Of a stretch of DNA of 64,000 nucleotides, positions 1 through 64,000 are shown piece after piece. The stretch is from Membranipora membranacea. Taxonomy: Eukaryota > Bryozoa > Gymnolaemata > Cheilostomatida > Membraniporidae. Positions within the stretch are counted from its first letter, which is position 1. Each line of letters begins with the position of its first letter. The translations under genes were made by a program, and so were the position numbers. The notes below the pieces were generated by a model, which worked only from the letters and a program-made list of their open reading frames with translations, searched no databases and was not told the DNA's origin. The stretch lies in assembly GCA_914767715.1 (NCBI GenBank), contig OU612069.1, positions 10,287,387 to 10,351,386 of the forward strand, in the 5' to 3' direction.

Positions 1-2082
1 TATACATATCTAATAATATATATACAACATTATAAAGCAACTTTGAACAACCTCACCTTGAACTAATGAAATTACGGAGTATCAAGCCAAGCAACCAGAT
101 TCTAACTGTAAGTCAATTTGGTCATGTTACACTTTGAGAGTTATTCTCTTTCCAAAAATGGGTATGGTTGGAGACTAAATGCTTGGTCATTGGTAAATAA
201 CAAAAACTGCAGTATGAATACTGAGCACAAACCAAACTGTTAGTTATTGGTAATTTAGTATTGCTAAATTCAAGACTGCTTAATTTAATTCGGAAAGTTG
301 AGGATTGTCCATTTCACAGAATTAAATATCAGACATTTTGCTTTTGTGAATTTCCTGAGCTTATGCTATAAAGATTGAAGTAAATATTCAGTTTGCAAAA
401 CGATAAAATGTTCCTCCTTCATCCACAATATACCGTACCAAATACGTAATCAAGCCGGACATGTTACCATCATTATTAACATCATTATTAACATCATCAC
501 AGTTTGATCTTTTAATCATACCCTCTACACACAATCTGTAAGATAAGGCAGCAGAGCTTACCATATCTATGATCTATAAGGGCATATTATATGGGGGGAT
601 GGTTAGACGGCGCGCTATCGGTTAGCATGCTGTCTAGTGCTGCAGGAGTGGTGGGTACAACTCCCACTGGGGGACCTGTCATCATGGATTGTTCCTGTCC
701 AGCATCCATATTTCCTTTGGCCATGCCAACTATTTTGGTGCAATTATAATCATTATGAATAGTGAATTAGTGAAAAGCTAGCATGCTAACCGATTGCTAT
801 TAATAAATTTTATTAATTATCATATTATGGTCACTTAAATTTTTCAATATAAGAAGCGAGACCAACAATGTAATTACTATATAGTGTGATGAATTATTTT
901 CTGAATCTTGGATATTAGAGCACAGACATAGATAATGTAATGTAAGGTTCTCGCTCTTCCAGCCTGTGAACAGCATAACTACAACGTATGAGGCTCAAAG
1001 GCCAGGTTAAAAGTTAGTAAAATTAAAAAGCATAACACAGTACTACATCATTAAACAGCTGAACCTTGTCACATTATTTTAGGAAAAAATGAGTTATTTA
1101 GTTGTAAGAAAACTCTGTATCTTTAACCAAATAACAGGTTTTGCCAATGCAGCACTCACCTGAAGAAATTGGAGAGTTGAATATGAGGCACAAATTTCAC
1201 TCCTTCTAGAGTAAGACTCAAGTATGTCCAAGCTTTACCATATACATGTAATACATTCAATATTTATATATCTATATATATCTCTATATTGGTGGAAAAC
1301 AAACAAACAAAATTAATTAAACAACACATCTCAATCGGAATGGGGAATTTATTGACAGTCCAGCAACACAACCTGAAATTGAGATTCCACAGAGGATCAA
1401 GCTGATCATAAATTATTGTTATTGACTTGATCTTACTGGAAATTCCAAAAAAGGTGCATTGTGGGATACTCATAAGTATCCTAGCTAGTATAATCTAATT
1501 ACAAATGCCAGTCAACAGGAGCAGAATAGCTTCACAGTGTAAGCAATGAACTATTTGGTGTAGTTCATTGGTGTAAGGATATATCCTTACTCTGTGATAG
1601 CTTCATACATTATGACTGTCAATGTTGGACCACACATGAAGGCTTTGCAACAAACAACACAACTGTCAATATTAGGAGGATGGTCAACTCCCTTTAGACC
1701 ACCCATACACAATAGCTGGATAACTTATAACTGTCAGTGTTAGACCACGCCTCTTTCCCATTCAGGATCTTACCGAAAAAAGATATCGGAGATGGTAATT
1801 TCTACCCATTGATATATATATGAATATGAATATGAATATGAATATATGAATTCATATCAATGTTTCTACCATATATCATAACCATAGCTACAAAGGATAT
1901 TGTAAATCAGTGTTTTGTGACTCTAGTAATGTATGTCTGCAATAATGTATTGATTTTGCTTTTATTTTTGGACAAAATTGTCATTATCTCAACTCCATGG
2001 TTCTTGTCTTCACATTTATTACAGGCGTGACTGAACTTGCATACCCTCCTAGAGCAAGTCCAATAATTAAAAAAATTATGAT
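1..2082. other. Non-coding stretch, no gene recognised
   Basis: I see no convincing exon here. The sequence is AT-rich. A short (GAATAT)n tract lies at about 1809-1850. A possible tRNA-like SINE relic lies at about 600-690 (a GGTTAG A-box-like start and a GGTGGGTAC...CCCAC arm), too weak to call. It lies downstream of the last exon of the minus-strand TANGO6-like gene and may include its 3' UTR. Confidence 0.4.
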
Positions 2083-2373
2083 TCATAATACAGGGGCATC
2101 ATTTTTCAACAAATTTCTGAGGTCAACTAGTATTCCTTCGTTAATCTGGGACACCACTGACTCCGGTACATTGTTCCCCGATAGCTGATTAGGTGGATGG
2201 GTATTACCTGTTTTACTGCCGCTGCTGGCTATGCTGTCACTGTAGGAGCCCGCATCGTTCTCCCAGCCTGCATTGCTGCCTGCTCATCAAACGCTTGCTG
2301 CCTCCTTCTTACAAGTGGTTTAATTTCAAGAACATCAGCTGGGCCGCCTGATCGGGTCCTTTGCTGGCTGCTA
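2083..2373 (-). CDS. Last exon of TANGO6-like gene (tentative)
   Basis: The acceptor TTCTATTCCAG precedes an open frame with SSSQQRTRSGG and then KPLVRRRQQAFDEQ. This frame stops at 2229-2231 (TAG). A second frame, -1 relative to it, runs from about 2280 to a TGA at 2083-2085 and reads ...PESVVSQINEGILVDLRNLL..., which resembles an amphipathic C-terminal helix. Either the protein ends at 2229 or the exon carries a -1 shift between 2229 and 2280. Its first-base phase fits the exon at 2740-2875. Confidence 0.4.
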
Positions 2374-5300
2374 CTGGAATAGAATTAAACTTATAGGATT
2401 ACTGGTATACAATAGAAAAATTGTGTTATATAACTTGCCATGGTTTTCCACGAACAAATTTCTTTATTTACCAGATGTTCCTACTGAAATGACGGAACCT
2501 TTCAACAATTATTTCAGGTCAATACTTATAGACATATAAAATAGGGGAACACATATTCTTGAACATCCGGTCATAGAATTTTTTTTGTAAGATTGGTGTG
2601 ATCAGGTAGGATTTTCACACATTGTCGTCATCATTATATCCAAACCGTCAGGTAAGCTTGGGTTGAGTTGGTCTTGAGTGTCAAGAAGTAATTTTAATCA
2701 ACTGTGCAGGCGACAAAATGACGAGACAACCTTGATTACCTATAGATTACTGTGCGGTGTATGATGAGATAATACTCTACTACTACTACTCTGGGAGGTA
2801 GAGGGGGAGTAGAATGACCACTAGATGGAGTCTTATGTAGTGATGATGTCGTAGATGAGGGGGCATAACTCAAGACTGTATAATAATAGTAAGAGGGTAT
2901 AAAATATTGATGCAATTATTTTTCCTATGTCCAAAGAACTTGACACTCTTAAGACCAACATTAATGTACCATGGTTATGTTGGTCCCAAGGGCGGTAAGT
3001 TCTTTGGACTTATCACAGGAAACCCCATGCCCTTCATTATGATGATTTAGCCCGAACAAAACATTTGACATGACTCGAAATGAAAGCATCAAATTTGTCC
3101 ATTTTGCTGCAGGACTTTGCAGCTGATTTCCCATGTTTTATGCTATCTACCTCCATACACATATCTGAGAATGGGATGTTGAGGAGGTGGGATCACAAAT
3201 TGATGAGTACACTATCCTATGGGATGTTTACTACACTGTTTTTACTTACTGTTGTGTGACAGCCAAACGGTCTAAATAAGGCTAACAAACACAATTAACA
3301 AATGTACCATTGAGAAGAAAACCGTAACTGTATATTTCTGAACAGACTGAAAGGAAAGGAACAACTGAACAGAATTTGTCGGACTACATTTTTCTTTGTT
3401 CTCTTTTTTTGTCTGTGTTTTGCTAAGATTTGATAGAATAGGCGACTTCAAGCTTTTTACTACAGTTGTGTAACCACAAATACATTAATTTTAGCAAAAT
3501 GATTTAGTGACTATAATGACTCAACAATTACCTGTTGGCCCTTAATATAGCTACCCTCTTATTATGGTAATCGGATGTCATGTCAAACACCGATTTAGGG
3601 GAAGACCACAATCTGCCACTGAAGCAATCAATGTTCCATTTATGCAAAAGTCAGATACCAGTCAGCAAGCCAGGCACATTATCTAGTGCAACCTACCATC
3701 CATCTACCAGTTGTGTAATACCAAGAAAACTACTGTGAACACGTTACACTCCTTAGCTGCAACCCATACTACTCTATTTACATGAATAACAATTTAAGTT
3801 AAAACACTGCTTCTGAAGAACCAGGAACTGCATTCACAGAAATACAGTGATCGAAAGCTTGCACAAAGTAAATCTTTGACTAGATGCTCTTTGCTCTGTA
3901 ATATTTTTTAGAGATTGAGATTAACTAAAGAGCTCGATCTTAGTATATCATGCTCAGCCTTACACCCCATCAGTATAGAGGGTAATATTATATTACTGCA
4001 GGCAGCAGCCATATCACCTGTCAAACTAAATGTACTACGTACGATACTTACACTGCGTACGGTATGTACATCACATACGGTATTTACATCTCGTATGGTA
4101 TGTACTTTGCGTATGGTACGTACATCACGTATGGTATGTACATTGCGTACGGTACTTACATCGCATACGGTATGTACATCACATACGGTATGTATGTACA
4201 TCTCGTATGGTATGTATGTACATCTCATATGATATGTACATCTCTTATGGTATGTACATCTCTTACGGTATGTGCACTGCGTATGGTACGTACATCACAT
4301 ACGGTATGTACATCTCATATGGTATGTACATCTCGTACGGTATGTAGATCTCGTACAGTATGTACACCGCGTACGTTACGTACACACTGTAGGGTATGTA
4401 GATCTCGTACGGTATGTACATCTCGTACGGTATGTTGTACATCGTGTACGATATGTACACAACAAACACTATGTATGTAGGCTATGTGGGCTACGCAAAA
4501 AAACACATAAAGTAGCTGTAGTAGGTTATCTTATGATGATATCATGCAACAAAAGCCATGTTATTTGTTTTCTCAAACTATACTCATTAGAATCATAGAT
4601 GAGGTGCCCTTCAGTATAAGGATGAGTAAATGTGTACCTAAGTGTCTAGTTATCTTTGTGATGACTTCACCAACTTTCAGTCTTGTTTCGGTTACGATAT
4701 TCTGATTGTTGAAGTTTTTGCACAGAGCCTCTAGGACTTTAATAGCTTTGGTATCTGACAGCGCTGATATGGCTACAAGTAGAACAAAATAATATTTATG
4801 TTGATAAGGAGCTTTTATAAGGACTGAGAGGTAAATTATGTTTACATGTAATAAATATAGGAGCTGTTCCTCATAAACACCTTCTAGAATATACATATAT
4901 AGGTTCTGATATTTGTAGTTATGAGGTTCTGATGATATAGTGTGCGTGTACACCTGCAATGACAGTGTTGTGTTGTGATGAAGATATATAACCGATACTA
5001 AGTATATAAGCTCACCGTTGATAGCTGAGAGGTATATGTATGTATCTGAGTGAGGTAAATGTTCTATCAGCAACGCTAGCAATGTCTCACTGTTATCCAG
5101 AGTTTGCTTATCGCGTCTATTAACATATTAAGCAAAAACTATACTTATTGGGCTTGATAATAGTATTTGCACTGTTCTAATCTGTGTGTTATCTCTCCAG
5201 TCCGGTTTGTAACACGCGCATATATGTACCCTATATGATTGTATCATAAACTTATAGATTTCTCTATAAGTTTATGGATTGTATGCATACATACCCAATG

Positions 5301-8300
5301 CCAAGTAATTATCGCCTCAAGATAGCTCAAATTTGGCCACACCATAACATACTCTCTAACCAACCCAATCCAAGCCCAATACCACATTTTAGAGGGATTT
5401 AAGTAAGCTTTGCAACCAGGACTGCCAACTTTTATAAGAGTGGATTTACCCTTTTTCCAATTCTGCTCTCTACTCTTATGCTTTTTTCAAAAAGTATAAT
5501 AATCTGCTCTACTCACTCAAGTTTGCACTCATGCCATGCCAACTTTTATATTGAATCACCTGCACCCGTCTTGTGCGTCACTACGGTGCTCAATAAACAC
5601 CAAGCCATATATATCCCCAGCGAAACTACTTTTTATCTACAAAAATAGATGGCAGCCCTTTTGGTTACCTTAAAATTTCTTGTGAAATCAGTAACAATGT
5701 TTGTCATCCATATTTTCAGGACTTTTGATCAAATTGTGTCAGCTATTTGATATTATACTTATAGGATAAGTTGGTACCACCTTTTGATTAGTTTAACGAG
5801 TTGTATCAGAGCATGTCCCTTAACAGCTATCAGTGAGTCACTGATCTCATCTATGGCTATCTCATACTTAGACTTTGATGATGAGGGAGTGTCGTGTGAC
5901 TGTGCATCATTTAACCTTGATGTGACATCTCCAAGAGACAAGTATTATCCTTCTTGGGTGGTCCGATAGGAAAAGAGCAAGTTGCTGATTGGTCACTTTT
6001 CACATGATTCAAGTTAGTGCTTCCATCATCCAGTACAGTGTCATTCAAATGAGACTCAACAGTACCTAATGGTTCCGCTAGGGTCATCATGGCAGGTGGT
6101 TCAGCTTGGGTGGCTGTTACAGATGGCTGGACTGATTTGTTGTCAGATTTGCTTGCTGTTTGTTTTTGCCCTTCTACAGATACCGAATCAATTGTTGATG
6201 ATTTGAGCCCCCTCCCCAACAACAAAGCTTGTCAAGACTGGGTAATGTTTCTGGTTTCCTGGACACCATCAGATTATGTCAGAATTGGCATATCGATCGC
6301 TACATTTGCTTGCCCTAAATCGGTTATATTAGGTGCCAACAGGAACTTAGTGACTCATTAAATCATTTGGCTAGGAGGAATGTGTTTGAGTAGTGATAGT
6401 CAGCCAGAGAAAAGGATACAAATAATAATTCTAGTCTGAGAAATTCTGTTCAGCTGTTCAGCAATTTACAGTTACCGTGATTTGAGCCACACAAGTCCTT
6501 GCGTTGCATTAGCAACACGTATATTTAACGCCAGCTCACATGTGTCCTGCGCCCCCTCAACCAATGATATCTTATTCAGAGGATCACTCAAATCTCTCAG
6601 AGATACCATATCACTATCACTCATCTGCAAATTCAAGTTTCTATTCTAAATAGAAATATTCAAAATTTAATCATCAAATATTAGTCATCCTTTTAACCAT
6701 TGTAAAATCAGTTACCACATTTTTTTTCGGACAGAGGTAGTATTTGCAGTATTATGACTTCTATGCTTGACATACATTGTGTTTTACTGTTCCTATCATT
6801 CTATGAAAGTCAGTACTGATTCAGGAAAGGAGTAACAGTACCCCTTGATTCAAGTGACAATTCAAAGACTTTGTCATAGATATGTCAAAGCTTCATACGC
6901 CCATCATCTGTTTTATACGACGACTGGCACTTAGAACATTACTTTAACATCGGATGCCCCACTGAGCAGTGCTGTTAGTAAACCAAGAGATAGGCTAAGA
7001 GTCTCATTGGAAGTCATATCACCCCCCAACTCTGTATTCTCAACACCTGCTAGAACTCTATCTAGAGTTGACTAAAAGCAAAAGAAAAGAACATAGTTTC
7101 CTGGCTGTTTACATCAGTTATATAACATTGACATATATGGTGAACGATTGTTTTTGGATCAGTATACAGCTAATTCCATCACTTTGTCAGTGCCAAAGCG
7201 TCGAACACTGCATACAGTGTTAGAAATTGTCTAGTCTGTAAATTCAAATCGCAGGCTTATTTTATACGACATGAGAAGTTACATTTTTTGGGGAATATTC
7301 AATTTCTTCGGAGATTTTTGTTGAGGCTCATCCATATTGCTTCAATAATTGTTTAATCAAACATCTTATATAAGAAGGTCTGAATAATATAATATTCTGT
7401 ACTTTCCGGGGTTTGCTGAACATTGTGTATGCTTTGTCTAATCGACCATTTTCAAACACAGTGTGTGGTATGGATTAACGCTTTGAGCTAACAAATCGAG
7501 GACGGATCCTTGTACTGACCAAAAGTCTATCCATTGTCACACAAATATCTTGAGTATAACTAATAGCCCCAAATAGGTTAACATGTCAGCAAAACAAATT
7601 ACACTTTAAATATAATAAATTTTCGCCTGTAGCCAAATTTTCAATAAACCAATTAGTTGAGGAACAAAACCTCTATAATTATAACTAAAGTGTTCTCTCA
7701 GTGAAATGATATGAAGAAAAGATTGGCAGCTCACCTTGACAAACATGATGATGTGTATGGGTTCTTTGAGACAAGCGGAAGAGTGATTCTCGCAGAGAGA
7801 AGATAATAATGACATCACTCTGAACTTTAAGAAGAGCAGTGATAACTCCGATAACGACCTGCCATCCACTGGATCTACAGGTACAGTCAGCAAACCAGTC
7901 ACATCCTGCAGTCAAACAATCCGTATACAAAATACATACAAATACAAGTACAATACTATTAAAGCACTGATCTACCTGCGACGAGGGTGAAAGTGATTAC
8001 ATTATCACATGTTATCATTGATGTAAAGATAAACCAATCAATCTGTCTGATCTGTAGCACATGTGACTGCTGGTAAATTTGCCACAATCAGCGGTGTGCA
8101 ATGGTATTTGAACTAAGGGATTGTGACACCGGATTGCTATGTTACAGAGCGTGCGAGCGGCCTTCTAACAGAGGGAGACTACTCCTTACTCCTACCTACC
8201 TACCTCTTACTGTCAGAGTTAGAGAATAGTTAGAGAATAAGTAACAGTAACAGGTTGATTTATAAGTTTTATCTGAGGACACCAGTTACACTATCTCTCT

Positions 8301-11300
8301 CTCACCTGTAAGAGTTTCATGAAATATTCTTGTATTAGCTTCTGACTGGTCACTTTGGAGGGGCAGAACAGTATGGCTGAAGTTCTTAACTGCTCTGTAC
8401 TCAGATCATCAGCTGATTGGATACTTGCTGCTTTGTCACCTTGGATACGGATCTGCTTATCACTGAATGTAATGTGATGGAGGAACGAGTTGAGTAACTG
8501 ATCATCACTAAATTGTAAGCAGTATGAAAGCAGCTCCTCACAGCATAGCCTACAACCCAAATTCAGCCAACCAAGTAATAACAATCACAGCGTACAGTGA
8601 TCCTTTCCACACATGAGTAACCTAGTAATGGGGTAACTCATCGCAAGCTAACTGAAATAGGGTTCTTCAAGTTATGGAGTGTGTTACCCTGTATGTATGT
8701 AGCTTTATTTCGACCAGGGTATTTTTAAAGAAAGTAATTAAAAATTAGCATTATTGCTTTGGGAACAGAAAAAGAAGAGAGCTGTAAAAAAAATAAAAAC
8801 CATTTATTTAAAATCTACAATTGACAGCTCACATTATTCAGGTACCCAGCATTGGATGACATAGATGGTACACTCAGCGGAAATCTTGAATAGTATGTTT
8901 ATGTTTATTATAACTATTATTTTGGTTACCTGGTATCTGTGACAATGACAATGTGTATATTCCTCATATAGACAGTAAATATTGGGATCATCACTTCTGT
9001 ACAGTATCTTATAAGATTGGACTGTGGGTCGACGCCGCAGCATATCAGCTAAAAAATGAGACAAGTTCTACATGCTCACAATCCTTGTGTTGTTATATCT
9101 AAGCCATGCACTGCAACATCAGCTAACAACTGCATATAACCAGATAAACCTATATGAGAGACAAAAACTACCGACTCAAACTGAGCAGAGGATGTGTCAT
9201 GGTGGATCAACTGTTTAGAGCGCCGGACCTTCAGGTTGTGGTTGAAGGTTGTGGGTTCGATTACCACTGCCCCAAGGTGTGCTCCCACCTGCTTGCAAAT
9301 AGAGAGCAACTTGGCGCAGATATTGCGGCCTCGCCACTAAGGCACTAGAATTTTGCCGCCCATGCTTTGGGAGGTGGCGAGTGACAAGACATCTGATTTT
9401 TATCAACATTTAATCAACCTTTTTTCATCCTAGCTTCAACGCTTAAACTTTGCCTGAGCCCCAAGAAGCAGGAATCTATCAGCAGATATTTTGATCTAGT
9501 GTGGACTTCTACTCGATATAGGTTGGCCAGTCCTTCACCTTCAGTCTTGGATGACCCAAACCACAATCAGCAGCAAGTACAGAATATATGAGATTGTGTG
9601 AGATTGTGTGAGTGTGAAGGTTAACTAAACCAACCAGGTTCAGCTTTTCTGGCTAATAAAACTCAAGCCTTCCCTAAAACCAATCCACCTGGAATATGAA
9701 AGACTCAGAGCAGATGATAAAGGCTGATCCACGCTGGATCCGCTGCCCTCTTTATGACAGCTTGACCAAAGGTTTGCCGCATTGTCTGTTTGTAATATTA
9801 GCATGAGGTTAAGAGGTGAATCACTAAGTATTGACCACAGGAGTAGGAGGTGGCTCAGTTGGTTAGAGCGCCGGACTTCAAAACGCAAGTGTTGAAGGTC
9901 CTGGGTTTGAATCCCACTGCAGTCCATCTTCTACTGGGGATTGGTTGGCCTGCCTGCAAACTGAGAGCAAATTGGCGCAGATATTGCGGCCTCGCCATTA
10001 AAGTCCCTCGACCGGTATATAAGGGCCAGTCAATGTAAAGCGATCACCCAGCCATATCAAATTCAAATGGGGTTAGCAGCATTCAAATTCCTCCTGCTTT
10101 TTCGGAATTAAGAGGAGAAGCAGTGAATTATTTTTAATGGGAATCAGACAAGCTGATGCGGAATTGTGTGATACACATGCCCAATAAATTTTCATTCCAA
10201 TAATGGCATTGGAAAGTGGTGAAAATATGACTAATGTCATACGAAATTGCCCAGTTCCGATGATTTCAAATCATCCGCTTCAAAATATACGAGCTCTTAT
10301 TGGTCAATTTTGACGTTATGATTGATGGTTTTAGAGGTTGCCTAGATACCGTTGTCAAGATTGAAATTGACCGTTGTAATTAAACCCTATAATCCCAAGT
10401 GTGATGAGCCAACACAACAATAGCTATATCATAGCTTCTATTCAACTTTATTTATGGGTGTCTGCGAATCACAATTTCTTACATAACACACTTGACCACC
10501 TGAGAACGCAACGTGGACTGGCTGTTAGAGGCGGAGACCAAGGCCATTCTCCGCCTCTAATTACATTGATCAGCCAATGGTCTTGCCTGTCACTTCACAT
10601 GATTAATCCCCGTGCACCCCCTTCGATTCCTACCTCTTTAAGGCACTAATATTTCGCCGCCCATGCCTCGGGATGGGCGAGTGATATTAGTGATATATCT
10701 TATTTTAATCAACCACATCGGGGACAGCCTGTGTTAATGGTTGGCTTGATTTTATGTAGATGTTAGCGAAAACTAGTTACAACTGATAGGAAGGCACTGA
10801 AATCAAATGCAAAGCTGTGTTTCGACTTTTAAGTTTCAAATCTGAAACTGATTTTGGTAACAAATCATTTTGTAAGATTTTTATATTTAAAGTTTCTCCG
10901 ATAGTTTATTTTAGAATCCCTAACCCTGTAATTGATTGCCTGTTTATGACTGAATTAGTGTTAAAGGGAGTGATGGCTCTGCACCATAAAACTCATTTGC
11001 AGAACCAAAAGCATTTGTAAGTGAGTAAGTCAGCCATAAATGCCAATACGCCCTTGCATCCAAACTGCGAGCCATACAAGCCAGCTTGTGTGGGCATTCC
11101 ATAACATATCACTACTTACTTTGTACGAGATATTTGATGGTAAGAGCTGACATCTCAGTAGAAACATCACCAATAAGCTGAGACCAGAAGTGATCATACA
11201 TTAGTTGCGCATGTTTAGATTGCACGCTACACAGTATCGCTGCACATACTCTATAATACTGTCTGTTACTTCTTCACTACCGTCATCATTATCCTTGAGC

Positions 11301-14250
11301 AGTGATAACACCTAATACACAGAAAAGTTGCACATTCATATCGACAACAAGCAAGACAAAAACAATAATCTCACTCAGTCAGATGTTGTTTTTAAATAGT
11401 ATGTATGTATGTCATCGCTTTCATTTAGTTTCTGTGTTACCGAAGTGAAGGGCATAGGGATAACACAGCAGATAATATAAATAGATGGAGTGATGTTAGG
11501 TTTACTTGCGGGGAGATGAGTTTGTAGTATTTTTCAGCAGTCCAGCCTTTTGGGGGAGTGGCAATAACTCCCCCAACCATTTCAAATTTTTTCCAGTCAT
11601 TAGTTTCGCTGGTGATCATGCCCCCAACTATTGCCTTAACACCGCCCTTAGAGAGTAGTATCCTAGTAAGGTACCTCCCGCACAATGCTCTAACATAAGC
11701 AGGAGTCTACAAATAACAGTATTAGTGGTTTTACATGTAACAATCATGTTTTCATTGCTCAATCACAAGATCGAATTAAATTTTACAGCAAGTGATATGG
11801 GCTTGCCAGCTTTATCACTTTATCACTTTACCAATAATAACACAACCCGGATTATTTGACAAAGTAGCAGAATGTTTTGAGGCTGACCTTTGCTCTACCA
11901 CCACCCTGTAACATGAGAATCTCTCTCACTATGAGGGGCGGATAACTCTTCATTATTAAATGATCAATCTCAGCTTGTATAAATTCATTTGCCATCGCCT
12001 TGTGACCAGTGAAGCTTTATTCACATGCTTGTTGGGTTTATGCTGTGACTCAGAGGCTGTATTGATGGACTCTGTTGCTCTGCTCTGTGACTGCTGCTGC
12101 TGCTGGGAGTGACAGACAACCATCAGACTAGCTAACAGATCACTGACATGTTTATCCAGGAAAAACGATCCTAAAATAAAAGCTACGCTTTGGGTTTTTG
12201 TTGTAAAAGTGTGTGTATTTTTTAGATCATAAACCAGCTGCATGTTTTCAACCCAGAAATGAGAGTTCCAAGTCATTCAAAGAATTCAAAGTTGCTCTAA
12301 AGGAAATAAGAGGTCTACCATACACAGCTGTCAAGAGAAAGTATGAGGCTTATCATTGGAGGAGAAACAATCTACTTATGTATATGAGCGGCTTTGACAA
12401 TATTTGGTATGGTCAAAACATTGTGATACAGGCTTTCAGTATTTGAATGAACAAGTGAGCTGATCAAATCTGCAAATTGGCTTCTAGAGTTGATACTATG
12501 ACCTACGCCGACAGGCAGATGTGGTAGAATACCCAGTGTAACAATGAACTGTAACACTTTACTCAGTATGTCATTCTGTCCCGCAGAGATAAAAAGTAGC
12601 AACCATCCACCAGTGCACTCTCACTCATCAAGGCGATGAATTTGTTCTTATTACAATTTGAGTCAGTGCCTTTATAATGTACACTCGCAAGTATAAAATG
12701 TCATAACCATACAACAAATTTTGTGACAGGACATTGAACAAAACTGGAATTTAGTGATCTACTCGTACTCATATCTGGTTTGCTTGGCAACTGATAACTT
12801 ACCAATACTGAGAATGTCAGGGCTGAAAGGTGCAGGGGCAGAGTCTGATAACTTACCAATACTGAGCACGTCAGGGCTGAGATGTGGAGTGGCAGAGTCT
12901 GATAGCTTACCAATACTGAGCACGTTAGGGCTGACAGGTGCAGGGGCAGAGTCTGATAGCTTACCAATACTGAGCATGTCAGGGCTGACAGGTGCAGGGG
13001 CAGAGTCTGATAACTTACCAATACTGAGCACGTCAGGGCTGAGAGGTGCAGGGGCAGAGTGATAACTTACCAATACTGAGCACGTCAGGGCTGAGAGGTT
13101 GAGGGGCAGAGTCTGATAACTTACCAATACTGAGCACGTCAGGGCTGAGAGGTGCAGGGGCAGAGTCTGATAGCTTACCAATACTGAGCACGTCAGGGCT
13201 GAGAGGTGCAGGGGCAGAGTCTGATAGCTTATCAATACTGAGCACGTCAGAGCTGAAAGGTGCAGGGGCAGAGTCTGATAACTTACCAATACTGAGCACA
13301 TCAGGGCTGAGAGGTGCAGGGGCAGAGTCTGATAGCTTACCAATACTGAGCACGTCAGAGCTGAAAGGTGCAGGGGCAGAGTCTGATAACTTACCAATAC
13401 TGAGCACGTCAGGGCTGAGAGGTGCAGGGGCAGAGTCTGATAGCTTAACAATACTGAGCACGTCAGGGTTGATAGGTGCAGGGGCAGAGTCTGATAGCTT
13501 ACCAATACTGAGCACGTCAGGGCTGAGATGTGGAGTGGCAGAGTCTGATAACTTACCAATACTGAGCACGTCTGGGCTGAGAGGTTGAGGGGCAGAGTCT
13601 GATAACTTACCAATACTGAGCATGTCAGGGCTGAGAGGTGGAGGGGCAGAGTCTGATAACTAACCAATACTGAGCACGTCAGGGCTGAAAAGTGGAGGGG
13701 CAGAGTCTGATAACTTACCAATACTGAGCACGTCAGGGCTGAGAGGTGCAGGGGCAGAGTCTGATAGCTTAACAATACTGAGCACGTCAGGGTTGATAGG
13801 TGGAGGGGCAGAGTCTGATAACTTACCAATACTGAGCACGTCAGGGCTGAAAGGTGCAGGGGCAGAGTCTGATAACTTACCAATACTGAGCACGTCAGGG
13901 CTGAAAGGTGCAGGGGCAGAGTCTGATAACTTACCAATACTGAGCACGTCAGGGCTGAAAGGTGGAGGGCAGAGTCTGATAACTTACCAATACTGAGCAT
14001 GTCAGGGCTGAGAGGTGGAGGGGCAGAGTCTGATAACTTACCAATACTAAGCACGTCAGGGCTGAGAGGTGGAGGGGCACAGTTATCACTGTAAGTGGTT
14101 TGACTTGTTCGGTTTGGTTTGTTGAGTCTGTACTCTCCCATCTGGCTTTCTATTGTTTGATTTAGTTGAGTTAGCAGGTATAGTAGAATTTGAAGGAATT
14201 CTTCCGCCTCGCCGACTGACATACACTTCGTATCTTTCATTCGAACCTTG
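2083..14250 (-). CDS. TANGO6-like: TANGO6/RTP1-family gene, multi-exon, N-terminus not found
   Basis: This is a spliced gene read from high to low coordinates. Yeast Rtp1 acts in RNA polymerase II nuclear import, and animal TANGO6 is tied to Golgi organisation; both are HEAT-like scaffolds. The identification rests on family-like stretches: a DW..FE...VIATPP..W..E.YYKLISPQ block (11506-11706), NETLSLSLGLLTALL (6943-7071), the RTP1_C1-type core with VKGHALIQLVKLI (exon 5781-6211), DTYIYLSAI (5016-5116), and ETRLKVGEVITKI...GD (4638-4772, 3926-4017). Splice phases agree across at least nine junctions, which supports the model. Three exons need a -1 frame correction that the phase of the next exon independently demands, so the locus is either decayed or carries single-base sequence errors. 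The first exons and the RTP1_C2 exon were not located. It could be another HEAT-repeat protein, but the motif order argues against that. Confidence 0.65.
2740..2875 (-). CDS. Possible penultimate exon, Ser/Thr/Pro-rich
   Basis: An open stretch lies between a TTATACAG acceptor and a TATAG|GTAATC donor. It encodes a low-complexity SSTTSS / STPPLPP tail. It leaves two bases, exactly what the exon at 2373 needs. No family recognised. It belongs to the TANGO6-like gene only by position and phase. Confidence 0.3.
2876..3900. other. Intronic DNA with hairpin and diverged MITE copy
   Basis: An imperfect hairpin lies at about 2930-3020 (arms TCCAAAGAACTT / AAGTTCTTTGGA around a shorter inner AAGACCAACA / TGTTGGTC pair). 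From about 3322 to 3750 the sequence is a diverged plus-oriented copy of the MITE that is complete at 22518-23060 (GTAACTGTA...CTGAACAG start, shared CCTGTTGGC and CCATCCATC blocks). No exon seen. Confidence 0.5.
3322..3750 (+). mobile_element. Diverged copy of the GGTAACTG MITE family
   Basis: It shares the terminal GTAACTGTA, ACTGAACAGAATTT, CCTGTTGGC, CCGATTTAGGG, GAAGCAATCAATGT and CCATCCATC blocks, in the same order, with the 22518-23060 element, separated by unrelated or mutated stretches. It lies in an intron of the minus-strand gene in the opposite orientation to the copy at 6212-6476. Confidence 0.6.
3926..4017 (-). CDS. TANGO6-like exon, end of RTP1_C1-type repeat
   Basis: The acceptor TTTGACAG precedes a frame reading GDMAAACSNIILPSILMG, then CKAEHDILRSSSLVNL. 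This matches the family pattern in which a scaffold helix ends in R(A/S)SSLSNL. The two-base start completes the Gly codon left by exon 4638-4772. The 3' border is unclear: the only nearby GT is TTA|GTTAAT at 3926, and the frame otherwise stops at 3908. Confidence 0.6.
4030..4462. repeat. 18-bp minisatellite, intronic
   Basis: About 24 degenerate copies of a unit close to TATGTACATCTCGTACGG. GTAC/GTATG palindromic cores recur every 9 bp, so each strand can form many small hairpins. Reading frames stay open on both strands because the unit has a length divisible by three and lacks stops. It sits in the intron immediately upstream (in gene sense) of exon 3926-4017, a few bases from the acceptor. 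Confidence 0.9.
4638..4772 (-). CDS. TANGO6-like exon, RTP1_C1-type core
   Basis: 135 nt between CTACTTGTAG and TTAG|GTACAC. It encodes AISALSDTKAIKVLEALC and ETRLKVGEVITKITRHL, the characteristic repeat that follows YLxAI in the family. The phase joins exactly to the exons on both sides. Confidence 0.75.
5016..5116 (-). CDS. TANGO6-like exon with YLSAI motif
   Basis: 101 nt between TTAATAG and CAACG|GTGAGC. It encodes RRDKQTLDNSETLLALLIEH followed by PHSDTYIYLSAIN. The D-Y-Y-L-AI pattern is the best family signature here. Phases match upstream (one base) and downstream (one base left). Confidence 0.75.
5781..6211 (-). CDS. TANGO6-like exon with one internal -1 frame break
   Basis: The first part encodes a Ser/Thr/Gln-rich linker (EGQKQTASKSDNKSVQPS). 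The second part, in the -1 frame, encodes SKYEIAIDEISDSL and VKGHALIQLVKLIKR, the start of the RTP1_C1-type domain. The two frames are each closed by stops, so the break must lie within about 5911-5950. The exon is one base short of the length that the neighbouring splice phases require. The acceptor (GTTGTTGGGGAG) lies at the edge of a MITE-derived intron. Confidence 0.6.
6212..6475 (-). mobile_element. MITE-derived intron of the TANGO6-like gene
   Basis: The whole 264-bp intron is alignable, block by block, to the left half of the complete element at 22518-23060. It starts with the terminal inverted repeat GGTAACTGTAAATTGCTG, whose second base onward is the splice donor, runs through CTCAGACTA, CCTGTTGGCACC and GGGCAAGCAAATG, and ends at CAAGCTTTGTTG. 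In the complete element the corresponding spot reads TTTGTTTATAG before a G-run, itself acceptor-like. Confidence 0.8.
6476..6624 (-). CDS. TANGO6-like exon
   Basis: The acceptor TTTGCAG precedes MSDSDMVSLRDL, then VEGAQDTCELALNIRVANAT. The second half resembles the family's helix ending ELAxDLRIxIATHG. It leaves two bases at a CACG|GTAACT donor whose GT lies inside a MITE terminal repeat. Confidence 0.7.
6943..7071 (-). CDS. TANGO6-like exon
   Basis: 43 codons, phase 0 at both ends, between TTGCTTTTAG and GTTAAA|GTAATG. It encodes STLDRVLAGVENTELGG and NETLSLSLGLLTALLSG. The helix ETLxLSLGLLxALL is typical of the family's central region. Confidence 0.75.
7735..7905 (-). CDS. TANGO6-like exon
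   Basis: 57 codons, phase 0 at both ends, between GACTGCAG and GTCAAG|GTGAGC. It encodes SLSELSLLFLKFRVMSLLSS and IHIIMFVK, helical HEAT-like sequence. It joins cleanly to the exons at 8306-8549 and 6943-7071. Confidence 0.65.
8306..8549 (-). CDS. TANGO6-like exon
   Basis: 244 nt between GGGTTGTAG and CTTACAG|GTGAGA. It encodes CCEELLSYCLQF, DDQLLNSFLHHITF and KLIQEYFMKLLQ, amphipathic helices. It ends in phase 0 as the next exon needs. The start phase does not match the donor of 8930-9048, so an exon or base may be missing between them. Confidence 0.6.
8930..9048 (-). CDS. TANGO6-like exon (weaker)
   Basis: It lies between a TTTTTTAG acceptor and a TACCAG|GTAACC donor. It encodes DMLRRRPTVQSYKILYRSD and EEYTHCHCHRYQ. 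The start phase fits the exon at 11120-11311. The function of this segment is not recognised. Confidence 0.45.
9194..9412 (+). mobile_element. tRNA-derived SINE, copy 1
   Basis: It has a tRNA-like head with an A-box relic (ACTGTTTAGAGCGCCGGACC) and a B-box relic (GGGTTCGATTACC, 9252-9264). A conserved body GGCGCAGATATTGCGGCCTC is followed by the tail GGCACTAGAATTTTGCCGCC. It is about 80% like the copy at 9846-10030 in head and body. Inserted in an intron of the minus-strand gene. Confidence 0.75.
9846..10030 (+). mobile_element. tRNA-derived SINE, copy 2
   Basis: The A box TGGCTCAGTTGGTTAGAGCG starts at 9851 and the B box GGGTTTGAATCCC lies at about 9903-9915. The body GGCGCAGATATTGCGGCCTC is identical to that of copy 1. 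The cloverleaf is not complete, so this is a SINE head rather than a working tRNA. Confidence 0.8.
10525..10560. repeat. Perfect 11-bp inverted repeat
   Basis: TTAGAGGCGGA (10525-10535) pairs with TCCGCCTCTAA (10550-10560) across a 14-nt loop. It is GC-rich in AT-rich surroundings. Function unknown. Confidence 0.7.
10636..10720 (+). mobile_element. SINE tail fragment, copy 3
   Basis: It carries AAGGCACTAATATTTCGCCG, CCCATGCCTCGGGATGGGCG and ATTTTAATCAACC, matching the 3' end of the SINE at 9194-9412. The tRNA head is absent, so this is a 5'-truncated copy. Confidence 0.65.
11120..11311 (-). CDS. TANGO6-like exon with one internal -1 frame break
   Basis: It starts in phase 0 after GTGTATTAG with VLSLLKDNDDGSEEVTDSII. 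It continues in the -1 frame with CAAILCSVQSKHAQLMYDHF and VSTEMSALTIKYLVQ, then a CAAA|GTAAGT donor. The exon is 192 nt, but the next exon requires 193, so one base is missing within about 11190-11270. Confidence 0.6.
11506..11706 (-). CDS. TANGO6-like exon, best-conserved block
   Basis: 67 codons, phase 0 at both ends, between TATTTGTAG and CCGCAA|GTAAAC. It encodes TPAYVRALCGRYLTRILLSK, GGVKAIVGGMI, DWKKFEMVGGVIATPP and EKYYKLISPQ. The pattern DWxKxExVxxxIAxxP...YYxxxxPQ is what I associate with the central TANGO6 region. Confidence 0.75.
11888..12170 (-). CDS. TANGO6-like exon with one internal -1 frame break
   Basis: It begins after TTTATTTTAG with GSFFLDKHVSDLLASLMVVC, then a QQQQQ tract and a Ser/Asn/Lys-rich linker. 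From about 12000 downward the -1 frame carries AMANEFIQAEIDHLIM and PPLIVREILMLQGGGRAK before AAAG|GTCAGC. The exon is 283 nt; the phases on both sides need one base more. The break lies in about 11985-12030. Confidence 0.6.
12430..12575 (-). CDS. TANGO6-like exon (tentative)
   Basis: It starts after CGGGACAG and encodes NDILSKVLQFIVTLGILPHL, PVGVGHSINSRSQFADLIS and HSNTES, ending at AGCCT|GTATCA. The ILPxLPxGVG...RS.F pattern fits the family's N-terminal third. The phases to neighbouring exons do not join directly, so a small exon is probably missing. Confidence 0.5.
12791..14080 (-). repeat. 54-bp minisatellite carrying a splice donor
   Basis: 24 head-to-tail copies of a 54-bp unit. On the minus strand each reads SAPxPLSPDVLSIG then GTAAGTTATC. 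The last codons before GTAAGT in the first copy are the end of the exon at 14042-14250, so the array has duplicated the exon-intron border. About 20 of the 24 copies keep a GTAAG donor. The other four (near 13230, 13440, 13655, 13765) have it mutated. Two minus-strand frames stay open across most of the array because 54 is divisible by three. Confidence 0.9.
14042..14250 (-). CDS. Most upstream exon seen, gene start uncertain
   Basis: It encodes MKDTKCMSVGEAEEFLQILL, YLLTQLNQTIESQMGEYRL and a linker into PPPLSPDVLSIG before TTG|GTAAGT. The ATG at 14238-14240 is a possible start, but the frame is open upstream of it. It probably belongs to the TANGO6-like gene by position. The helix EEFLQILLYLLTQLNQTI is the only structured part. 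Confidence 0.4.
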
Positions 14251-15071
14251 AAATCATCAGATACACAAAAATATATCTATATTATTAAAGAAGCTCTACA
14301 GCTAGATGAGCAGTTAGATCGATGTTCTTGAAGATTTTGCTGCTATGCTGCTATAATTATAGTAAGAGACCTACTCAAACCGTGGACTATAATAATGGAC
14401 CTGTTTAACAGGTAACGCGGATCACTTTGGGTTGCTCCGCTTACATTCTATCCAATACCAATGCATGAACCAGCAGGTATGATGGGTGATAAATGGCTAC
14501 ATTATGTCATGAGTTCAACTCATATAGCTATTAAAGAGGAACTTAACATAGATTGAACGCATCAACCTTGGACCTTCATTTTACTGCACACTGTACTTAG
14601 GACATGGGGGAGGGATGTTATGAAAATTAAAATTCAATCCGTGCAATGTAAAGCTTCTTTTTGGGAGAATTAAAATTAGCAATAATTAGTGACATCATTG
14701 GAAAAAGCAGACAACTCCAGTACAAAGATAGTAAATATTGCTGGTGCATATGTACTGTCTCATTCAAAGCAGGCTGTATAATTTCGCAGCAGTATGGCAA
14801 TTTATTTATGGCTCACCGCACACACTAATTTAATGGGCATTATATCCCCAGCATGAGTCAGTATGCATTCTATTGCTCATCTAAACAGTTCACATACTAA
14901 ATCTGTCTGTGTCAATCAATAATGTAATAGTAGTGGATGGATGAGAACAGTCCAATATATTGATAGCATTTAGAGATGGAAACGTTACAAGAAGAAATGC
15001 TTCAAGTTTCACGGCAACAATATACAGGTTGATCTCTCAGTTAGCTTTCTATAACACTGATATGCTGTATA
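14251..15071. other. Upstream non-coding stretch
   Basis: No exon, repeat or regulatory signal that I can support. If exon 14042-14250 is the first coding exon, the promoter of the TANGO6-like gene would lie here. Confidence 0.3.
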
Positions 15072-15079
15072 CTTTCAGT

Positions 15080-15495
15080 CAGGGGCGTATATTCTAAAAA
15101 ATTTCACTCACTGACTTTTCAGAGATGAGCATAATAATCGGGCGCAGCCCGATCCACACGCCGTAGGCGTGGCGGGGAGGGTGTGGGAGGGGCGCTTAAT
15201 CGCCCTCCCACCACGAAAATTTTTGCATATCGGTAGCAAAATAGTGCAAGCAGAGAGGTATTTCAATAGCTCACTGAGCTGTTGGGTACTTTCAGAAAAC
15301 AACTCAATAGCAGTAGAAGATTACGGTAAAAATGCTCCAGTTATAAAGCACCCATTTGAAAAAAAAACTGACCTTGATGGGATTCGAACCCACAACAATC
15401 TTACTAACAGTGATTATAAGGCGGTCTCTCTACACACTGAGCTATTCAGGCACCCACGAAAATACGTGGGCCGTGAGTGCTAATATACGCCACTG
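15080..15495. mobile_element. hAT-type MITE with 8-bp target duplication
   Basis: The 14-bp ends CAGGGGCGTATATT and CAGTGGCGTATATT (reverse of the right end) are inverted repeats with one mismatch. They are flanked by identical 8-bp CTTTCAGT copies at 15072-15079 and 15496-15503. CAGGGGCG ends and 8-bp duplications are the classic hAT signature. At 416 bp with no transposase it is non-autonomous. The interior is unusually GC-rich at 15140-15220 (GGGCGCAGCCCGA and CACGCCGTAGGCGTG inverted repeats) and holds a tRNA-like segment. Confidence 0.9.
15374..15470 (-). pseudogene. tRNA-like sequence inside the hAT MITE
   Basis: On the minus strand an A box TAGCTCAGTGTGT, an anticodon-loop-like CTTATAAT and a perfect B box GGTTCGAATCC with a good T-stem are spaced as in a tRNA. 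A run of nine T follows about 20 bases after the B box. The 7-bp acceptor stem does not pair (GCCTGAA against CAAGGTC), so it is a tRNA relic or captured Pol III promoter rather than a working gene. Confidence 0.7.
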
Positions 15496-15503
15496 CTTTC
15501 AGT

Positions 15504-17039
15504 TGCACACATGTTGTTATGAGCATGAGTTAGGAACTACCTTTGCTTAGTATTCATACTCCAAGCTCCGCCCACCAAAATTCAAAATAGTATTATTATT
15601 GAGATATTTCAGTAATTATTAGTTTAATTATATTTAAAATACTCACTATTATGGCAGAGTTTTTAAATCAAAATAAAAAATACTATATTTACTGAGAAAA
15701 TATTATATGAATATCTATGAATCATTCACATGATACAATCAATACTATGAGGATCAGGTGAGTGATGTCACAGCTCTGATGAATTGCTAGGTATGAGGTG
15801 AGTGATGTCACTAGGCGGGAAATTTCACAGATGACCAAAGTTGGAACATGACACTCTATATGACTGTGAACATTTGGGCAAATTTGGGCAAATATGGATT
15901 TCAAGTTAAGTTCCTCTTTAATAGTCATGCAGCTTGTTCTGCCGAAGTTAGGCAATATTTTTACAATCAAACAATTCTAAGCACTTCTGGGTAGAAAATA
16001 TGTATAATGTTGGAAATAGTTTGTTTTCTGATCCTGATTTTGCAGCCCTAGATGGGGTATGGGATCCCGAGTCCTAGGTTTTGACTGGATGATTTCGGAT
16101 ACCATAAATAATAATATAGAAAAGGCCCAATCGAGGCTTGCAAACCCAAGGAGCCCTAATTGATTGTTTACATACTATTATGTTGATTACTTGACTGAAC
16201 TCATGAGCTTTACTCACACTCACAGGACTTGCTTACAAATCGAAGCCAGGTCATTTGTTGGTTGGCTTCGATAGTAACCACAGGTAATACACCTGTAATT
16301 ATGTCAGACTATGCTGTCAGACTATGCTGATGAACCACTTCTCAAAGAAAATTAATTGGTAAGTATGACTGACGACAAGTCCGACTGTAGCCATTTCGGT
16401 TGCATTGCTGGCAGTGATATCGAGCCCTGTAAATACTGTCAGGTGTATGGTTGCGACGGAAATTTTGTTGAGTTAAGTTAAGAATAATTCTGGCACAACA
16501 AATCATTCTACCTGTGAGATAGTCTTGTGACACAGACTAATGAGTCGCCTCAAAAAGTTTGTCAATGCATTAGGACAAAACTGCCTCACAACTTCTCAAG
16601 ACTTGTGTACCGTTTAGTCGTTATAGCATGTGTACATTCACAGTGCGAGTGAGTACAGTGGCTTTTCCACCTGTGGTGTACTGCGGCTGTAGTCTTCCTT
16701 ACTCATAATCATTTTATATATTTATTACTATTATCCATAGTAATAGTAGTGACTGGATCATAGTTGACCCACATCCTTACAATTTGTTTATCCGTTCTAA
16801 AAGCACATTCGTACCATAACTCGTACCTTGATGACTCCAGTTTCCAGCACCAGCGTCTGTTGTGACTTTAGAAACTGGTTTTCTAGTATCCCTTTGGTTC
16901 ACCGTTCACCATTTTTGGTCAGCAACAATTTGGATAATTGAACAGCTTTTGATGGCTATACACATGGGGGGGGGGGACAATAGGTGGGCTCCCAGCAGGT
17001 AGGTGTGACTGACTGGCATTCTGGGATACCAGAAAACCC
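15504..17039. other. Non-coding stretch
   Basis: No gene recognised. At 16342-16500 (minus strand) lies a diverged open stretch, with LDITASN and MATVGLVVSHTYQLIF, that resembles one at about 25880-26050 (ELATDSFLISHTNQFIL). A poly-G tract of about 11 lies near 16966. Confidence 0.35.
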
Positions 17040-17307
17040 ATGACTGGTGGTAGTCCACTACTTATAGAGCACCATTACATAAATTTCATAAGTTGGATAC
17101 TGACAATTTTTAATTTGGGACTGCTGAATTGGCTTATTGAAAAGGGAATGGAGGCAAACGGGTTAACACAATGCAATTATAATTTACTCAAAATGGTACA
17201 TAGTGCAGCGAGATGTGGAAAATGGCATAGCGGTAAGGGCACACTAAACATTAAAAGTCAGGAAATTTTTTTTTCAATAACTTCATCTACATACATCAAG
17301 AGAAATA

Positions 17308-18358
17308 ATGGAATCTTTGGACATCCACCCTTCAGAAGCTGAGGAAGGTGAGTTACTAAATGAATATCAGATTGAAGGAGGTGTAGAACCCTCAAACAAT
17401 CGCCATTTTGGGATGGTTAATGATAATATGCCTGAGCCTGGTACCATTGACCCCAGAGCTCAGGCACTGGGAAACTTCTTAAATGAAACCCAGCCTCCTG
17501 GCGATGAGGAACACAGCCAAGGAGACAATGCAGAGGAAGTAAATGACCAATACCTGTCTGAATTGGCAAACCAGTGCTTCGAAAAACAGGGCCCTGCAGT
17601 GGCCACACCCGTGGCAAAACTAGTGAACAATCACCTGGCCAGGGACATCTCTACTAAATTGGGGACCAGCCGATCCAATGAAGACAACTCACAATCAGGA
17701 CTAGTCATGGCAAAGCTCAAAAACATCCCTGTGCAAACTAACTTAACTGAACTAAGATCATGCAGGGTGAACGACGGAGTGTTCAAGGCAATGACGCCAG
17801 GGTCACAAAAGACCAATGCTGACCTGAGTGTGGTAGAATCGGCCTGCTGTAAGGCTGTCATTTCACAGGCAACGGCGCTTGAAAAACTGGCCAAGATGAA
17901 AGAAAAGTGCGGCAAAGAGATGCACAACAGCTTCAATGAAGTTTTTGCATTATTGGCGGAAGGGATTGAGTTCTCGTGTTTCGCAAGGGCCAGGACCAAT
18001 GACCGGAGAAATGGCATTCTATCACCACTGAATGACAATTATAAACACCTATCATCGGAAACCTCACCTAATGATGGCCTCCTCTTCGGAAGCGATGAAA
18101 AATGTGGAAACAACAAACAGGCTGTCCAAGAAACTGGCCAACAACAACAAGAATACACGGGGAGGTTACCGTGGTCATTTTTTAGGACATGGACGGGGCA
18201 GAGGCCGAGGCAGGTTTCGCCCTTACCCACAGTACAACCCGAGGTACCAAGGACCGGGAACGTATGGACAATACAACAACAGCTGCCAGAACTCGCAGCA
18301 TGGGGAGAACAACCAGCTCCCACCCCCACCGCCTCTTACCAAGAGCAGCAGAGGGTAG
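17308..18358 (+). pseudogene. DIRS gag, frame broken near 18092
   Basis: The ATG at 17308 opens an acidic N-terminus (MESLDIHPSEAEEGELLNEY). The core shows LEKLAKMKEKCGKEM, then NGILSPLNDNYKHL and LLFGSD, the usual end of DIRS Gag. The genuine continuation is in the next frame (KNVETTNRLSKKL, then GHGRGRGRGRFRPYPQ, a Gly-Arg and Tyr/Gln-rich RNA-binding tail) and stops at 18358. A single inserted base in GATGAAAAATG near 18092 would explain it. The original frame stays open through this stretch by chance and runs on into the polymerase. Confidence 0.75.
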
Positions 18359-19860
18359 GTAAACTAAAAGACCACATAAATATGTGGAAATCAATCACTA
18401 CTGACTCTGAAATTCTTGACATCGTGAGAGGTTACAAACTTGATTTTGTTGAAATTCCCGTACAAAAATTTGTGCCTTTTCCACTAAGATTTTCAGTCGA
18501 AGACTCACTTACAATTGACCTTGATATACATAGGCTTTTGGAAATCGGTGCCATTGAAAATTCTGCCCACCAGGCAGGGGAGTTCATATCAAACATCTTC
18601 ACCAGGAAGAAACCTAATGGCAAGATTAGGATCATTATCAATCTTAAACCTCTCAACCTGTACCTTTCATACACTCATTTTAAGATGGAACATCTTGATT
18701 TTGTCACTGAGTTAGTCAAGAAAGATGATTGGTTTGCTAGCATTGATTTAACCGATGCATATTTTGCTGTCTCGATTCATAAATCACATGGGAAGTCCTC
18801 AAGTTCTTTTGGAGAGGAAAACTTGATCATTATAAATGTCTTAGCTTTGGTATTTCACAGAGCCCTTATTGCTTTACAAGACTATGTAAACCGATCTGAG
18901 CGGTTCTAAGAGGGACATGCCACATATGCTGCTCTCTTTATATTGATGACATGATTCTGGTCGCCAGGGCTAGGATCGGGCTTAACAGTGCTGTAAACAT
19001 TGCTTTGAATCTGCTTTCAAATCTAGGCTTTACTGTTAACATGGAAAAGTCGGTTCTAGAACCCACAAAAAGTATTAAACACTTGGGGTTTGTTGTGAAC
19101 AGTACTAAGTTGTCAGTTTCGATCCCTAGGGAAAAACCTACAATAATTAGATCTGGCTGCTCTGCGGTCTCTGCCAGGGCAAACCATGTGAAAATTCGAG
19201 ATGTAGCTAGGATCATAGGCCAGCTTGTAGCCTACTCTCAGGGTACTGAGTGGGGCAGATTGTATTATAAAGATCTGGAAAGGGAAAAAATCCAGGCTCT
19301 GAAAAAGTCACGTGGGGATTATGACGCATTTATGACGCTGTCTCACAAGGAATTGGACAACTTCAAACTCTGGTTGTCAGGTGATGCTAATGTACCACGA
19401 TTCTTTGGCCACACACATTACAAACTCGTTATCAGTTCTGATGCAAGCAAACTAGGGTGGGGTGCATCATGTGCTAATCATAGTGTTGGCGGACGCTGGC
19501 AGCCTGATGAGGCTATTATGAGCATTAACTGGCTCGAGCTATATGCTTGTTTGTTGGCTTTTTCTTTGCTTGTAAAGCTTTCTCTGCTTTAGTGAGTAAT
19601 AGTAAGGTTTCGGCAAAGCTTGACAACCTATGTGCTATTCATTACATCAGTAATCAGGATGGTGTTGTTGAAAGCCTAAATGATTTGTCCAGGGAATTTT
19701 GGGCTTGGTGCTAGCAAATGAACGTAAGAATTTATGCATCTCATGTGCCAGGTGTCGAAAATGCTGTGGCTGATTTTCGCTCAAGAAATTTCAAGGATAA
19801 CACTGAATGGTCCTTGTCTGATAGCGTGTATGCATATATTGTAATTGGACTTATTTGCCT
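18359..19860 (+). pseudogene. DIRS reverse transcriptase and RNase H
   Basis: RT: KLDFVEIPVQKFVPFPLRF, then IFTRKKPNGKIRIIINLKPL, catalytic motif A SIDLTDAYFAV, a -1 break near 18795, TGA at about 18897, then the YIDD catalytic box at 18939-18950 and GFTVNMEKSVLEPTK. RNase H: ISSDASKLGWGASC with the first catalytic Asp, INWLELYA with Glu, and a degenerate C-terminal part ASHVPGVENAVAD after a TAG at about 19714. All the catalytic blocks remain visible, but no single frame is continuous. Confidence 0.85.
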
Positions 19861-20439
19861 CTAGGCTAAACCATGAAGTTGGACAATACTTCTCGTGGCA
19901 GCCTGACCCAGCCTGTTCTGGCGTAGATGCTTTCTCTGTGGACTGGGCTCAGTTTGGACTGGCTTATGCATTCCCACCATTTGGTCTGGTGGGTGGGTTG
20001 TAAATAAAGCTCTTTGTGAGAGAGCCAACTTAATATTAGTGGCTCCAAATTGGCCATCGCAGCACTGGTTTCCAGTTGTTCATGATTCCATAACATGTGA
20101 ACCTTTGGCTCTGCCAGTTACACAAGGCGCAGTGAAACTGTGTCATGATCCCTCTAAAGAGCATCCAAACTGGAACAAATTACACCTTATTTGTTTTAGG
20201 TTCGGGGGAAAACGCTAAGACGTTTCGAACACCAACTATCAGACGATGCTCAAATGATATTCACTGAAGGTCTGGCTAAAGGTACAAGATCACAGTATAT
20301 GTCAGCATTTCGACTGTTCCAGGATTACTGCAATGCTCAAGGTCATGTCGATGGTTTCAACATACCTGTTGCTCTAGGCGTGGAGTATCTTACATCACTG
20401 TACAAAGGAGGGCTGAATGAAAGGGCATACTCAAAGTAA
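19861..20439 (+). pseudogene. DIRS linker and truncated tyrosine recombinase
   Basis: QYFSWQPDPACSGVDAFSVD and WAQFGLAYAFPPF are the conserved linker seen in DIRS elements between RNase H and recombinase. From 20254 the core-binding domain reads TEGLAKGTRSQYMSAFRLFQ and GVEYLTSLYKGGL. It ends at a TAA at 20437-20439. The catalytic R-HxxR-Y part is missing, so this copy could not integrate on its own. Confidence 0.75.
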
Positions 20440-20700
20440 CATAAAAAAAGAACATGAACGGGACCCACAACTCGGGCCGGTTACCATAATCCTATTGTCT
20501 AATTCAACTAATGCTGTGAATGTAATGACACGTACAGATGGTTTACAAGCCATTACTACTAACTTGCTCACCTAACTGACCTTAACAAGGTTACTTACTT
20601 GCCGCTCAAGGTACCCATATCGAGCTCACACAGATGGTTTTTAGGCCATTACTTTTCACCAGCTCAATCTATCTGACCTAACAAGGTTAAACACTAATCA

Positions 20701-21171
20701 TACACATTTGGTATCCATTCCAACGATTCTCTCACCTGGACATACTGACTGACAAACTCGGCAACTATCTCTCTGGTAAATGTCATTTACATCTCAGCCT
20801 TACTTCATACTGATTTAAACCTTAGCATTGGGCCAAGTTGAACCACTTTGCTATTGCATTCAACTACGTATCACACTAATGTTAGTAACTTTCAGAACTG
20901 GGTTATTTTTGTAATGTAAATGTGTAATGTTGTAAGCAAGGTTGTTTGTTAGAGTTGAGTAGTAGTGAATACAGCATTGATTGGTTGACATGCTTTATCA
21001 TGGCTCAAGGGCGGCTATATAGCCATGGTATATAAACACTATAATGCAGGCAGTTACTTACTTCTAACTAACATCTTAATTTAATCTTTCCCCACTGTAA
21101 AGTATTTCAGCACACCAATAATCAATGACTGGAGTCAGAAGCATGTAATTTTCTTTAGCCACAAATACGGC
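20701..21171. other. Non-coding stretch after the DIRS element
   Basis: No gene. A TATA-like GGTATATAAACACTATAATG lies near 21030 and might be part of the DIRS terminal region. Otherwise nothing recognised. Confidence 0.3.
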
Positions 21172-21253
21172 AGACGAGCTGCGCTGGGGGGGGGGAATAA
21201 TTGGAGATGGCGAAGCCCGGCTAGAGCCAATTTACATGTTGCACAGCTCGTCT
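21172..21253. repeat. Short inverted-repeat element
   Basis: AGACGAGCTG (21172-21181) and CAGCTCGTCT (21244-21253) are a perfect 10-bp inverted pair enclosing a poly-G run and GGCGAAGCCCGGC. A weaker relative lies at 25823-25872. Possibly a tiny MITE. Confidence 0.5.
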
Positions 21254-22517
21254 AGTTTCAATATTAATAGACTTGTACATACTTTCTCATCTGTCGGAAT
21301 AGATAAATTAGTGGGAATTTATCACAGGTTCATTGTTCAAGATCTAGCTGAAAAAGCAATAGGACTATTTTACATAAGTTGACCTGGGAGTGGGAGTCAC
21401 AGGGTTTGGGAAGATGCTTGACTTTCCCTACCTATGATTTGGCTGTAAGTATAGTATAGACATTCTGTAATCAAGTAGTATTCTCCACAATAAGATGACA
21501 GTTATAATTATTATAAAGGTAGGGATTAAGTATCATCATCATGAAGGAATGATTCGATGTGTTGATCATTTAGATAAATGGGGCTACTTACTTGTACTAC
21601 CTCCTTTTTTCTTCTACCAACCAAGGAGTCACAGCTTCCCCTGTTACTCCTTGCTTCTACCACTCACATTGCTATGTTCAAAAGTGGGGGTTATTGAACA
21701 CGCTCAATTATACAATTGTATGTTAATAACTAACCGGTTTATATTTGTAGAAGTGTATGACGTCTGTATGTATAGCTATAGCTCTCCTCTATGATCCGTG
21801 TGATCAGTACGGTGTCATCAGCAGAAAAGAGAGTGATTACTGCTTCATAGGTCCCAGGAAGAGTAAGTCACATGACTAGCAGTATATAGCCTTTGGTAAC
21901 TGCTAGACTTCTTATTCTGTCAATACTCAATATCTGGGTTAGACACTATACGAAAAAGGGGTGCTGCTAACACCGTAGGCGACAGGCTCGATTATAACCA
22001 TCCAATGATGAAGCAGACACGTATCGAAAGACAGTTCACGTTGATGATGGATCATACTAAGCTAGTGTTTATGGGGAAAGCATATTTGGTAATTAGGATG
22101 TATGCTTTCCAAATTGAGAGCCGGTTGTCTAGCATGTTGTTGGGATGCCAGTTTTTCAGTGTCTATTAATGGTAATAAAACATCCATCAACTATTCCTTA
22201 GATTAATAGTTAACATTTAAAATAACAATAATGTAACTCAAAGTACAGCACAGCTGGTAGTATGTATTATCTAGGCTTTGCTTGTAAGCTATAAAGCAAA
22301 TAGGATAATTTGCTAGTTGGTTAAGAAATGAAGCAACTTGTTACTGTATAATAAGTAATAGTAAATAAAAGATGAGCCAGTATGTTAAATAATGGCTGTC
22401 ATAGTTAGACTATCCCAAGTATCCATAACTTGTAATTCCCAACTATAACAACATCACTGGATTTCCTTACTTTGGTTGGTTTGGGCTTTGTTTTGTGGGT
22501 GCACAAACAAGCAAAGC
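21254..22517. other. Non-coding stretch
   Basis: No exon or repeat that I can support. Confidence 0.3.
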
Positions 22518-23060
22518 GGTAACTGTAAATTGCTGAACAGGCTGAACGAACTGAACAGAATTTCTCAGACTAAAATTATTATTTGTGATCATGTCTCTGG
22601 CTGACTATCACTTCTCAAACACATTCCTCCTAACCAAATGATTTGATGAGTCACTAAGTTCCTGTTGGCACCTAATATAACCAATTTAGGGCAAGCAAAT
22701 GAAGCAATCAATGTGCCAATTCTGACAAAATCTGATGATGTTCTGGAAATTGGATACCAGAAACATCATCCAGCTCAACCTTCCATCTAGCCAGTCTTAA
22801 CAAGCTTTGTTTATAGGGGGGGGGGGTTACTTTCCATCCATACACAAGTAGTGAAATACCGAAAAATTCACTGTGAATAAAATTGAAAGAAACCGAGGTG
22901 AATGCAAACTCAAAATAAATAATTTAATGAGAAGAATATATAAAATTGTCCATGCTCATGCAAAATTAGCCAATCATGTAAAGAATCAAACAAATAGTAG
23001 TCTGAGAAACTCTGTTCAGCTGTTCAGTCTGTTCAGCCTGTTCAGCAATTTACAGTTACC
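22518..23060 (+). mobile_element. Complete MITE, GGTAACTG family
   Basis: 543 bp with ~55-bp imperfect terminal inverted repeats. The left end is GGTAACTGTAAATTGCTG...CAGAATTTCTCAGACTA; the right end is TAGTCTGAGAAACTCTGTTC...CAATTTACAGTTACC. CTGTTCAG subrepeats lie inside the ends. A possible AAGCAA target duplication lies 2-3 bases outside each end (22510-22515 and 23064-23069). There is no coding capacity. The interior has TTTGTTTATAG followed by an 11-G run, which looks like a 3' splice acceptor. The left half forms an intron at 6212-6475. Confidence 0.85.
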
Positions 23061-26000
23061 CCGAAGCAATGAAACTGCCCAATGTTTTGATAGTTGATAA
23101 TGATGTTGATGAAATATAAATATGTATCAAGCAAGAGTGACTACTGACACTCACAGGCTACCTAGTACTAGTACTACACTACAGGCTGCTACTGAGCGAG
23201 GAATGGTCACAGGCCTACACCAACACCTGGGACACTGGCAGTTTTTGACTCCCCCTTTGGTTTTTGCTGTTGTTGTTTGAAACCCGACCAGGGGAGGGGG
23301 CAGTTAAACATTGCCAGAGACCAACCCAGTTTTTGAAGTAGATATGTGTATATAGTGTATACAACATGTATGTATGTTTACTTATTTTATTTTACAGCCT
23401 ATATGATTATGAAGGAGCATTTTAGATATTAACCAGAGATAAGCTATAGGAATGATATGCAATCATCACCAGACTTACTTAATCTTTGATCACGTTTAAA
23501 CCTCAACATGTATCAGGATTGCATTGATTGGTAAGACAGTCGCAGGTTCACTAAGCCCGATTCAAGATGCTGAGACTTCACCAAGTTAAAGTGTTTTCCA
23601 ATTTACAACTAGAGATCCAGGAGACTTTATACACATTAATAATGCCGTAGCACAGCTCATCTACTAGTCCTACAACTTAGCACCGTAAGTGCTCCATTAC
23701 CCTTGTAACATGCTGTAGGCTGTAGATGATAAATCAATCAATGCCAAGTCAAGTCTTGGACTTCAGTTAGTATTCAATGCTGTGGATAGAGAGTGTTTGT
23801 GGTATCAATTAGATTAACAAATTTGATCAGGGTGCTTGGTCACTGGGTGCAGGCCCCAGAGAACTGAGAAGAAGGTTCATTGCGTAAGGCAGTCCTTGCG
23901 CCCTGCTATACTCTGCTTAAATCTTTCAACAGCTACCGGATCGAATGATTCACAGTGTATTATGCTGATGATTGTTATTTTTAGGTACATTGAATATAAT
24001 ATGTATAACAGCGACAGGTATTCTGGCTCTTAGTCACATTGATCAAACTTTTTTGGGTCAAACCAAACGCATATCCTTACTCCAGCTTTGGAGAGTGAAG
24101 TCCTTGGGTGAACTAAAGATATCAGGTTGTATGTAAGATCAGGGAGTTGGAGACGCAATATAACATTTATCCTAAACTTCCTGGTATGACTGCATGGGAC
24201 ATATGAGTTGTCCTAACATAGTTCTTGTAAACACGGCTCTAACTTCTCTCAGCTAAAATCGATCCTTCTCCCATGGTAGTCTGGTCACTTCGCTCAATTA
24301 GACAATTTGTGCACAAAACGTTAACTCAGAATGCATAGGTATAGTTCCAACTATGAGAGAATGATTTGGGAGCGAGACCTACGTAGAACACCTAGGCTTT
24401 TTTTATCCAGAGACCTTTCAGTCACGGTTGACTAAATTCTCATCTATTTATGCGTTATTCTGTAGACTAAACAGCCAAGTAATATCAACCCTGCAAGAAC
24501 ATAGATGTTGATACGGCTGTCACAAAAATGTGTCAAGTGAACTTTCTTAGGCCTAGTATAGTTATTATTGTGTTAAAGTTACGTTACAAAAACAGATAAT
24601 GAAATAAGAAATAAAGGGACTTGTTATGTCAGCTCCTCGGCAACAAACAAACATGGTATGTATGAAGAAAACATTAACATGCGACCAGAGAGAAAACTTT
24701 GATATAATTTGGTACCCACTTACAGATTACAGTTGTCAAGTCAGTTCACCGATATATTTGTTGTCTATTAGAACTAACGATTGATTTGAATCAGCTTATC
24801 AGTAGCACTTTGGGCATTTACAATTCAAATGTGCTAGACTGCTTGAGTTCCTAAACTGAAAACCTTACCCTCAAGCAATCGACAAATCCATAGATACTAA
24901 GACTTATGTAAGTAGGTCATTTGGCATTCTTTGTGGCACTATGGTGCAGACTCATATCTCATGGTTGATCTGCAAGTTGTGTGTCGGCATATTGATCACC
25001 CAGATGACTTCATTTACTACAGTACCATGATATACCACATTGAAACTCAGTAATATCCCAAAGCTTTAGGCTGGCTTTAATTTTTTTGTCATCTTCTTGT
25101 CTTCAAAGTTCGGAAAGGAAAAATGATAATTTGAACAATCAATGCTGAAACCGAATGAGATGCTCAACTGTGAAAAAAAGTTTATACTTCTGGGTTAAAG
25201 ATAGAACTAAGAGGTCATTGAATGATTGTTCAGCAGACTTAGACAGGTTTTGGAGTAGGACCATTATTATTCAAAATTGAGACAACTATGTCTGCCAGTG
25301 ACTGTGGTGTGAGGGTGCTGCTGCATCATCATTCCACCAATTCTTTCACTCTGATTCTTTGTTACAATGACATACATACAAATGAAATACATACATACAT
25401 ACATAGATTCTACAGATTGGTCCAGGGACTGTCTGTGGTGAGAGATTAGGAAGTACTCCTAGTCCTAGTCTTTGCTGGTCGTTGGTAAGGGAGATTGGGT
25501 GGTGACAATCAGAACAGTTCACCTGACAGACACCTCTCCTCTGCATATATATTTTCTAAGGTGGCTTTATGTAGGGAATGTCTGATAATGATAACATTAA
25601 CAATATCCCCTTTCATTGCTCAAGCCAGTGAATGATGCAGTAACCTCAAAGTCAGGCCTATGTATGAACAACTTATCAGACCCAGTTATCAGGATGGTGC
25701 AGACTTTGCTGTTGACAATCATACCTCCAAAACCCAAGTTGACTCCAAGGTTTTATCCGACTGAGTAGTGGCAGACTATCAACTTTATGAGTTATGTTCT
25801 CTTGGATTCAAACTTTGCAAATAGTCGAGCTGCGCAATCACAATTAATTGTTTGCCATGGCACAGCTTGTCTGCCTGATCACCTGTAATTGGGTGAAGGT
25901 CAACTTGTTGCACCCATCCTCCAAAATAAATTGATTAGTATGACTGATGAGAAATGAGTCTGTAGCCAATTCAAAAGCTTTGCATTCATCAAAATTGAAC

Positions 26001-26245
26001 CCAGTTATTATTCTCAGGAGGATTTGCAATGGAAATTTATTGATTTAAAGTTTGAAATTGTTTTACAAAATCATTTTAGGACAATAAATGCATACGGGCG
26101 GGCAAATAATAATTAGTCCAAAAATGTGTGAGAAATGGAATGGTGTTATATATAAGGCCACTAAAAGATCTGACAGGCAATTATCAGGAAGAGCAGAAGC
26201 ATGCTATCATTTTGTGTGGTCTGGTTAAAGAATTGAAAGAACAGA
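23061..26245. other. Non-coding stretch before the satellite
   Basis: No gene recognised. A (TACA)n tract lies at about 25375-25405. A diverged exon-like stretch on the minus strand at about 25880-26050 (LLRIITGFNFDECKAFEL) resembles one at 16340-16490. Nothing else supportable. Confidence 0.35.
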
Positions 26246-29200
26246 CGATCGTCCCGATATTTGCGGCATTAGACTCGCAGCGAGAAACTGAGTCAGAATA
26301 AGTGTTTCAATCTGAAATTTGAAAGATTTTTCAAAATCCGCATTTTTTTCACCAAGATGCTCAACTCAGTGAGATAAACACTTTCGCGCGTTTTTACGAC
26401 TTTTTTCGCTATAACTTCGCCAATTTTGGTCCGATCGTCCCGATATTTGCGGCATTAGACTCGCAGCGAGAAACTGAGTCAGAATAAGTGTTTCAATTTG
26501 AAATTTGAAAGTTTTTTCAAAATCCGCATTTTTTTCACCAAGATGCTCAACTCAGTGAGATAAACACTTTCGCGCGTTTTTACGACTTTTTTCGCTATAA
26601 CTTCGCCAATTTTGGTCCGATCGTCCCGATATTTGCGGCATTAGACTCGCAGCGAGAAACTGAGTCAGAATAAGTGTTTCAATCTGAAATTTGAAAGATT
26701 TTTCAAAATCCGCATTTTTTTCACCAAGATGCTCAACTCAGTGAGATAAACACTTTCGCGCGTTTTTACGACTTTTTTCGCTATAACTTCGCCAATTTTG
26801 GTCCGATCGTCCCGATATTTGCGGCATTAGACTCGCAGCGAGAAACTGAGTCAGAATAAGTGTTTCAATTTGAAATTTGAAAGTTTTTTCAAAATCCGCA
26901 TTTTTTTCACCAAGATGCTCAACTCAGTGAGATAAACACTTTCGCGCGTTTTTACGACTTTTTTCGCTATAACTTCGCCAATTTTGGTCCGATCGTCCCG
27001 AGATTTGCGGCATTAGACTCGCAGCGAGAAACTGAGTCAGAATAAGTGTTTCAATCTGAAATTTGAAAGATTTTTCAAAATCCGCATTTTTTTCACCAAG
27101 ATGCTCAACTCAGTGAGATAAACACTTTCGCGCGTTTTTACGACTTTTTTCGCTATAACTTCGCCAATTTTGGTCCGATCGTCCCGATATTTGCGGCATT
27201 AGACTCGCAGCGAGAAACTGAGTCAGAATAAGTGTTTCAATTTGAAATTTGAAAGTTTTTTCAAAATCCGCATTTTTTTCACCAAGATGCTCAACTCAGT
27301 GAGATAAACACTTTCGCGCGTTTTTACGACTTTTTTCGCTATAACTTCGCCAATTTTGGTCCGATCGTCCCGATATTTGCGGCATTAGACTCGCAGCGAG
27401 AAACTGAGTCAGAATAAGTGTTTCAATCTGAAATTTGAAAGATTTTTCAAAATCCGCATTTTTTTCACCAAGATGCTCAACTCAGTGAGATAAACACTTT
27501 CGCGCGTTTTTACGACTTTTTTCGCTATAACTTCGCCAATTTTGGTCCGATCGTCCCGATATTTGCGGCATTAGACTCGCAGCGAGAAACTGAGTCAGAA
27601 TAAGTGTTTCAATTTGAAATTTGAAAGTTTTTTCAAAATCCGCATTTTTTTCACCAAGATGCTCAACTCAGTGAGATAAACACTTTCGCGCGTTTTTACG
27701 ACTTTTTTCGCTATAACTTCGCCAATTTTGGTCCGATCGTCCCGATATTTGCGGCATTAGACTCGCAGCGAGAAACTGAGTCAGAATAAGTGTTTCAATT
27801 TGAAATTTGAAAGTTTTTTCAAAATCCGCATTTTTTTCACCAAGATGCTCAACTCAGTGAGATAAACACTTTCGCGCGTTTTTACGACTTTTTTCGCTAT
27901 AACTTCGCCAATTTTGGTCCGATCGTCCCGATATTTGCGGCATTAGACTCGCAGCGAGAAACTGAGTCAGAATAAGTGTTTCAATTTGAAATTTGAAAGT
28001 TTTTTCAAAATCCGCATTTTTTTCACCAAGATGCTCAACTCAGTGAGATAAACACTTTCGCGCGTTTTTACGACTTTTTTCGCTATAACTTCGCCAATTT
28101 TGGTCCGATCGTCCCGATATTTGCGGCATTAGACTCGCAGCGAGAAACTGAGTCAGAATAAGTGTTTCAATTTGAAATTTGAAAGATTTTTCAAAATCCG
28201 CATTTTTTTCACCAAGATGCTCAACTCAGTGAGATAAACACTTTCGCGCGTTTTTACGACTTTTTTCGCTATAACTTCGCCAATTTTGGTCCGATCGTCC
28301 CGATATTTGCGGCATTAGACTCGCAGCGAGAAACTGAGTCAGAATAAGTGTTTCAATCTGAAATTTGAAAGTTTTTTCAAAATCCGCATTTTTTTCACCA
28401 AGATGCTCAACTCAGTGAGATAAACACTTTCGCGCGTTTTTACGACTTTTTTCGCTATAACTTCGCCAATTTTGGTCCGATCGTCCCGATATTTGCGGCA
28501 TTAGACTCGCAGCGAGAAACTGAGTCAGAATAAGTGTTTCAATTTGAAATTTGAAAGTTTTTTCAAAATCCGCATTTTTTTCACCAAGATGCTCAACTCA
28601 GTGAGATAAACACTTTCGCGCGTTTTTACGACTTTTTTCGCTATAACTTCGCCAATTTTGGTCCGATCGTCCCGATATTTGCGGCATTAGACTCGCAGCG
28701 AGAAACTGAGTCAGAATAAGTGTTTCAATTTGAAATTTGAAAGTTTTTTCAAAATCCGCATTTTTTTCACCAAGATGCTCAACTCAGTGAGATAAACACT
28801 TTCGCGCGTTTTTACGACTTTTTTCGCTATAACTTCGCCAATTTTGGTCCGATCGTCCCGATATTTGCGGCATTAGACTCGCAGCGAGAAACTGAGTCAG
28901 AATAAGTGTTTCAATTTGAAATTTGAAAGTTTTTTCAAAATCCGCATTTTTTTCACCAAGATGCTCAACTCAGTGAGATAAACACTTTCGCGCGTTTTTA
29001 CGACTTTTTTCGCTATAACTTCGCCAATTTTGGTCCGATCGTCCCGATATTTGCGGCATTAGACTCGCAGCGAGAAACTGAGTCAGAATAAGTGTTTCAA
29101 TTTGAAATTTGAAAGTTTTTTCAAAATCCGCATTTTTTTCACCAAGATGCTCAACTCAGTGAGATAAACACTTTCGCGCGTTTTTACGACTTTTTTCGCT

Positions 29201-32200
29201 ATAACTTCGCCAATTTTGGTCCGATCGTCCCGATATTTGCGGCATTAGACTCGCAGCGAGAAACTGAGTCAGAATAAGTGTTTCAATTTGAAATTTGAAA
29301 GTTTTTTCAAAATCCGCATTTTTTTCACCAAGATGCTCAACTCAGTGAGATAAACACTTTCGCGCGTTTTTACGACTTTTTTCGCTATAACTTCGCCAAT
29401 TTTGGTCCGATCGTCCCGATATTTGCGGCATTAGACTCGCAGCGAGAAACTGAGTCAGAATAAGTGTTTCAATTTGAAATTTGAAAGTTTTTTCAAAATC
29501 CGCATTTTTTTCACCAAGATGCTCAACTCAGTGAGATAAACACTTTCGCGCGTTTTTACGACTTTTTTCGCTATAACTTCGCCAATTTTGGTCCGATCGT
29601 CCCGAGATTTGCGGCATTAGACTCGCAGCGAGAAACTGAGTCAGAATAAGTGTTTCAATCTGAAATTTGAAAGATTTTTCAAAATCCGCATTTTTTTCAC
29701 CAAGATGCTCAACTCAGTGAGATAAACACTTTCGCGCGTTTTTACGACTTTTTTCGCTATAACTTCGCCAATTTTGGTCCGATCGTCCCGATATTTGCGG
29801 CATTAGACTCGCAGCGAGAAACTGAGTCAGAATAAGTGTTTCAATCTGAAATTTGAAAGATTTTTCAAAATCCGCATTTTTTTCACCAAGATGCTCAACT
29901 CAGTGAGATAAACACTTTCGCGCGTTTTTACGACTTTTTTCGCTATAACTTCGCCAATTTTGGTCCGATCGTCCCGATATTTGCGGCATTAGACTCGCAG
30001 CGAGAAACTGAGTCAGAATAAGTGTTTCAATTTGAAATTTGAAAGTTTTTTCAAAATCCGCATTTTTTTCACCAAGATGCTCAACTCAGTGAGATAAACA
30101 CTTTCGCGCGTTTTTACGACTTTTTTCGCTATAACTTTGCCAATTTTGGTCCGATCGTCCCGATATTTGCGGCATTAGACTCGCAGCGAGAAACTGAGTC
30201 AGAATAAGTGTTTCAATCTGAAATTTGAAAGATTTTTCAAAATCCGCATTTTTTTCACCAAGATGCTCAACTCAGTGAGATAAACACTTTCGCGCGTTTT
30301 TACGACTTTTTTCGCTGTAACTTCGCCAATTTTGGTCCGATCGTCCCGATATTTGCGGCATTAGACTCGCAGCGAGAAACTGAGTCAGAATAAGTGTTTC
30401 AATCTGAAATTTGAAAGATTTTTCAAAATCCGCATTTTTTCACCAAGATGCTCAACTCAGTGAGATAAACACTTTCGCGCGTTTTTACGACTTTTTTCGC
30501 TATAACTTCGCCAATTTTGGTCCGATCGTCCCGATATTTGCGGCATTAGACTCGCAGCGAGAAACTGAGTCAGAATAAGTGTTTCAATCTGAAATTTGAA
30601 AGATTTTTTAAAATCCGCCTTTTTTTCACCAAGATGCTCAACTCAGTGAGATAAACACCTTCGCGCGTTTTTACGACTTTTTTCGCTATAACTTCGCCAA
30701 TTTTGGTCCGATCGTCCCGATATTTGCGGCATTAGACTCGCAGCGAGAAATTGAGTCAGAATAAGTGTTTCAATCTGAAATTTGAAAGATTTTTCAAAAT
30801 CCGCATTTTTTTCACCAAGATGCTCAACTCAGTGAGATAAACACTTTCGCGCGTTTTTACGACTTTTTTCGCTATAACTTCGCCAATTTTGGTCCGATCG
30901 TCCCGATATTTGCGGCATTAGACTCGCAGCGAGAAACTGAGTCAGAATAAGTTTTTCAATTTGAAATTTGAAAGATTTTTCAAAATCCGCATTTTTTTCA
31001 CCAAGATGCTCAACTCAGTGAGATAAACACTTTCGCGCGTTTTTACGACTTTTTTCGCTATAACTTCGCCAATTTTGGTCCGATCGTCCCGATATTTGCG
31101 GCATTAGACTCGCAGCGAGAAACTGAGTCAGAATAAGTGTTTCAATTTGAAATTTGAAAGTTTTTTCAAAATCCGCATTTTTTTCACCAAGATGCTCAAC
31201 TCAGTGAGATCAACACTTTCGCGCGTTTTTACGACTTTTTTCGCGATAACTTCGCCAATTTTGGTCCGATCGTCCCGATATTTGCGGCATTAGACTCGCA
31301 GCGAGAAACTGAGTCAGAATAAGTGTTTCAATTTGAAAGTTTTTTCAACATCCGCATTTTTTTCACCAAGATGCTCAACTCAGTGAGATAAACACTTTCG
31401 CGCGTTTTTACGACTTTTTTCGCTATAACTTCGCCAATTTTGGTCCGATCGTCCCGATATTTGCGGCATTAGACTCGCAGCGAGAAATTGAGTCAGAATA
31501 AGTGTTTCAATCTGAAATTTGAAAGATTTTTCAAAATCCGCATTTTTTTCACCAAGATGCTCAACTCAGTGAGATAAACACTTTCGCGCGTTTTTACGAC
31601 TTTTTTCACTATAACTTCGCCAATTTTGGTCCGATCGTCCCGATATTTGCGGTAAAAGACTCGCAGCGAGAAACTGAGTCAGAATAAGTGTTTCAATCTG
31701 AAATTTGAAAGATTTTTCAAAATCCGCATTTTTTTCACCAAGATGCTCAACTCAGTGAGATAAACACTTTCGCGCGTTTTTACGACTTTTTTCGCTATAA
31801 CTCCGCCAATTTTGGTCCGATCGTCCCGATATTTGCAGCATTAGACTCGCAGCGAGAAACTGAGTCAGAATAAGTGTTTCAATTTGAAATTTGAAAGTTT
31901 TTTCAAAATCCGCATTTTTTTCACCAAGATGCTCAACTCAGTGAGATAAACACTTTCGCGCGTTTTTACGACTTTTTTCGCTATAACTTCGCCAATTTTG
32001 GTCCGATCGTCCCGATATTTGCGGCATTAAACTCGCAGCGAGAAACTGAGTCAGAATAAGTGTTTCAATCTGAAATTTGAAAGATTTTTCAAAATCCGCA
32101 TTTTTTTCACCAAGATGCTCAACTCAGTGAGATAAACACTTTCGCGCGTTTTTACGACTTTTTTCGCTATAACTTCGCCAATTTTGGTCCGATCGTCCCG

Positions 32201-35200
32201 ATATTTGCGTCATTAGACTCGCAGCAAGAAACTGAGTCAGAATAAGTGTTTCAATCTGAAATTTGAAAGATTTTTCAAAATCCGCATTTTTTTCACCAAG
32301 ATGCTCAACTCAGTGAGATAAACACTTTCGCGCGTTTTTACGACTTTTTTCGCTATAACTTCGCCAATTTTGGTCCGATCGTCCCGATATTTGCGGCATT
32401 AGACTCGCAGCGAGAAACTGAGTCAGAATAAGTGTTTCAATCTGAAATTTGAAAGATTTTTCAAAATCCGCATTTTTTTCACCAAGATGCTCAACTCAGT
32501 GAGATAAACACTTTCGCGCGTTTTTACGACTTTTTTCGCTATAACTTCGCCAATTTTGGTCCGATCGTCCCGATATTTGCGGCATTAGACTCGCAGCGAG
32601 AAACTGAGTCAGAATAAGTGTTTCAATCTGAAATTTGAAAGATTTTTCAAAATCCGCATTTTTTTCACCAAGATGCTCAACTCAGTGAGATAAACACTTT
32701 CGCGCGTTTTTACGACTTTTTTCGCTATAACTTCGCCAATTTTGGTCCGATCGTCCCGATATTTGCGGCATTAGACTCGCAGCGAGAAACTGAGTCAGAA
32801 TAAGTGTTTCAATCTGAAATTTGAAAGATTTTTCAAAATCCGCATTTTTTTCACCAAGATGCTCAACTCAGTGAGATAAACACTTTCGCGCGTTTTTACG
32901 ACTTTTTTCGCTATAACTTCGCCAATTTTGGTCCGATCGTCCCGATATTTGCGGCATTAGACTCGCAGCGAGAAACTGAGTCAGAATAAGTGTTTCAATC
33001 TGAAATTTGAAAGATTTTTCAAAATCCGCATTATTTTCACCAAGATGCTCAACTCAGTGAGATAACACTTTCGCGCGTTTTTACGACTTTTTTCGCTATA
33101 ACTTCGCCAATTTTGGTCCGATCGTCCCGATATTTGCGGCATTAGACTCGCAGCGAGAAACTGAGTCAGAATAAGTGTTTCAATTTGAAATTTGAAAGTT
33201 TTTTCAAAATCCGCATTTTTTTCACCAAGATGCTCAACTCAGTGAGATAAACACTTTCGCGCGTTTTTACGACTTTTTTCGCTATAACTTCGCCAATTTT
33301 GGTCCGATCGTCCCGATATTTGCGGCATTAGACTCGCAGCGAGAAACTGAGTCAGAATAAGTGTTTTCAATCTGAAATTTGAAAGATTTTTCAAAATCCG
33401 CATTTTTTTCACCAAGATGCTCAACTCAGTGAGATAAACACTTTCGCGCGTTTTTACGACTTTTTTCGCTATAACTTCGCCAATTTTGGTCCGATCGTCC
33501 CGATATTTGCGGCATTAGACTCGCAGCGAGAAACTGAGTCAGAATAAGTGTTTCAATCTGAAATTTGAAAGATTTTTCAAAATCCGCATTTTTTTCACCA
33601 AGATGCTCAACTCAGTGAGATAAACACTTTCGCGCGTTTTTACGACTTTTTTCGCTATAACTTCGCCAATTTTGGTCCGATCGTCCCGATATTTGCGGCA
33701 TTAGACTCGCAGCGAGAAACTGAGTCAGAATAAGTGTTTCAATTTGAAATTTGAAAGTTTTTTCAAAATCCGCATTTTTTTCACCAAGATGCTCAACTCA
33801 GTGAGATAAACACTTTCGCGCGTTTTTACGACTTTTTTCGCTATAACTTCGCCAATTTTGGTCCGATCGTCCCGATATTTGCGGCATTAGACTCGCAGCG
33901 AGAAACTGAGTCAGAATAAGTGTTTCAATCTGAAATTTGAAAGATTTTTCAAAATCCGCATTTTTTTCACCAAGATGCTCAACTCAGTGAGATAAACACT
34001 TTCGCGCGTTTTTACGACTTTTTTCGCTATAACTTCGCCAATTTTGGTCCGATCGTCCCGATATTTGCGGCATTAGACTCGCAGCGAGAAACTGAGTCAG
34101 AATAAGTGTTTCAATCTGAAATTTGAAAGATTTTTCAAAATCCGCATTTTTTTCACCAAGATGCTCAACTCAGTGAGATAAACACTTTCGCGCGTTTTTA
34201 CGACTTTTTTCGCTATAACTTCGCCAATTTTGGTCCGATCGTCCCGATATTTGCGGCATTAGACTCGCAGCGAGAAACTGAGTCAGAATAAGTGTTTCAA
34301 TTTGAAATTTGAAAGATTTTTCAAAATCCGCATTTTTTTTCACCAAGATGCTCAACTCAGTGAGATAAACACTTTCGCGCGTTTTTACGACTTTTTTCGC
34401 TATAACTTCGCCAATTTTGGTCCGATCGTCCCGATATTTGCGGCATTAGACTCGCAGCGAGAAACTGAGTCAGAATAAGTGTTTCAATTTGAAATTTGAA
34501 AGTTTTTTCAAAATCCGCATTTTTTCACCAAGATGCTCAACTCAGTGAGATAAACACTTTCGCGCGTTTTTACGACTTTTTTCGCTATAACTTCGCCAAT
34601 TTTGGTCCGATCGTCCCGATATTTGCGGGCATTAGACTCGCAGCGAGAAACTGAGTCAGAATAAGTGTTTCAATCTGAAATTTGAAAGATTTTTCAAAAT
34701 CCGCATTTTTTTCACCAAGATGCTCAACTCAGTGAGATAAACACTTTCGCGCGTTTTTACGACTTTTTTCGCTATAACTTCGCCAATTTTGGTCCGATCG
34801 TCCCGATATTTGCGGCATTAGACTCGCAGCGAGAAACTGAGTCAGAATAAGTGTTTCAATCTGAAATTTGAAAGATTTTTCAAAATCCGCATTTTTTTCA
34901 CCAAGATGCTCAACTCAGTGAGATAAACACTTTCGCGCGTTTTTACGACTTTTTTTCGCTATAACTTCGCCAATTTTTGTCCGATCGTCCCGATATTTGC
35001 GGCATTAGACTCGCAGCGAGAAACTGAGTCAGAATAAGTGTTTCAATTTGAAATTTGAAAGTTTTTTCAAAATCCGCATTTTTTTCACCAAGATGCTCAA
35101 CTCAGTGAGATAAACACTTTCGCGCGTTTTTACGACTTTTTTCGCTATAACTTCGCCAATTTTGGTCCGATCGTCCCGATATTTGCGGCATTAGACTCGC

Positions 35201-38200
35201 AGCGAGAAACTGAGTCAGAATAAGTGTTTCAATTTGAAATTTGAAAGTTTTTTCAAAATCCGCATTTTTTTCACCAAGATGCTCAACTCAGTGAGATTAA
35301 CACTTTCGCGCGTTTTTACGACTTTTTTCGCTATAACTTCGCCAATTTTGGTCCGATCGTCCCGATATTTGCGGCATTAGACTCGCAGCGAGAAACTGAG
35401 TCAGAATAAGTGTTTCAATTTGAAATTTGAAAGTTTTTTCAAAATCCGCATTTTTTTCACCAAGATGCTCAACTCAGTGAGATAAACACTTTCGCGCGTT
35501 TTTACGACTTTTTTCGCTATAACTTCGCCAATTTTGGTCCGATCGTCCCGATATTTGCGGCATTAGACTCGCAGCGAGAAACTGAGTCAGAATAAGTGTT
35601 TCAATTTGAAATTTGAAAGTTTTTTCAAAATCCGCATTTTTTTCACCAAGATGCTCAACTCAGTGAGATAAACACTTTCGCGCGTTTTTACGACTTTTTT
35701 CGCTATAACTTCGCCAATTTTGGTCCGATCGTCCCGATATTTGCGGCATTAGACTCGCAGCGAGAAACTGAGTCAGAATAAGTGTTTCAATCTGAAATTT
35801 GAAAGATTTTTCAAAATCCGCATTTTTTTCACCAAGATGCTCAACTCAGTGAGATAAACACTTTCGCGCGTTTTTACGACTTTTTTCGCTATAACTTCGC
35901 CAATTTTGGTCCGATCGTCCCGATATTTGCGGCATTAGACTCGCAGCGAGAAACTGAGTCAGAATAAGTGTTTCAATTTGAAATTTGAAAGTTTTTTCAA
36001 AATCCGCATTTTTTTCACCAAGATGCTCAACTCAGTGAGATAAACACTTTCGCGCGTTTTTACGACTTTTTTCGCTATAACTTCGCCAATTTTGGTCCGA
36101 TCGTCCCGATATTTGCGGCATTAGACTCGCAGCGAGAAACTGAGTCAGAATAAGTGTTTCAATCTGAAATTTGAAAGATTTTTCAAAATCCGCATTTTTT
36201 TCACCAAGATGCTCAACTCAGTGAGATAAACACTTTCGCGCGTTTTTACGACTTTTTTCGCTATAACTTCGCCAATTTTGGTCCGATCGTCCCGATATTT
36301 GCGGCATTAGACTCGCAGCGAGAAACTGAGTCAGAATAAGTGTTTCAATCTGAAATTTTGAAAAATCTTTCAAAATCCGCATTTTTTCACCAAGATGCTC
36401 AACTCAGTGAGATAAACACTTTCGCGCGTTTTTACGACTTTTTTCGCTATAACTTCGCCAATTTTGGTCCGATCGTCCCGATATTTGCGGCATTAGACTC
36501 GCAGCGAGAAACTGAGTCAGAATAAGTGTTTCAATCTGAAATTTGAAAGATTTTTTAAAATCCGCCTTTTTTTCACCAAGATGCTCAACTCAGTGAGATA
36601 AACACCTTCGCGCGTTTTTACGACTTTTTTCGCTATAACTTCGCCAATTTTGGTCCGATCGTCCCGATATTTGCGGCATTAGACTCGCAGCGAGAAATTG
36701 AGTCAGAATAAGTGTTTCAATCTGAAATTTGAAAGATTTTTCAAAATCCGCATTTTTTTCACCAAGATGCTCAACTCAGTGAGATAAACACTTTCGCGCG
36801 TTGTTACGACTTTTTTCGCTATAACTTCGCCAATTTTGGTCCGATCGTCCCGATATTTGCGGCATTAGACTCGCAGCGAGAAACTGAGTCAGAATAAGTT
36901 TTTCAATTTGAAATTTGAAAGATTTTTCAAAATCCGCATTTTTTTCACCAAGATGCTCAACTCAGTGAGATAAACACTTTCGCGCGTTTTTACGACTTTT
37001 TTCGCTATAACTTCGCCAATTTTGGTCCGATCGTCCCGATATTTGCGGCATTAGACTCGCAGCGAGAAACTGAGTCAGAATAAGTGTTTCAATTTGAAAT
37101 TTGAAAGTTTTTTCAAAATCCGCATTTTTTTCACCAAGATGCTCAACTCAGTGAGATAAACACTTTCGCGCGTTTTTTACGACTTTTTTTCGCTATAACT
37201 TCGCCAATTTTGGTCCGATCGTCCCGATATTTGCGGCATTAGACTCGCAGCGAGAAACTGAGTCAGAATAAGTGTTTCAATTTGAAAGTTTTTTCAACAT
37301 CCGCATTTTTTTCACCAAGATGCTCAACTCAGTGAGATAAACACTTTCGCGCGTTTTTACGACTTTTTTCGCTATAACTTCGCCAATTTTGGTCCGATCG
37401 TCCCGATATTTGCGGCATTAGACTCGCAGCGAGAAACTGAGTCAGAATAAGTGTTTCAATCTGAAATTTGAAAGATTTTTTAAAATCCGCCTTTTTTTCA
37501 CCAAGATGCTCAACTCAGTGAGATAAACACCTTCGCGCGTTTTTACGACTTTTTTCGCTATAACTTCGCCAATTTTGGTCCGATCGTCCCGATATTTGCG
37601 GCATTAGACTCGCAGCGAGAAATTGAGTCAGAATAAGTGTTTCAATCTGAAATTTGAAAGATTTTTCAAAATCCGCATTTTTTTCACCAAGATGCTCAAC
37701 TCAGTGAGATAAACACTTTCGCGCGTTGTTACGACTTTTTTCGCTATAACTTCGCCAATTTTGGTCCGATCGTCCCGATATTTGCGGCATTAGACTCGCA
37801 GCGAGAAACTGAGTCAGAATAAGTTTTTCAATTTGAAATTTGAAAGATTTTTCAAAATCCGCATTTTTTTCACCAAGATGCTCAACTCAGTGAGATAAAC
37901 ACTTTCGCGCGTTTTTACGACTTTTTTCGCTATAACTTCGCCAATTTTGGTCCGATCGTCCCGATATTTGCGGCATTAGACTCGCAGCGAGAAACTGAGT
38001 CAGAATAAGTGTTTCAATTTGAAATTTGAAAGTTTTTTCAAAATCCGCATTTTTTTCACCAAGATGCTCAACTCAGTGAGATAAACACTTTCGCGCGTTT
38101 TTACGACTTTTTTCGCTATAACTTCGCCAATTTTGGTCCGATCGTCCCGATATTTGCGGCATTAGACTCGCAGCGAGAAACTGAGTCAGAATAAGTGTTT

Positions 38201-41200
38201 CAATTTGAAAGTTTTTTCAACATCCGCATTTTTTTCACCAAGATGCTCAACTCAGTGAGATAAACACTTTCGCGCGTTTTTTACGACTTTTTTCGCTATA
38301 ACTTCGCCAATTTTGGTCCGATCGTCCCGATATTTGCGGCATTAGACTCGCAGCGAGAAATTGAGTCAGAATAAGTGTTTCAATCTGAAATTTGAAAGAT
38401 TTTTCAAAATCCGCATTTTTTTCACCAAGATGCTCTACTCAGTGAGATAAACACTTTCGCGCGTTTTTACGACTTTTTTCACTATAACTTCGCCAATTTT
38501 GGTCCGATCGTCCCGATATTTGCGGCAAAAGACTCGCAGCGAGAAACTGAGTCAGAATAAGTGTTTCAATTTGAAATTTGAAAGATTTTTCAAAATCCGC
38601 ATTTTTTTCACCAAGATGCTCAACTCAGTGAGATAAACACTTTCGCGCGTTTTTACGACTTTTTTCGCTATAACTTCGCCAATTTTGGTCCGATCGTCCC
38701 GATATTTGCGGCATTAGACTCGCAGCGAGAAACTGAGTCAGAATAAGTGTTTCAATCTGAAATTTGAAAGATTTTTCAAAATCCGCATTTTTTTCACCAA
38801 GATGCTCAACTCAGTGAGATAAACACTTTCGCGCGTTTTTACGACTTTTTTCGCTATAACTTCGCCAATTTTGGTCCGATCGTCCCGATATTTGCGGCAT
38901 TAGACTCGCAGCGAGAAACTGAGTCAGAATAAGTGTTTCAATTTGAAATTTGAAAGTTTTTTCAAAATCCGCATTTTTTTCACCAAGATGCTCAACTCAG
39001 TGAGATAAACACTTTCGCGCGTTTTTTACGACTTTTTTCGCTATAACTTCGCCAATTTTGGTCCGATCGTCCCGATATTTGCGGCATTAGACTCGCAGCG
39101 AGAAACTGAGTCAGAATAAGTGTTTCAATTTGAAATTTGAAAGTTTTTTCAAAATCCGCATTTTTTTCACCAAGATGCTCAACTCAGTGAGATAAACACT
39201 TTCGCGCGTTTTTTACGACTTTTTTCGCTATAACTTCGCCAATTTTGGTCCGATCGTCCCGATATTTGCGGCATTAGACTCGCAGCGAGAAACTGAGTCA
39301 GAATAAGTGTTTCAATTTGAAATTTGAAAGTTTTTTCAAAATCCGCATTTTTTTCACCAAGATGCTCAACTCAGTGAGATAAACACTTTCGCGCGTTTTT
39401 ACGACTTTTTTCGCTATAACTTCGCCAATTTTGGTCCGATCGTCCCGATATTTGCGGCATTAGACTCGCAGCGAGAAACTGAGTCAGAATAAGTGTTTCA
39501 ATTTGAAATTTGAAAGTTTTTTCAAAATCCGCATTTTTTTCACCAAGATGCTCAACTCAGTGAGATAAACACTTTCGCGCGTTTTTACGACTTTTTTCGC
39601 TATAACTTCGCCAATTTTGGTCCGATCGTCCCGAGATTTGCGGCATTAGACTCGCAGCGAGAAACTGAGTCAGAATAAGTGTTTCAATCTGAAATTTGAA
39701 AGATTTTTCAAAATCCGCATTTTTTTCACCAAGATGCTCAACTCAGTGAGATAAACACTTTCGCGCGTTTTTACGACTTTTTTCGCTATAACTTCGCCAA
39801 TTTTGGTCCGATCGTCCCGATATTTGCGGCATTAGACTCGCAGCGAGAAACTGAGTCAGAATAAGTGTTTCAATCTGAAATTTGAAAGATTTTTCAAAAT
39901 CCGCATTTTTTTCACCAAGATGCTCAACTCAGTGAGATAAACACTTTCGCGCGTTTTTACGACTTTTTTCGCTATAACTTCGCCAATTTTGGTCCGATCG
40001 TCCCGATATTTGCGGCATTAGACTCGCAGCGAGAAACTGAGTCAGAATAAGTGTTTCAATTTGAAATTTGAAAGTTTTTTCAAAATCCGCATTTTTTTCA
40101 CCAAGATGCTCAACTCAGTGAGATAAACACTTTCGCGCGTTTTTACGACTTTTTTCGCTATAACTTTGCCAATTTTGGTCCGATCGTCCCGATATTTGCG
40201 GCATTAGACTCGCAGCGAGAAACTGAGTCAGAATAAGTGTTTCAATCTGAAATTTGAAAGATTTTTCAAAATCCGCATTTTTTTCACCAAGATGCTCAAC
40301 TCAGTGAGATAAACACTTTCGCGCGTTTTTACGACTTTTTTCGCTATAACTTCGCCAATTTTGGTCCGATCGTCCCGATATTTGCGGCATTAGACTCGCA
40401 GCGAGAAACTGAGTCAGAATAAGTGTTTCAGTTTGAAATTTGAAAGTTTTTTCAAAATCCGCATTTTTTTCACCAAGATGCTCAACTCAGTGAGATAAAC
40501 ACTTTCGCGCGTTTTTACGACTTTTTTCGCTATAACTTCGCCAATTTTGGTCCGATCGTCCCGATATTTGCGGCAAAAGACTCGCAGCGAGAAACTGAGT
40601 CAGAATAAGTGTTTCAATTTGAAATTTAAACGTTTTTTCAAAATCCGCATTTTTTTCACCAAGATGCTCAACTCAGTGAGACAAACACTTTCGCGCGTTT
40701 TTACGACTTTTTTCGCTATAACTTCGCCAATTTTGGTCCGATCGTCCCGATATTTGCGGCAAAAGACTCGCAGCGAGAAACTGAGTCAGAATAAGTGTTT
40801 CAATTTGAAATTTGAACGTTTTTTCAAAATCTGCATTTTTTTCACCAAGATGCTCAACTCAGTGAGATAAACACTTTCGCGCGTTTTTACGACTTTTTTC
40901 GCTATAACTTTGCCAATTTTGGTCCGATCGTCCCGATATTTGCGGCATTAGACTCGCAGCGAGAAACTGAGTCAGAATAAGTGTTTCAATCTGAAATTTG
41001 AAAGATTTTTCAAAATCCGCATTTTTTTCACCAAGATGCTCAACTCAGTGAGATAAACACTTTCGCGCGTTTTTTACGACTTTTTTCGCTATAACTTCGC
41101 CAATTTTGGTCCGATCGTCCCGATATTTGCGGCATTAGACTCGCAGCGAGAAACTGAGTCAGAATAAGTGTTTCAATTTGAAATTTGAAAGATTTTTCAA

Positions 41201-42741
41201 AATCCGCATTTTTTTCACCAAGATGCTCAACTCAGTGAGATAAACACTTTCGCGCGTTTTTACGACTTTTTTCGCTATAACTTCGCCAATTTTGGTCCGA
41301 TCGTCCCGATATTTGCGGCATTAGACTCGCAGCGAGAAACTGAGTCAGAATAAGTGTTTCAGTTTGAAATTTGAAAGTTTTTTCAAAATCCGCATTTTTT
41401 TCACCAAGATGCTCAACTCAGTGAGATAAACACTTTCGCGCGTTTTTTACGACTTTTTTCGCTATAACTTCGCCAATTTTGGTCCGATCGTCCCGATATT
41501 TGCGGCATTAGACTCGCAGCGAGAAACTGAGTCAGAATAAGTGTTTCAATCTGAAATTTGAAAGATTTTTCAAAATCCGCATTTTTTTCACCAAGATGCT
41601 CAACTCAGTGAGATCAACACTTTCGCGCGTTTTTTACGACTTTTTTCGCTATAACTTCGCCAATTTTGGTCCGATCGTCCCGATATTTGCGGCATTAGAC
41701 TCGCAGCGAGAAACTGAGTCAGAATAAGTGTTTCAATCTGAAATTTGAAAGATTTTTCAAAATCCGCATTTTTTTCACCAAGATGCTCAACTCAGTGAGA
41801 TAAACACTTTCGCGCGTTTTTACGACTTTTTTCGCTATAACTTCGCCAATTTTGGTCCGATCGTCCCGATATTTGCGGCATTAGACTCGCAGCGAGAAAC
41901 TGAGTCAGAATAAGTGTTTCAATTTGAAATTTGAAAGTTTTTTCAAAATCCGCATTTTTTTCACCAAGATGCTCAACTCAGTGAGATAAACACTTTCGCG
42001 CGTTTTTTACGACTTTTTTCGCTATAACTTCGCCAATTTTGGTCCGATCGTCCCGATATTTGCGGCATTAGACTCGCAGCGAGAAACTGAGTCAGAATAA
42101 GTGTTTCAATTTGAAATTTGAAAGTTTTTTCAAAATCCGCATTTTTTTCACCAAGATGCTCAACTCAGTGAGATAAACACTTTCGCGCGTTTTTACGACT
42201 TTTTTTCGCTATAACTTCGCCAATTTTGGTCCGATCGTCCCGATATTTGCGGCATTAGACTCGCAGCGAGAAACTGAGTCAGAATAAGTGTTTCAATTTG
42301 AAATTTGAAAGTTTTTTCAAAATCCGCATTTTTTTCACCAAGATGCTCAACTCAGTGAGATAAACACTTTCGCGCGTTTTTACGACTTTTTTCGCTATAA
42401 CTTCGCCAATTTTGGTCCGATCGTCCCGATATTTGCGGCATTAGACTCGCAGCGAGAAACTGAGTCAGAATAAGTGTTTCAATTTGAAATTTGAAAGTTT
42501 TTTCAAAATCCGCATTTTTTTCACCAAGATGCTCAACTCAGTGAGATAAACACTTTCGCGCGTTTTTACGACTTTTTTCGCTATAACTTCGCCAATTTTG
42601 GTCCGATCGTCCCGATATTTGCGGCATTAGACTCGCAGCGAGAAACTGAGTCAGAATAAGTGTTTCAATCTGAAATTTGAAAGATTTTTCAAAATCCGCA
42701 TTTTTTTCACCAAGATGCTCAACTCAGTGAGATAAACACTT

Positions 42742-43241
42742 NNNNNNNNNNNNNNNNNNNNNNNNNNNNNNNNNNNNNNNNNNNNNNNNNNNNNNNNNNN
42801 NNNNNNNNNNNNNNNNNNNNNNNNNNNNNNNNNNNNNNNNNNNNNNNNNNNNNNNNNNNNNNNNNNNNNNNNNNNNNNNNNNNNNNNNNNNNNNNNNNNN
42901 NNNNNNNNNNNNNNNNNNNNNNNNNNNNNNNNNNNNNNNNNNNNNNNNNNNNNNNNNNNNNNNNNNNNNNNNNNNNNNNNNNNNNNNNNNNNNNNNNNNN
43001 NNNNNNNNNNNNNNNNNNNNNNNNNNNNNNNNNNNNNNNNNNNNNNNNNNNNNNNNNNNNNNNNNNNNNNNNNNNNNNNNNNNNNNNNNNNNNNNNNNNN
43101 NNNNNNNNNNNNNNNNNNNNNNNNNNNNNNNNNNNNNNNNNNNNNNNNNNNNNNNNNNNNNNNNNNNNNNNNNNNNNNNNNNNNNNNNNNNNNNNNNNNN
43201 NNNNNNNNNNNNNNNNNNNNNNNNNNNNNNNNNNNNNNNNN
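42742..43241. other. 500-N assembly gap inside the satellite
   Basis: Exactly 500 N. The base before the gap is unit position 141 and the base after is position 45. In-phase filling needs 89, 275, 461 or 647 bases and so on, so 500 is a placeholder and the true array length is unknown. Confidence 0.95.
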
Positions 43242-43899
43242 AACTGAGTCAGAATAAGTGTTTCAATTTGAAATTTGAAAGATTTTTCAAAATCCGCATT
43301 TTTTTCACCAAGATGCTCAACTCAGTGAGATAAACACTTTCGCGCGTTTTTACGACTTTTTTCGCTATAACTTCGCCAATTTTGGTCCGATCGTCCCGAT
43401 ATTTGCGGCATTAGACTCGCAGCGAGAAACTGAGTCAGAATAAGTGTTTCAATCTGAAATTTGAAAGATTTTTCAAAATCCGCATTTTTTTCACCAAGAT
43501 GCTCAACTCAGTGAGATAAACACTTTCGCGCGTTTTTACGACTTTTTTCGCTATAACTTCGCCAATTTTGGTCCGATCGTCCCGATATTTGCGGCAAAAG
43601 ACTCGCAGCGAGAAACTGAGTCAGAATAAGTGTTTCAATTTGAAATTTGAACGTTTTTTCAAAATCCGCATTTTTTTCACCAAGATGCTCAACTCAGTGA
43701 GACAAACACTTTCGCGCGTTTTTACGACTTTTTTCGCTATAACTTCGCCAATTTTGGTCCGATCGTCCCGATATTTGCGGCAAAAGACTCGCAGCGAGAA
43801 ACTGAGTCAGAATAAGTGTTTCAATCTGAAATTTGAAAGTTATTTTAAAATCCGCATTTTTTTCAACAAGATGCTCAACTCAGTGAGATAAACACTTTC

Positions 43900-46800
43900 G
43901 CGCGTTTTTACGACTTTTTTCGCTATAACTTCGCCAATTTTGGTCCGATCGTTCCGATATTTGCGGCAAAAGACTCGGAGCGGGAAACTGAGTCAGAATA
44001 AGTGTTTCAATCTGAAATTTGAAAGTTTTTTCAAAATCCGCATTTTTTTCACCAAGATGCTCAACTCAGTGAGATAAACACTTTCGCGCGTTTTTACGAC
44101 TTTTTTCGCTATAACTTCGCCAATTTTGGTCTGATCGTCCCGATATTTGCGGCAAAAGACTCGCAGCGAGAAACTGAGTCAGAATAAGTGTTTCAATCTG
44201 AAATTTGAAAGTTTTTTCAAAATCCGCATTTTTTTCACCAAGATGCTCAACTCAGTGAGATAAACACTTTCGCGCGTTTTTACGACTTTTTTCGCTATAA
44301 TTTCACCAATTTTGGTCCGATCGTCCCGATATTTGCGGCATTAGACTCGCAGCGAGAAACTGAGTCAGAATAAGTGTTTCAATCTAAAATTTGAAAGTTT
44401 TTTCAAAATCCGCATTTTTTTCACCAAGATGCTCAACTCAGTGAGATAAACACTTTCGCGCGTTTTTACGACTTTTTTCGCTATAACTTCGCCAATTTTG
44501 GTCCGATCGTCCCGATATTTGCGGCATTAGACTCGCAGCGAGAAACTGAGTCAGAATAAGTGTTTCAATTTGAAATTTGAAAGTTTTTTCAAAATCCGCA
44601 TTTTTTTCACCAAGATGCTCAACTCAGTGAGATACACACTTTCGCGTGTTTTTACGACTTTTTTCGCTATAACTTCGCCAATTTTGGTCCGATCGTCCTG
44701 ATATTTGCGGCATTAGACTCGCAGCGAGAAACTGAGTCAGAATAAGTGTTTCAATTTGAAATTTGAAAGATTTTTCAAAATCCGCATTTTTTTCACCAAG
44801 ATGCTCAACTCAGTGAGATAAACACTTTCGCGCGTTTTTACGACTTTTTTCGCTATAACTTCGCCAATTTTGGTCCGATCGTCCCGATATTTGCGGCATT
44901 AGACTCGCAGCGAGAAACTGAGTCAGAATAAGTGTTTCAATCTGAAATTTGAAAGATTTTTCAAAATCCGCATTTTTTTCACCAAGATGCTGCTCAACTC
45001 AGTGAGATAAACACTTTCGCGCGTTTTTACGACTTTTTTCGCTATAACTTCGCCAATTTTGGTCCGATCGTCCCGATATTTGCGGCATTAGACTCGCAGC
45101 GAGAAACTGAGTCAGAATAAGTTTTTCAATTTGAAATTTGAAAGATTTTTCAAAATCCGCATTTTTTTCACCAAGATGCTCAACTCAGTGAGATAAACAC
45201 TTTCGCGCGTTTTTACGACTTTTTTCGCTATAACTTCGCCAATTTTGGTCCGATCGTTCCGATATTTGCGGCAAAAGACTCGCAGCGGGAAACTGAGTCA
45301 GAATAAGTGTTTCAATCTGAAGTTTGAAAGTTTTTTCAAAATCCGCATTTTTTTCACCAAGATGCTCAACTCAGTGAGATAAACACTTTCGCGCGTTTTT
45401 ACGACTTTTTTCGCTATAACTTCGCCAATTTTGGTCTGATCGTCCCGATATTTGCGGCAAAAGACTCGCAGCGAGAAACTGAGTCAGAATAAGTGTTTCA
45501 ATCTGAAATTTGAAAGTTTTTTCAAAATCCGCATTTTTTTCACCAAGATGCTCAACTCAGTGAGATAAACACTTTCGCGCGTTTTTACGACTTTTTTCGC
45601 TATAATTTCACCAATTTTGGTCCGATCGTCCCGATATTTGCGGCATTAGACTCGCAGCGAGAAACTGAGTCAGAATAAGTGTTTCAATCTAAAATTTGAA
45701 AGTTTTTTCAAAATCCGCATTTTTTTCACCAAGATGCTCAACTCAGTGAGATAAACACTTTCGCGCGTTTTTACGACTTTTTTCGCTATAACTTCGCCAA
45801 TTTTGGTCCGATCGTCCCGATATTTGCGGCATTAGACTCGCAGCGAGAAACTGAGTCAGAATAAGTGTTTCAATTTGAAATTTGAAAGTTTTTTCAAAAT
45901 CCGCATTTTTTTCACCAAGATGCTCAACTCAGTGAGATACACACTTTCGCGTGTTTTTACGACTTTTTTCGCTATAACTTCGCCAATTTTGGTCCGATCG
46001 TCCTGATATTTGCGGCATTAGACTCGCAGCGAGAAACTGAGTCAGAATAAGTGTTTCAATTTGAAATTTGAAAGATTTTTCAAAATCCGCATTTTTTTCA
46101 CCAAGATGCTCAACTCAGTGAGATAAACACTTTCGCGCGTTTTTACGACTTTTTTCGCTATAACTTCGCCAATTTTGGTCCGATCGTCCCGATATTTGCG
46201 GCATTAGACTCGCAGCGAGAAACTGAGTCAGAATAAGTGTTTCAATCTGAAATTTGAAAGATTTTTCAAAATCCGCATTTTTTTCACCAAGATGCTCAAC
46301 TCAGTGAGATAAACACTTTCGCGCGTTTTTACGACTTTTTTCGCTATAACTTCGCCAATTTTGGTCCGATCGTCCCGATATTTGCGGCATTAGACTCGCA
46401 GCGAGAAACTGAGTCAGAATAAGTGTTTCAATCTGAAATTTGAAAGATTTTTCAAAATCCGCATTTTTTTCACCAAGATGCTCAACTCAGTGAGATAAAC
46501 ACTTTCGCGCGTTTTTACGACTTTTTTCGCTATAACTTCGCCAATTTTGGTCCGATCGTCCTGATATTTGCGGCATTAGACTCGCAGCGAGAAACTGAGT
46601 CAGAATAAGTTTTTCAATTTGAAATTTGAAAGATTTTTCAAAATCCGCATTTTTTTCACCAAGATGCTCAACTCAGTGAGATAAACACTTTCGCGCGTTT
46701 TTACGACTTTTTTCGCTATAACTTCGCCAATTTTGGTCCGATCGTTCCGATATTTGCGGCAAAAGACTCGCAGCGGGAAACTGAGTCAGAATAAGTGTTT

Positions 46801-48096
46801 CAATCTGAAATTTGAAAGTTTTTTCAAAATCCGCATTTTTTTCACCAAGATGCTCAACTCAGTGAGATAAACACTTTCGCGCGTTTTTACGACTTTTTTC
46901 GCTATAACTTCGCCAATTTTGGTCTGATCGTCCCGATATTTGCGGCAAAAGACTCGCAGCGAGAAACTGAGTCAGAATAAGTGTTTCAATCTGAAATTTG
47001 AAAGTTTTTTCAAAATCCGCATTTTTTTCACCAAGATGCTCAACTCAGTGAGATAAACACTTTCGCGCGTTTTTACGACTTTTTTCGCTATAATTTCACC
47101 AATTTTGGTCCGATCGTCCCGATATTTGCGGCATTAGACTCGCAGCGAGAAACTGAGTCAGAATAAGTGTTTCAATCTAAAATTTGAAAGTTTTTTCAAA
47201 ATCCGCATTTTTTTCACCAAGATGCTCAACTCAGTGAGATAAACACTTTCGCGCGTTTTTACGACTTTTTTCGCTATAACTTCGCCAATTTTGGTCCGAT
47301 CGTCCCGATATTTGCGGCATTAGACTCGCAGCGAGAAACTGAGTCAGAATAAGTGTTTCAATTTGAAATTTGAAAGTTTTTTCAAAATCCGCATTTTTTT
47401 CACCAAGATGCTCAACTCAGTGAGATACACACTTTCGCGTGTTTTTACGACTTTTTTCGCTATAACTTCGCCAATTTTGGTCCGATCGTCCTGATATTTG
47501 CGGCATTAGACTCGCAGCGAGAAACTGAGTCAGAATAAGTGTTTCAATTTGAAATTTGAAAGATTTTTCAAAATCCGCATTTTTTTCACCAAGATGCTCA
47601 ACTCAGTGAGATAAACACTTTCGCGCGTTTTTACGACTTTTTTCGCTATAACTTCGCCAATTTTGGTCCGATCGTCCCGATATTTGCGGCATTAGACTCG
47701 CAGCGAGAAACTGAGTCAGAATAAGTGTTTCAATCTGAAATTTGAAAGATTTTTCAAAATCCGCATTTTTTTCACCAAGATGCTCAACTCAGTGAGATAA
47801 ACACTTTCGCGCGTTTTTACGACTTTTTTCGCTATAACTTCGCCAATTTTGGTCCGATCGTCCCGATATTTGCGGCATTAGACTCGCAGCGAGAAACTGA
47901 GTCAGAATAAGTGTTTCAATCTGAAATTTGAAAGATTTTTCAAAATCCGCATTTTTTTCACCAAGATGCTCAACTCAGTGAGATAAACACTTTCGCGCGT
48001 TTTTACGACTTTTTTCGCTATAACTTCGCCAATTTTGGTCCGATCGTCCTGATATTTGCGGCATTAGACTCGCAGCGAGAAACTGAGTCAGAATAA
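43900..48096. repeat. 1,488-bp higher-order repeat in the satellite
   Basis: Marker variants recur in the same order: TTCCGATATT with CAGCGGG, GGTCTGATCG, TTTCACCAATT, CAATCTAAAATT, GATACACACTTTCGCGTG and CGTCCTGAT. The marker AAGTTTTTCAATTTG occurs at 45121, 46609 and 48097, exactly 1,488 bp (8 x 186) apart. An earlier copy (about 43,900-45,120) is one unit shorter and has a 3-bp insertion (GATGCTGCTC). Confidence 0.9.
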
Positions 48097-50283
48097 GTTT
48101 TTCAATTTGAAATTTGAAAGATTTTTCAAAATCCGCATTTTTTTCACCAAGATGCTCAACTCAGTGAGATAAACACTTTCGCGCGTTTTTACGACTTTTT
48201 TCGCTATAACTTCGCCAATTTTGGTCCGATCGTCCCGATATTTGCGGCATTAGACTCGCAGCGAGAAACTGAGTCAGAATAAGTGTTTCAATCTGAAATT
48301 TGAAAGATTTTTCAAAATCCGCATTTTTTTCACCAAGATGCTCAACTCAGTGAGATAAACACTTTCGCGCGTTTTTACGACTTTTTTCGCTATAACTTCG
48401 CCAATTTTGGTCCGATCGTCCCGATATTTGCGGCATTAGACTCGCAGCGAGAAACTGAGTCAGAATAAGTGTTTCAATTTGAAATTTGAAAGTTTTTTCA
48501 AAATCCGCATTTTTTTCACCAAGATGCTCAACTCAGTGAGATCAACACTTTCGCGCGTTTTTACGACTTTTTTCGCTATAACTTCGCCAATTTTGGTCCG
48601 ATCGTCCCGATATTTGCGGCATTAGACTCGCAGCGAGAAACTGAGTCAGAATAAGTGTTTCAATTTGAAAGTTTTTTCAACATCCGCATTTTTTTCACCA
48701 AGATGCTTAACTCAGTGAGATAAACACTTTCGCGCGTTTTTACGACTTTTTTCGCTATAACTTCGCCAATTTTGGTCCGATCGTCCCGATATTTGCGGCA
48801 ATAGACTCGCAGCGAGAAACTGAGTCAGAATAAGTGTTTCAATCTGAAATTTGAAAGATTTTTCAAAATCCGCATTTTTTTCACCAAGATGCTCAACTCA
48901 GTGAGATAAACACTTTCGCGCGTTTTTACGACTTTTCTCGCTATAACTTCGCCAATTTTGGTCCGATCGTCCCGATATTTGCGGCATTAGACTCGCAGCG
49001 AGAAATTGAGTCAGAATAAGTGTTTCAATCTGAAATTTGAAAGATTTTTCAAAATCCGCATTTTTTTCACCAAGATGCTCAACTCAGTGAGATAAACACT
49101 TTCGCGCGTTTTTACGACTTTTTTCACTATAACTTCGCCAATTTTGGTCCGATCGTCCCGATATTTGCGGCAAAAGACTCGCAGCGAGAAACTGAGTCAG
49201 AATAAGTGTTTCAATTTGAAATTTGAAAGATTTTTCAAAATCCGCGTTTTTTTCACCAAGATGCTCAACTCAGTGAGATAAACACTTTCGCGCGTTTTTA
49301 CGACTTTTTTCGCTATAACTTCGCCAATTTTGGTCCGATCGTCCCGATATTTGCGGCATTAGACTCGCAGCGAGAAACTGAGTCAGAATAAGTGTTTCAA
49401 TCTGAAATTTGAAAGATTTTTCAAAATCTGCATTTTTTTCACCAAGATGCTCAACTCAGTGAGATAAACACTTTCGCGCGTTTTTACGACTTTTTTCGCT
49501 ATAACTTCGCCAATTTTGGTCCGATCGTCCCGATATTTGCGGCAAAAGACTCGCAGCGAGAAACTGAGTCAGAATAAGTGTTTCAATTTGAAATTTGAAC
49601 GTTTTTTCAAAATCCGCATTTTTTTCACCAAGATGCTCAACTCAGTGAGACAAACACTTTCGCGCGTTTTTACGACTTTTTTCGCTATAACTTCGCCAAT
49701 TTTGGTCCGATCGTCCCGATATTTGCGGCAAAAGACTCGCAGCGAGAAACTGAGTCAGAATAAGTGTTTCAATTTGAAATTTGAACGTTTTTTCAAAATC
49801 CGCATTTTTTTCACCAAGATGCTCAACTCAGTGAGATAAACACTTTCGCGTGCTTTGACGACTTTTTTCGCTATAACTTCGCCAATTTCTGTCCGATCGT
49901 CCCGATATTAGCGGCAAAAGATCCGGAGCGCAAAGTTACGTAAGATTATGTGTTTTAATACTCTGTTGCTCAATTGAAATTTGAAAGTTGTCCAAAAACA
50001 CACTTTTTTCACTAAGATGCTCGCTCCACTCAGTGAGATTAACACTTTCGCGCGTTTTAACCACATTTTTCGCTATAACTTTGCTAATTTATGTCTGATC
50101 GTCCCGATATTAGCGCCAAAAGATCCGCAGCGCAAAGTTATGTAAGATTATGTGTTTTAAAACTCTGTCGCTCAATTGAAATTTGAAAGTTGTCCAAAAA
50201 CACACTTTTTCACCAAGATGTTCAACCATTGACTTAATAATAAACCTAGATAGGACACTGCATATAGCTGAAGTGAGGCACTT

Positions 50284-51978
50284 AATTATGGTGACGCGAC
50301 GTCACTGGAGGGTGTAGAAACAGTGATTTTTACTCATACCTATCATTGATTTACCGTTCCCTGCTCTGGTTTAATTTTGATAACTCAATTGGCTTCAATC
50401 GGAATATAAGTTTGAAAATTGTGATAGATATAGCAGCTTCTGGCGATCATTTTGATAGTCTATTTTGCTTTGTAGCTTAAAAATTATCAAGAGAGCAAGC
50501 TATTGAAAACGGTGCATAGACTTACAGCTATAAATTTGTTTGTATTTTCATTTCTGATTAAATGCTTATATCTCAAACAATTTTGATCGAGTTTTGAGTT
50601 TGAAAATTACAATAGATCCAGCAGCTTCTGGTGATCATTTTGATAGTCTTTTTAGCTTCGTAGCTCAAATGTTATTAAAAAAGCAAGCTATTGAAAACGA
50701 TGCATAGACTCAAAGCTATAATTTTGATTGCAGTTTCAGTCCTGATTAAATGGTTATTTCTCAAAAAGTTTAGATCGAATTTTGAGTTTAGAAATTGCAA
50801 TAGATTCAGCAGCTTCTTGTGATCTTTTTCATAGTCTATTTAGCCTTGTAGCTCAATATTATCAAAAAAGCAAGATTTCGAAAATGGAAAGTCCGCTGTC
50901 GCCTAGCTTATCCATCATGATCAAATAGTGCTTAGCTTGATGAGTGTTACAACTGTTGTGTACTCAGAAATCTAGATATCAGTTGCTATATTGATGACTC
51001 AGCAGAGCACAATAAACCTATGTATTTCTAAGGACAAAAGTTCGAACGATTGTGCTTCGTGGTCCGCATCGATGTGTCATGATTTCCTTTACTACCAGAT
51101 TTCGATGTTGCTTGTTTAATCAGGCTGCTAATATAAGGTAAGAACTAGGAGTATGCTGCCGGGGCAGGTGGTTTGCCCTTACTTTTTACCCACCGAAGTG
51201 ACCATTACATAAACTACACAGAATATTGTCTACTATGAATTTCAATTTTAGTTTAAGTTTTGTGAGGTCCGGCCTCCAACTGTCTCTGTTAGTCACATTC
51301 CAATAGTTTTGGTTGATATTTTGGCATGACATTTATTATTGTGTATGCCTGGCTCTAAATGAGCAAATGCAAATGTTTGCTTCCTCAGTAGTTGCAAGAA
51401 AGAAGTTCCTGAACTACCTAGTTATACTTGAGCTATAAGGCAAAACAGACCATCAAAATAATGTCCACAAGCTATTGAATCTATTGCAATTTTCAAAATC
51501 AAGATCCCATCAAAATTGATAAGGAAATAAATTTTAAATCAGGGTTGAAACTGCAAAAAAATGCACCGCTTTCAATAGCTTACTTTTTTGATAATATTTG
51601 AGCCAAGAAGCTAAATAGACTATCAAAAAGATCACCAGAAGCTGCTGGATCTATTGTGATTTTCAAACTCAAAATTCCATCAAAATTGTTTGAGAAATAA
51701 GAATTTATGCAGGACCGAAACTGCAAAAAAAATTATAGCTTTGAGTGTATGCACCGTTTTCAATAGCTTGCTCTCTTGATAATATTTGAACTACGAAGCT
51801 AAATAGACTATCAAAATGATCGCCAGAAACTGCTGAATCTATTGCAATTTTCAAACTTAATTTCCGATTGATGCCAATTGAGTTATCAACATTTAACCAG
51901 AGCTGGTACCGGTAAATCAATGATAGCTATGAGTAAAAATCACTGTTTCTACAGCCTCCAGTGACGGCGCGTCACCAT
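50284..51978. repeat. Fold-back arms with inverted triplicated repeats
   Basis: The left arm (about 50284-50900) holds three ~190-bp copies containing TTTGAGTTTGAAAATT, CAGCAGCTTCTGG, GATCATTTTGATAG and AAGCAAGCTATTGAAAA. The right arm (about 51480-51978) holds the same block three times in reverse. The two arms can fold into a ~500-bp hairpin around an unrelated ~580-bp centre with no gene. This is the structure of fold-back transposons. Confidence 0.85.
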
Positions 51979-51987
51979 AATTCATAA

Positions 51988-52030
51988 TTCATTCTAGACA
52001 GCTGAAGTGACAAGTTGTCTTTTCACAATT
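51988..52030 (+). repeat. Split repeat A1 (5' end of YR element)
   Basis: It begins TTCATTCTAGACAGCTGAAG and ends CTTTTCACAATT. It is the partner of A2 at 60240-60282. It includes the inverted core GACAAGTTGTC. Confidence 0.8.
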
Positions 52031-52063
52031 TATATATTCATTTAATTAACTTAATCTGTCTCA

Positions 52064-52135
52064 ATGGCTTCTAGAAGGCGTATCCCCAACCATTTGAACC
52101 AGGAAGTGGCACCTCAAGCTGAGAGGAATGTCCGG
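52064..52135 (+). CDS. Leader coding exon of the YR element
   Basis: This ATG lies 34 bases after A1. It opens 24 codons, MASRRRIPNHLNQEVAPQAE then RNVR, rich in Arg, ending exactly at a strong donor CCGG|GTAAGC in phase 0. Downstream acceptors before the SGNH, Gag and RT blocks also leave their frames in phase 0, so the same leader could be joined to each. The basic peptide could be an RNA-binding or nuclear-targeting tag; that is inference. Confidence 0.6.
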
Positions 52136-53146
52136 GTAAGCCGTGGTACTGCTCTAAGCGTAACTAAGTGCAATTGTTTAATAAGAAATCTTATTTAATT
52201 GAGCTTAGCTCAACTGTCGGTTAATGTGGATAACTTTTCACTGCCTATCACTCAACCATCCATTACAATATATTCTGACTGTTTAAAGACAGATTTTTCA
52301 AAGGAATTCTGGTGAGTAACTTGACACTTGTGTATGCTATGACTGCTATTGCAAGCACTTGTGAGATAACCTCACAGCTTTTTCGGATGACTCAGGAGGG
52401 TCAATAAAAAGGGAGGGCAGAAGCTGTGAGATCTCAAGTTCTCACAGCTCAGAAGATTTCGGATAAAGAGAATGGAGCCAAGAGGATGGGAGCAGGTGAT
52501 ACCAGACGGCTTCAACCACTTCAAAATAATGTGTATAATTAAACCTTTTTATAGCAAGTATTTAAATAATGTGTATAATTAAAACCTTTTTATCAGACAA
52601 GAATTAAATCCAATCTCCGTCTTTTTGGAGGGTTCAAACGCAAGCATTTAAATAATGTGTATAATTAAACCTTTTTATCAGACAAAAAACCTAAATCAAA
52701 TCTCCGCTTTCGTCAAGAGGATGGGCAAATGCTACCTCCGGTTTTTTGGCCATGCTCACCCGCCAAGATGAACCCCGGTGCATATAAAAACCGGGGGAAC
52801 ATCAAGGCAGGGCATTCTTTTGGAGAGCCCTCAGCAGCATATTACTCTGCAATATTTTGGTATTACTATTATTTTGGAGCGTGTTATTATTTTGGAGCGT
52901 ACTACGACTTACTGTTTTGGAGTTGACCTATTCTGATCTTTTACACAGGAAACTTTGACGGTATGATAGAGCATGGTTTATTTTTTACGATGACTGTTTA
53001 AACTTATTTCCACCATTAATCAAAATAAAGTCTTATTTTAATGTCGAAAGGCATCTCAACTATGAGTCATTAGTAAATCGAATTAATATCTACTTGTAAC
53101 AAAATTCTGAAGAACAATGTTGTGGATAAATTTGATTAGGTAAACT

Positions 53147-53200
53147 TTTTGTATGGAGTTGCCTTCTTCCTCAACAGGAAGAAGTTAACTCCATACAAAA
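53147..53200. repeat. Near-perfect hairpin, two-step stem
   Basis: Outer arms TTTTGTATGGAGTT (53147-53160) and AACTCCATACAAAA (53187-53200) pair fully. Inside, CTTCTTCCT and AGGAAGAAG pair around the loop CAAC, with only a GC/TT bulge between. In size and shape it resembles a small RNA precursor; no evidence of processing is available from sequence. Confidence 0.75.
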
Positions 53201-53563
53201 TAAACATGAGCAAAATGAATGAAACAGTGGTGTCTGTTCTGCTCGGGTATTTGGCCCCAAGTGGGTCGAATATGCGACACACTGACCCTCAGGAGTCATT
53301 AATCGCTGGATAGTCAGTTTTTGGATTATCAATATTTTATGGTTCTATTGTCATGAGATGCTTCATGGTGATCAACTGTGAGTATCTATCGCTCATTCCA
53401 GTATGTGATGGATATTTATTGGCACTACTTTTAAGGCCTATGTATTGTCTTGAATGGACTTAACCTGCAGAGGCTAAATTTGATTATTAAATGGTTGATG
53501 GTAAAATTATTGATGGTTAAAATATTTCATGGTATTTAGATACCAAACTGATTAACTTTGTAA

Positions 53564-53962
53564 CCCTCATAAATATGAGGTGATAACCCTCTGAGAGGTG
53601 ATTTAGGCCATGGTATATGATGTCTCCCAGGACTAGAGTGCCATTTGGTAATTTGTGACCCTCATGAATATGACGTGATAACCCTCTGAGAGGTGATTCA
53701 AGTGGCGTCCCTCAAGAATTTGAGGTGAAATAACTTTATGATGCTGAGGTGAGTTAATTTGTGCTTACTCTTTGCTATGTTGGTGTTGGCTTTGGCTCAA
53801 GTAATATATGTGATCCGTTTAACTTATTGTTGGCTGAATTGATACGGGCTTGCCAGTAACGCTTTGTTATGTGTTGACTAACCCTATTTGTTGCACTATA
53901 TTCCCAACAATGTGTGACCCTCATGTACTTGAGGTGATGACCCTCTGGTTGGTTAGAGGTGA
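53564..53962 (+). repeat. Cluster of seven CCCTC-GAGGTGA hairpins
   Basis: Units at 53564-53584, 53587-53602, 53659-53679, 53682-53697, 53709-53728, 53918-53938 and 53941-53962. Each has CCCTC, a loop of 3-10 nt, then GAGG and TGA(T). The loops differ (ATAAATAT, TGA, AAGAATT, ATGTACTT, TGGTTGGTTA) while stem and 3' TGA are kept. One unit has GACG, breaking one pair. They come mostly in long-loop/short-loop pairs. Confidence 0.75.
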
Positions 53963-54385
53963 GTCCATGCGGACATATAATCGTTGCTACAGCCAGAAGT
54001 CCAAAAGGTAAAAATCAACTGTTTTTTTTTGCTAGTTTGGCTTTGCATGTAAAACAATTGGATGTGGGCTATGTTTTGAATTGTGTTTATCAAGCTATCT
54101 GCATAATAAATACGCAACCCCAAAGGGCTCTGGAGTTATACAACACAGGGAAGCACTTCTTTAAGAGTTGAGCAACAGCTTTGTGGTGGCCATTACCTGT
54201 GGTATAATCGGCTTACTATAAACGCCCCACTTCATCCTGATGGGGAACCAGAGTTAAGGCTTTTTGGATTATCTGGCTGAGGGGAGGGAAATCAGGGTAG
54301 TTTAGTAATATACGCTTTAAATAATGTAATTCTCACTCATGCACTTATGGATTCATCGCTTTTCTCTCTTTATATTAACGCTATA

Positions 54386-54960
54386 CCGTAATCCCTCACC
54401 TATAGATCGATTTATAAGTGAAGGCGGCTCTAAGAGAGTAGCATATAGACGCGACTATCATTTGAAGCATTTTTTATATTTAGCTTGGACTAAAACCTAT
54501 TATGATCAATGTAGCTGAATAGCTCAGTGGTAAAATGTACGACTTGTAATCATGTGAAGCAGCTTTTCCCCAAAACTACTCGTTTGGAGTGAATGTGTGC
54601 CACAAAATTCAAATTTTTCAACAATCAGCATATCATATCTCTCTCACAGTCTTCCAAAATAAATAAAACATGCCAAGAACCTCTTACACCATTCAGCAGA
54701 AACTGGAAGTATTGAGAACAGTTGAAAAGAATAACAACCTTGACAAGACTGCAAGGGAATTGAACATTAATAGACACTTGATTCAAAGATGGAGAGCTTC
54801 CAAACATCAACTACTGATATGATTCACTTATTAGACACGGTGTCTTATAGCTGTGGGGTGTCTTATAGCTGTGGAGTGTCTTATAACTGGAGCATATTTA
54901 TTTTTTCTGAGGGGGGTGATTCACTTATAAGTCCGGTGACTTATAGGTGAGGTTTTACGG
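54386..54960 (+). mobile_element. pogo/Tigger-type MITE with TA duplication
   Basis: The ends CCGTAATCCCTCACCTATAG and (reversed) CCGTAAAACCTCACCTATAA are inverted repeats of ~45 bp, flanked by TA (54384-54385 and 54961-54962), as for Tc1/mariner/pogo elements. 575 bp. It carries an N-terminal transposase fragment (54670-54822), a tRNA-like A-box relic (54515-54530) and three GTGTCTTATAGCTGTGG-like repeats near its right end. Nested in the first intron of the YR element. Confidence 0.85.
54670..54822 (+). CDS. 50-residue HTH protein fragment of pogo-type transposase
   Basis: A complete 50-codon frame with its own ATG and TGA: MPRTSYTIQQKLEVLRTVEK, then LDKTARELNINRHLIQRWRA. This is the pattern of the N-terminal HTH (psq/Brinker-like) domain of pogo/Tigger transposases and CENP-B-like proteins: basic start, KLEVL helix, AREL-(N)IN recognition turn, QRW. 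No CENP-B second domain or DDE catalytic core follows, so it is either a truncated transposase or a free DNA-binding domain able to recognise the element's ends. The frame is undamaged, unlike most coding blocks nearby. Confidence 0.7.
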   Translation: MPRTSYTIQQKLEVLRTVEKNNNLDKTARELNINRHLIQRWRASKHQLLI

Positions 54961-55046
54961 TATATATAACAGCTGGGTAGGTGCAAGAATTAACATTTAA
55001 AGAATGGTGGTGCCTGTTTGCTTACAATTGTGCTTTCTATTTCCAG

Positions 55047-55568
55047 AATTGTTCTGGACTCATAATGGGGGATTCCCATGTGTCAAGACTGGTTAGATAC
55101 CAGCAAGAGCTCTTACACCACCTGAGTGGGGTTTCACTACAATTTGCGGAGAGAAGAGGGGCCGGCATAAGATGGGGAGAGAGGAATGCCCACTCGGCAA
55201 CAGATGTGGATGTGGTCATCTTGATGCTTGGAGGCAATGATCTCGACAGTGGCATGTCTGCAACTCAACTGGCTGACAGGATTGGTCATCTAGGACGGCA
55301 GATGGTGGACCAGTACAGGGCCCAGACTGTCGTCATAACTTCTCTGTGGCCAAGGTCCAACCCTCAGTACAATCTGAGAGCCAGGGAGTTTGCATCCATA
55401 ATGGAGCAGAGACACTTGGGAGATGAGGCGGTAACCTTTTGGCTCTGGGATAGAAGGCAACCGTGGAGAAACAGAGACGGCACCCACCTAACTGACCACG
55501 GCTACCGAACAGCCGTTCGATATCTCCAGGCCATCATTGTATGGGCAGCCCACCACAACCTCTGGTGA
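55047..55568 (+). CDS. SGNH/GDSL-type hydrolase of the YR element
   Basis: The acceptor TCTATTTCCAG leaves the frame in phase 0, so it can join the leader exon. 173 codons. SGNH blocks are all visible: block I GDSH (55068-55079, nucleophile Ser), block III GGND (55230-55241), block V DGTHLTDHGY (from 55476, catalytic Asp and His). The frame has no stops. SGNH esterase-like proteins are, to my knowledge, known accessory proteins of some Ngaro and CR1-type retroelements, with an unproven role. If spliced, it would begin with the Arg-rich leader; unspliced, the ATG at 55065 would start it. Followed 17 nt after its stop by the TATTAGT stem-loop. Confidence 0.85.
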   Translation, partial: NCSGLIMGDSHVSRLVRYQQELLHHLSGVSLQFAERRGAGIRWGERNAHSATDVDVVILMLGGNDLDSGMSATQLADRIGHLGRQMVDQYRAQTVVITSLWPRSNPQYNLRAREFASIMEQRHLGDEAVTFWLWDRRQPWRNRDGTHLTDHGYRTAVRYLQAIIVWAAHHNLW

Positions 55569-55585
55569 TTCCAGCAGATCTAAAT

Positions 55586-55600
55586 TCCGTATTAGTCGGA
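55586..55600 (+). other. TATTAGT stem-loop 1 (after SGNH)
   Basis: TCCG-TATTAGT-CGGA: a 4-bp stem, preceded by AAAT and followed by C-rich sequence, 17 nt after the SGNH stop codon. Confidence 0.75.
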
Positions 55601-56006
55601 CCTCACTCAACCATCATTTTATTTGCTGTATAGTTATTTTGTCCTTGTTAAATACCAACAAAACAATTCTCAAGACAAAAAGTTTATTTGAAATAAATGT
55701 ACATGAATTGTCGCAAATGAAGTGTTGTTATGATAGACAAAACAGTGGTGAAATACACAGCGTAGTAATAGTGATGTGTTATCAATAGCCGTGTCACAAG
55801 ATGACCATTGCCTAAAGTTCAAATTGTCGGCATCAGCTCATGTTTAGTTCGCAACATTCAAAAAATTTAATATTTCTGGGCGTCATTAATTTATGGAAAG
55901 GAAGTGCCCTGTTATTTCAAAGTATTGTGTATGTAACAATAAAAGGATATCCCGCCTTTTGCTGTAAAAGGAGTAGGGCAGTTTTCATTCTTATTATGAT
56001 TTACAG
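55601..56006 (+). other. Spacer between SGNH and Gag blocks
   Basis: AT-rich, no conserved frame. It has AATAAA at about 55695 (possible polyadenylation signal for the SGNH transcript) and ends in TTATTATGATTTACAG, the acceptor for Gag. Confidence 0.4.
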
Positions 56007-56831
56007 GAGACAACACGTAAGGCAACGTTGGATTCCAGCAGGAAGGGGAAGGCCCCGGTTCGCGGCTCTTCCAAGAGAAAGGCTTCTGAGCCTGAAGGTC
56101 CTGTACCTTCTACCTCCAGGGTTACAACCTCGGAGATCAACTCGAGCTGCTTTGAGGATTCAGAAGTGGAGGACGAGGTTCCGGTGAAGGTGCAGGCGAG
56201 CAACAAGAGGGTCAGGCCTCTGGGCTCCATGCCCATCGTCCCTACAACATCGGACGATGATAAAGTCAGAGAAAAAGTCCGACTGGGTAAGTTTGTGGAC
56301 TTTAAAAGCCTTCTTCCTCATCCTCATGGGCAAAAACCAAAGAAGCAATTCACCCTAAGTGACGGCTACTTCGAGGAGGTGGAAGACAATGAGAATCTGG
56401 CCGTCTTTTACAAATGGTTAGATGCATATGTCATATATATGAGCTTAACTCTGGAATTCTTTCCTGGCGAGGCTCAGGGCATGCTACGCCATCTTCAAAT
56501 TGTAAAAAGAATGCACGTGGCAGAGAAAGAGGCAGTCAAGTACAACTTCCAGTTTAGGAAACTGAAAGCCCAACATACAGATATAGTCTGGGGGGAGTAC
56601 CTTACAGAGCTGGCAAACAACATCCAGCAGCCAGTAAAGGAAGACACCAAAAAGACCAGCGACCAGGATAGATCGGGGGCCAAGCTTTCCCATAAAAGGA
56701 AGCTTTGTCACAAGTTTAACTCACACGAGGGGTGTAAGTTTGGACTGAGCTGCCGCTTCGCCCATAAATGTAAGGTGTGCTATAGCGCCCAACACCCAGA
56801 CTACAGATGCTCTAAACAAAAGGCTTCTTAA
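56007..56831 (+). CDS. Gag-like protein with CCCH zinc finger
   Basis: Open in phase 0 from the acceptor at 56006: ETTRKATLDSSRKGKAPVRG, then 275 codons in total to TAA. A basic Ser/Pro-rich N-terminus with acidic patches (SCFEDSEVEDEV) is followed by a central helical region (ENLAVFYKWLDAYVIYM, EAQGMLRHLQIVKRM). The C-terminus has a CCCH finger C-x8-C-x5-C-x3-H followed by a Cys/His knuckle (CKVCYSAQHPDYRC). This layout fits the capsid/nucleoprotein of Ngaro-like elements. There is no ATG near the start, which supports translation from the leader exon. Intact in this copy. Confidence 0.8.
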   Translation, partial: ETTRKATLDSSRKGKAPVRGSSKRKASEPEGPVPSTSRVTTSEINSSCFEDSEVEDEVPVKVQASNKRVRPLGSMPIVPTTSDDDKVREKVRLGKFVDFKSLLPHPHGQKPKKQFTLSDGYFEEVEDNENLAVFYKWLDAYVIYMSLTLEFFPGEAQGMLRHLQIVKRMHVAEKEAVKYNFQFRKLKAQHTDIVWGEYLTELANNIQQPVKEDTKKTSDQDRSGAKLSHKRKLCHKFNSHEGCKFGLSCRFAHKCKVCYSAQHPDYRCSKQKAS

Positions 56832-56854
56832 CTGTGCATGGTGATGTCAATAAT

Positions 56855-56869
56855 GCCGTATTAGTCGGC
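56855..56869 (+). other. TATTAGT stem-loop 2 (after Gag)
   Basis: GCCG-TATTAGT-CGGC, preceded by TAAT, 23 nt after the Gag stop codon. The outer two base pairs differ from copy 1 but still pair. Confidence 0.8.
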
Positions 56870-56978
56870 CTCCTCAGGATGGGGGGAGGGGTGGGGGTTT
56901 GGTCACATTTATGATTGGCACAGAAATAATTGTGTCTAGCAAGTTGCATAATGTTAACCTTTATTTTCAGATTTTTAG

Positions 56979-58546
56979 AGGTATAAGATACAAACTCCAG
57001 TCAGCCCATCCAAACTGGCAATTGAACTAGAGGGTTGTGTGGACAGAGAATTTATGGTAGAAGGGTTCTCGAACGGGTTTTCACTAGGCGTTCAAGAGAG
57101 CTGCTCAATATCAAAAACGGAAGTGAGGCTCAGACCAGCAAATACTGCACTATTGGCTAAGCTGAAAAAAGAACAAAAACACAAAAGAATTATAGGGCCT
57201 TTCGCAATCCCTCCGCTACATGATATGATAATATCTCCTCCTTATGTGATACCAAAACCATGTTGAACAAAGCACCGATTGATTTTCAATCTTTCATCCC
57301 CACAAGGTAGCTCTGTGAATGACTTCATCAAAGAGGAAAATAAATCAGTCCATTATTGTTCAGTTGAGGATGTTGCAAAGAGCATGGTAGCTAGACAGCC
57401 TCTTGGTAACGTGTGGCTAGCCAAAGTGGATTTAGCGGATGCCTATAGAATAGTCCCTATTCGGACCCAGGACTGGAAATACCAGAGAGGATGACAGGAT
57501 GCTTCCAATGGGCGCTTCATCATCTTGTAACATTTTCCAGAGGATTAGTGATGGCATAAAGTCAATGTTCCACAATGTTTACAGGGAAGATGCTGATGTG
57601 TTTAACTATCTAGATGACTTTCTGTTTATGGCGAGTTCAAAAGAGGCTTCTGATGCAGCCCTTAGTGCTTTCGAGGACCTTTGTCTTCGGGTAGAAATCC
57701 CCATAGCTGCTCATAAAACAGTTCGGGCAACTCAACGGCTAGTTTTCTTAGGTCTAGGGATAGACTCACAAAGAAGGACACTCTTTATACCAGCTGAGAA
57801 GAGGGTCAAAGTCCAAGAGAAGCTCACCTCATTTTTGCGGTTGCAGGCCCCCCGAGTTAAGTTGTGGCAGTCGATAGCACGCTCCGCGAATTACTTGGCA
57901 CAAGTGGTGTGAGCAGGACGCACTTACCTTAGTAGTGTGTATGGCGGATTAGCAGGTGTTTTGTCTCAGAATAAGAACAAGAGAAGGCGAGTGAGTGAGG
58001 AGGTGAAAGAGGATCTAAGGGTGTGGTGTGCTTTACTTGAGGCCCCTCCTGAAAAACCATACGGACATTGTCCTGGCGGATTTTACTTCATTCCCGCCGT
58101 TAATCACAGATGCATCAACTTCTTTGGGTTTTGGAGGCGTCTGGGGAGACCAGTGGTTTTACGGATCCTGGCCTCAGGTTGCAGTGCCTAATATAGCATT
58201 ACTGTTCCCCATAGTGATTGCTCTCCTGATGCTTCAGGAGTGTGTGGCCAACTGTTCCATTCGAGTGTTCACCGACAACATGGCCCTGGTCGCCGTTATC
58301 AACAAGCTATACAGTAAGGAACCTGCTCTACGTAGGATGCTTCGCCACATTGCAAAGCTCTGCCTGAACAAGAATATTTACATCTCCGCATTCCATGTGA
58401 AAGGTGTGGATAATATCGGTCCAGATATCCTATCAAGAGGCAAAATAGAGAAATTTCGGCTTACGTTTCCTGCTATGAGATCAGATCCAATAGTCATCCC
58501 CCACCATCTCGACCCAATCAACTCGGGTTTCATTACATGGATCTAA
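56979..58546 (+). pseudogene. Ngaro-like reverse transcriptase-RNase H, interrupted
   Basis: The acceptor TTTTAG at 56978 leaves phase 0. RT: GPFAIPPLHDMIISPPYVIP, TGA at 57264-57266, then LIFNLSSPQGSSVNDFI, motif A KVDLADAYRIVPI, TGA at 57492-57494 with a frame change, LPMGASSSCNIF, the YLDD catalytic box at 57607-57618, TGA at 57910-57912, then a frame change near 58060-58090. RNase H: ITDASTSLGFGGVWG and VFTDNMALVAV with catalytic Asp residues, then FHVKGVDNIGPDILSR. The last block ends at TAA 58544-58546. Core motifs survive but no continuous frame does. All three interrupting codons are TGA. Confidence 0.85.
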
Positions 58547-58563
58547 CAAACAGTTATCGCAAT

Positions 58564-58578
58564 GACGTATTAGTCGTC
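58564..58578 (+). other. TATTAGT stem-loop 3 (after RT-RNase H)
   Basis: GACG-TATTAGT-CGTC, preceded by CAAT, 17 nt after the stop codon. A second small hairpin CCCT...AGGG follows at once (58578-58592). Confidence 0.8.
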
Positions 58579-58700
58579 CCTTGTCAGCAGGGCATTTCTT
58601 CACCCGTGGCGAGGGTTAAATTAGTTTCTTCTTGACCTTATAATAATTATGTATCGGTACATTTAATGATATATTCAATTCTTTCCTCTTCTTTTTGTAG

Positions 58701-59562
58701 AACTTGAAGAAGAAGTGGACAGACTGATCGGTGCATCAGTATGCCCAGCGTCTGCAAAGATTTATGAAAAATATTTTAACAAATTCAAAAAGTTCTGTGA
58801 TGGCATGGACCTTTCTTACCAGACAGAAGCCTGTAAATCTTCGGTGGAGTTGTGGATTACACATCTGAAGAAAGAGGGCCTTGCTTACAGTACAGTACTG
58901 ACTCACATCTCCGCCCTACGCCATTCTTTTCGCAAGTTAGACCTAAAAGTATCCCTGGACTCAGGAAGACTCAAGATGCTGCTGAAAGGGCTTAGGAATG
59001 AGTATACAGCAGGCACGAAAACTGCAGTGTCTTCCAGTCATCTGCTCAGACTTGACAGGGCAGCTGAAATACTTGCTTCTAGAGTTGCGTGCCAGTTTCG
59101 CTGCATGATGGCAGTTAGCTTTTTTACGGGTTTCTTCGACCATCAGAGTTTTGCACCACAGCTAGCTCCCATGCCCTTCTGTTCGGAGATGTGCATTGGT
59201 CAAAGGATAAAACCTCTCATTTAACTCTGAGGTTGTTCAAACACTCTAAGACAGAGGCTAGGGTCAAACTTGTTGACAACTCCGGCGAACCCTTGAAACC
59301 AGTGCTGTTGCTACAGCAATACCTGGATTTGTTTGGGCATAAACTCCCTGAGTCACCACTCTTTGATGTTTCCGCCCAGGAGTTTGGGAAAATATTACAG
59401 TATGTAGCTGGTAGAGCGGGGATAAAGTCAAAGCTCACACCGCACTGTTTCCGTCAAGGAGGGGCTACTTTGGCTAGAAAGAGAGGATGGACCGCAGCTC
59501 AGATACAGGTGCACGGCAGGTGGAATTCAGAGGCCTACTTAAGTTATATTAAACATAACTGA
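58701..59562 (+). pseudogene. Tyrosine recombinase of the YR element, one frame break
   Basis: It follows the strong acceptor CTTCTTTTTGTAG. The N-terminal core-binding domain reads SAKIYEKYFNKFKKFC, VELWITHLKKEGLAYSTV, LTHISALRHSFRKLD. The catalytic domain follows after a frame change at about 59140-59200: CRQGG-type box as HCFRQGGATLARKRG (59443 on, His and second Arg) and HGRWNSEAYLSYI with the nucleophile Tyr. The first catalytic Arg, expected just after FFTGFF, is not seen because the sequence is scrambled there. The reading frame at the acceptor is one base off the phase-0 leader, unlike the three other blocks. Confidence 0.8.
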
Positions 59563-59682
59563 TACTTTATTGGGCTGTGTATTTGGCGAAATGGAGTTCC
59601 GTTATAAACTCCTCTCCTTTGGTGCTAAATTTTCCGCATTTTACTAAAGTATCGAGGCCAAATTTCCTCCTATAAAGTTCTT

Positions 59683-59866
59683 GCCCTGCCCTGCCCTGCC
59701 CTGCCCTGCCCTGCCCTGCCCTGCCCTGCCCTGCCCTGCCCTGCCCTGCCCTGCCCTGCCCTGCCCTGCCCTGCCCTGCCCTGCCCTGCCCTGCCCTGCC
59801 CTGCCCTGCCCTGCCCTGCCCTGCCCTGCCCTGCCCTGCCCTGCCCTGCCCTGCCCTGCCCTGCCC
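59683..59866. repeat. (CCTGC)n pentanucleotide tract, ~37 copies
   Basis: A perfect 5-bp tandem repeat. B2 has only GCCCTGCCC at the same place, so the tract expanded within B1 after the two repeats formed. Apparent long reading frames here are by-products. Confidence 0.97.
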
Positions 59867-59927
59867 AGCAACTTACTGTACTTACTAAAATGTTTATTTC
59901 TAACTTATTGGGGGTTAACCAGGAAAT

Positions 59928-59942
59928 GGCGTATTAGTCGCC
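59928..59942 (+). other. TATTAGT stem-loop 4 (in B1)
   Basis: GGCG-TATTAGT-CGCC preceded by AAAT. It is followed by a CCCCCT...AGGGGG hairpin (59943-59960). Confidence 0.8.
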
Positions 59943-60239
59943 CCCCTCCTATAGGGGGACCCCCAGCTATCTTGTTAATCATTGAGGTAAGAAAAAATAC
60001 AGAGTTTTTTACACCTAAAGAACTCATTTTTTCTTGAGCAATGTGACAAGGCTCAGTTATTTAATAACACAGTACGGTGTTATAACTGGTAAAATTTACT
60101 AGCTTTAATCTGGCCTCAGAGCCTCATACTTTGTTGCTATCTTATCTTACCTAAAGCATTATCCTGTACCACGGCGCACCTTATAGCGAGTTTATGCAAA
60201 TTTACTTATCTCGTCAGTTCGCGGGTCTTTCTCATCCCT

Positions 60240-60282
60240 TTCATTCTAGACAACTGAAGTGACAAGTCGTCTTTTCACAATT
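60240..60282 (+). repeat. Split repeat A2
   Basis: TTCATTCTAGACAACTGAAG to CTTTTCACAATT, the partner of A1 at 51988-52030, lying between B1 and B2. Confidence 0.8.
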
Positions 60283-60361
60283 CCCACCCTCCCGCCCTAA
60301 AATACTACCTTCTGTTACTATATTTCTCAGTGTGTGAAAGAGGACTTGGGTGCATGTGTAG

Positions 60362-60578
60362 TTGGTGCTAAATTTTCCGCCTTTTCTAAAGTATAGAGGC
60401 CGAATTTCCTCCTATAAAGTTTTTGCCCTGCCCATGCTGTTCTCCAGCAACTTACTGTACTTACTAAAATGTTTATTTCTAACTTATTGGGGGTTAACCA
60501 GGAAATGGCGTATTACTCGCCCCCCCTTCTATAGGGGAACCCCCAGCTATGTTGTTAATCATTGAGGTAAGAAAAAAT
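60362..60578 (+). repeat. Split repeat B2 (3' end of YR element)
   Basis: A direct repeat of B1. It keeps the stem-loop (GGCG-TATTACT-CGCC at 60507-60521, one loop change) and the following CCCC...GGGG hairpin. Past 60578 it runs into sequence shared with the fold-back arm tip. Confidence 0.9.
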
Positions 60579-60688
60579 CACTGTTTTTACACCCTCCAGT
60601 GATGTCGCGTCACTATAATTAAGTGCCTAACTGCCTCAATGCTAATGCTCCATACAGTGTCCTGTCTAGGTTTATTATTAAGTCTATG

Positions 60689-61292
60689 TGTTCAACTCAG
60701 TGAGATAAACACTTTCGCGCGTTTTAACGACTTATTTCGCTATAACTTCGCCAATTTTGTCCGATCATCCCGATATTAGCGCCAAAAGACTCGCAGTGCA
60801 AAGCTGAGTCAGAATATGTGTTTCAATTTGAAAGTCTTTCAAAAACCGTACATTTTTCACCATGATGCTCAACTCAGTGAGATAAACACTTTCGCGCGTT
60901 TTAACGACTTTTTTCGCTATAACTACGCCAATTTTTGTCCGATCATCCCGATATTAGCGCCAAAAGATTCGCAGCACAAAGTTGAGTCTGAATATGTGTT
61001 TCAATTTGAAATTTGAAAGCCTTTCAAAAACCGTACTTTTTTCACCATGATGCTCAACTCAGTGAGATAAACACTTTCGCGCGTTTTAACAACATTTTTC
61101 GCTATAACTTGGCCAATTTTTGTCCGATCGTCCCAATATTAGCGCCAAAAGATTCGCAGCGCAAAGCTGAGTCTGAATATGTGTTTCAATTTGAAATTTG
61201 AAAGTTTTTCAAAAACCGCACTTTTTTCTACAAGATGCTCAACTCAGTGAGATTAACACTTTCGCGCGTTTTAACAACTTTTTTCGCTATAA
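60689..61292. repeat. Degenerate satellite units, right edge
   Basis: About three and a half diverged units (CCAATTTTTGTCCGATC, ATTAGCGCCAAAAGA, TTTCAAAAACCG). They resemble the degenerate units at 49,900-50,218 more than the array core, as expected for an old array edge into which the composite element inserted. Confidence 0.9.
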
Positions 61293-61346
61293 TGTATATA
61301 TCGCTTTAGTAATGAGCGGCTCCATCAGCACCTCTTACTTAATCAG

Positions 61347-61449
61347 ACAACTACCAAAGTGAAGAAGTAAACGTCCAAAGATATGAAGAGTTGTGCTGTA
61401 TATCAAATTCACCTGCATCAGCCAACTCACTTTCTAATGACCTGATGAG
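61347..61449 (+). CDS. Exon-like stretch, unknown protein
   Basis: Between the acceptor CTTAATCAG and the donor GATGAG|GTATGA. It encodes NYQSEEVNVQRYEELCCISN and SPASANSLSNDLM. No family recognised. A 35-bp intron to the next stretch (acceptor TTTTATAG at 61484) would keep the frame. Confidence 0.35.
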
Positions 61450-61484
61450 GTATGAGAATATGTCTCTGTATTTGTATTTTATAG

Positions 61485-61590
61485 TCAGAGACTGGATACT
61501 GCAAGTTCAAAATTTGATGATGACAATGATGGACCAGAACATATCACAAGTAGATGCAACACCTCGACAGAAAACCAGCAATAATACAAT
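61485..61590 (+). CDS. Exon-like stretch, acidic
   Basis: After TATTTTATAG it reads QRLDTASSKFDDDNDGPEH and then TSRCNTSTENQQ before TAA. Beyond, a -1 frame carries KLNVCQNCNLMVTSSRIKKQ up to a donor TCAAAG|GTGAGA (61673). The pattern again suggests a missing base, as in the TANGO6-like exons. Confidence 0.3.
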
Positions 61591-62431
61591 CACCTATCAA
61601 ACTGAACGTTTGTCAGAACTGTAATCTAATGGTAACATCGTCAAGAATAAAGAAGCAGCAGCCCAGGTCAAAGGTGAGAGTCAGCCTGTTACACTTCTAA
61701 CCAATGTCTGTTTCATGCTAAGGCCGTCCCGCCTCACATAGGGGGGGAACCAAACCAAAGACTACTCCTTGGTCAAACTAACTACGCTTTTTTGTGGGAG
61801 TCATAGTCTATATCGTTAATCAGGTTTTATTAAAATGATAGAGAGGTCTGTTTTGTGACCTTGAAGGGGTCTTGACGGATTCACCTAGGCTGAGTTAGCT
61901 TACACCAATGAGGAAGTGTAGTTTTCTGAATAAGTCAGATATTGACAGCGTGACAAATCATACAGGAAGTAAACGAAACCGTACACAAAAATATATGATG
62001 TTTATCATCTATGATAGAGAATTAACCTGTCAACGTTCCATTCTGTATTGGATCACACACCAAAGAGTCCCTTGCAAATCAATTTCTCTTTGAGAACAAA
62101 ATTTCTTACTTGGTACTTGAATTTATTAGAGTAAAATTTTTTTTGCAAATACCTGAGTATTCTTATGGTGGGTGTACTGCAGTTTACACCCACCAAACAC
62201 TCTCATCAACCACAAGCTGCCAACAATAGATTCCTTCTTAAATAGCTAATGTATGTATGCTGTTAAGTCAGACAACTCAGCACACAAGTGAGAACAAAAC
62301 ACACACAGATTCATCAGTTCTAAGATGGTATGAGTTGAGGTCTATGTTTGAATGTCATTAAACTTAAGACCACTGTCACAGTTGATACACAGGTTAAGGC
62401 CAGAGCTGCAGTGGCCAGTCTCATGCCTCAC

Positions 62432-62632
62432 CTGTATACACTTTGTTAGTTTCACATACAGTGGCCGCAATCGTTTTAACATCTGATCTGTAGAGACCGA
62501 GTTGTCAGCCATTGCATAGAAAGTTTGCACACTCACATACAATATGGTAGTTGGGTGAATTAGCGTAAAACTAGAATTTGTTCGGAGCCACTTTCCTCCA
62601 ACTATACACTCCACCCTCCAGCACTGTTTTGC
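62432..62632 (-). CDS. Exon-like stretch, unknown protein
   Basis: 67 codons, phase 0 at both ends, between GATCCCAG and ATACAG|GTGAGG. It encodes CWRVECIVGGKWLRTNSSF, ILYVSVQTFYAMADNSVS and MLKRLRPLYVKLTKCIQ. No family recognised. It lies between plus-strand exon-like stretches, so one of these calls may be wrong. Confidence 0.35.
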
Positions 62633-62796
62633 CTGGGATCTATGAAAAGATAATACATGACAAAGTTTGTGAGTTTATCATTATTACTTGAGTGTATTCT
62701 TTAGGTGGATAAATTTGTATAAATTTAGATGTATAAATTTAGGTGCGTAGGGTAAGCCTTGTAATTTTTACTCCATGCAATGCCCATTTATTTCAG

Positions 62797-62906
62797 CGTC
62801 ATTAGATGAGAGACTGGCACATTATGAGTATCTGGAATGTTATAGAGACAGGAGTAGAGTACTGGAGGAGCGGGTCGATAGGTCGACTAGCTCAACGACA
62901 TCATGA
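62797..62906 (+). CDS. Possible terminal exon, charged helix
   Basis: After TTTATTTCAG it reads SLDERLAHYEYLECYRDRSR, then VLEERVDRSTSSTTS and TGA. A coiled-coil-like composition typical of a C-terminus. Family unknown. Confidence 0.35.
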
Positions 62907-62924
62907 TGCTGGCAAGTGAGCTCA

Positions 62925-62972
62925 ACGCATCTTTTAGCGGTCAAGTCGGGACGATCGGACAAAAATTGGCGT
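62925..62972 (-). repeat. Orphan fragment of the 186-bp satellite
   Basis: On the minus strand CGCCAATTTTTGTCCGATCG is followed by TCCC and a diverged remainder (CGCTAAAAGATGCG). It matches the degenerate edge units in the opposite orientation, about 1.6 kb beyond the array. Confidence 0.65.
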
Positions 62973-63658
62973 AAAATTGGTAGTCGCCCCCACAAAAAAT
63001 TGTCAAAATACCTATTTAGGCGGATAATTTTAAACCCGGAATTCACTCCGTCTCACTAAACTTGATATAATGTCGGTAAAATTTGAACCGCCGGTCGAAT
63101 CTGAATGATTCAAAATACATAAAATGGCGTGAATCTAGTTTGATTTGCAGTTGTTGAAGCTGGATGGGTCAAACTGTAGGTGTTTATTGTGTGGTAGAAT
63201 AGGGTTCAGATGTTACTGTGTTGCCATGTGATGCAAGCTTATGATATTTTTCATATATATGTTTATTCCGATAAATAAAATATGTTAACAGTAAGGACAC
63301 AAAACTGGAGGACAACCATACAGCATCTCAGACACCAAGTCTCTGATACAGTGCATGAAAAAATATCATAATTATTCTCAAGCGCCAGGGTGTCAATAAT
63401 CATGTGGAGCCATGAGTCGATAGGAGGTACAAAACTTATCCAATGTTCATGACAATTGTGTGACAACCACAAGGTCACTTTGGCACTTTTATATCTGGGT
63501 TACAAAGATCATCAGCTCCATGCTCAAGCTAAGATAGGTGTCACATGATATAATGTGAAATTCACCACAAAGATTGTGAGATATGATGAGGCTGACTTAT
63601 ATAAGGCTGACTTATATAAGGCTGTGTATCGGAAATCTGTAGCTTCTTTATATCTAGC
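62973..63658. other. Non-coding stretch
   Basis: No exon or repeat that I can support. Confidence 0.3.
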
Positions 63659-63817
63659 TCAGTTCCACAAGTCAAAGTTCAATGTCTGTCCGTTCGTCTG
63701 ACTGCTGCTGTTGCCCCATGATGCGTTTGCACCTCCTGCAGTAGCCATCGTCACTTTTTGTGGTTTTGTTTGCTGTTGTTGATTTACAGACATGTTGGCC
63801 ATCTGCGCCTGAAGCTG
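63659..63817 (-). CDS. Terminal exon, resembles SMAP-type ArfGAP C-terminus
   Basis: After TTTTATAG it encodes 52 residues in phase 0: QLQAQMANMSVNQQQQ, VTMATAGGANASWGNSS and a final GQTLNFDLWN before TGA. A Gln/Met-rich tail with an isolated Trp and an ending GQTLxxxLW is what I associate with stromal membrane-associated ArfGAPs (SMAP1/2), which act in clathrin-linked traffic. Only the disordered tail is in the window; the ArfGAP zinc-finger domain would lie beyond 64,000. The identification rests on a short low-complexity match. Confidence 0.45.
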   Translation of the reverse strand, partial: QLQAQMANMSVNQQQQTKPQKVTMATAGGANASWGNSSSQTNGQTLNFDLWN

Positions 63818-64000
63818 CTATAAAACATAATCAAATAAAAGGCTGTAACTATAAGTTAGTCACAGTTTAGTGAAACCTGATAATAACTTATAAATTATGA
63901 TTCAGTATGGCTTATCCCTAGTATATCCCAACTTTTAACACCCCTCACTTGACCTGCGCTGTGTCCACATTGTAACTATTATTGTGAGGTGCATCCTAAA
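63818..64000. other. Intronic end of window
   Basis: AT-rich sequence upstream (in gene sense) of the terminal exon 63659-63817; nothing else seen. Confidence 0.4.

Follow-up and report, generated by a model that had tools for sequence, protein, structure and literature searches.

A covarying hairpin that follows the genes of an Ngaro-type retrotransposon in Membranipora membranacea, a candidate RNA 3′-end signal

Why would one 15-nt hairpin recur after successive genes of a single retroelement? We addressed this question in a window of 64,000 nt (the whole stretch of DNA analysed) from the bryozoan Membranipora membranacea (contig OU612069.1), in which a sequence-only reading had reported five copies. 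Direct reading of the window confirmed the positions and letters of all five, the AAT before and the C after each (5 of 5), the spacing of three copies behind the stop codons of SGNH (17 nt), Gag (23 nt) and reverse transcriptase–RNase H (RT/RH; 17 nt), and the presence of two further copies in terminal repeats, which are the direct repeats B1 and B2 (Table 1). The hairpin has a 4-bp stem and a 7-nt loop, and its 11-nt core matched five times in the window but never in 100 shuffles.

The host element

The host is an Ngaro-type tyrosine-recombinase (YR) retrotransposon with the gene order SGNH–Gag–RT/RH–YR and split direct repeats. The arrangement A1-[ORFs]-B1-A2-B2 was read in copy L041, and A1 with the 5′ part of the element in copy L035, from which the leader exon of the window differs at 2 of 72 letters. 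RNase H was assigned by position and likeness, without a Pfam match. Both YR domains matched pieces of the window under the Pfam cut-off (Phage_int_SAM_1, 4.7e-4; Phage_integrase, 0.003), and both are present (PF00589, PF02899) in P0015, a YR homologue with 80% identity. A methyltransferase-like domain had no Pfam match among eight pieces of the window, whose frames are broken. Searches of viral contigs with the RT piece or the Gag alignment found no relatives; AATNNCGTATTAGTCGNNC had four matches in such contigs and was set aside, the approximately 120 nt around each being unlike the element.

Table 1. Coordinates of the element's features, counted from the first letter of the window
Feature	Position	Strand	Remarks
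A1 repeat, last 43 nt	51988–52030	+	95% identical to A2; remaining A1 missing in this copy
Leader exon, 24 codons from ATG	52064–52135	+	Ends CGG/GTAAGC, 5′ splice site, phase 0
SGNH exon 3′ splice site	Upstream end of 55047–55568	+	CTATTTCCAG/AATTGT, phase 0
SGNH/GDSL hydrolase exon, to TGA	55047–55568	+	Pfam Lipase_GDSL_2, 2.6e-10
SGNH hairpin	55586–55600	+	TCCG-TATTAGT-CGGA; 17 nt past SGNH stop
Gag exon 3′ splice site	Upstream end of 56007–56831	+	TGATTTACAG/GAGACA, phase 0
Gag exon, C-terminal CCCH-like zinc finger	56007–56831	+	zf-CCCH under Pfam cut-off
Gag-internal 5′ splice site	56286/56287	+	CTGG/GTAAGT, phase 1
Gag hairpin	56855–56869	+	GCCG-TATTAGT-CGGC; 23 nt past Gag stop
G-rich tract 3′ of Gag hairpin	56878–56898	+	
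RT exon 3′ splice site	Upstream end of 56971–58546	+	TTTATTTTCAG/ATTTT, phase 1
RT/RNase H exon	56971–58546	+	Frame broken; RVT_1 4.2e-10 on one piece
RT/RH hairpin	58564–58578	+	GACG-TATTAGT-CGTC; 17 nt past RT/RH stop
YR exon 3′ splice site	Upstream end of 58701–59562	+	CTTTTTGTAG/AACTTG, phase 1
Tyrosine recombinase exon	58701–59562	+	Frame broken
B1 repeat	59619–59998	+	Expanded CCCTG tandem run, about 59681–59865
B1 hairpin	59928–59942	+	GGCG-TATTAGT-CGCC; inside B1
A2 repeat, part common to A1 of other copies	59993–60282	+	
B2 repeat, element end	60362–60578	+	
B2 hairpin	60507–60521	+	GGCG-TATTACT-CGCC; inside B2

Conservation and covariation of the hairpin

The flanked pattern AATNNCGTATTASTCGNNC occurs at 163 places in the 339-Mb genome of the same organism, compared with none for the reversed control. 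Among 100 of these places that were listed, both outer pairs were Watson–Crick in 87 (GG/CC, 62; GA/TC, 14; TC/GA, 6; GC/GC, 5). Without its flanking letters, the 11-nt core is not uncommon (221 places versus 331 for the reversed control), and the predicted folding energy of the hairpin alone is weak (−3.9 kcal/mol at the SGNH site). None of five folded stretches was clearly more stable than its own shuffles (z = −1.24, 0.24, −0.81, −0.38 and −0.38), and the stem was the minimum-free-energy structure in two of the five, the RT site being predicted to fold in a shifted register. As judged from sequence comparison, the case for the hairpin rests on conservation and covariation, not on energy.

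A second family (F5), with a Gag 44–51% identical to that of the window family (F1), carries the hairpin after SGNH, after Gag and after RT. The outer bases differ between the families and pair in both, at the SGNH site (TC/GA in F1 versus GT/AC in F5) as well as at the RT site (GA/TC versus GC/GC). Over seven distinct sites chosen from the two families, all 28 pair cells were standard and one stem pair displayed all four Watson–Crick types; the observed paired cells and covariation score were reached by 1 of 500 shuffles, and a less striking measure, the number of pairs changed on both sides, by 34 of 500. When the hairpin was removed from the 3′ untranslated regions (UTRs) of F1 and F5, the alignments for SGNH and RT did not surpass those of shuffles (456 of 500 aligned as well for SGNH and 205 of 500 for RT); the Gag 3′UTRs of the two families also share a C-rich followed by a G-rich stretch. 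No hairpin of the F5 end repeats was located; two stretches taken at estimated positions contained no SGNH end and no B repeat. The hairpin thus recurs in a family with proteins of roughly 50% identity, and its changes at the SGNH and RT sites are compensated, which bears out the earlier claim of a selected, covarying structure. Selection on the hairpin is well supported by these comparisons, and the covariation seen in both families lends the structural claim strength independently of what the function may be.

More distant families differ. The sequence-only reading had named related elements without the motif as evidence against it; such elements exist in families F2–F4, in which none of the 11 stretches tested (eight downstream of RT and three downstream of Gag) contained the hairpin, whereas F5 retains it. 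As F2, F3 and F4 have the same gene order (SGNH, Gag, RT) as the hairpin-bearing families, elements of this kind are able to dispense with the hairpin, which marks one clade rather than every such element.

Predicted exons and the function of the hairpin

The four genes resemble alternative exons, each with a 3′ splice site whose phase agrees with that of one of two donors. The phase-0 donor of the leader matches the SGNH and Gag acceptors, and the phase-1 donor inside Gag matches those of RT and YR, an arrangement that would provide one hairpin per predicted mRNA. In P0014 (ENA; longest contig, 1507 nt), the N-terminal part of Gag is joined to the RT exon as the predicted sites require; this evidence is at the protein level, and the other junctions are predicted from their splice signals. 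The YR homologues P0015 and P0016 showed no Gag fusion in a search whose length limit a long fusion would exceed. The exact Gag donor string is present in the window and in L035 and absent from L036 and L037. Two other candidates were discarded: GTATTAGT as a 5′ splice site (a poor donor, with clear donors elsewhere) and pairing of the loop with a branch site (ACTAATA is absent from the plus strand of window positions 53301–60600).

For five internal sites, the acceptor that follows was also read (F1: SGNH, Gag and RT; F5: Gag and RT), and in all five the stop codon lies 5′ and this acceptor 3′ of the hairpin. Neither AATAAA nor ATTAAA was found within 60 nt on either side of the hairpin at any of 11 sites checked (only 26 nt upstream for F5 RT); an AATAAA at 55692, about 90 nt 3′ of the SGNH hairpin, means that the SGNH 3′ end could be canonical. 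Across sites, the hairpin follows the stop codon by 2, 17, 23, 34–67, 91–107 or 201–365 nt, the extremes being F5 RT (2 nt) and the window copy in B1 (about 365 nt from the YR stop). A position directly 3′ of the stop codon is thus not in itself a conserved feature, and a role in stop-codon readthrough or termination was rejected because of this variation, which fits an element of the 3′UTR end.

We tentatively propose, at slightly less than an even chance, that AAU-NNCG-UAUUAGU-CGNN acts in cis as an RNA 3′-end signal of the alternative terminal exons of this Ngaro-type element. Transcription from a single promoter in A1 would yield an RNA that opens with the 24-codon leader exon and its 5′ splice site. 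Splicing would join this leader to the SGNH or the Gag exon, and the second donor, inside Gag, to the exon of RT or of YR. All four resulting mRNAs would end just past a hairpin (that of B1 serving YR), with the hairpin substituting for the missing AAUAAA and recruiting 3′-end processing or protecting the end, and genomic RNA would pass through all hairpins. The earlier suggestion that the hairpin marks mRNA 3′ ends is consistent with the predicted exon structure; we infer the end positions themselves, together with the promoter and the binding factor. A fuller version, that one clade of YR retrotransposons invented an AAUAAA-independent, hairpin-dependent 3′-end signal and, with two donors and four acceptors, obtains four separately ended mRNAs from one promoter in an operon-like manner using one reusable 15-nt terminator hairpin, is in our view possible but doubtful.

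Conserved 3′ hairpins serve recognition by some LINE reverse transcriptases, and the hairpin may likewise be a site at which the element's own Gag (through its CCCH zinc finger) or RT recognizes RNA for packaging or template choice. We consider this unlikely, albeit worth weighing: any genomic RNA would include the copies in B1 and B2, the Gag protein carries a CCCH-like finger (under the Pfam cut-off) and a rearrangement junction lies about 8–14 nt 5′ of the hairpin in L029, L050 and L052. However, templating of all spliced mRNAs would generate useless cDNAs, whole-element copies run through the internal hairpins, and three junctions are few, with breaks elsewhere in L039, L041, L020, L021 and L054. 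Rous sarcoma virus has a stability element after gag, and a comparable anti-decay role, protecting mRNAs whose long 3′ regions contain introns against nonsense-mediated decay, would suit the location of the hairpin 3′ of stop codons and 5′ of predicted acceptors; the unconserved spacing from the stop and the YR copy inside a repeat, distant from its stop, make this reading still less probable.

A function as DNA—a tyrosine-recombinase core site, a cruciform or a dyad protein-binding site—is suggested by the short dyad, whose halves are 7 nt apart, in a YR-encoding element and its end repeats. It is highly improbable: in L041, of which both ends were read, A1 and B2 join the flanks at AATA, about 55–60 nt from the hairpin, and the B1–A2 joint falls at the same AATA letters, so that the recombinase site suggested earlier was rejected as a core site because element ends meet flanking DNA elsewhere. 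The other listed B copies extend beyond the hairpin to the same border (except L030–L033, which end earlier), and the outer bases change yet stay complementary, which a sequence-reading dimer would not need. The short stem and weak energy would even allow an unselected origin, through short conversion and palindrome correction or through chance; the 163 places versus none in the reversed control, and the same sites in the roughly half-identical F5, where the remainder of two of the three UTRs is unalignable, leave this barely credible.

Comparison with known systems

The histone mRNA 3′ stem-loop has a 6-bp stem and a 4-nt loop. The hairpin resembles it as a short, conserved-loop structure near predicted mRNA ends without AAUAAA but differs in sequence and dimensions (4 bp and 7 nt), and no Rfam family, including the histone-type 3′ stem-loop, matched the window at the gathering level. 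It is also akin to the small conserved hairpins in the RNA of LINE/SINE pairs; those occur as a single copy at the RNA 3′ end, whereas here one follows each gene. To our knowledge, the means by which Ngaro-like elements produce four proteins from a single promoter are unstudied, and a 15-nt RNA element, one per predicted mRNA, would be a concrete answer. If true, 3′ ends without AAUAAA would represent a new class of eukaryotic mRNA 3′-end signal, and the hairpin a small tool for terminating transcripts.

Ngaro-type YR retrotransposons were reportedly described by Goodwin and Poulter in 2004. As in the Ngaro-type elements treated in the available parts of PMC9210276, PMC8547959 and PMC4157794, the window element has Gag, RT/RH, YR and SGNH genes and A1-[ORFs]-B1-A2-B2 repeats. 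Its SGNH gene comes first, whereas that of the amphibian elements is located after YR, according to the accessible portion of PMC9210276; unlike in known Ngaro-type elements, its genes are predicted alternative exons. We found no published account of the hairpin; the words stem-loop and hairpin are absent from the available text of PMC9210276 and PMC8547959, as are stem and hairpin from that of PMC4157794. In the retroelement EVD, as far as the available part of PMC8892269 describes it, a single transcript gives rise to a spliced mRNA that ends early and encodes one protein, a behaviour that is also predicted for the window element. EVD belongs to an unrelated element class, with no shared hairpin named in that part of the source, and has one early end, compared with three predicted internal ends in the window element.

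Hairpin copies and stem pairing

The five hairpins (AAT-NNCG-TATTAGT-CGNN-C) reported by the sequence-only reading in the Ngaro-type retrotransposon of the window (family F1; SGNH–Gag–RT/RNase H (RH)–tyrosine recombinase (YR)) were confirmed in position, letters and distance from the stop codons. The inner 11-nt core matched five times in the window and 0 times in 100 shuffles. Across the 339-Mb assembly (18 contigs; the window is C5:10287387–10351386) the bare core is not rare (94 + 127 matches; reversed control, 171 + 160), so that flanks are needed for meaningful counts; the core with flanks, AATNNCGTATTASTCGNNC, matched 163 times (70 + 93; reversed control, 0). Both outer pairs were kept in 87 among the 100 of these 163 places listed individually, decayed copies included. 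Of 30 excised core loci, 25 had Watson–Crick matches at both outer pairs, 3 at one and 2 at none (L006 and L011, which look like chance matches). Two further loci, L046 (C1:21991058) and L047 (C1:22208113), retain the hairpin amid strongly diverged flanks; L047 also retains ACCAGGAAAT 5′ and TTAATCATTGAGGTAAG 3′ of it, with the remaining repeat B altered. Rfam gave 0 matches to the window at gathering level.

Genome searches with RH, Gag and SGNH recovered F1 together with at least four groups more distantly related to it. At F1-like gene ends (≥68% identity, match to the last residues; contigs C1–C6), an exact core lay ≤80 nt 3′ of SGNH in 6/9, Gag in 5/8 and RT in 10/15, counts that beyond C5:25.19 Mb rest on the stricter flanked pattern (AATNNCGTATTASTCGNNC). 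One locus scored as missing for SGNH and RT (L036) keeps both hairpins with one core letter altered, that of RT beyond an extra 1.2 kb. A second family, F5 (mainly C8, 16.36–17.00 Mb; 44–51% identity to F1 in Gag, 38–47% in RH and 46–51% in SGNH over long matches), also carries the hairpin, its SGNH and RT stops being assigned from likeness to F1. The Gag copy is GCCG-TATTAGT-CGGC (L063, L064; loop TATTAAT in L065), the RT copy GCCG-TATTTGT-CGGC (L067) or GCTG-TATTAGT-CGGC (L068; broken in L066), and the SGNH copy GTCG-TATTAGT-CGAC (L077, L078, L079, L081; changed on one side in L080 and at two core letters in L075). In L076, from a further relative, no hairpin lies within 120 nt of the SGNH end. 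The 13 F5 RNase H places, all on a single strand within ~0.65 Mb of C8 (16.36–17.00 Mb), are a segmental array, not dispersed insertions. In families F2–F4, 11 of 11 stretches after RT (five, two and one copies, respectively) and after Gag (one each) lacked a core match at fewer than three mismatches; in F4, a single case, AATAAA lies 16 nt 3′ of the RT stop, at about the hairpin's place in F1.

A gap-free alignment of eight sites (seven distinct; a single row selected for each family–site combination, with L046 added and decayed copies excluded) had standard pairs in 28/28 stem cells, with G-C or U-A at the outermost pair and C-G, A-U, G-C and U-A all seen at the second. Paired cells, double-changed cells, pair types or score were equalled in 1/500 shuffles and the number of pairs changed on both sides in 34/500; slid structures reached ≤57% pairing. 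When F1 and F5 3′UTRs were compared, shuffles (n = 500) aligned equally well in 0 (Gag), 9 (SGNH) and 32 (RT) cases with the hairpin included and in 3, 456 and 205 with it removed. The hairpin is thus the sole part shared by the SGNH and RT 3′UTRs, and the Gag 3′UTRs additionally share a C-rich then G-rich stretch.

Host element and predicted exons

The A1, B1, A2, B2 layout of the L041 element is that of Ngaro-kind split direct repeats. Pfam detected SGNH/GDSL hydrolase and reverse transcriptase in the window element; the Gag CCCH finger and YR domains scored below cut-off in this broken copy, and a homologue 80% identical (P0015) has both YR domains. The window copy is not intact, given an insertion and broken RT and YR frames. 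Its B1 holds a CCCTG tandem run (~180 nt, 59681–59865) missing in B2 and L041 B1, and a tandem repeat (unit ~180–185 nt, 60648–61292) lies directly 3′ of the element.

Coordinates of element features (window positions unless a locus is named)
Feature	Position	Detail
Last 43 nt of A1	51988–52030	start of window copy
Leader exon	52064–52135	24 codons, end CGG/GTAAGC
Insertion	54382–54964	23-nt inverted ends
Donor within Gag	56286/56287	CTGG/GTAAGT, phase 1
Flank repeat, window copy	51936–51987 and 60579–60621	
Flank repeat, L038	5134–5193 and 7363–7422	
L041 A1	3306–3596	
L041 B1	5307–5522	
L041 A2	5517–5807	
L041 B2	5886–6099	

A pyrimidine-rich CAG or TAG precedes every gene of the element. 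The leader exon differs between the window and L035 at 2/72 letters, and its donor (phase 0) is in frame with SGNH (NCSGLIMGDSH) and Gag (ETTRKATLDS). The phase of the Gag-internal donor matches the RT acceptor (56971) and the YR acceptor (58701); its exact string is present in the window and L035 and was not found in L036 or L037 (in the latter, Gag matches start only at residue 194). A protein from a 1507-nt ENA contig (P0014) joins the Gag N-part to the RT exon, agreeing with the predicted sites; no Gag–YR fusion was found among proteins of up to ~320 residues, the range of that search. From these phases and P0014, four mRNAs are therefore predicted. Each predicted terminal exon would have one hairpin 3′, ahead of the next acceptor, the copy in B1 being the predicted hairpin of the YR exon.

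Derivative copies and borders

In three internally deleted copies (L029, L039 and L041), A1 ends at a common point (window 60282/60283, ..CACAATT) and is joined to differing inner places (~58550, 57908 and 57914), which may reflect how A1 is added to 5′-truncated cDNA. Junctions of the deletion derivatives L050, L052 and L029 lie ~8–14 nt 5′ of a hairpin, perhaps owing to template switching close to it. At two 5′-truncated copies (Table), ~43–60 nt of 3′ flank recurs at the 5′ border, in the manner of a long target-site duplication. The other borders in the scan (29 in all, the window's among them) showed no repeat of this kind. Many copies (L012, L024, L026, L034 and others) hold a lone A–B unit of ~580 nt with no further element piece in the 3-kb locus, possibly a non-autonomous element mobilised by YR. 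Four B copies (L030–L033) break off at one internal point and continue into a common sequence of another kind; they are a shared chimeric repeat.

Candidate role of the hairpin

The distance from stop codon to hairpin ranges from 2 nt (F5 RT) through 17, 23, 34–67 (F5 Gag) and 91–107 nt (F5 SGNH) to 201 nt (L041 B1) and 365 nt (window B1), and this variability rules out a stop-codon element. A recombinase site, one possibility raised by the sequence-only reading, fails because the L041 element ends and the B1–A2 joint fall at AATA, ~55–60 nt from the hairpin. AATAAA or ATTAAA occurred within 60 nt on either side at 0/11 hairpin sites (for the F5 RT stretch, 26 nt upstream only) and was absent from the F5 SGNH stretches examined; the first AATAAA 3′ of the SGNH hairpin is at 55692. 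Both Gag hairpins are followed 3′ by a G-rich stretch, similar to the G-rich elements found downstream of poly(A) sites. The variable distance, the missing AATAAA/ATTAAA and this G-rich stretch favour mRNA 3′-end formation for alternative terminal exons as the most likely role, over the rival proposals that the hairpin binds Gag or RT or protects from decay.

The accessible literature on Ngaro/DIRS, tyrosine recombinase and SGNH elements yielded no such hairpin, although absence from print is not proven; the portions available of PMC8547959, PMC9210276, PMC4157794 and PMC2632668 describe no such element. For plant EVD, the accessible part of one account (PMC8892269) describes a splicing-coupled early end; the role proposed for the hairpin would be similar.
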